From: a virus
DNA: 26,020 nucleotides
Strand: one strand, 5' to 3'
Virus record (IMG/VR): IMGVR_UViG_3300009314_000077
Coordinates: 1 to 26,020 of that record
A program made the position numbers and the translations under genes. Below the pieces are notes generated by a model. The model had not been told where the DNA came from. It was given only the letters and a program-made list of their open reading frames with translations, and did no database searches. Positions 1 through 26,020 of this stretch are shown here, piece by piece. Numbering within the stretch: position 1 is the first letter of the stretch; each line of letters begins with the position of its first letter.

Positions 1-1619
1 TTTCTATACCAGGTGTGGGTTCCTGTTCCCGTGTCTGTTATATCAATGGCTGTCCCGCCGGGTGTGGCTGAAAGTTTGAAAGTGTCAGTTGTTTTTTCTA
101 CTACATAGTATTCGGTATTGGCCGAAAGGCCGGCTGGTAAAGTAGTGCTTGAAGCAACTGTTACTATATCTCCGTTTGTCAACCCATGAGCCGCAGAAGT
201 AATCACATCTGAAGTAGCAGCCGTAAAAGCTTGATTGTCATTCTGGACTGTGAGCTCAATTTTCATTTGAAGTGCGGCTACTTCTGGAGTAGTGGCTTCT
301 GCTCTAACTTGCATCAATTTAGTATCAGTAAGTGAGGTCGGATCATCATTATAATCTACCTCGTGCTGTTTTTTATATTTAAAAGTTATGTCGGTGCCAG
401 TCGGAAGCTTGGCATAATTAGCAAAAAACTCAAGCGTGCTTTTTAAGAAGTTTCTTTCCTCCCCAGAAGTGATTGAAGTGGTCTCTATGTAGGCAGAAGC
501 ATATTTGTTTTGATAATCTAATTTGTCAACTCCGTAATTTGTGCCGTCATACCAAGAAACGAGAAGATCGGCGCCTACTGCCTGGATTGCGCCAATTTCT
601 ACTCCGGTGGTAGCTCCTGACGAAATAACAAAGGAAAGGCCAAGAACCTTTGGATAATCTTTTGAATAAGAACCAAAACTGTAAACCCCTTGTAATTGGG
701 GGTTTCCTGCTATGTTTGAGAGACCAAAAAGTGGAATTGTTAAAAGAGTAGTGGTTGCTTGAGGATAAATCTCTGCGGTTTTGTTTGGATCCCAGCTACC
801 AGGGATTCTTTTGTAAGGAAGCAGTCTCACGCCGTCGTAGAAATATATTCTGCCGAATCTGCCAGCATTAACATAAACATAATTGTCATCTCTTATAAAT
901 GAATTGATGCCATTTTCAGGAATCGGGTCCGAAGCATTCCAGCTGGTTGATTCAGTATCCCATCTAATAACTTCACAGCTATTAACATTCGCGTGAATGA
1001 AAGTTCCAATAAGAAGGTCAATGTCAAAGGCAATCATTGTTTTGATGCGAAAAGGTTGTCTTAAATCTAAGGCATCAGCCGTAAAAGCGTGAGAGCCAGT
1101 GTCTCCTGAAACCTTGGCAACATAATTGGCGTCTCCGATGAAAAGACTAGTTCCTTGTTTTACCATTGGGTGGAATTCTGAATCTGTGTTTGTAAAAGTT
1201 CCCCAATCTTGAGTTACGCCACCTAACCAGTTGCTTAAATCTGTAATTGTTTTGCGGTGTAAGCGGCTTTCTGTGGCCCAGTAGATATAACCATCGTGTT
1301 CTTCGGCTCCAAGACAACCTGCCCCCCCTACGGCTGGTGTGGTGGTATGAACCAAAGACCATGCACCCGCTGAAGTCCTTCTCCAAATCTTGCCGGTTGT
1401 ATAAGAAAACCAAAGGGTTGAACCGTCTGACGCCGCGATTCTTACCCTACATAAAGCATCAACAGTTGAACCGCTATCTTTGGTCAGTTTCTGATGAACT
1501 TTAATTAGCCCCGGTTCGCTGTGAATATCTATGCCTACCATTCTATAAACACTGCCAAGAACGCCAGCAAATTTGCTATCAGCTAAACCCCTAACTCCTT
1601 GTGGAAAAAGATTTGGCAC
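1..1619 (-). CDS. Large virion/tail-like protein, C-terminus cut by window
   Basis: An open frame runs without a stop from about 1619 to the window edge, giving at least 539 residues. The likely start is GTG at 1617-1619, which overlaps the last base of the upstream stop codon; an AAGGA-type site lies about 15 bases upstream. The N-terminal two thirds is rich in short beta-type segments and aromatic repeats (for example YIYWATESRLHRK, VIRWDTESTSWN, VYVNAGRFGRIYFYDG), which looks like a beta-propeller or other all-beta virion fold. Near the window edge, residues in the stretch DVITSAAHGLTNGD to PAGLSANTEYYVV match a module I know from phage structural proteins, often annotated as E1 FCCH-like. 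I infer a tail or baseplate-type protein, perhaps host-contacting. The family is not certain and the full length is unknown. Confidence 0.75.
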   Translation of the reverse strand, partial: MPNLFPQGVRGLADSKFAGVLGSVYRMVGIDIHSEPGLIKVHQKLTKDSGSTVDALCRVRIAASDGSTLWFSYTTGKIWRRTSAGAWSLVHTTTPAVGGAGCLGAEEHDGYIYWATESRLHRKTITDLSNWLGGVTQDWGTFTNTDSEFHPMVKQGTSLFIGDANYVAKVSGDTGSHAFTADALDLRQPFRIKTMIAFDIDLLIGTFIHANVNSCEVIRWDTESTSWNASDPIPENGINSFIRDDNYVYVNAGRFGRIYFYDGVRLLPYKRIPGSWDPNKTAEIYPQATTTLLTIPLFGLSNIAGNPQLQGVYSFGSYSKDYPKVLGLSFVISSGATTGVEIGAIQAVGADLLVSWYDGTNYGVDKLDYQNKYASAYIETTSITSGEERNFLKSTLEFFANYAKLPTGTDITFKYKKQHEVDYNDDPTSLTDTKLMQVRAEATTPEVAALQMKIELTVQNDNQAFTAATSDVITSAAHGLTNGDIVTVASSTTLPAGLSANTEYYVVEKTTDTFKLSATPGGTAIDITDTGTGTHTWYR

Positions 1620-1882
1620 TATTTTTTCTTTTTATCCTTTTTGTCTTTTTTCTTATTTACCATTATTAAAGATATATTTTCGCCTGTCTGATCATCTCCA
1701 AGTTTAAATTCTTTTCCTGATTTTGCCCTAGCCATTATTGTTCGAACTGCCTGGTTAGCACCATCTTGAAAAAATTTGCCCATGACTTTAGCTTTCCATT
1801 GGTTATAAGCCATTTTACCGCTTATAAGAATAGCGATCGTAGCGACTACCAATGTAACAATGTTTTGAGGTTCTATTGTCAT
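1619..1882 (-). CDS. Small single-pass membrane protein of the tail region
   Basis: This 87-residue protein has a hydrophobic helix at about residues 8-22, a middle part with the pattern GANQAVRTIMARAKSGKEF...ISLIMV, and a very lysine-rich tail (KKKDKKDKKKK). The ATG overlaps the upstream stop by four bases (ATGA), so it is probably translationally coupled. I recall short phage proteins of similar layout (N-terminal helix, then a small domain ending in a hydrophobic LI-V strand) encoded near connector and tail genes, but no function is established from this sequence. A holin-like role is possible from the single helix and basic tail, but nothing else supports lysis here. Confidence 0.7.
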   Translation of the reverse strand: MTIEPQNIVTLVVATIAILISGKMAYNQWKAKVMGKFFQDGANQAVRTIMARAKSGKEFKLGDDQTGENISLIMVNKKKDKKDKKKK

Positions 1883-2598
1883 AGATTATAGCCATCATCG
1901 TCCCCTCTATCAGCAGAGGATGGAACGGTGGCAATTATGGCCTCGGTTGAGACCGGAGTTGCATATTCTTCTAATGCTTTTTCTAAATCAACATCATAGC
2001 GCGCTTCTCTACTACTCAAACGAATTTTGTTTCTATCTTTATACTCAATGGAAACTCTTCGGGCCAATAACTCATGAAATTCTTTAGGAAAACCGAGAGA
2101 AGTGGCTGAAGCATCAACTGAAATATCAGTGCTTCCGGTAAGATTTGCCAAATCAGCCGGCCAGATTTTATAAACCCACCTAATTCCAGCAGTAACTGCG
2201 GTAATTGTATAAGAAAGAATATAAATGTGTTTTCCCCTAATAAAGTATTCTGGTTCTTCGTTGGTGTAGTAAGTAACAATAATTGATTCCTGCATTGGAA
2301 TTCCTGTTTGAGCTAACTTTGAAGGAACAGCTAAAACATAATTTCCGCTTGAGGAAAACTTTAGTTCTAACCGAACTAAATTGTTCATCACTTCGGCTTT
2401 GAATGCATATAATCTTGTATCAGCCGCCAGATCATCGGTCTCTGTCACGTTAAACTCTTCTGGGCGTGCTTCCGCTATCTTTTTAGAAATCTCATCTTTA
2501 AAAACATTGACATCGGGCAACATGTCATCGTCTGGAAAGGTTGTTGAGTTTGTTCTTGTTTTTCGGCGGATAAGAGCCGCCAAAACTGCTGGTGTCAT
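1879..2598 (-). CDS. Probable head-tail connector/adaptor protein
   Basis: This is 239 residues. The N-terminus (LAALIRRKTRTNSTTFPDDDMLPDVNVFKDEISKK is read over residues 6-40) has the layout seen in phage head-to-tail adaptor proteins: a helix, then a T-x-FPDDDML segment, then a helix contacting the portal. The middle is beta-rich. Near residues 175-200 is a helix of the form EFHELLARRVSIEYKDRNK, also typical of adaptor proteins. The C-terminus is acidic. It starts two bases after the upstream stop and overlaps the next gene by four bases. The role, joining portal to tail, is inferred from pattern and position; another virion assembly role is possible. Confidence 0.55.
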   Translation of the reverse strand: MTPAVLAALIRRKTRTNSTTFPDDDMLPDVNVFKDEISKKIAEARPEEFNVTETDDLAADTRLYAFKAEVMNNLVRLELKFSSSGNYVLAVPSKLAQTGIPMQESIIVTYYTNEEPEYFIRGKHIYILSYTITAVTAGIRWVYKIWPADLANLTGSTDISVDASATSLGFPKEFHELLARRVSIEYKDRNKIRLSSREARYDVDLEKALEEYATPVSTEAIIATVPSSADRGDDDGYNL

Positions 2599-2600
2599 AT

Positions 2601-3107
2601 TTATGGCAGAGTGTTTGCTACACTCATTATTAAAAGGTTAAATTTCTCTACATAGGCATCGCCACCCTCTCCTGGACCAAAATCCGTTATCCCCAAAATC
2701 AATCTTGTCTCATTGACCACTCTTTCCCATTCTTTTTGCCAATCATGAGACCATATAAGGACATGTTTATCGTCTTTTTTTGCTTTCGGCTTATCGTAGA
2801 AATAATCAGCAATATCTTTGGCCATATGATGTTCTACCCCAAACTTTCTTAATGCCAGTTTGAATTTGCTTGCTTTTATGGGATCGTCCAATGGCTCACC
2901 TAATGTTTCTAAATCGGTTTGCAATATTTCTAAATCAGCCTCTAACTTAATAATGTCTTCTTTGATTTTCTCTACTTCCTCGCTTTTTTGATATTCTTCA
3001 ATTATCTCTGGGGCTTCTTTTATTGCAACGCCCAAAAGCATTGTTATGCCCAACGCAGTTAAAATTGCTAATATTTTTTTTAGTTTGTCTTGGCTTGTTG
3101 TTGTCAT
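2601..3107 (-). CDS. Membrane-anchored coiled-coil protein, function unknown
   Basis: This 168-residue protein has a hydrophobic helix at about residues 10-28, then a charged coiled coil (about residues 35-75) with heptad-like leucine and isoleucine spacing, and a soluble C-terminal domain with several tryptophans (IWSHDWQKEWERVV). Its start overlaps the recombinase stop by four bases. I do not recognise the family. The N-terminal anchor plus coiled coil would suit a protein in the cell envelope during DNA entry or lysis, or a virion internal protein, but that is speculation. Confidence 0.7.
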   Translation of the reverse strand: MTTTSQDKLKKILAILTALGITMLLGVAIKEAPEIIEEYQKSEEVEKIKEDIIKLEADLEILQTDLETLGEPLDDPIKASKFKLALRKFGVEHHMAKDIADYFYDKPKAKKDDKHVLIWSHDWQKEWERVVNETRLILGITDFGPGEGGDAYVEKFNLLIMSVANTLP

Positions 3108-3934
3108 AAGTAGCTTGGTATATGGAACCGATATTCTTTTTGGATTCTTTCGGGGGTTAGGTGCGTGTATAGCATTGTAGTTTCTATCCTGGAATGGCCG
3201 GCAAATTGCTGGACTGCTACTATATTCGCCCCCCTATCTATCAAATGGCTGATAAAAGAATGCCTGAACAGATGGGGATAAACTCTCTTTTTTATCTTGG
3301 CCCGCCTTGCTACTACCTTCACCATTTTTCTTAAGGCCCAGCCGTTATAATCTCTTTTCAATACCAATGTTTCAAACAATCTTTTCTTTTTCTCTCTCCC
3401 ATAATCTCTAAGATATTTGATAATCGTTCTACCGCATTCCTTGCTCATTGGCACTATCCTATCCTTTTTCAGCTTGCCACCGATTACTTTTACCAAATTA
3501 TTGTCCAAGTCTATGTTTTTTACTTTTAATTGGCATAATTCTTTGTTTCTCAAGCCACAGTAAGCCAGAATGCTGATCATCGCTTTTTCCCTGCTGTTCT
3601 TGGTTGCCGCTAAAATTCTTGCTATTTCGCCTTCTGTTAAAATTTCTCTTGTTGGTAGTGTGTTCGGCCTCCTGGGTCTATGCCAGTCAATTACCCTGCC
3701 GATAAACTCCATATATCTACTAATAATCACTCCCGAATTGGATATATGGGAATAGGGATAATCCTTTTTCCTCATTTCCGCCAAATAGGTTTCGGCTCGT
3801 TGTCGTTTCGGCTTACTTGTTCCGATGTCCTTAATAAACTTTTTAAGAACTCTTTTGTAATTTGCGACTGTTATTAGCTCAAATCCGTGTTTTATGAGCA
3901 AAGAATCATAAAATTGTTCTTCTTTGCTGGCCAT
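3104..3934 (-). CDS. Tyrosine recombinase (integrase/Xer-like)
   Basis: This 276-residue protein has the full catalytic set of a tyrosine recombinase: R129 (in GLRNKEL), K154 (beta-hairpin GGKLKKDR), H221 and R224 (HLFRHSF), H247 (GHSRIETT) and the nucleophile Y256 (MLYTHLT). An N-terminal SAM-like core-binding domain occupies roughly residues 1-90. Length is slightly below that of XerC/XerD (about 300). The enzyme should cut and rejoin DNA through a 3'-phosphotyrosine link. Its site is unusual: it lies inside the structural gene run, nine bases after the fibre gene and overlapping the next gene by four bases, so it would be transcribed with late genes. Integration, genome dimer resolution or rearrangement of the neighbouring fibre gene are all possible; no attachment site was identified. 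Confidence 0.93.
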   Translation of the reverse strand: MASKEEQFYDSLLIKHGFELITVANYKRVLKKFIKDIGTSKPKRQRAETYLAEMRKKDYPYSHISNSGVIISRYMEFIGRVIDWHRPRRPNTLPTREILTEGEIARILAATKNSREKAMISILAYCGLRNKELCQLKVKNIDLDNNLVKVIGGKLKKDRIVPMSKECGRTIIKYLRDYGREKKKRLFETLVLKRDYNGWALRKMVKVVARRAKIKKRVYPHLFRHSFISHLIDRGANIVAVQQFAGHSRIETTMLYTHLTPERIQKEYRFHIPSYL

Positions 3935-3943
3935 ATTATTACC

Positions 3944-6088
3944 TTAGAAACACGCCACCGCTGGGTCGTGAAGTTTGACATCATTTGTCCCATCGCAATA
4001 ACAGTAATAATTACTCGTGTCGTTATAAAAAATGGTTGCTTCGGGGAAATCAGCCCCACCACAAGGGTCGGCAGTTACCATATCTGCTCTGATCCCGCCA
4101 TCCACGTCTAATTTGGAGACGGGGGCCGTCGTCCCGATGCCGACGTTGCCGTTTGTATCTACAATAAACCTGTCCCCATCCCCCCCTTCTGCTGCACTTA
4201 TCATCAAATCACCAACTACTTCTAATGCTGCATCTGGGGTAGACTTTTTGATACCAACATTACCACTATCTAAGATAAAAATACTGTCTCCTGCACTCCC
4301 GCCGCCTATTGCAGTATAAGTGCCATCATTCCAAACATATCCAGTGCCATCTGCGTCAGATAGCCTTATTACTGCATTAGTACTACCGTGAATATGTAAT
4401 GCGTCTTGCGGCCCTGTCGTCCCGATGCCGACGTTGCCGCTATTGTCAACTCTTAACCTTTCTGAACCAGCCGTAAACAACCCCACAGGAACTGAGCCAA
4501 GCCCACCAAAATAAACTATCCCTCTATGTGGCACAGAGGTAGCTGTGGGATTCCCATAGCCGTAGTTTCCAACTCCAGTCCCTGTAGAATTAATAAGATT
4601 GATAGTTGAATAACCCGCGCTGTTAGTATTTTGAACACTAACCACACCAGCACCTGAGCTATTTGAGGCAACATATAATTTGATATCCGGCCCCGTCGTC
4701 CCGATGCCGACATTGCCACTACTGTTTTCAATATACATGTCTCCATTCAGGTCGATATTATCTCCCGAGCCGATAGTTATATCTCCACCAGAAGCATCTA
4801 TTAGAAGATCATTACTTGTTCCACTAGTTATTAAAGAAGATTGAGTGTTGCTACCTACCAGTGAAATACTATGAGTTCCATCTTCATACACTGCAAATGT
4901 TTGAGAGTTACCGCCGTCATACATTATTAGTAGGTCGTTTTGGGCATTAATCCGTATGTAAGGACTGGTACTATCTATATAAGATAGGTAGCTATCTGAA
5001 CCTACATAGAGTTTATCTACAACTCTAGCATTGTCAACTACGTCCAAATCATAACCCGGTGCTGTTGTGCCTATGCCGACGTTGCCGTCGCTATCTATTC
5101 TGACCTTTTCAGTACTTCCAATATTAAAATGATAAGCGGATGCTTTTGCCGAAAATGCTGCGCTCCCGTCACTTTTTGCTCTCAAATATAGGAGGCCAGG
5201 AGACTCTATAGATAAGTTTGAGTCGTTGTAAATATAAGCTGTCCCGGCCCCTGTACCTGTTTTCTCAAGATTTATTTGTGCAGTAGTTCCATCAGTAATA
5301 TGTAACTTCGCCCCTGGCCCCGTTGTCCCGATGCCGACGTTGCCGCTGGAGTCTATTCTGACCTGTTCCGCATTATTTGTTGAAAATGCTAATTGGCTAG
5401 TGGTCGCCTTGAACATTCCCATTCCTTCTAAAGTTGATACCCCAAAATTAGGGTTAACGGCCGTTCCCGTAACATGCGATCTTATTCTCACATTTGCCAC
5501 AAAGCTGCTTCCACTTTCGTCCCACATAAAATTTGGTGCGCCTGTAACTCCCGGCAGGGTAATTAAATCAACGTCTGTGTCAGAACCAGGGGCGAAATCT
5601 ATACCCGTTATACCTTCAAGGGTTAGTCGGCTTGTTGGCCCTGTCGTCCCGATGCCGACGTTGCCGCCCATAATGCCCAGATTGTCATTGGCTGTCGCCT
5701 GCATATACATACCGCCGTCAGGGTCTAAAATAAGACGATAGCCATCCAAATCTATACTGCTTGAAACGGGGCCACTAAGAACAAGAGATGTATTTATTGT
5801 CGCAGTGTTTATGTCGGCCGTGTCTAAATATGCGCTTAGACGTGTTCCTGTGGCTCCTATTGTAGATGTCCAGGCTGGTAGGTTTGAGGCCGAATGAAGC
5901 ACTTGGTAAGCAGTGCCTTTCCCCAATTTAGCTAAACTATTGGTTGCGTCGGAGTAGAGTATATCGCCTTGGGCATAAGTTCCTGTCCCTGTTCCTCCTT
6001 GAGTAGGAAATAAAACAGTTACAGCTGATGCTGTTGTCGCAATGGAAAACAGTCCAATTATTAAAATGATTCTTAGTGTTTTTTTCAT
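3944..6088 (-). CDS. Fibre-like repeat protein with signal peptide
   Basis: The 714-residue protein opens with a classic signal peptide (two lysines, hydrophobic core, then ATTASA before residue 23). It continues with a GGTGTGTYAQGDILY segment of the type seen in phage tail fibres, followed by seven GNVGIGTTGP-like units (one degenerate, GNVGIKKSTP), each followed by a xxLxV or xxLyI beta-strand. The C-terminus contains a cysteine-rich patch (PCGGADFPEATIFYND, then YYCYCDG). No S74 intramolecular chaperone is visible. The start overlaps the upstream stop as ATGA. Repeats of this kind form trimeric beta fibres in fibre and adhesin proteins. I infer a host-contact fibre or surface adhesin. The signal peptide is atypical for a virion protein and could mean export to the host surface. 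Confidence 0.85.
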   Translation of the reverse strand: MKKTLRIILIIGLFSIATTASAVTVLFPTQGGTGTGTYAQGDILYSDATNSLAKLGKGTAYQVLHSASNLPAWTSTIGATGTRLSAYLDTADINTATINTSLVLSGPVSSSIDLDGYRLILDPDGGMYMQATANDNLGIMGGNVGIGTTGPTSRLTLEGITGIDFAPGSDTDVDLITLPGVTGAPNFMWDESGSSFVANVRIRSHVTGTAVNPNFGVSTLEGMGMFKATTSQLAFSTNNAEQVRIDSSGNVGIGTTGPGAKLHITDGTTAQINLEKTGTGAGTAYIYNDSNLSIESPGLLYLRAKSDGSAAFSAKASAYHFNIGSTEKVRIDSDGNVGIGTTAPGYDLDVVDNARVVDKLYVGSDSYLSYIDSTSPYIRINAQNDLLIMYDGGNSQTFAVYEDGTHSISLVGSNTQSSLITSGTSNDLLIDASGGDITIGSGDNIDLNGDMYIENSSGNVGIGTTGPDIKLYVASNSSGAGVVSVQNTNSAGYSTINLINSTGTGVGNYGYGNPTATSVPHRGIVYFGGLGSVPVGLFTAGSERLRVDNSGNVGIGTTGPQDALHIHGSTNAVIRLSDADGTGYVWNDGTYTAIGGGSAGDSIFILDSGNVGIKKSTPDAALEVVGDLMISAAEGGDGDRFIVDTNGNVGIGTTAPVSKLDVDGGIRADMVTADPCGGADFPEATIFYNDTSNYYCYCDGTNDVKLHDPAVACF
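4128..5665. repeat. Six near-identical 23-bp direct repeats inside the fibre gene
   Basis: Repeat copies lie at 4128-4150, 4416-4438, 4695-4717, 5064-5086, 5322-5344 and 5643-5665. They share the plus-strand core CCGATGCCGACGTTGCC with at most a few differences; the copies at 4128, 4416 and 5643 are identical over 23 bases. They encode the GNVGIGTT motif on the minus strand. Distances between starts are 288, 279, 369, 258 and 321 bases, all multiples of three, so exchange between any two copies keeps the reading frame. A seventh, degenerate unit lies near 4245-4262. Confidence 0.9.
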
Positions 6089-6462
6089 GTTTGGTATCTA
6101 ACTCTTAACACGCTACCCGTTGGAGGAGCGTTTACAAAAGTTATTGTAGATTCTGATAAAGTGTAATCTTCACCGCCGGCTGTTTGGAAAGCGCCATTCA
6201 AATAAACTTCCAGAGAGCCAGAAATGGGGGTAACAGACAGAGTAAAAGTCTTGTTTGACCCATTTATCGTCCCAGAAGGAGTCTCTTCTTGAAACGCACC
6301 TCCTGCGCTGGAAATTGTCTCTGTAACATCGGTTCCAACAGTAGTACCCGAAACGCCTGCTCCCGCAAAGTCAATCGAGGCAACATTATCTACCAAGGAA
6401 ACGCCTTCGTCTTTAATGGTCACCGGCCGGCCGGTTTCTTGCCGATTACGAAAACCAGGCAT
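6085..6462 (-). CDS. Small beta-rich tail/fibre-associated protein
   Basis: This 125-residue protein starts with MPGFRNRQ, then a valine/serine/threonine-rich segment (VDNVASIDFAGAGVSGTTVG) resembling fibre linker repeats. Residues 58-125 form a beta domain with the pattern PSGTINGSNKTFTLS...LEVYLNGA...DYTLSESTITF...GSVLRVRYQT, which I recognise as a common small module of phage tail and fibre proteins. Its last codon overlaps the fibre start by four bases, which suggests coupled synthesis with the fibre. A role as fibre adaptor or tip protein is inference. The N-terminal GFRNRQ echoes the GFKNRQ at the start of the upstream coiled-coil protein. Confidence 0.75.
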   Translation of the reverse strand: MPGFRNRQETGRPVTIKDEGVSLVDNVASIDFAGAGVSGTTVGTDVTETISSAGGAFQEETPSGTINGSNKTFTLSVTPISGSLEVYLNGAFQTAGGEDYTLSESTITFVNAPPTGSVLRVRYQT

Positions 6463-6463
6463 A

Positions 6464-7336
6464 TTAAATAATTATATGTTTAATTGGTCTATTAAAATGT
6501 TTCTCCAGTTCTTTCTTTGCTTTCCTTAAATCGTTCGTCTTTCCTTTAATCCAAGCTTCTTTTTGGCTTATAAGACCGGCCTTCTCATCTAATTCGGCTT
6601 GTCTTTTGTTCTTCTTTTCAGTAAAAGCACGCATTTCTTCTTCAGAGGATTCTTTGAATTTCTTGTATCCCGCTTTGGCTTTCTCGGTCTTGCTCTTAAT
6701 AGAAGCAAGTGCTTTTTCAAATTCCTTAATATCTTTAAACAAAGATTTTGCTTTGGATTCTAAGTTTTCTACTTGTGTGTTGAGGAATTCTAACTCGTGC
6801 CTGCGGGCAGGCAACTCCTTGACGATCCCTTCCAGTTCCTTGTTGAATGCCTGAAGGCCGACTATTTTTTCGTTGAGAACTTTTACACATTCCCCAAAGT
6901 CCGTTTTGGTCTTTTCTAACTCTTCAATGTTGGAATGCAAATCAGAAAGTTTGGTCTGTGCTTCCTTTGCTTTGGCTTCAATTTCAGAGTTTTCCACATC
7001 TTTTTCACATTTAGCTTTGTGGGCTTTTGCAGATAAATCCTTAACTAAAGCCGAATACTCGTCACTTAGCTTAATGAATTCTTTTTTCTTTCCAGCAATT
7101 TTGTCTTTATAACCAGCAAGTTGTTTTTGTTTTTCTTTTTTTTCTTTCTCTAAAGCCAAAAGTTCTTTCTTGACATCTTCTGCTTTCTGTTTTCTGCTCT
7201 CTATTTCTTTCAGTGCTCTTGAGGTTTCTGCATGCCGAATACCTAAATCAGCAATCTCTTCTTGAATTTGCTTCTTCTTTAACTCGAGTTCCTTTGGACC
7301 AGGAACTTCATTTGATTGTCTATTTTTAAATCCCAT
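6464..7336 (-). CDS. Long coiled-coil protein
   Basis: Nearly all of the 290 residues from about 15 to 280 are charged heptad-like sequence rich in K, E, L and A, predicting one or more long coiled coils. The short N-terminus GFKNRQSNEVPGP and the C-terminus NRPIKHIII fall outside the coil. It is encoded between the capsid-associated genes and the fibre genes, so it may be a rod-like virion part such as a tail needle, fibre shaft or internal protein. It is too short and wrongly placed to be a convincing tape measure. Codon use resembles its neighbours. No family is recognised. Confidence 0.8.
   Translation of the reverse strand: MGFKNRQSNEVPGPKELELKKKQIQEEIADLGIRHAETSRALKEIESRKQKAEDVKKELLALEKEKKEKQKQLAGYKDKIAGKKKEFIKLSDEYSALVKDLSAKAHKAKCEKDVENSEIEAKAKEAQTKLSDLHSNIEELEKTKTDFGECVKVLNEKIVGLQAFNKELEGIVKELPARRHELEFLNTQVENLESKAKSLFKDIKEFEKALASIKSKTEKAKAGYKKFKESSEEEMRAFTEKKNKRQAELDEKAGLISQKEAWIKGKTNDLRKAKKELEKHFNRPIKHIII
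6798..6813. repeat. Perfect GC-rich palindrome within the coiled-coil gene
   Basis: TGCCTGCGGGCAGGCA has 7-bp arms and a 2-base centre. It is much more GC-rich than the surrounding gene and encodes LPARR, a proline-containing break in the coiled coil. I recall similar palindromes dispersed in candidate phyla radiation genomes, but cannot verify it here. Confidence 0.5.
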
Positions 7337-7337
7337 T

Positions 7338-7724
7338 TTAGACAGTTGCTAAAGCGGCATCAACCGTAACAGTGCTGGAGGTAACGGTTCCAGTTCCTTT
7401 GACGCTAATCCTTATTTTTGAACAAGCAATCGGAATTTCAAGAAGATATTTTCCTGAAGCTCCAAAAGCATGCTCGCCCAATGTTTCAGTCGCAGTACCA
7501 GTTGAAATGCTTGTAAAGGTTTCTTGTAGCCAATTTGTGCCATCAATAGAGAATTCTATTTTCAGTTCCATCGTAGTAAGAGATCCTTTTGTAAAATTAA
7601 CTGATACTTGTAGCTGATTATATGGTTCGCAATTAACGAGATCTATTCCAGCCACATAAGAACCAGTTAATATGGCTGCTGCTCTTACTATTTTTATATC
7701 TCCTCTTCTTTGTATGTTGGCCAT
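7338..7724 (-). CDS. Small beta-sheet virion protein
   Basis: From ATG at 7724 (MANIQRRGDIKIVRA) this is 128 residues. A longer frame begins at TTG 7778, but that start lies in an intergenic hairpin, so the ATG is preferred; no strong ribosome site is seen. The sequence is beta-rich (LQVSVNFTKGSLTTMELKIEFSIDG is read over about residues 33-57) and ends VTVDAALATV. The pattern (expression of a measured value, IEFSIDGTNW, then TGKYLLEIP and IRISVKGTG) is like small capsid decoration or neck proteins in phages. Position close to the capsid genes supports a virion role; the exact job is not known. Confidence 0.7.
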   Translation of the reverse strand: MANIQRRGDIKIVRAAAILTGSYVAGIDLVNCEPYNQLQVSVNFTKGSLTTMELKIEFSIDGTNWLQETFTSISTGTATETLGEHAFGASGKYLLEIPIACSKIRISVKGTGTVTSSTVTVDAALATV

Positions 7725-7773
7725 GATTTTTAAGTTAAATTTTATTATTTTGACCTTGCCCATGCGAATTCGT

Positions 7774-7801
7774 CTCAACCCCCAAAAAGTTGGAGGCTGA
7801 G
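7774..7801. other. 12-bp intergenic hairpin
   Basis: On the minus strand the arms CTCAGCCTCCAA and TTGGGGGTTGAG pair over 12 bp with two G-U pairs around a CTTT loop. It lies in the gap between the beta-helix gene (end 7827) and the next start (7724). There is no U-run after it, so it is not a standard terminator; a transcript-stability or processing element is possible. Confidence 0.55.
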
Positions 7802-7826
7802 CGAATCCACAAGGAAGACTCTATGA

Positions 7827-8762
7827 TTAGTGGCTAATGTCGGCAGCCGGAACTCCATCATTACACATATTTCCTGCGCCAAAATCACGAGATTGAGTGC
7901 GGATAAACGCTGTTGATGAATCATCGCCATACTGGGTCTTTGTGCAATCAAAGTAGTTTCCTACAATCGCACATCCACCAGTATCTGATGTGTTCCTGTT
8001 GTCCAATAACACGGTTGCTGTTCTCCAGACACCACCCTTAACAAAGATATTCCCTTGAATTCTCGAACCGAATAAACCACGAGAGCTACCAAAATTGATG
8101 TGACTGTAATTGTCGCTGAAGAAGTTGTCTCTAACGTCCCAGTGCTGGCCTCCGATTCCTGTTAAACAACCAATGCCAATACTTCCAGTTGCGTTCAGGT
8201 TTGTGACGTGATTGTTCAATACTTTGACAAAGTGAGTTCCTTCGTGCAAAAGGAAATACTTACCCGTCCAGGTTGAGCAGTTATCTACTTGGAAATAGTT
8301 GGCATTTGTTCCGCTTAAAGTGATTGCAGATGAAGTAGAACCCGGGACAAGCTCAATACCGCTAATTCTCCAGCCTCTTGCCTGAATCGTAAAGATAGGG
8401 CTGGATCCTGTGGTGGCACCTGCCCAAGCTCTACCAGTAACTCCGCTTGTTGCAGCACCCAGAGCAATAACAGAAACATTTCTCGCAACTGTATTGGCAG
8501 GAGTGGTGTAGTTACCTGTCCAGTCTCCTCCAAAAAGAAGGATTCGATCGTCATGTCTTGTTGCGGCCATAGCGGCTGTGAGTGTGGTATAAACAGCCGG
8601 AACAGCATCCTCATAATCGGGGTGTTCTGCTACGAATGTCGTATAATCTGGGTCTGCGGCTTTCTTTACCCAAAAAACTCTTGCCTGTCTTCTGGCAAAA
8701 ACCTCTGGAGTAAGCATTCGTTCCCTAACATGATCAGCGATTTCTTCACTAAATTTACTCAT
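7827..8762 (-). CDS. Beta-helix (pectate-lyase-like) virion protein
   Basis: This 311-residue protein has a helical N-terminus (MSKFSEEIADHVRERM) that could attach it to the particle, then a segment typical of right-handed beta-helix proteins: TLTAAMAATRHDDRILLFGGDWTGNY at about residues 60-85, and repeated short strands with asparagines (FQVDNCSTW, VKVLNNHVTN, WDVRDNFFSDN, SRIQGNIFVKGG, CAIVGNYFD). Such folds occur in phage tailspikes and head fibres, often binding or cutting polysaccharide. No catalytic residues can be assigned with confidence. Because it lies directly beyond the capsid genes and not in the tail block, a capsid-mounted spike is plausible. The fold call is from pattern only. 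Confidence 0.75.
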   Translation of the reverse strand: MSKFSEEIADHVRERMLTPEVFARRQARVFWVKKAADPDYTTFVAEHPDYEDAVPAVYTTLTAAMAATRHDDRILLFGGDWTGNYTTPANTVARNVSVIALGAATSGVTGRAWAGATTGSSPIFTIQARGWRISGIELVPGSTSSAITLSGTNANYFQVDNCSTWTGKYFLLHEGTHFVKVLNNHVTNLNATGSIGIGCLTGIGGQHWDVRDNFFSDNYSHINFGSSRGLFGSRIQGNIFVKGGVWRTATVLLDNRNTSDTGGCAIVGNYFDCTKTQYGDDSSTAFIRTQSRDFGAGNMCNDGVPAADISH

Positions 8763-8768
8763 TTTTTA

Positions 8769-8809
8769 AGCAAGCGTCTTTGAAGAGTTCGTCATCTCTA
8801 ACACTTGCT
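8769..8809. other. Two-part hairpin just upstream of the beta-helix gene
   Basis: On the minus strand AGCAAGTGTT pairs with a complementary segment ending CGCTTGCT (about 10 bp with G-U pairs), and an inner AGAG/CTCT stem encloses ATGACGAA. It ends about six bases before the beta-helix start codon, where it could influence ribosome access or act as a weak terminator of the upstream gene. Confidence 0.45.
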
Positions 8810-8828
8810 GATTAACGATTTTTAATTA

Positions 8829-9152
8829 TTAGCCCTGAACTAATATAACCATTTGCTCGTTCACTACATTTACATCGGTGTCTAAACCGACTGTAACTAC
8901 ATTGCCAGATACGGTAATGCCTAAGGTGGTGAGAACAGTAACGTTTCCATTTGACGCAGTTCTTTTAATAGCGGCGGCATCTGACATTCCTTCATACCAT
9001 TCCATCATATCGCCAGAAGCGGTATTCATTACTCTTACATATCTGGCGGTGAAGCCAACAGTGAGCTCAAATTCTGCGGCGGTTGTTGCTTCAAGATACC
9101 TTACAACGGTAAGATTTCTAACTTGATGTTGGGTTTGTGTTTCTGTGGCCAT
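8829..9152 (-). CDS. Small capsid-associated beta protein
   Basis: The 107-residue protein is beta-rich (LTVVRYLEATTAAEFEL; FTARYVRVMNTASGDMMEW; VVTVGLDTDVNVV; VILVQG) with no charged tail. Its pattern ARYVRVMN followed by EWYEGM matches a short family found beside capsid genes in many environmental phages, as far as I recall. It lies third after the major capsid gene, between the acidic linker protein and the beta-helix protein, so capsid decoration is a fair guess. No enzymatic motif is seen. Confidence 0.7.
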   Translation of the reverse strand: MATETQTQHQVRNLTVVRYLEATTAAEFELTVGFTARYVRVMNTASGDMMEWYEGMSDAAAIKRTASNGNVTVLTTLGITVSGNVVTVGLDTDVNVVNEQMVILVQG

Positions 9153-9188
9153 GATTTTAAATGTTAATGGTTTATGATCCTACGACTT

Positions 9189-9794
9189 TTACTGAAGAGC
9201 TGATGGAGCATTACCCTCAATTCTCATGGGCTCGCCAGTTTCCGTTCTTTTAAATTCTTCGTCAGCGGCCTCTGTCTGCTCTTGAGAGTCTCTTATAACA
9301 TCCGCAATTTGTTCCGGAACTTCAACATAGACACCCTTTCTAATGTTTAAACGATAACCATTAATCTGCACTGGAAAGGTTGCGCCTTTCGGTTCTTTTT
9401 TCTCTTTTGGAATCAAAACCCTAACTTTGGGTTGCTTGGCTAGTTTTTTCTTCATTCTTTCTGCCTTGCTTCCAACAGCTACACGTTCATCTACAACACC
9501 AGGACCAGTAACTGATGGTTCTTTTAGGCGAGAGGGTTCATCTCCGTCTCCTTCGCCACTGGTCTCGTCATCTTCATCTGTGTCACTTTCTTCTTCATCT
9601 GTATCACCTTCTCCTGGCTCTAACGGCATTTCTTTACTGGGTGCCTTCGGTTCTTCCTCTGGTTCGTTTGAAGCCAATTTGGCTTCAATGGCCTCAATGA
9701 GTTGAGAACGTGTTTCTAATTCTTCCGCACCTTCAACTTTCTTTTCTACTGCCAATTTTCTTAAACCGGCAAGTTTCATTTTGTTTAAATTCAT
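9189..9794 (-). CDS. Capsid-proximal protein with Rho-N/SAP-like N-terminus and acidic linker
   Basis: Three parts are visible in 201 residues. Residues 1-45 (MNLNKMKLAGLRKLAVEKKVEG, then RSQLIEAIEAKL) follow the helix-extended-helix pattern of Rho N-terminal or SAP domains, which often bind nucleic acid. Residues 45-100 are a highly acidic, disordered-looking stretch of D, E, S, G. Residues 120-180 hold a basic patch and a small beta unit (VRVLIPKEKKEPKG, FPVQINGYRLNIRKGVYVEVPEQIADVIRD) that is common in small phage proteins next to major capsid genes. It follows the capsid gene behind an intergenic hairpin. A role in capsid binding, or bridging capsid and packaged DNA, is inferred. Confidence 0.75.
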   Translation of the reverse strand: MNLNKMKLAGLRKLAVEKKVEGAEELETRSQLIEAIEAKLASNEPEEEPKAPSKEMPLEPGEGDTDEEESDTDEDDETSGEGDGDEPSRLKEPSVTGPGVVDERVAVGSKAERMKKKLAKQPKVRVLIPKEKKEPKGATFPVQINGYRLNIRKGVYVEVPEQIADVIRDSQEQTEAADEEFKRTETGEPMRIEGNAPSALQ

Positions 9795-9802
9795 AAATCG
9801 TT

Positions 9803-9830
9803 ATGAGGGCTGATTTTACTCAGCCCTCAT
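9803..9830 (-). terminator. 11-bp hairpin after the capsid gene
   Basis: A perfect inverted repeat, ATGAGGGCTGA and TCAGCCCTCAT around a 6-base centre, begins nine bases after the major capsid stop. On the minus strand it is followed only by AACGATTT, so a true intrinsic terminator would be weak. Partial termination or protection of the abundant capsid mRNA 3' end fits its place. Confidence 0.6.
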
Positions 9831-9838
9831 CAATTAGC

Positions 9839-10801
9839 TTAGGATGAAACGGCGTGCTCTAAACGAAGCAAAAAGCTTTCGTTCAAAATCTTGGCGACAT
9901 GGGTTGCCTTCCAGCCAGAGGTTTGACGTTGATCCAGGGGATCCGCGCTACCGGCTGAACCAAGGGGCTTTACAATGTTTTTAACTGCTTCGCCTGAAAT
10001 TCTGCTAATCCCGTAGGCTTCGGTACCCAAAATTAGCGTACCGTAAACATCGATACTCCCTGAACCAGCACTTGAGAACACTGAAGCGTTAGTTGTTTCA
10101 ACAAAGCGAACTTCATCCAAGGTTCCGACCTCGCCTTCCATTGCTTTCTTTTGTCCGTATTCTTCAACCCTGATAAATCCTGGAATATTCTTCAAATCGT
10201 AGGTTGTTCCGGGATGGACAATGCCGATATAGCAAGCGGAAAGGGGACTGGTATTAAATCCAGTGCTGGGATCAACTTGAGAAGTGATTCTGCGAGCGTT
10301 GTTGGTTTTAAGGGTCCTTACTGCTTCTTGAATTTCTGCTTTGGTGATTTTCATTGCGGAAGTAACCTCATCTCGGGCAGTGGCACTCCCAGCATACTGA
10401 ATCGTAGTTCCTGCCCTCAAGATATTTCTGGTCAACTGATCAATAGTATCGCCATACTGGATGCCAAGCAATTCGGCAGTTTCAGTTAAAACTGGATCAA
10501 GGGTGGTGAATAATAATTTGTCAGTCAAAGTTACATAGTCGCCATACTGTAAAACAGTAGCATTGACATTAGTAATAGCTAACTGACTACCAGATGGAGT
10601 AACGCCTTCAGTTAAGGCCGTAGTAGCCGCTGTTAGAAGCGTATATCTGCGAAACCTTATATCATCAGTGTTATTCCGAGGAATATCCCTTACCTGTGCC
10701 CATCTGGTGTGGACAAACAGGGGGACTGCTTTCATGAGGAGGCGCCGGTCATAAAAATAATTTACGGCTTGCGTCACCTCACCAGTAGTTGTATTGGCCA
10801 T
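9839..10801 (-). CDS. Major capsid protein, N4-gp56 family
   Basis: The 320-residue sequence matches the N4-gp56-type capsid family closely in pattern: FYDRRLLMKAVPLFVHTRWAQ near the N-terminus, IRFRRYTLL then LTEGVTPSG, a conserved VLQYGDYVTLTDKL segment with LDPVLTETAELLG, a cysteine/histidine region IGIVHPGTTYDL, GEVGTLDEVRFVETTNA, and a C-terminal GTEAYGISRISG. This is the shell subunit, an HK97-like fold in this family. It follows the scaffold-like gene by 25 bases, the usual phage order. Length is a little short of N4 gp56 itself but normal for this broad family. Confidence 0.93.
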   Translation of the reverse strand: MANTTTGEVTQAVNYFYDRRLLMKAVPLFVHTRWAQVRDIPRNNTDDIRFRRYTLLTAATTALTEGVTPSGSQLAITNVNATVLQYGDYVTLTDKLLFTTLDPVLTETAELLGIQYGDTIDQLTRNILRAGTTIQYAGSATARDEVTSAMKITKAEIQEAVRTLKTNNARRITSQVDPSTGFNTSPLSACYIGIVHPGTTYDLKNIPGFIRVEEYGQKKAMEGEVGTLDEVRFVETTNASVFSSAGSGSIDVYGTLILGTEAYGISRISGEAVKNIVKPLGSAGSADPLDQRQTSGWKATHVAKILNESFLLRLEHAVSS

Positions 10802-10826
10802 GTTTGGAGTGATTTAATTTTATAAA

Positions 10827-11492
10827 TTAAGGTTTGAACTGGCCTGTTTTGGCTTTAAAAGCGAGATCTTCTACCTGTTTATCGGACATCTTTCTAACAT
10901 CCGGAATCTTGCCGACGGACTTGCCTCTACGACTATGTCCGCCTATAGCTTTTCCCTCAGCTTCTTCGTCTGCTTGCTTTCGCTTTTCCTGAAGCTTCAT
11001 CTCTTTAGCGGCCAACCCCAAAAAGATAAACTCTATTGCGACATTCTTGTAAGCACCCATATACTTACGAATCTGCTTTTCCATCTTTTTGGCTGCATCA
11101 CCATATTTCTCAAATACGGCTTGCAATTCAGTTTCATCTGCCTGGGCTCTCACCTGATTAAGAACTGGTTCTGTCGCTTTTCTAACCTCCTCCTGAATCG
11201 TTTTCCCCGCCTCTGGTTCAAGTTCATAGTCTTGGTCTCCAGATTTGTCTTTTTCCAGCTTTTCTATCTTCTTTTGCTTGCGATCAATAATATGATCCTT
11301 TGCACTTTTCCTTAGTGGCGGTTCGTCGTCATCTGAAGAAGGTTCAGGCGTTGGTGGTTCTTTTTTAGATGAGTCGTCTTTTTCAGACTTTTCATCTTCG
11401 CCCTCATCACCTTCGGGCGATTTCGTCTCGAGCTCCTCTTCGCCTTTTTCCTCTGCGTCGAGGTTCTCGGATTCCGTATTTGGATCTGGCAT
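10827..11492 (-). CDS. Probable capsid scaffolding protein
   Basis: This 221-residue protein is very rich in E, K, D and S over residues 1-60, then mostly helical, with a basic C-terminal part (GGHSRRGKSVGK, then MSDKQVEDLAFKAKTGQF). A low-complexity acidic N-terminus, helical core and short basic C-terminal capsid-binding tail are typical of scaffolding proteins, and the gene is immediately before the major capsid gene. No protease motif is visible, so head maturation need not involve a fused protease. The identification rests on composition and position. Confidence 0.75.
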   Translation of the reverse strand: MPDPNTESENLDAEEKGEEELETKSPEGDEGEDEKSEKDDSSKKEPPTPEPSSDDDEPPLRKSAKDHIIDRKQKKIEKLEKDKSGDQDYELEPEAGKTIQEEVRKATEPVLNQVRAQADETELQAVFEKYGDAAKKMEKQIRKYMGAYKNVAIEFIFLGLAAKEMKLQEKRKQADEEAEGKAIGGHSRRGKSVGKIPDVRKMSDKQVEDLAFKAKTGQFKP

Positions 11493-11555
11493 ATTTCTTT
11501 ACGCATCGCTCACTCCAGGGTTGCCGATACCCGTTTTTGCGATGGATTATTCTCT

Positions 11556-11572
11556 CCAGTGCTCGACACTGG
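11556..11572. other. 6-bp hairpin in scaffold leader
   Basis: CCAGTG and CACTGG flank a 5-base loop in the 190-base gap upstream of the scaffold gene. It is a small stem without a U-run and may just be part of a larger leader fold. Confidence 0.35.
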
Positions 11573-11597
11573 GCTAATAAAAAAGTCCTCAACAGAA

Positions 11598-11651
11598 GAC
11601 TAATTTATTTCCTATATGCAATCATTTCTGGTTATAGGGAACAAATTAGTC
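11598..11651. promoter_or_regulatory. 19-bp imperfect hairpin upstream of the scaffold/capsid genes
   Basis: Arms at 11598-11616 and 11633-11651 pair over 19 positions with one mismatch and one G-U pair on the minus strand; the loop is 16 bases. It lies in the largest non-coding gap of the head module, between the 11683-11982 ORF and scaffold. The long paired stem is the kind of structure RNase III can process in phage late mRNAs, and no U-run directly follows, so processing or attenuation is more likely than simple termination. That is inference. Confidence 0.55.
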
Positions 11652-11682
11652 CCCTATCGTTTCTGAAATCGTTTCTGATTAT

Positions 11683-11982
11683 TTACTTTTCGTAAGGATC
11701 AAATTCTTTAGGAACAATTTGACCGCTCTGCAAACCTTCTATTAGTTGCGATGGAAGCTCTATCATGTTTTTCCTGTCTTGCCAAATCTTTTGCCAAAAT
11801 TCTATTGTCTCGCCTTTTCCTAGTGGTGTTTCCCCGTGTAATATACTTTCAGCCACAGTTACTCTGTCTTCAAGCCCCTTAACAATGATTTTCCATCCCT
11901 CGTGCTCCTGAACCTCTGTAAGATATGCGACCGTGGCATCAATCTCTTTTTGGGTGGGAATTTTGTTTTTTGGATTTTCCAT
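11683..11982 (-). CDS. Small ORF between portal and scaffold
   Basis: The 99-residue product is mainly helical, starting MENPKNKIPTQKEIDATVAYLTEV, with KIIVKGLEDRVTVAESILHG in the middle and a C-terminus VPKEFDPYEK. Small proteins in this slot are frequent in phages with P22-like portals, but I do not know the function. The start is 29 bases after the portal stop. It has neither membrane nor cysteine motifs. Confidence 0.7.
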   Translation of the reverse strand: MENPKNKIPTQKEIDATVAYLTEVQEHEGWKIIVKGLEDRVTVAESILHGETPLGKGETIEFWQKIWQDRKNMIELPSQLIEGLQSGQIVPKEFDPYEK

Positions 11983-12011
11983 TATTTATTATTGCAGATA
12001 TTAAAATTTTA

Positions 12012-14015
12012 TCAAACCTCTTCCGGAGCGGTCTGCCCACCAATCTCAGTCATAGCGGGAGATGGAGTTCCAGCCTGTTGCGCAACTTGCTGACCAGCAC
12101 CTTCTCCTGGCACTCCCACTGGGGAAAAACCAGGACTTTGGGGTTCCAAAGGAGATGGATAAAAATCTGGTCTTTCGCGTTTCTTCATCATCATAAACTT
12201 ATGAGCTTCTATGTGAGCTAATTTAGCCGAGGTATCGGCGGCCTTGTTGTGAACTTCAATATGAACAATATCGTCATCTAGGGGATGAATTTTGGGTAAT
12301 TTGTTTTCATCAATCTTTCTGTTCTCGGATTCTGATCTCATTTCATCCAGCGTAGGCGGGAACATTAACTTCATTTCTTGGGTAGTCACTCCAGAAATTC
12401 TTGCTAATTTGCGGTTGATATATCTTTTGCCAGTGCTCGGGTCTTGAGCCACAATTTGAGCCACAGTAGAGAATTCTAAAAACTTTCTCCGCCTTTCGGC
12501 TTCTGCGATAAAGTCACTTTCAACAATAATATCAGGATCGGCTTCTGTAATTAGATTCTCGCGTGTGAGAGGTCTCCAATCATCCGCCAACGGCCCCTGA
12601 ATCCTGATAATCTTTTCGTCAATTTCCTCTAAAAAGTGTTCTTTATAAAGATGATACCATCTACGCCAAAACTTCCTTTCGGACCAACCAAAAATTCTCG
12701 CTGCCATAGAGTGCCTGGCGCTTTTCCCGGCTACGATCAATTCGCTTTCGCCTAATGTTCTTTGTTTGCGTGGCTGCACTCCTTGGGCTACTTCAGGTGC
12801 AGCCACAGACTTTTCGGCGGCGGTATTAAGAATTTCTAAAATTAAATTAACTTGCTGATGAAATAAGGATTTCTGAATTGGGGCTACTGCATCGCCCACT
12901 GCCCCCTTCCCCTTGACCGGAATGAATTTATTAAAAGCAAAGTTTAAGTTGTTGGGATTTGGAATTCGGTTTTGATCATAAAGATATTGCGGGTATAAAT
13001 CGGCTTGGGCCGACTCCATGCCCAGATTTATCATAATTGCTCTGGCTCTCTGCTTGTCCTCAATTAAATCTGGAATCGAAACTCCGTCAAAGTCATGAGC
13101 TATCGGGAAAAGGGATCTTTCAATAACTGGCCATTTTTGGGGGTCATAAGGATTCTTGAGTGGTTGAAATCTAATCATTGTCTTCCTTCCTTCGGCCCAA
13201 GTAGTAATATGCATCTCGCCATCAATCAATGTGAACCACTCTAAAAGCTGATAGCGATAATTCTCTGTGATTGACTCCTCTTTGTATTTTACATCTTCAC
13301 GACCTTGGGCCTCCCTGTGCGCTTCGTCAGCTTTATCCTTAAGACTGTTAATTTCCTTGCCCTTTTTTAGATCATCAATATTAAAATATGCTGGATTGGC
13401 TTTCAATTCCGCCTTTGTGAGGCCGATTTCCCTCCCCCAAAATCTAGCCCTCCCGCGACCCTTGTAATTGCCGTTAATTGATGAAGCATCTGGGTCTCTA
13501 ATCAAAGTCATTGGATCCATGATTTCTGGAATCGGCACCATTCTTTTTCTATCAAATTCGTAAAAGAGACAGTAGCCCTTGCCAAAAAACCCTGTGTCCC
13601 AATCCCAGTCATAATCAAGCTCGTCTTTTGCCATTTCAACATAGTCATTCTCTGCTAAGGCGGTTAGATTTTCAGCCGCTGGAGCATCTCCTTCTTCCTT
13701 GCCTTTCATTTTTACTAAAAGCCTATCAGTATAAAGGGCTGAAAATACTGTCTGAAAAACACTAAAAAGTAGGGGGTCGCCTACTTTTTTCTTATCGCGT
13801 CTTTGATTGTTATATAACTTAAGTCGTTTTAGGGATTCTTTGCGTCTTTCTTCTGTATATGAAAAAGAAAGCAGATATTCCACATCAACTTGTTTCTGAA
13901 TTGTATCCTGCCTGTCGTCGCTAATGGGGGGTTTCCTTAATCCACCCTCCTCTTTGCTCTTTTCTTCATTTCTAGTCTCTTCTTCGTGATCCTTGTTGGA
14001 ATCACGTTCTGACAT
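12012..14015 (-). CDS. Portal protein, P22-like
   Basis: The 667-residue protein has an acidic N-terminal tail, a helical start (LLSFSYTEERRKESLKRLKLYN), then the portal-type core: KVGDPLLFSVFQTVFSALYTDRL near residues 77-99, DWDWDTGFFGKGYCLFYEF near 137-155, and IPEIMDPMTLIRDPDASS near 162-179. Further on it has DFDGVSIPDLIEDKQRARAIMINLGMESAQ and a helix-rich C-terminal wing, ending in a proline/glutamine-rich tail. The portal ring forms the vertex channel for DNA and docks the terminase. Size fits P22-like portals (about 600-725). Position beside scaffold and capsid genes supports the call strongly. Confidence 0.88.
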   Translation of the reverse strand: MSERDSNKDHEEETRNEEKSKEEGGLRKPPISDDRQDTIQKQVDVEYLLSFSYTEERRKESLKRLKLYNNQRRDKKKVGDPLLFSVFQTVFSALYTDRLLVKMKGKEEGDAPAAENLTALAENDYVEMAKDELDYDWDWDTGFFGKGYCLFYEFDRKRMVPIPEIMDPMTLIRDPDASSINGNYKGRGRARFWGREIGLTKAELKANPAYFNIDDLKKGKEINSLKDKADEAHREAQGREDVKYKEESITENYRYQLLEWFTLIDGEMHITTWAEGRKTMIRFQPLKNPYDPQKWPVIERSLFPIAHDFDGVSIPDLIEDKQRARAIMINLGMESAQADLYPQYLYDQNRIPNPNNLNFAFNKFIPVKGKGAVGDAVAPIQKSLFHQQVNLILEILNTAAEKSVAAPEVAQGVQPRKQRTLGESELIVAGKSARHSMAARIFGWSERKFWRRWYHLYKEHFLEEIDEKIIRIQGPLADDWRPLTRENLITEADPDIIVESDFIAEAERRRKFLEFSTVAQIVAQDPSTGKRYINRKLARISGVTTQEMKLMFPPTLDEMRSESENRKIDENKLPKIHPLDDDIVHIEVHNKAADTSAKLAHIEAHKFMMMKKRERPDFYPSPLEPQSPGFSPVGVPGEGAGQQVAQQAGTPSPAMTEIGGQTAPEEV

Positions 14016-14034
14016 TAGTATTTTTTAGATTTCT

Positions 14035-14202
14035 TTATGGAATTAAATCTTTTAAAAAATTCCTGACTTTGCAGATAAAAGGATGTCCTAAATTTATTGA
14101 ACCATTTGGTTTTCTGATTATTCCAACATTGCTATCAAGCCAAGAATGGAATTGGCCCGGCGTAGTTCTCAAGATCTTATAAATTCTAACTTTCTTTTTC
14201 AT
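14035..14202 (-). CDS. Tiny ORF upstream of portal
   Basis: A 55-residue frame starts at ATG 14202, coupled by a four-base overlap to the ORF upstream, and ends just before the portal start. It begins MKKKVRIYKILRTTPGQFHSWLD and contains VGIIRKPNGSINLG. It has no recognisable motif. Tight coupling is the main evidence that it is expressed. Confidence 0.6.
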   Translation of the reverse strand: MKKKVRIYKILRTTPGQFHSWLDSNVGIIRKPNGSINLGHPFICKVRNFLKDLIP

Positions 14203-14360
14203 TTCTTTAAAACTTTCTTATATCTCTTCAATTCGCCGCCAACAGAATCACCTTTTCCACCGCCCGGGGGGATACAAATGTGCATATAATGTTCTTTGTC
14301 TATTCGTTTAGTTCTTATTTTCCCGCCGGCTTTGCGACAGTTGTCGAATGCTTTAGGCAT
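14199..14360 (-). CDS. Tiny basic ORF of a common phage type
   Basis: This 53-residue protein reads MPKAFDNCRKAGGKIRTKRI, then HYMHICIPPGGGKGDSVGGE, with a lysine-rich tail. The N-terminal pattern P-K-A-F-D-x-C-x-x-x-G-G-K-x-R-T is familiar to me from very small ORFs located near portal genes in metagenomic phages. Function unknown. It overlaps the upstream gene by eight bases and the downstream gene by four. Confidence 0.65.
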   Translation of the reverse strand: MPKAFDNCRKAGGKIRTKRIDKEHYMHICIPPGGGKGDSVGGELKRYKKVLKK

Positions 14361-14616
14361 ACTTTTTCTTGTGAGGGTTATCAGCTACCCCCAACTCTTT
14401 TATTTCAAATCTGCCATAAAGTTCACCTGATCTGCCTTCCCTAATTTCTTTTTGGGTAACTTTCATTTTCAAAGTATAGTCCTTGCCAACCTCCCATTTT
14501 TTTAATTCTGGCAGATCAATTTCTGAAAATTCAATAGAGGGGTAGATTAGCTCCAGAGAGGCCGGACCATCTAACATTCCCTCATTTAGAGGCTTTACTT
14601 TTTTTAGTTTTGACAT
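14353..14616 (-). CDS. Small hypothetical phage protein
   Basis: From ATG at 14616 this is 87 residues; a TTG 12 bases upstream would add four. It contains a beta-like centre (KKWEVGKDYTLKMKVTQKEIR, residues about 40-60) followed by GELYGRFEIKELGV and a basic end. The composition and size match small phage proteins encoded before portal genes. Residues 1-12 overlap the preceding gene in another frame. Not assigned. Confidence 0.65.
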   Translation of the reverse strand: MSKLKKVKPLNEGMLDGPASLELIYPSIEFSEIDLPELKKWEVGKDYTLKMKVTQKEIREGRSGELYGRFEIKELGVADNPHKKKYA

Positions 14617-14872
14617 GTTTTTTTTCAAGAATGGTGATGATTGCTTGGGCAGATGTCAACATCATTCTTGTTATGTTCACTAATTGTTTTTGAGAGTATT
14701 TGTTTTTTAGAAACCGGCGGAGACCATGAGGAGCAATTTTCCAATACTGCTGATAAAACTTATTATTGAATAATAGCAAATACTGGAAATAACTGTCAAG
14801 TTTCTGAATTAAGATAGGACAGCCTTTGTAGGTATCTTCTTTAAGAATTGTTAGGGGTTTTAGTTTTTTCAT
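14582..14872 (-). CDS. Small basic helical protein, function unknown
   Basis: This 96-residue protein is rich in lysine and aromatic residues (YFQYLLLFNNKFYQQYWKIAPHGLRRFLKNK is read at about residues 28-58) and ends KTKKSKASK. The hydrophobic stretch could be an amphipathic helix and not a clear membrane span. It overlaps its neighbours on both sides by about 30 bases, which suggests dense packing or that the real starts are slightly internal. No family recognised. Confidence 0.55.
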   Translation of the reverse strand: MKKLKPLTILKEDTYKGCPILIQKLDSYFQYLLLFNNKFYQQYWKIAPHGLRRFLKNKYSQKQLVNITRMMLTSAQAIITILEKKHVKTKKSKASK

Positions 14873-15074
14873 TTAAATAAGGAGAATTAATTGTCTTCTT
14901 AATCTTATCTTGTTGCAGATTCCATAGCTTTTCTGCCATCTTTTCTCTTTCTTTAAGTTCTTTGTTGCTTACTGGATCAAAAATTATCTTTGGAGGTAAA
15001 TCATTAAGAATATAATCCATTATTTCGCAATATGTTTTGATGAATAAATTTTTAGGTCTTTTTATTTTTTGCAT
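14841..15074 (-). CDS. Small helical protein, function unknown
   Basis: Seventy-seven residues with a helical N-terminal half (KNLFIKTYCEIMDYILNDLPPK) and a charged C-terminal half (KELKEREKMAEKLWNLQQDK). No cysteine cluster or membrane helix is seen. It overlaps both neighbours out of frame (23 bases upstream, 32 downstream). I cannot name it. Confidence 0.55.
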   Translation of the reverse strand: MQKIKRPKNLFIKTYCEIMDYILNDLPPKIIFDPVSNKELKEREKMAEKLWNLQQDKIKKTINSPYLNEKTKTPNNS

Positions 15075-15447
15075 ATTCTACTTTAGTGCCAGCTTTTAAT
15101 TTTCTTGCGGCCAATTCGTCTGGAGAATAAACTCTACTATCCTCAATTTCTTCTTTCCTTAAAGTTAAATTAACTCCTAATGAGGCCTTTGGATAGGGCT
15201 TTTTAAAGCCGTGTAATTCAAACCACTCATTATGCTCTTTGGTGTATTCTTTATAAACAAAACGGCTGGATTTAAAGACAGCTTTGGCATTTTCAACCTT
15301 TTCTGGTAAATACTCATAATAACCGATCCCCCCTGCTATTTTTTTAGGATCGGTGGATTTCTTTTCTGCGATTTTTAATTCTTCAAGAGTGCTTGTTTTC
15401 TCGAGAACAAAGATTGCGATTTTTTTTAAGATGTTCTTCATGCTCAT
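15052..15447 (-). CDS. Hypothetical protein downstream of methyltransferase
   Basis: This 131-residue protein starts MSMKNILKKIAIFVLEKT, with a weak hydrophobic helix, and continues into a soluble part with YYEYLPEKVENAKAVFKSS, then WFELHGFKKPYPKASLG and a C-terminal VYSPDELAARKLKAGTKVEY. It lies 12 bases after the methyltransferase stop. No family is recognised; the linked position does not by itself imply a role in modification. Confidence 0.6.
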   Translation of the reverse strand: MSMKNILKKIAIFVLEKTSTLEELKIAEKKSTDPKKIAGGIGYYEYLPEKVENAKAVFKSSRFVYKEYTKEHNEWFELHGFKKPYPKASLGVNLTLRKEEIEDSRVYSPDELAARKLKAGTKVEYAKNKKT

Positions 15448-15459
15448 ATTGGTTAAGAC

Positions 15460-16671
15460 TTATAACATTGCTCTTATTTGCCCTCTAATTCTTTGTTTAG
15501 CCATTTTAATATAGTCTTTATTCAGCTCAATTCCACAATAGTTTCTACCTAATCTTTTGGCTACTACGGCAACTGTGCCAGAGCCAATAAAAGGGTCAAG
15601 GCAAATTCCAGCTTCCCAGCCAGCGTTGCAACCACAGTCAGTCCAGCCGATAGTTTTATATTGAACGGTTAAACTTACTTTTTTGGTATTGGCTTGGAAG
15701 CCAATTTCTCCTCTTAGTTTCTTAGACTTATCTGTATCTTCTGTCCAAGTGCCAAGATTCTCTGCATATTCCTCTGTTGGTTTTGTTATTCTCACCCTCG
15801 CCTTCCCACACTTTTTACAAATCTCTTTAGGACAAGAACTCAATATCATTGGCTCAATTAGCTTTTCTGGAAAGGTGGCAAAATGCTCACCGAAATCTCT
15901 CATTGGAAAAGGTTGAGTCGGGATTTGCCAGAGGTCGCCGGGGTTTTTGCCTGCTTTATCAGGTCTCATATTTCTACTTCTTTTAAAAGATTCTGCCTGA
16001 ATTTTCTTAGGATAATTTTTTTTCTCTTTTTCGCTTACTTGAAATTGCGGTTGCCCTTGTTTTTTTTCGGCATCTCTAACTCGGTAATTAAAATAATCTC
16101 CACCCCACCTATTCATTGGTTCTGCATATGGCTTCCTCACCGCATCCAAGTCAAACCAATACTTCTTTTTCTTCACCAGCATAAATACTGGTTCATACTT
16201 GTTAGCAAATCTATCCTTCACGCTTGAAGGCATAGCGTTGGGTTTTGACCAAATGATTGAGTTGCGGAGTATCCAACCCTGCTCGTCTATCATTTTAAGG
16301 ATTAGGCGGTAGTTTTGGAGCAACAAACATTTTTGAAAACCCTTGGTTGGCTTCTTTTTAACCGTCCCGACATTAGTTGCTTGTTTAATCCCCGGCCTCT
16401 TGTCTGCTCCTGCTCCTGTTCCATAACAATCACCATGATTTAGAAAGAGAACTCCGGTAGATTTCAAAACTCGTTTCAGCTCTTTCATTACTGCTAACAT
16501 TTTTCCCAGATATTCTTCTAAAGTAGGTTCTAATCCTATTTGTCCCCCTACACCATAATCCCTCAAGCCCCAATATGGAGGCGAGGTTATAATTGTGTCA
16601 AAAACATCATTTGGCAGTTGCTTTAAAGCTTGAAAGGTATCACCCTGAATTATCTGGTTTTTGAACTTCAT
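15460..16671 (-). CDS. Beta-class DNA methyltransferase with zinc cluster
   Basis: From ATG at 16671 the protein has 403 residues; a TTG at 16728 would give 422 but lacks support. Motif IV TSPPYWGLRDYG is near residues 29-40 and the AdoMet-binding motif I-like LDPFIGSGT is near 358-366, the order expected for beta-class enzymes that make N4-methylcytosine or N6-methyladenine. SPPY favours N4C but does not prove it. Cysteines in CPKEICKKCGKAR and DCGCNAGW could bind zinc between the motifs. There is no restriction gene beside it, so this looks like an orphan methyltransferase, perhaps protecting phage DNA. The recognised site is not predictable here. Confidence 0.92.
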   Translation of the reverse strand: MKFKNQIIQGDTFQALKQLPNDVFDTIITSPPYWGLRDYGVGGQIGLEPTLEEYLGKMLAVMKELKRVLKSTGVLFLNHGDCYGTGAGADKRPGIKQATNVGTVKKKPTKGFQKCLLLQNYRLILKMIDEQGWILRNSIIWSKPNAMPSSVKDRFANKYEPVFMLVKKKKYWFDLDAVRKPYAEPMNRWGGDYFNYRVRDAEKKQGQPQFQVSEKEKKNYPKKIQAESFKRSRNMRPDKAGKNPGDLWQIPTQPFPMRDFGEHFATFPEKLIEPMILSSCPKEICKKCGKARVRITKPTEEYAENLGTWTEDTDKSKKLRGEIGFQANTKKVSLTVQYKTIGWTDCGCNAGWEAGICLDPFIGSGTVAVVAKRLGRNYCGIELNKDYIKMAKQRIRGQIRAML

Positions 16672-16858
16672 TTTTTGGTTTCCGATAATAATCTTTTTTC
16701 CCCAAAATCCTGTTCCTTTTCTCCCCAAGCAACTTTGTCAATTCACCCCTTGGGGTTTCGGAGAAGCATTTGGTATGGATGTAAGCGATAAAATCTATCC
16801 GGGGCTGGCCCTTCAGAATCGGCTGGTTACACACCGGACAGTTCCTTTCTTTGGTCAT
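16640..16858 (-). CDS. Small zinc-ribbon-like protein
   Basis: The 72-residue product contains CPVCNQPILKGQP followed by a histidine/cysteine pair (YIHTKCFSE), a pattern consistent with a C-x2-C plus H-x2-C zinc site. The rest is basic. Its start overlaps the previous stop as ATGA and its C-terminus overlaps the methyltransferase start by 32 bases. It may be a regulator or a nucleic-acid-binding small protein; no specific function. Confidence 0.65.
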   Translation of the reverse strand: MTKERNCPVCNQPILKGQPRIDFIAYIHTKCFSETPRGELTKLLGEKRNRILGKKDYYRKPKNEVQKPDNSG

Positions 16859-17016
16859 AGATATTGGGTTAGGGATTTATAAACAAACCAGTTGATAGGC
16901 CAGGAAAGCAAAGCTATCCCAAGATACCACTTCCACCAAGGGCTTGAAATAATCCAAGCTGTCAGGGCTCCCAAGGTCAAAAACCAAGCTGGGCTGAAAA
17001 GGATTATCTTTAACAT
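16855..17016 (-). CDS. Small two-helix membrane protein
   Basis: A strong ribosome site, AGAAGGAGAAACA just before ATG 17016, fixes this start and gives 53 residues; the longer frame upstream overlaps the neighbouring gene. The sequence is almost wholly hydrophobic with two candidate membrane helices (IILFSPAWFLTLGALTAWII and WYLGIALLSWPINWFVY). Tiny two-helix proteins can be holins or envelope modifiers, but without a nearby endolysin I leave the role open. Confidence 0.65.
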   Translation of the reverse strand: MLKIILFSPAWFLTLGALTAWIISSPWWKWYLGIALLSWPINWFVYKSLTQYL

Positions 17017-17044
17017 TGTTTCTCCTTCTTTCATATCTCTTGAA

Positions 17045-17317
17045 TTATAATCCTTTCTCTCCCTTCGACCAAACAATGCCAACCCCCATCTCCACCAAAT
17101 CCTTAAACAATTCCTCACTTTCAACCTGCAAGGTTAACACTGCTATATCTGGGTCTTTGCCCTTATAGCTTCTATCAATCTTTCTGGCCAACCACCAGAT
17201 TCCAAAAGATTGGTCAACCATTCCTGGCTTTCCATTCTCGCACACAAGCCACCAATCTTCTTTCCTGAACGGGATTTCCACAATGAGCTTATTCTTTTTG
17301 AATTGATGTGAGGTCAT
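17045..17317 (-). CDS. Small hypothetical protein
   Basis: Ninety residues with a tryptophan-rich first half (FRKEDWWLVCENGKPGMVDQ; FGIWWLARKIDRSYKG) and a helix near the end (VESEELFKDLVEMGVGIVW). The pattern suggests a small alpha/beta domain. It overlaps the upstream ORF as ATGA. No family recognised. Confidence 0.6.
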   Translation of the reverse strand: MTSHQFKKNKLIVEIPFRKEDWWLVCENGKPGMVDQSFGIWWLARKIDRSYKGKDPDIAVLTLQVESEELFKDLVEMGVGIVWSKGEKGL

Positions 17318-17583
17318 AATTTTTCTAAGGCTTTTAAAATATCGGTTTTCTTTATAAAAACCTTATCTTCTACGCCTTCAAAGCCACAATAACCAACAAC
17401 CCTATCAACCACCCTCTTAAACTCTTGTTTTTGGGCGGAGAGGGCTTTAGATAGCTCCAATAAATTATCTGGTATCACTCCACATATGCTACAGGGCTTA
17501 TTATGAAATTCTTTCAATATGTGCCAAATCGGTGTATCCCTCTTAAACTCCTCAATTATTTTTTCATTACTCATATTTATCAT
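17314..17583 (-). CDS. Small helical protein with C-x2-C motif
   Basis: Eighty-nine residues start at ATG 17583, preceded by GAGGGAAG at good spacing, which favours it over the ATG nine bases later. It has a helix, then KPCSICGVIPDNLLELS with one C-x2-C pair, and two further cysteine/histidine positions, then a helical end. One knuckle alone is not enough to call a zinc ribbon. The leader of this gene resembles that of the next upstream small gene (see findings). Confidence 0.6.
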   Translation of the reverse strand: MINMSNEKIIEEFKRDTPIWHILKEFHNKPCSICGVIPDNLLELSKALSAQKQEFKRVVDRVVGYCGFEGVEDKVFIKKTDILKALEKL

Positions 17584-17626
17584 TTACTTCCCTCTAAAAG
17601 TTAGTTTGTAATATCACTTCCCCGAT

Positions 17627-17842
17627 TCAACCTATCAAACTCAATATCATTCCTTTTATTGCTTGAAAATTAAGCTCAATAAACCTTTTAAAGCATTTTT
17701 GATGAGCGGGTTGAGCCACCTTGTTAAGAGAATCAGGTTCTTCTGGGTCATCAAGCCAAGCTATTAAAGTATAATCTGTTCTAAACTTTTCGTTAGACAT
17801 ATCTTTTTCACAGAAAATACATTTGATTTCTTCTTTCTCCAT
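17627..17842 (-). CDS. Small zinc-ribbon-like protein
   Basis: This 71-residue protein begins MEKEEIKCIFCEKDMSNEKF and later has HQKCFKRF, giving a C-x2-C and H-x2-C arrangement as in the 16640-16858 protein. The middle is acidic (WLDDPEEPDSLN). The C-terminus is hydrophobic. It is one of several tiny cysteine-bearing ORFs in this region. Unknown function. Confidence 0.62.
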   Translation of the reverse strand: MEKEEIKCIFCEKDMSNEKFRTDYTLIAWLDDPEEPDSLNKVAQPAHQKCFKRFIELNFQAIKGMILSLIG

Positions 17843-17873
17843 ACCCCCAAAAGTTAATTTGTTATTTCCACCC

Positions 17874-17975
17874 CCTCTCTTGGCTGGATGAAAGCAGGAA
17901 GAATAAATCTTGCTGGGACTTCCTGCTTTCTAACGACACCAGCTTGCCGCAGCAATAATTCCCAGCCAAGAAGGG
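17874..17975 (-). ncRNA. Structured non-coding element (RNA-like, possibly omega-RNA-related remnant)
   Basis: An outer stem pairs TCTTGGCTGG (17878-17887) with CCAGCCAAGA (17962-17971), extendable by CCCT/AGGG with a one-base bulge. Inside it a perfect 12-bp stem pairs GAAAGCAGGAAG (17890-17901) with CTTCCTGCTTTC (17919-17930), and a short TTGC/GCAA stem sits at about 17944-17955. Together they form a multi-branched fold in the 139-base gap between two ORFs. On the minus strand the segment GTGTCGTTAGAAAGCAGG followed by AAGTCCC resembles, from memory, the conserved 3' part of TnpB-linked omega RNAs. No TnpB gene is in the window. A short frame (TTG start) could also read through it, so a coding origin is not excluded. 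Confidence 0.45.
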
Positions 17976-17981
17976 AAGTGG

Positions 17982-18428
17982 CTATTTATGCTTCCTTTTC
18001 AGCTCCCTAATCCTTTTCACCAGCTTCCCATAGAATCGTGGCTCTGTGTAATCGTCCAGCTCGTCTAAGAGTGCTTTTAGGGCTTGGTTGACGGCTCCCA
18101 TTCTAACAGCTCGGATAAAACGCTTTAATCTCTCTGTCGGCACTTCACCATACTTGTCTTTCATATCATCATAAAGAAGTTTTGCGTTGGGAAACATCTT
18201 GTCAAAACTAATTTCCCACACTTCTTTTTGGTCTGTTGAAAATTCAATTTTGGATTCCCATTTTTCCCTTTTTTGAATTATATCTATTATTCTTTGAGCA
18301 AAATCTTGAAAAGAAATATGGTCAGTCATTTCCATTTCTACCAAAACATTAACTACTTTATCCAAAAGAGTTTTCTCCTCTCTAAGAAAACCTTTCAAAT
18401 CTTTTTTTAAATCTTTAATGGGTTTCAT
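17982..18428 (-). CDS. Helical protein, function unknown
   Basis: The 148 residues are almost all helical and charged: LREEKTLLDKVVNVLVEMEM at the start, an acidic centre, PTERLKRFIRAVRMGAVNQALKALLDEL near residues 97-124, and a basic end (IRELKRKHK). No motif or membrane helix. The start overlaps the upstream ORF stop as ATGA and the stop is followed by the structured gap. The role is unknown. Confidence 0.65.
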   Translation of the reverse strand: MKPIKDLKKDLKGFLREEKTLLDKVVNVLVEMEMTDHISFQDFAQRIIDIIQKREKWESKIEFSTDQKEVWEISFDKMFPNAKLLYDDMKDKYGEVPTERLKRFIRAVRMGAVNQALKALLDELDDYTEPRFYGKLVKRIRELKRKHK

Positions 18429-18670
18429 TTTATTTCTTTACTCTTTTCAACACAACCTACGATAAATCCCGCCATAAAAGTAGTTACAGAGTGACCGTCT
18501 AAACTTAAATTTAAGTTACTCAAAGGAAATTCCTCTGAAAGTTCTAAATACAGCTTCCGCGGGATATTTAATTTCTTTTCAACCAGCTTAGCATTGTGCA
18601 AAACATTCTTATAGGTAAAACCACCTCCTATAAGTTCTTTCTTTAAGAATTTTTTAGTCCATTTTTTCAT
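18425..18670 (-). CDS. Small hypothetical protein
   Basis: Eighty-one residues with a basic start (KKWTKKFLKKELIGGGFTYK), helices, and a C-terminal glycine/hydrophobic helix (HSVTTFMAGFIVGCVEK). The C-terminal part might insert in a membrane, but the stretch is short. It is coupled on both sides by four-base overlaps. Unknown. Confidence 0.6.
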   Translation of the reverse strand: MKKWTKKFLKKELIGGGFTYKNVLHNAKLVEKKLNIPRKLYLELSEEFPLSNLNLSLDGHSVTTFMAGFIVGCVEKSKEIK

Positions 18671-19032
18671 TCTTCTAAAGCTCTGCCATAATAATAAAGA
18701 GCATTTTTACACCCGCATTCAGGGCATTCTGTGTGCTTAAAGAATTGTTTAGTTGTTGTTCCTTTAGGAATCTTCATATTATCTACAAGAGAAAAACCAT
18801 AATCACAATTCCTACACCTCACTTGTGCCCAATAGAATTCTTCTTTTTCTTTTTCATTTTTCTGCTTAGTCAAATACTTTTTAATCCTTTTGGCAGAATC
18901 CTTCTCTTTGCACTTTTCGTGCCAATAATGAATTCCATTATACGCCCAACTTCCCTTTTCAATTTCTTTCTTGCATCCCCAGCATTTTTGTCCTTTTCTT
19001 AGTTTTGGCATCATCTCAAGTTTTTGAGCCAT
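18667..19032 (-). CDS. Double zinc-ribbon protein
   Basis: This 121-residue protein holds two cysteine clusters. Residues 17-41 have CWGCKKEIEKGS followed by HYWHEKC, and residues 73-108 have CRNCDYGF followed by CPECGCKN. The pattern supports two structural zinc sites, linked by a charged helix (residues 48-66). Possible roles are nucleic acid or protein binding in transcription control; nothing more specific can be seen. The upstream gene overlaps its first 17 bases, and the downstream start overlaps by four. Confidence 0.68.
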   Translation of the reverse strand: MAQKLEMMPKLRKGQKCWGCKKEIEKGSWAYNGIHYWHEKCKEKDSAKRIKKYLTKQKNEKEKEEFYWAQVRCRNCDYGFSLVDNMKIPKGTTTKQFFKHTECPECGCKNALYYYGRALEE

Positions 19033-19327
19033 AATACTCTGTAATTTTCTTAACCATTTGCTTCATCTCCTCGTCAGAAATCAGGAAGTCATCCCAACCC
19101 CCAAGCCTGTAAGGACAGAAAATGAGAGTGAAAGCCTTTCTAATTCTTGTCCACAAAGGCACATAATGCTGGGAATAGGTAAGATTCCAACACTCACTTA
19201 GAAACTCCTTATCCTGCCAAAGAGTCAAGAATCTGTGGTCTTTGCAATCGCATTGGATAATGATTTCTATTTCTTTACTCTTGTTTTTCTTTAAGTCTTT
19301 GGGAGTCATTTCTGTAAAGTTATGCAT
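19016..19327 (-). CDS. Small conserved phage protein (CDC-H / WDDF type)
   Basis: The 103 residues include EIIIQCDCKDHRFLTLWQD (C26, C28, H31) and, later, LWTRIRKAFTLIF then RLGGWDDFLIS. I recall a widespread small phage protein family with the arrangement C-x-C-x2-H ... W-x-R-I-x-x-A-F ... G-x-W-D-x-F, so this looks like a member. Its function is not known to me. It overlaps both neighbours by 17-22 bases. Confidence 0.7.
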   Translation of the reverse strand: MHNFTEMTPKDLKKNKSKEIEIIIQCDCKDHRFLTLWQDKEFLSECWNLTYSQHYVPLWTRIRKAFTLIFCPYRLGGWDDFLISDEEMKQMVKKITEYYGSKT

Positions 19328-19521
19328 TCACAATTTGGACATCTAAGTGAAACCAAAGGCACTTGCTTTCCACACCGTATCATCACGTCAATTCCACCCT
19401 TATACATTCCAGTGGGTTTTTCACAATTAGAACAATACATTTCAATAAAATAATATCCATCCAGTTTCCTTTCTGAAAACTCTGGGTCAATTATTATTTC
19501 TTTTTTTGTTTGTTTTTTCAT
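19306..19521 (-). CDS. Small zinc-ribbon protein
   Basis: Seventy-one residues with two C-x2-C pairs: YCSNCEKPTGMY (about residues 29-40) and LRCPNCECITLQK at the C-terminus, the classical four-cysteine zinc ribbon spacing with a beta segment between. It is coupled by an ATGA overlap with the upstream tiny ORF. Possibly a nucleic-acid-binding or transcription-associated small protein. Confidence 0.68.
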   Translation of the reverse strand: MKKQTKKEIIIDPEFSERKLDGYYFIEMYCSNCEKPTGMYKGGIDVMIRCGKQVPLVSLRCPNCECITLQK

Positions 19522-19697
19522 TTTGTCTTCTTAATTTTTTTCCATTTTACTGGCTTGAATCCCATTCCGTGAACAACACAAAACGTAGAAGCACTATTTA
19601 AATTATCTTCAAAATTCTCTAAATACTTCCCAGTGATTTCTTCTGTCTCATTTTCGTATTCATAAATTATTCTAATGAGTTTTCTTTGTTTTTTCAT
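19518..19697 (-). CDS. Tiny ORF, 59 residues
   Basis: A frame from ATG 19697 to TGA 19518 encodes MKKQRKLIRIIYEYENETEE, then a helix and FCVVHGMGFKPVKWKKIKKTK. Four-base overlaps with both neighbours (ATGA on each side) are the best evidence that it is a gene. No function assigned. Confidence 0.6.
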   Translation of the reverse strand: MKKQRKLIRIIYEYENETEEITGKYLENFEDNLNSASTFCVVHGMGFKPVKWKKIKKTK

Positions 19698-20047
19698 ATT
19701 AGTCCCTTCTCTTTTAAATAGGCAAGCATTTTACCCATAGATTCTGCGAGGTTTTTATTGGCTTGATAATGAAAATCTTTAAAGAAAAACTCCTCTGGGA
19801 CTTGACTTGGATTCATATACCACCTATCATCTCCCTTTTCTATGCTAAACCAATAAGGAGGCAACATCTCCCCCAACTCGCCAGAGAGGAAAGCGGAGTA
19901 ACTTTTATCTTTATACCAACTTCCTTTTTTCCAAAGTTCAAACATACCATCACCAAGGTCAACCCAAACATATTCACTATCCTGCTTCACCCCAAGCTCT
20001 TTCAATCTCTTGGATAATTTTAGACTTGTTACTAAGTTTTTGTTCAT
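19694..20047 (-). CDS. Small conserved phage protein (117 residues)
   Basis: The chosen start is ATG 20047 (MNKNLVTSLKLSKRLKELGV), because the longer frame would overlap the tRNA-like element. The layout, LKELGVKQDSEYVWVDLGDG followed by AFLSGELGEMLPPYW and a C-terminal MGKMLAYLKEKGLI, matches a common metagenomic phage family in which a helix, a beta unit, AELGEMLP and a final helix AxAMxxYLxExxLI recur. The function of that family is unknown to me. Confidence 0.72.
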   Translation of the reverse strand: MNKNLVTSLKLSKRLKELGVKQDSEYVWVDLGDGMFELWKKGSWYKDKSYSAFLSGELGEMLPPYWFSIEKGDDRWYMNPSQVPEEFFFKDFHYQANKNLAESMGKMLAYLKEKGLI

Positions 20048-20076
20048 TTTTCTAAATCCTTTAATTATTTTCTCTG

Positions 20077-20203
20077 TGCAGAGTGTAGGACTCGAACCTA
20101 CGCTTTTGGGACTCAAACCAGATTTCAAACTGGAACCCAACTGCTTACCGCATACAGAGTTTCGGTTGCGTCCAACCTCTCTCTGTAATTTACATAACTC
20201 TGC
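20077..20203 (-). tRNA. Atypical tRNA-like element, 127 bases
   Basis: At the 3' side are a strong T arm (GTAGG TTCGAGT CCTAC) and acceptor strand ACTCTGC with discriminator A. The only exact 5' acceptor partner, GCAGAGT, lies at 20197-20203, so the element spans 127 bases, too long for a normal tRNA. A class II-like variable arm (TTTG AGTCC CAAA) and an arm CCAG/CTGG with an 8-base loop TTTGAAAT are visible, but the D arm is not canonical and an extra hairpin (ACAGAG/CTCTGT) sits near the 5' end. It could be an unusual, intron-carrying or decayed tRNA, or a tRNA-like RNA. UGA in the loop would be serine-type, but the loop size makes this uncertain. A conventional 84-base span (20077-20160) does not close an acceptor stem. 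Confidence 0.5.
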
Positions 20204-20204
20204 T

Positions 20205-20264
20205 TATTATTCCCTCCAGGCAGGTGGTTTTCATTGAATTTTTACCTGCCTGGAGGGAATAATA
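20205..20264. repeat. Perfect 21-bp inverted repeat (hairpin)
   Basis: Arms at 20205-20225 and 20244-20264 are exactly complementary over 21 bp, with an 18-base loop. Inner sequence includes CCCTCCAGGCAGG. It sits one base from the 5' end of the tRNA-like element and four bases from the 20268-20570 stop. No clear U-run follows on the minus strand. It could terminate, stabilise or guide processing of the flanking RNA, or be a mobile palindromic repeat. Confidence 0.75.
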
Positions 20265-20267
20265 CCT

Positions 20268-20570
20268 TTATTTCTTTTTGTTAAGGGCCAACCACAATTC
20301 GGCGACTGCTAATTTATGGGTTTTGGCTCTTGCCATTTCAAGATTTGGATAATTCACCACAGCCTTATAATTTCTATTCTTTTCGCTTCCATCTCCCTCT
20401 TCCCACAACTCAAAGCCTCCCCATTTTTTGACAATCTCATCTATCATCTCGGAAAGAGTGGGAAAAATTACTTGATGAGTTTTCTCATCTGCCTCCCTTA
20501 GGGGAAATCCTGCCCTGAATAACTTTAAAAGCAGACGTTGCTCTGATTTAGTTATTTTAGAAGAAGCCAT
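20268..20570 (-). CDS. Small conserved phage protein downstream of terminase
   Basis: One hundred residues: a helical start (SEQRLLLKLFRAGFPLREA), then QVIFPTLSEMIDEIVKKWGGFELWEEG, a beta segment NYKAVVNYPNLEMA and a C-terminal helix HKLAVAELWLALNKKK. I know similar small phage proteins with the FPTLSEMIDEI...LW...AVAELWLAL layout, with no known function. It lies between TerL and the RNA elements. Confidence 0.7.
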   Translation of the reverse strand: MASSKITKSEQRLLLKLFRAGFPLREADEKTHQVIFPTLSEMIDEIVKKWGGFELWEEGDGSEKNRNYKAVVNYPNLEMARAKTHKLAVAELWLALNKKK

Positions 20571-20616
20571 CTTTAATAATTTATTTGGATATTTCTTATT
20601 TTTTATAATTTTTTAA

Positions 20617-22191
20617 TTACTCATAGGGGTCAAGATCTGTGGCTGTCTTGATGCTTGGCTGTGAAGGTTTTTGGCGAGGCAGGGACTCAAAGACTGTTTC
20701 TCTAACCAGAATACGGCCCAAGTTCTCAATCATGTGATCGTCCTTGTCTTCGGGTTTCTCCTTGGGATCTTTTCTTTCTGCGGCCTTTCCGCGCCATTCA
20801 TCCCATTGGTGATGTTCAAATTCGTAAATCGTTCTCTTGCAGGTCTCAAGAACATAAAGTTCTGGGGCGACAATAATTTCTTTGCCTCTGACTTCATAAT
20901 CTAAGGCGTCTTTGATTCTTCTATTGGCCCTGCGACGGCTTTTAGTGGCTTTCTCATACTCAAGGCCAAGGTCATCTAATTTGCTTGCCAGGGTGGTTTC
21001 TGGATGGTGTTGGTCTTCGTCAAAGGCCGAAGGATCGGCTATTCTGGCAACTATTCGGTAATTGTCTGCCTTGGCTTTGATTCTGGTGGCTAAGTCGCCG
21101 GTTCTAAGGCTTTTATAAAGCTCGTCAATAACAAACTTTGTTCCATCCTTATCTGTGGCTACCCAAAGAACAGCATCGGGATTTCTGGGGTGAGGGTCTA
21201 GGGCTTCTTCTACCACGTAGTCTTTTTTCGTAATTGCGAATGGCCTTATAACATGAATCTTTTTGTTGAATCTCTTGAAGATGAGTCCTACTAAATGATG
21301 AAATTTGCCATAGATTCGGGCTTGTTTATCTTCTTCGTCATATTCGGAGATCATTCGTTCTATGTTTCTGTGTGTGAGACGGCCACGAATTCCATGTTGG
21401 CTGCAATTTATCTCAACATCGGTTTGAATATAGTCTCGTTGGTCTTTCTTTGTACCTTTGTAGGCAAGAATATGGTCATACATCCAGGCACTTCCCATCA
21501 AAGGAGTAGCAGTGATAAAAATAATTCCGCCAGCTCTCATTCTGGCTACGGTAGCTTTGAAGATAGCAAGGGGCGGAGGCTCATCAAACCAAGCATAACC
21601 CAAGGTGGCTGATTCAAATTCTTTTCTGTCCTGCTCGTAAGTCATTAGTTCAAACTTGAATCCTGTGTCAGTCCGCCAGTTATATTCGTAGTTCTTGCCA
21701 GCTTTTTTTGTTTGATAACGATCCGGGGGAAACCACTTTTTCAATTCTGGAACAATGGTCTGGGTAACAGTGGTTGGGTCCGAAATCACTCTTCCTCTTT
21801 TTGGATAAGGAAATTCCTGAAAAAGAGGCATTTTAACTGCTTTGCGATGACCTTTTTGAAGATACCCGTGTTCCTCATATTTCCAATCAAATTCTTGTTC
21901 AGCAAACCAGGGATTGCCTGACTGCCCCCAGAAAATATGAGCAAGAATATTAGCCCCGGCGGCTGTCTTGCCCACTCCATTTGCCGCGGAAAGAAGGCAA
22001 ACAAAAACTTTGTTGCTCCCAACCAGTTCAATGAACTGTTGGACTTTTCCATTGGGAACAAAATACTTATGCGGATTTTGCTTTCTCCTCACCACTAGAC
22101 TTCTTGCCAAGCTTCTTTCGTACTCTTTTAGTTCCTTCTGACTTAATCCGGCCAAGTTCTTCCTCAATGTCTTTGTCGTCGATTTCGTCAT
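20617..22191 (-). CDS. terL: Terminase large subunit (TerL)
   Basis: The 524-residue protein carries the terminase ATPase: Walker A AANGVGKT at residues 69-76, Walker B YAWFDE at 199-204 (D203, E204), and the coupling motif IIFITATP at about 223-230. The C-terminal nuclease shows acidic candidates D332 (ALDPHPRN), E357 (VIDELY) and D485 (DDHMIEN), as in RNase H-like terminase nucleases. TerL pumps DNA into the prohead at the portal and cuts concatemers. ATG 22191 overlaps TerS by 125 bases; a GTG near 22095 preceded by AAGAAG is an alternative start that would shorten the N-terminus by 32 residues. Confidence 0.93.
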   Translation of the reverse strand: MTKSTTKTLRKNLAGLSQKELKEYERSLARSLVVRRKQNPHKYFVPNGKVQQFIELVGSNKVFVCLLSAANGVGKTAAGANILAHIFWGQSGNPWFAEQEFDWKYEEHGYLQKGHRKAVKMPLFQEFPYPKRGRVISDPTTVTQTIVPELKKWFPPDRYQTKKAGKNYEYNWRTDTGFKFELMTYEQDRKEFESATLGYAWFDEPPPLAIFKATVARMRAGGIIFITATPLMGSAWMYDHILAYKGTKKDQRDYIQTDVEINCSQHGIRGRLTHRNIERMISEYDEEDKQARIYGKFHHLVGLIFKRFNKKIHVIRPFAITKKDYVVEEALDPHPRNPDAVLWVATDKDGTKFVIDELYKSLRTGDLATRIKAKADNYRIVARIADPSAFDEDQHHPETTLASKLDDLGLEYEKATKSRRRANRRIKDALDYEVRGKEIIVAPELYVLETCKRTIYEFEHHQWDEWRGKAAERKDPKEKPEDKDDHMIENLGRILVRETVFESLPRQKPSQPSIKTATDLDPYE

Positions 22192-22546
22192 TTTCGTCTA
22201 TGAGTTTAATTTTTTGAGGAGCTAATCTCCCCTTAACTCTATTATATTCTCTAATAGCCGCAACCTTAGAAGACAAATCTGCATATTGTAAAATAACCTG
22301 TCCTAATTCCCTATCAACAACTTCTTCTGAAATGTAAATATTAAGCAATTCTCGGATTCTGGCTAAAATGTTGGGTTTTGTTAGTAATCTATGAGCCTCA
22401 ACTCTTATTGTCTTGTAAGTCTTTTTCGGCTTAAATGCCTTAATATATGCCTGCGTCCCATTGCCAAAACAATCTTTGTCTTGAGCAAATATTTGACAAA
22501 AAAGTTCTTGTTTCGCTGTAAGATTTCCTTCAATTTTTTTTCCCAT
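22067..22546 (-). CDS. terS: Terminase small subunit (TerS)
   Basis: The 159 residues start GNLTAKQELFCQIFAQD and continue GNGTQAYIKAF, the pattern of the Terminase_2-type small subunit, with a helix-turn-helix-like stretch (YKTIRVEAHRLLTKPNILARIREL, residues 43-66) that probably binds DNA. The C-terminal third is highly charged (DENDEIDDKDIEEELGRIK) and probably contacts TerL. It is followed by TerL in the same transcript, the usual order. The role is recognising phage DNA for packaging. Confidence 0.88.
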   Translation of the reverse strand: MGKKIEGNLTAKQELFCQIFAQDKDCFGNGTQAYIKAFKPKKTYKTIRVEAHRLLTKPNILARIRELLNIYISEEVVDRELGQVILQYADLSSKVAAIREYNRVKGRLAPQKIKLIDENDEIDDKDIEEELGRIKSEGTKRVRKKLGKKSSGEEKAKSA

Positions 22547-22555
22547 TTTTATCCT

Positions 22556-22699
22556 TCAAATATAAAAAGTTATTTTTCTATCACACTTTTTACATTCCCC
22601 AGAATAGTGCTTGTTTATTGGATCAGCACTGCCCTCTTTTTTAATTTCATAATTGTGTGAACAAAATAACTGCTTTATTTTTTTGATTATTTTTTTCAT
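22556..22699 (-). CDS. Tiny cysteine-bearing ORF, 47 residues
   Basis: MKKIIKKIKQLFCSHNYEIK continues to HYSGECKKCDRKITFYI. The C, H, C, C set (C13, H15, C36, C39) suggests a minimal zinc site. It starts at ATG 22699, sharing TAATG with the upstream ORF, and ends just before TerS; an AAGGA lies close to the start. A basic N-terminus is followed by the zinc-like part, as in other tiny phage ORFs. Unknown function. Confidence 0.6.
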   Translation of the reverse strand: MKKIIKKIKQLFCSHNYEIKKEGSADPINKHYSGECKKCDRKITFYI

Positions 22700-22878
22700 T
22701 ATCCTTGTTTTTCTAATATGAAAACAATAGAGTTGCCGGAGGATGTGGCACTAACAATAATCCAACCGCCTACCAAAAGATTAACTAACTCACTCGATCC
22801 TAATTCCTTCGGGGTTTCCATATCTACCTCTCCATCGCCCGCGGGTGGGCAATAAATAAAAATTTTATATTGATTCAT
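22699..22878 (-). CDS. Tiny ORF near terminase, 59 residues
   Basis: The frame begins MNQYKIFIYCPPAGDGEV, continues through ETPKELGSSELVNLLVGGWIIV and ends SIVFILEKQG. The beta-helix-beta-beta order (I/Y-rich strand, helix, GGWIIVSA, SIVFILEK) resembles small phage proteins near terminase genes in my memory. Its stop and the next start overlap as TAATG. No known function. Confidence 0.62.
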   Translation of the reverse strand: MNQYKIFIYCPPAGDGEVDMETPKELGSSELVNLLVGGWIIVSATSSGNSIVFILEKQG

Positions 22879-22882
22879 TTTT

Positions 22883-23197
22883 TTACCAAGTTACTTTTGA
22901 TAATTCTCTACAATTACGACACATATACTTTGAAGTCCCTTTTAAGCCAGAGTGGAGGTTCCATTTATGAATTCCGAATTTACATTTCAGTTTTGCGATT
23001 AGCCTTGCGATATCCCCAGGAATCATTCTTATTCTAGTCAAAATGCTGGTTTTTGGCTTATACTCTTTATAAATAACTTTCTTCTTCTTGTGCCTCTGAA
23101 TGTTCTTCGTCTTGAGATAATGGCGCCGGCGATTACGATCTTTCGAGGATCTCTTTGCAACTCTTCTTCTATTTCTTAGCTCTCTTTCCTTTTCCAT
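22883..23197 (-). CDS. Highly basic protein with possible zinc site
   Basis: Residues 1-50 of the 104 are packed with R and K (RNRRRVAKRSSKDRNRRRHY, then KKKKVIYKEYKPK), suited to nucleic-acid binding or to an intrinsically disordered tail. The C-terminal part has CKFGIHKWNLHSG and YMCRNCRELSK, a C-x4-H ... C-x2-C arrangement. It might bind phage DNA or RNA. No family is recognised. Its start overlaps the upstream stop by one base. Confidence 0.6.
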   Translation of the reverse strand: MEKERELRNRRRVAKRSSKDRNRRRHYLKTKNIQRHKKKKVIYKEYKPKTSILTRIRMIPGDIARLIAKLKCKFGIHKWNLHSGLKGTSKYMCRNCRELSKVTW

Positions 23198-23523
23198 TAA
23201 AATTGAGGCAGGAGATTAGCCTGCGTGACTACGATCTTGTGTTTTATCATTAGCAATCTTAATTCTGTCGTAAATGCCTTAGTTTTTTCCGCCATTTGTT
23301 GGGGTGAGAAAGCACCCTTCGGAAAAGAAAAAGTAGAATTGGAGTTGAGTAAAAATCCAGACTGTTGGGGATTTGCTATTTCCACCGATTTTTCCTGTTC
23401 TTGGTTTCCTTTCCCTATTTTATTTTCCAACTTTTTTACTTGTTCCACTACTATATCAATTTTCTTGCCATAACTCTCTATAACTTTCCACATCTCTTGT
23501 TGAAATTTTTCTTGCTCAGTCAT
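23197..23523 (-). CDS. Small coiled-coil protein
   Basis: Starting at ATG 23523 (MTEQEKFQQEMWKVIESYGK) the product has 108 residues; the longer frame upstream overlaps the KH-protein gene more and is less likely. Residues 1-50 form a charged coiled coil (VIESYGKKIDIVVEQVKKLENK); residues 50-75 are low complexity (SGFLLNSNSTFSFPKGAFS) and the end is helical. Unknown function. It overlaps the KH gene by eight bases, which hints at joint expression. Confidence 0.6.
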   Translation of the reverse strand: MTEQEKFQQEMWKVIESYGKKIDIVVEQVKKLENKIGKGNQEQEKSVEIANPQQSGFLLNSNSTFSFPKGAFSPQQMAEKTKAFTTELRLLMIKHKIVVTQANLLPQF

Positions 23524-23767
23524 TTTGTTGAGGTTCCTCAATGATGACCGAAACAACCCTGCCACCGAGGCGACCTGCTATTTTCATTATTAGTTTTATA
23601 GCACTTGCATGAAGTCCTTTTTTGCCAATCACTCCCCCCATATCTTCTTTGGCGACCCAAACTCGCAAAAGAACTCCCCTATCATCAATAGATTTTTGAA
23701 TCGCTACCTTGTCGGGATTTTTTACGATTGCTTTTACAATCGCTTCTAAAAGTTTTTGTTCTTCCAC
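23516..23767 (-). CDS. KH-domain RNA-binding protein, KhpA-like
   Basis: The 83 residues are one type II KH domain of the bacterial KhpA size: a start KLLEAIVKAIVKNPD, strand LLRVWVAKED, the GxxG loop as GKKG at residues 48-51 preceded by GGVI, and helix LHASAIKLIMKIAGR. KhpA in bacteria is a small RNA chaperone or RNA-binding protein, often partnered with KhpB. Finding one in a phage gene run is unusual, so it may act on phage or host RNAs. It sits beside a small coiled-coil ORF. The fold call is confident; the role in a phage is inference. Confidence 0.9.
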   Translation of the reverse strand: MEEQKLLEAIVKAIVKNPDKVAIQKSIDDRGVLLRVWVAKEDMGGVIGKKGLHASAIKLIMKIAGRLGGRVVSVIIEEPQQND

Positions 23768-23780
23768 AGATGTTTCGGCA

Positions 23781-23975
23781 CTAACTAAGCCGACCTTTGG
23801 TTTTGTTATTTTTTAATTCTAATCTGATAAAAGTAAAATCACCGTCGCTTGCTTTGGTGACTTTAAATTCTTTTTTGAGGCATTCAAAAACCCTTATTTC
23901 GTAGCCGTTGGGAATTGAAACCTTGTAGAGCCGAGTGATGAATATATCTTTATTTTTGATATTTGACATAATCAA
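23781..23975 (-). CDS. Small beta protein, 64 residues
   Basis: MIMSNIKNKDIFITRLYKVS leads into GYEIRVFECLKKEFKVT and DFTFIRLELK, a short beta-rich run with basic flanks. ATG 23975 overlaps the upstream stop as ATGA. An ATG six bases later (MSNIKN) is an alternative. No family recognised. Confidence 0.58.
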   Translation of the reverse strand: MIMSNIKNKDIFITRLYKVSIPNGYEIRVFECLKKEFKVTKASDGDFTFIRLELKNNKTKGRLS

Positions 23976-24496
23976 TTATTGTCATTTGACTCTTTAAAAG
24001 GACTTCTGGCCCATTCTCTATCGCAACCACCTTTTTCTTTTGGGCATTTCCAGATTTTTATAACCATTTCTTGGGCTTGATGGTGATCGCATTTTTCCTT
24101 GGGCTCGGCCAAGTATTTTTCTTTTAACTTGTTCCAGTTTGAGAAAGGTTCTTTGAACATTTCGCAGGCCTCTGCGAAATCTTGAGCTGGAAGCTTCTTA
24201 TAAAACTGAACTGCGTAGTTAAGATTCCTTTCACCCCAGCCTTTGATATTAAGCTTCTTGAGGTCTGTTGCTACCGTTGAGATTACTTTTTCTCCATAAA
24301 TTTCACTTCTTTTGAAGTTCTCATGGTTCTCTGCCAGCATTTTACCCAATTCCCAACCAGTTTGCAACTTTGCCTCATTGGCAACTTGGGTCAAGGTTAT
24401 AACCGTAGCCTTTGCCTGTTCTAAAAAATACTGATACCATTCTTGGTTGATTAGTTTTGACATTTGTTTAGCTGGTTTGCGGGAAATCCTTGACAT
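23972..24496 (-). CDS. DUF1016/YhcG-N-like protein with C-terminal zinc site
   Basis: This 174-residue protein has a segment typical of the YhcG N-terminal (DUF1016) domain: GWELGKMLAENHENFKRSEI, YGEKVISTVATDLKKLN and WGERNLNYAVQFYKKLP, residues about 47-103. The C-terminal part has CDHH (136-139) and CPKEKGGC (151-158), a likely zinc site absent from ordinary YhcG. No PD-(D/E)XK nuclease C-domain follows, unlike full-length YhcG, so only the DNA-binding part may remain, possibly as a regulator. The start could be ATG 24496 or 24463. Confidence 0.6.
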   Translation of the reverse strand: MSRISRKPAKQMSKLINQEWYQYFLEQAKATVITLTQVANEAKLQTGWELGKMLAENHENFKRSEIYGEKVISTVATDLKKLNIKGWGERNLNYAVQFYKKLPAQDFAEACEMFKEPFSNWNKLKEKYLAEPKEKCDHHQAQEMVIKIWKCPKEKGGCDREWARSPFKESNDNN

Positions 24497-24502
24497 ATAT
24501 AT

Positions 24503-24521
24503 ATGATTATATTATAATCAT
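24503..24521. promoter_or_regulatory. AT-rich palindrome and promoter-like site
   Basis: ATGATTATA and TATAATCAT flank a single T just upstream of the 24496 start. The minus strand carries two overlapping TATAAT sequences here (24511-24506 and 24516-24511), so a -10 element and an operator could coincide. The upstream TTGTCA is too far (about 23 bases) for a standard -35, so the promoter is only a candidate. Confidence 0.5.
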
Positions 24522-24544
24522 TGTAAGCAGGTGCATGCCTGACA

Positions 24545-24581
24545 AATTGGCCAATTACCCGCTCTCTGAATAAGAGGGCGG
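24545..24581. other. Palindrome and hairpin between genes
   Basis: AATTGGCCAATT at 24545-24556 is a perfect 12-bp palindrome. Next to it CCGCTCTCT and AGAGGGCGG at 24559-24581 form a 9-bp stem (one G-U pair on the plus strand, one mismatch on the minus) with a five-base loop. The plus-strand side is followed by a U-rich TTCTATTTC, the minus side by GTAATTGG. It may be a weak terminator after the 24584 gene or a regulatory cluster. Confidence 0.4.
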
Positions 24582-24583
24582 TT

Positions 24584-24982
24584 CTATTTCTTTGGTTCGC
24601 TGGGAATTACAGTGGCACCGGGAATCACAATGAACCCACCTCCCTTTTTACAACATACATTTTTACTAAAAAGGGACTTGATAGGTGTAACGAAAGGTCC
24701 GGGTGGAACGAAAGATCCAAATGTGCCTTGTACAAAAACATCACAATTCCCCAAAAAAGCATTGTTTTCTACAATCACTCTTTCTGTTTTGATTCCGAAA
24801 AAATACTCTCTCTTTTTGGTTTGCTTCCAAACAATTACTTTTTTAGGAATTTCCTCAATAACACTGTATCCCACTGACAAATCTCTAAGGATTCCATCTT
24901 TGCTAATGTTTTCTTCAAGAATCTTAATGAAGGTTTTGTATTTTAACTTGAAACCAATAATTGATCTTGCTTCTTCGACCAT
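24584..24982 (-). CDS. Hypothetical protein, 132 residues
   Basis: It starts MVEEARSIIGFKLKYKTFIK, has a charged middle (KKVIVWKQTKKREYFFGIKTERV), and a C-terminal glycine/proline part: GTFGSFVPPGPFVTP, then NVCCKKGGGFIVIPGATVIP. The CC pair may be structural. It lies one base from the upstream nuclease stop. A plus-strand frame covers almost the same span but does not fit the operon. Unknown function. Confidence 0.6.
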   Translation of the reverse strand: MVEEARSIIGFKLKYKTFIKILEENISKDGILRDLSVGYSVIEEIPKKVIVWKQTKKREYFFGIKTERVIVENNAFLGNCDVFVQGTFGSFVPPGPFVTPIKSLFSKNVCCKKGGGFIVIPGATVIPSEPKK

Positions 24983-24983
24983 C

Positions 24984-25538
24984 TTATTTCCTTAGTTTTG
25001 ATAATACTTGCGAAATACTCTTTTTGGCAGTGACGATTTTCCACTTTAGTTCTCTACTAGTCCCTGAATTTACTGAATCGGCCACACACCGCTCTTCAAA
25101 CTTTTCTAATTCTCTTAAAAGACTATTGAAATCAGTCTGCATCTTGGAAAGTTTCCATTTTAGATCCTTGTCCGGATCTTCTGTTCTTGGCTTGGCCACT
25201 TTTTTTACCAATGATACTAATTGCCAAAAGTCTATTGTGGCATAAACACGGGGATTCATTTCAGGACTCTCCGGGTCCCGAAAAACTAAAGCCCATTTAT
25301 CTAGGTCAGCAAATCCTTGTCCTGCGTCTCTTTTGGACTGCCTAATCCATTCTTTTATTTTAATTGTTTCTTGGTTTTTGACTTCTATTAAAAAGGGAAA
25401 GGAACTGAAAATATCTCCTTTCCTTTTTCCATTGCCACTTCCAATCTCTCGGTAAGCCAGGAATCCTTCTTTTCTTAATTCTTTGGCAATATAGTTTTCA
25501 AAGTCTTTACCCTTTTGGTAATTTGTTTTTGATTCCAT
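24984..25538 (-). CDS. PD-(D/E)XK nuclease-like protein
   Basis: The first 60 residues match a small resolvase/nuclease core: E14 in GKDFENYIAKEL, GSGNGKRKGD (D42), then the signature IEVKNQET with E52 and K54, separated from D42 as in PD-(D/E)XK folds. That core resembles Holliday-junction-resolvase-type or VRR-NUC-like enzymes. The rest (about 110-184) is helical with a coiled-coil-like stretch (KLSKMQTDFNSLLRELEKFEE). It could process phage DNA in recombination or replication. The subfamily is not sure. Confidence 0.75.
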   Translation of the reverse strand: MESKTNYQKGKDFENYIAKELRKEGFLAYREIGSGNGKRKGDIFSSFPFLIEVKNQETIKIKEWIRQSKRDAGQGFADLDKWALVFRDPESPEMNPRVYATIDFWQLVSLVKKVAKPRTEDPDKDLKWKLSKMQTDFNSLLRELEKFEERCVADSVNSGTSRELKWKIVTAKKSISQVLSKLRK

Positions 25539-25698
25539 AGTTAATGAATGGGCTGTTAAGTTAAGAGGTCAAAACTCACTTCTTCATTTAACCCACCGAT
25601 GTTTCGGGTCGCCCCAACCATTGGTCAATATGGCCATCTACAATTAGGAAATGGAGTAACCTCTTTGTAAATTAAGTTTTAGGCAGGCACCCCACTTA

Positions 25699-25932
25699 TC
25701 ATTTTTCTTTCTTATATTCGTCTCTATATTCCTCTGGAAGGGTACGCCCCATTACTTCCAATATCTTGCCTGCCCACATTTTGGCTTCTTGAAGTTTGGT
25801 TCTTACCAAACATAATTCTCTAACAACGGTCTTGGAAGCCGGGGCATCTTGATTTTCTCGAAGATGTTTTTCTGTGGTTTTAATACAGAAATCTATCTGT
25901 TTTCTTAACTCTTTGGTTTGCGATACTAACAT
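25699..25932 (-). CDS. Small helical protein, candidate Acb2/Tad1-hairpin-like
   Basis: The 77 residues form two long helices: QTKELRKQIDFCIKTTEKHL and, after a short DAPASK turn, TVVRELCLVRTKLQEAKMWAGKILEVM, ending LPEEYRDEYKKEK. The second segment with R-E-x-x-L-V-x-T-K-L-Q-E-A-x-M-W-x-G-K is what I remember from the Acb2/Tad1 hairpin-domain group (anti-CBASS and anti-Thoeris cyclic-nucleotide sponges). Size is close to Acb2. This match is from memory and should be tested; a simple unnamed helical hairpin is the alternative. It is the first gene of the right-hand block in the window. Confidence 0.6.
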   Translation of the reverse strand: MLVSQTKELRKQIDFCIKTTEKHLRENQDAPASKTVVRELCLVRTKLQEAKMWAGKILEVMGRTLPEEYRDEYKKEK

Positions 25933-25973
25933 GGTTTTTTGAATTATTGGCTTTACTCAACCTTTCTATAAAG

Positions 25974-25991
25974 ATATATATATATATATAT
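25974..25991. promoter_or_regulatory. AT dinucleotide tract upstream of the last gene
   Basis: An (AT)n run about 18 bases long lies roughly 42-59 bases upstream of the 25932 start, next to a (TTG) triplet run at about 25994-26005. It is an easily melted region and may carry a promoter -10 (for example TTATAG at about 25964-25969). Near the window edge the minus strand reads GTTTTCCACA, one base from a DnaA-box consensus, but a single site means little. Confidence 0.35.
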
Positions 25992-26020
25992 TATTTGTTG
26001 TTGTTGGTGCTGTGGAAAAC

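Follow-up and report, generated by a model that had tools for sequence, protein, structure and literature searches.

A repeated capping-loop motif as a probable recombination joint in viral fibre genes

We analysed a fibre gene in a viral contig from IMG/VR (record IMGVR_UViG_3300009314_000077, positions 1 to 26,020; this whole 26,020-nt stretch is referred to as the window) and propose that its repeated motif, GNVGIGTT, is a structural boundary that probably doubles as a homologous-recombination joint for the shuffling of fibre modules. The copies are alike at the DNA level, this likeness is confined to about 30 nt, homology between related fibre genes breaks at the motif in metagenomic contigs as well as cultured phages, and a hybrid motif stands at a deletion junction. 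The recombination would be homologous in kind, either RecA-type or by phage annealing. The motif is a known structural element, and its DNA is common to bacteria, archaea and viruses, both of which were missed by the original prediction.

Layout of the fibre gene and its product

The fibre gene and its neighbours are laid out as follows (window coordinates):

6085–6462, minus strand: tail-fibre-like ORF upstream (PHROG), its end sharing 4 nt with the fibre gene's start
3944–6088, minus strand: fibre gene, modular, 714 aa, with repeated capping-loop motif (ORF, PHROG and PDB matches)
6023–6088, minus strand: Sec-type signal peptide, MKKTLRIILIIGLFSIATTASA (simple hydrophobicity rule and inspection)
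5864–6019, minus strand: N-terminal FPTQGGTGTGTYAQGDILY segment, also present in other fibre-like genes and in the relative L151
5642–5665, minus strand: motif copy 1, GGCAACGTCGGCATCGGGACGACA
5321–5344, minus strand: motif copy 2, GGCAACGTCGGCATCGGGACAACG
5063–5086, minus strand: motif copy 3, GGCAACGTCGGCATAGGCACAACA
4694–4717, minus strand: motif copy 4, GGCAATGTCGGCATCGGGACGACG
4415–4438, minus strand: motif copy 5, GGCAACGTCGGCATCGGGACGACA (same as copy 1)
4241–4264, minus strand: decayed seventh copy, GNVGIKKS, with non-canonical codons, GGTAATGTTGGTATC
4127–4150, minus strand: motif copy 6, GGCAACGTCGGCATCGGGACGACG
3104–3934, minus strand: tyrosine recombinase, directly downstream of the fibre gene (PF00589)

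The N-terminal part covers 141 aa and the units after the six GNVGIGTT copies cover 107, 86, 123, 93, 96 and 68 aa; segments between copies are unequal in length (86–123 aa) and unrelated in sequence. The protein matches PHROG tail fibre families 9942 and 18345, gives no match in Pfam or NCBIfam at E 0.01, and aligns by sequence with solved fibres of the Bdellovibrio mosaic adhesive trimer (MAT) type (8ond, 8ojn, 8oml and 8on4; the PDB contains mainly the tips of such fibres). An AlphaFold single-chain model was uninformative (pLDDT 35). The product is probably a modular adhesive fibre, trimeric in form.

A capping loop is described by Caulton et al. (2024; PMC10769870), in the passages drawn on here, for the MAT of Bdellovibrio bacteriovorus and for S74 phage fibres, with a consensus printed as V-G-G/N-pi-X-X-P-X-X-X-L. 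We read this consensus as printed without one residue, and VGIGTTxPxxxL would fit it with a residue placed after V-G. Judged by sequence, the GNVGIGTT peptide is this known capping loop of trimeric beta-helix fibres.

Silent-site identity of the motif copies

As originally predicted, the gene contains six in-frame copies of the motif, and the first 23 bases are identical in the copies given as 4128, 4416 and 5643. An identical 20-mer, GGCAACGTCGGCATCGGGAC, is present in four of the six. Spacings between copies (288, 279, 369, 258 and 321 nt) are all multiples of three, also as claimed, but this adds no evidence because any in-frame repeat must give such spacing. Identical codons were found in 88 of 120 same-residue motif pairs, compared with 40 expected from the gene's own codon usage, and none of 100,000 simulations reached this count (P < 1e-5). 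GC3 is 0.85 in the motif and 0.34 in the remainder of the gene, and GTC and ACG, used repeatedly in the motif, are the gene's rarest Val and Thr codons. The earlier expectation that silent sites are more alike than protein-level selection explains therefore stood up, with codon usage also taken into account, and the synonymous-site comparison that it proposed, repeats versus intervening segments, places the excess in the motif and leaves same-residue codon pairs in the flanks near expectation (16/31 versus 12.6 and 20/42 versus 13.6).

Six copies in one gene might point to recent tandem duplication of units, which would explain identical copies and was previously named as the plain alternative. 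We give it almost no weight: it is refuted for the window gene by units that are unrelated and unequal, same-residue codons in the flanks show little excess, and no relatives of units 1–4 and 6 turned up in the fetched loci.

The same behaviour was seen in other viral genes. In a sample of contigs drawn with a protein-level degenerate pattern, among the matches listed, 66 multi-copy ORFs were usable; where the flanks were unrelated, motif copies had more codons in common than the ORF's own usage predicts in 58 of them (mean +0.216, P = 2e-10), compared with a flank excess of +0.04. The proportions were 79/87 and 57/59 in two exact-motif sets, which were themselves selected on sequence, and the motif excess ranged from +0.22 to +0.37. 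It spans codons 0 to about +10 (~30 nt) and is absent at the conserved L/V positions +12 to +17. Longer identical words in these ORFs show an excess of 0.10–0.20, some of them probably being other repeats.

Could codon usage, translation or codon-pair context fix the silent sites? Chance identical tetrapeptides elsewhere in the same ORFs do show a small excess (0.04–0.07, about +0.06), but this is well short of the motif values, the motif uses the window gene's rarest Val and Thr codons, and in an even draw of 192 Patescibacteria species, 16 have the GC-rich canonical 20-mer and none has the AT-type synonym. This explanation is accordingly highly improbable.

Between viruses, motif codon identity is as expected and follows each virus's own codon usage. 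A universal DNA constraint across all viruses was rejected on this basis; no single DNA form is therefore required everywhere, and if identity counts at all, it does so only inside a lineage.

Homology breaks between related fibre genes

Fibre ORFs of different loci were compared for blocks of ≥85% identity that stop abruptly, and 16 of 38 unique breaks fell at the motif in both partners, compared with 4.1 expected (P < 1e-5). In the null the two positions were linked, the larger chance was taken and each ORF's own motif positions were used, which allows for the loci having been fetched for carrying the motif. Widening the zone by 12 nt brings the expectation for the 16/38 to 6.1 (P = 1e-4), and an identity cut-off of 80% gives 31/70 breaks at the motif versus 7.9 expected. 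About half of all breaks lie outside the motif, several of them at the end of the N-terminal anchor. Three fibre ORFs (L017, L048 and L077) carry motif copies beside long repetitive segments that self-align at many offsets and give the impression of being collagen-like; these were left out of the breakpoint statistics.

Complete genomes of cultured phages provide individual cases. S-TIM5 and S-TIM66 share 501 nt at 99.4% identity ending 3 nt before the motif, after which about 1.1 kb is replaced, followed by 3662 nt at 99.5%. HTVC142P and Jormungand have a short common N-terminal anchor and an unrelated middle, and from motif position −24 to the gene end share 1035 nt at 99.7%. S-TIM5 and S-SKS1, which belong to different genera, have a common 324-nt segment that runs from motif position −2 in both to the next motif of S-SKS1.

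Two metagenomic loci, L451 and L427, are 99.8% identical over 4 kb upstream, and L451 is the longer by 525 nt, an indel of two units with motif copies at its boundaries. The junction motif in L427 is a hybrid of both L451 copies, with further changes. Downstream of the junction, around nt 558 of its fibre ORF, L427 also has a frameshift and an exact tandem duplication of 77 nt, which may be an assembly fault (an assembler k-mer artefact), and the case is for this reason weaker than those from isolates. Another pair considered as a unit variant, L339 and L447, was rejected because L447 simply stops at the edge of the fetched locus.

The duplication in L427 and the many metagenomic motif matches near contig ends raise the possibility that short-read assembly produced collapses or false joins at the repeat. 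For the family this is refuted by the same breakpoints in complete cultured-phage genomes; in addition, a complete CPR chromosome (CP066689) has 49 motif copies in any codons, and a second contig matches the whole window fibre gene save for 4 SNPs, leaving an assembly artefact with a negligible probability.

That second contig (L149, 16,866 bp) has the same six motif copies and no indel relative to the window, and it is the sole near-identical fibre gene available; the search for unit-number variants proposed earlier thus finds none for the window gene. The broader claim that units are lost, gained or swapped is borne out in related genes, at the motif, and not in the window virus. All four SNPs in the 16.9 kb shared with L149 fall within 15 bp of one fibre unit (4571–4585; T502A plus silent changes). 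This resembles a conversion patch and is not specific, because a similar cluster exists in another gene, where five of six SNPs in 10.6 kb between the window and locus L170 fall in 49 bp (15178–15226). In L151, whose major capsid protein is 80% identical to that of the window virus, the gene at the same place has a similar signal peptide and FPTQGGTG start, a different body and one GNVGIGTT copy.

We propose that the peptide RIDSSGNVGIGTTxPxxKLxV is a capping loop that would end one beta-helical segment and start the next. The first 20–30 nt of DNA are the same in every segment, so that this stretch could act as a homologous-recombination joint; a crossover there, whether between copies in one gene or between the fibre genes of different genomes, would delete, add or replace whole segments. 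Exchanges of this kind would stay in frame and be joined where the fold tolerates it, and repeated exchange through the joint would keep the copies alike at silent sites. The window gene itself presumably shuffles in this way; shuffling is seen in its relatives, by comparison of sequences.

The main rival to this reading is a structural filter alone, in which illegitimate recombination occurs at random, only joins at capping loops fold, and the shared DNA travels along with modules descended from a common pool. It is consistent with the motif being a structural boundary (PMC10769870), with its adherence to local codon usage between viruses, and with breakpoints in some isolates (S-TIM5/S-TIM66) that sit where both motifs now differ in DNA. 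It does not readily explain why within-gene homogenisation of silent sites covers only ~30 nt and spares neighbouring conserved residues, or why the L427/L451 junction carries a hybrid motif. Because the homogenised tract is so short and the junction motif is a hybrid, we favour the capping loop as a joint, and consider a filter alone unlikely.

If the capping loop is a joint, a known structural element of adhesive fibres becomes a predictable recombination joint, and module boundaries and exchange networks would become findable from DNA alone. The joint would also link phage fibre genes with surface proteins of CPR and DPANN lineages, small-celled groups whose partner-recognition proteins are poorly known, and it makes testable whether silent-site identity at the joint leads to higher exchange rates.

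Spread of the motif DNA and comparison with known systems

The window 20-mer was found in at least 116 genome-contig stretches, whereas chance would give about 0.5 in 257 Gb. Among the matches listed, bacterial carriers include Patescibacteria, Elusimicrobia, Omnitrophota, Bacteroidota, Phycisphaerae, Acidobacteria and Nitrospirota, and archaeal carriers include Woesearchaeota, Aenigmatarchaeota, Nanoarchaeota, Diapherotrites, Thermoplasmatota and Methanosarcinales. These contigs are mostly from MAGs, for which mis-binning is possible; some are long (623 kb in Woesearchaeota and 440 kb in archaeon AR5). The loci have a GC content of 28–70% and their ORFs with this exact form a GC3 of 0.21 to 0.86, again among the matches listed, and the same rare-codon 20-mer in hosts of such different GC is a further point against the structural filter. 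The motif is encoded by 63 of the 192 Patescibacteria species, with 372 copies in summed counts, and the canonical 20-mer, one of 1536 synonymous forms, accounts for 50 copies in its 16 species. Five ORFs of the protein-level viral sample contain the exact 21-mer, versus 0.03 expected from their own codon usage. Cultured phages and plasmids gave no full match to the canonical DNA, the best being 92% over 25 nt in S-CRES1 and S-CRES2. As a tentative extension, which we regard as possible rather than probable, GGCAACGTCGGCATCGGGAC may be a DNA adapter common to viruses, CPR bacteria, DPANN and other archaea, kept for the exchange of adhesin modules between unrelated genomes, including across domains.

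The fibre resembles the MAT superfamily, which is characterized by a conserved ~130-aa beta-rich N-terminal domain after a signal peptide and by a trimeric beta-prism/beta-helix fold, according to the parts of PMC10769870 consulted. MAT and S74 fibres likewise have a signal peptide, a capping-loop peptide repeated along the fibre and an architecture that the authors, from structures, call chimeric; the likeness to MAT rests on the two features compared, signal peptide and capping loops. The same passages differ in treating the loop as structure and contain no DNA-level repeats or recombination joint, and the window gene is viral. The C-terminal Peptidase_S74 domain of S74 fibres is absent from the window fibre (Pfam, E 0.01).

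In mechanism, the closest system is that of the T-even phage adhesin joints (Tetart et al. 1998, J Mol Biol 282:543, as relayed in passages of PMC3797505 and PMC6027323). Those passages concern gp37/gp38 and a glycine-rich motif in T4 relatives, whereas here a capping loop is found in phages, bacteria and archaea, and PHROG and Pfam scans of the window fibre gave other fibre families or none, not gp37/gp38. The joint proposed here would work in a similar way but has another motif and occurs far more widely. A 2023 study of protein-fragment shuffling in phages identified tail fibres as a mosaicism hotspot (PMC10684548); it worked at the level of protein profiles, and the passages drawn on name no DNA joint. 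The Gracilibacterium PTD repeat gene (PMC6851277), which encodes a repeat in a CPR surface protein, also behaves unusually at synonymous sites, but in the opposite way to the window motif: its peptide stays constant while the synonymous sites vary. No paper with the peptide (GNVGIGT, VGIGTT) or the DNA string came up in full-text searches, most subscription journals being outside their scope. No reverse transcriptase, as in a diversity-generating retroelement, was found among the subset of ORFs scanned on this contig, which is a fragment.

Site-specific recombination was also considered, in which the adjacent tyrosine recombinase (3104–3934) would act on the repeats in the manner of a shufflon. 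Its gene lies 9 nt beyond the end of the fibre gene and a weak dyad, CGTC...GACG, lies inside the motif. However, Rci-type shufflons combine inverted repeats with an adjacent tyrosine recombinase, whereas the window repeats are direct and the recombinase is rarely adjacent elsewhere: in partial loci, and with a test that detects only relatives of the window enzyme, one adjoined motif genes in 3 of 115 exact-motif viral loci (one from the window's own lineage) and in none of the 116 listed genome loci or the 120 viral loci sampled at protein level. Nor did the dyad, as a possible hairpin, show covariation beyond the linkage of neighbouring silent sites (codons 2–5, P = 0.015 among 21 tests). 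A shufflon-like process is very unlikely, and with so few other adjacent loci the enzyme is unsupported as a general partner. Its best NCBIfam model is the archaeal XerA (181.7 bits, below the cut-off of 220); in contrast, the window capsid protein resembles Bacillus phage capsids (37–39%).

A signal peptide is unusual for a tail fibre. Because it suggests export, the product may, instead of serving as a tail fibre, be an adhesin displayed on the surface of the infected or lysogenic cell, and could then be lysogenic cargo beside the integrase gene. The simple rule assigns a signal peptide to 57% of the ORFs in the genome set, 27% of those in the exact-motif viral set and 5% of those in the protein-level viral sample.
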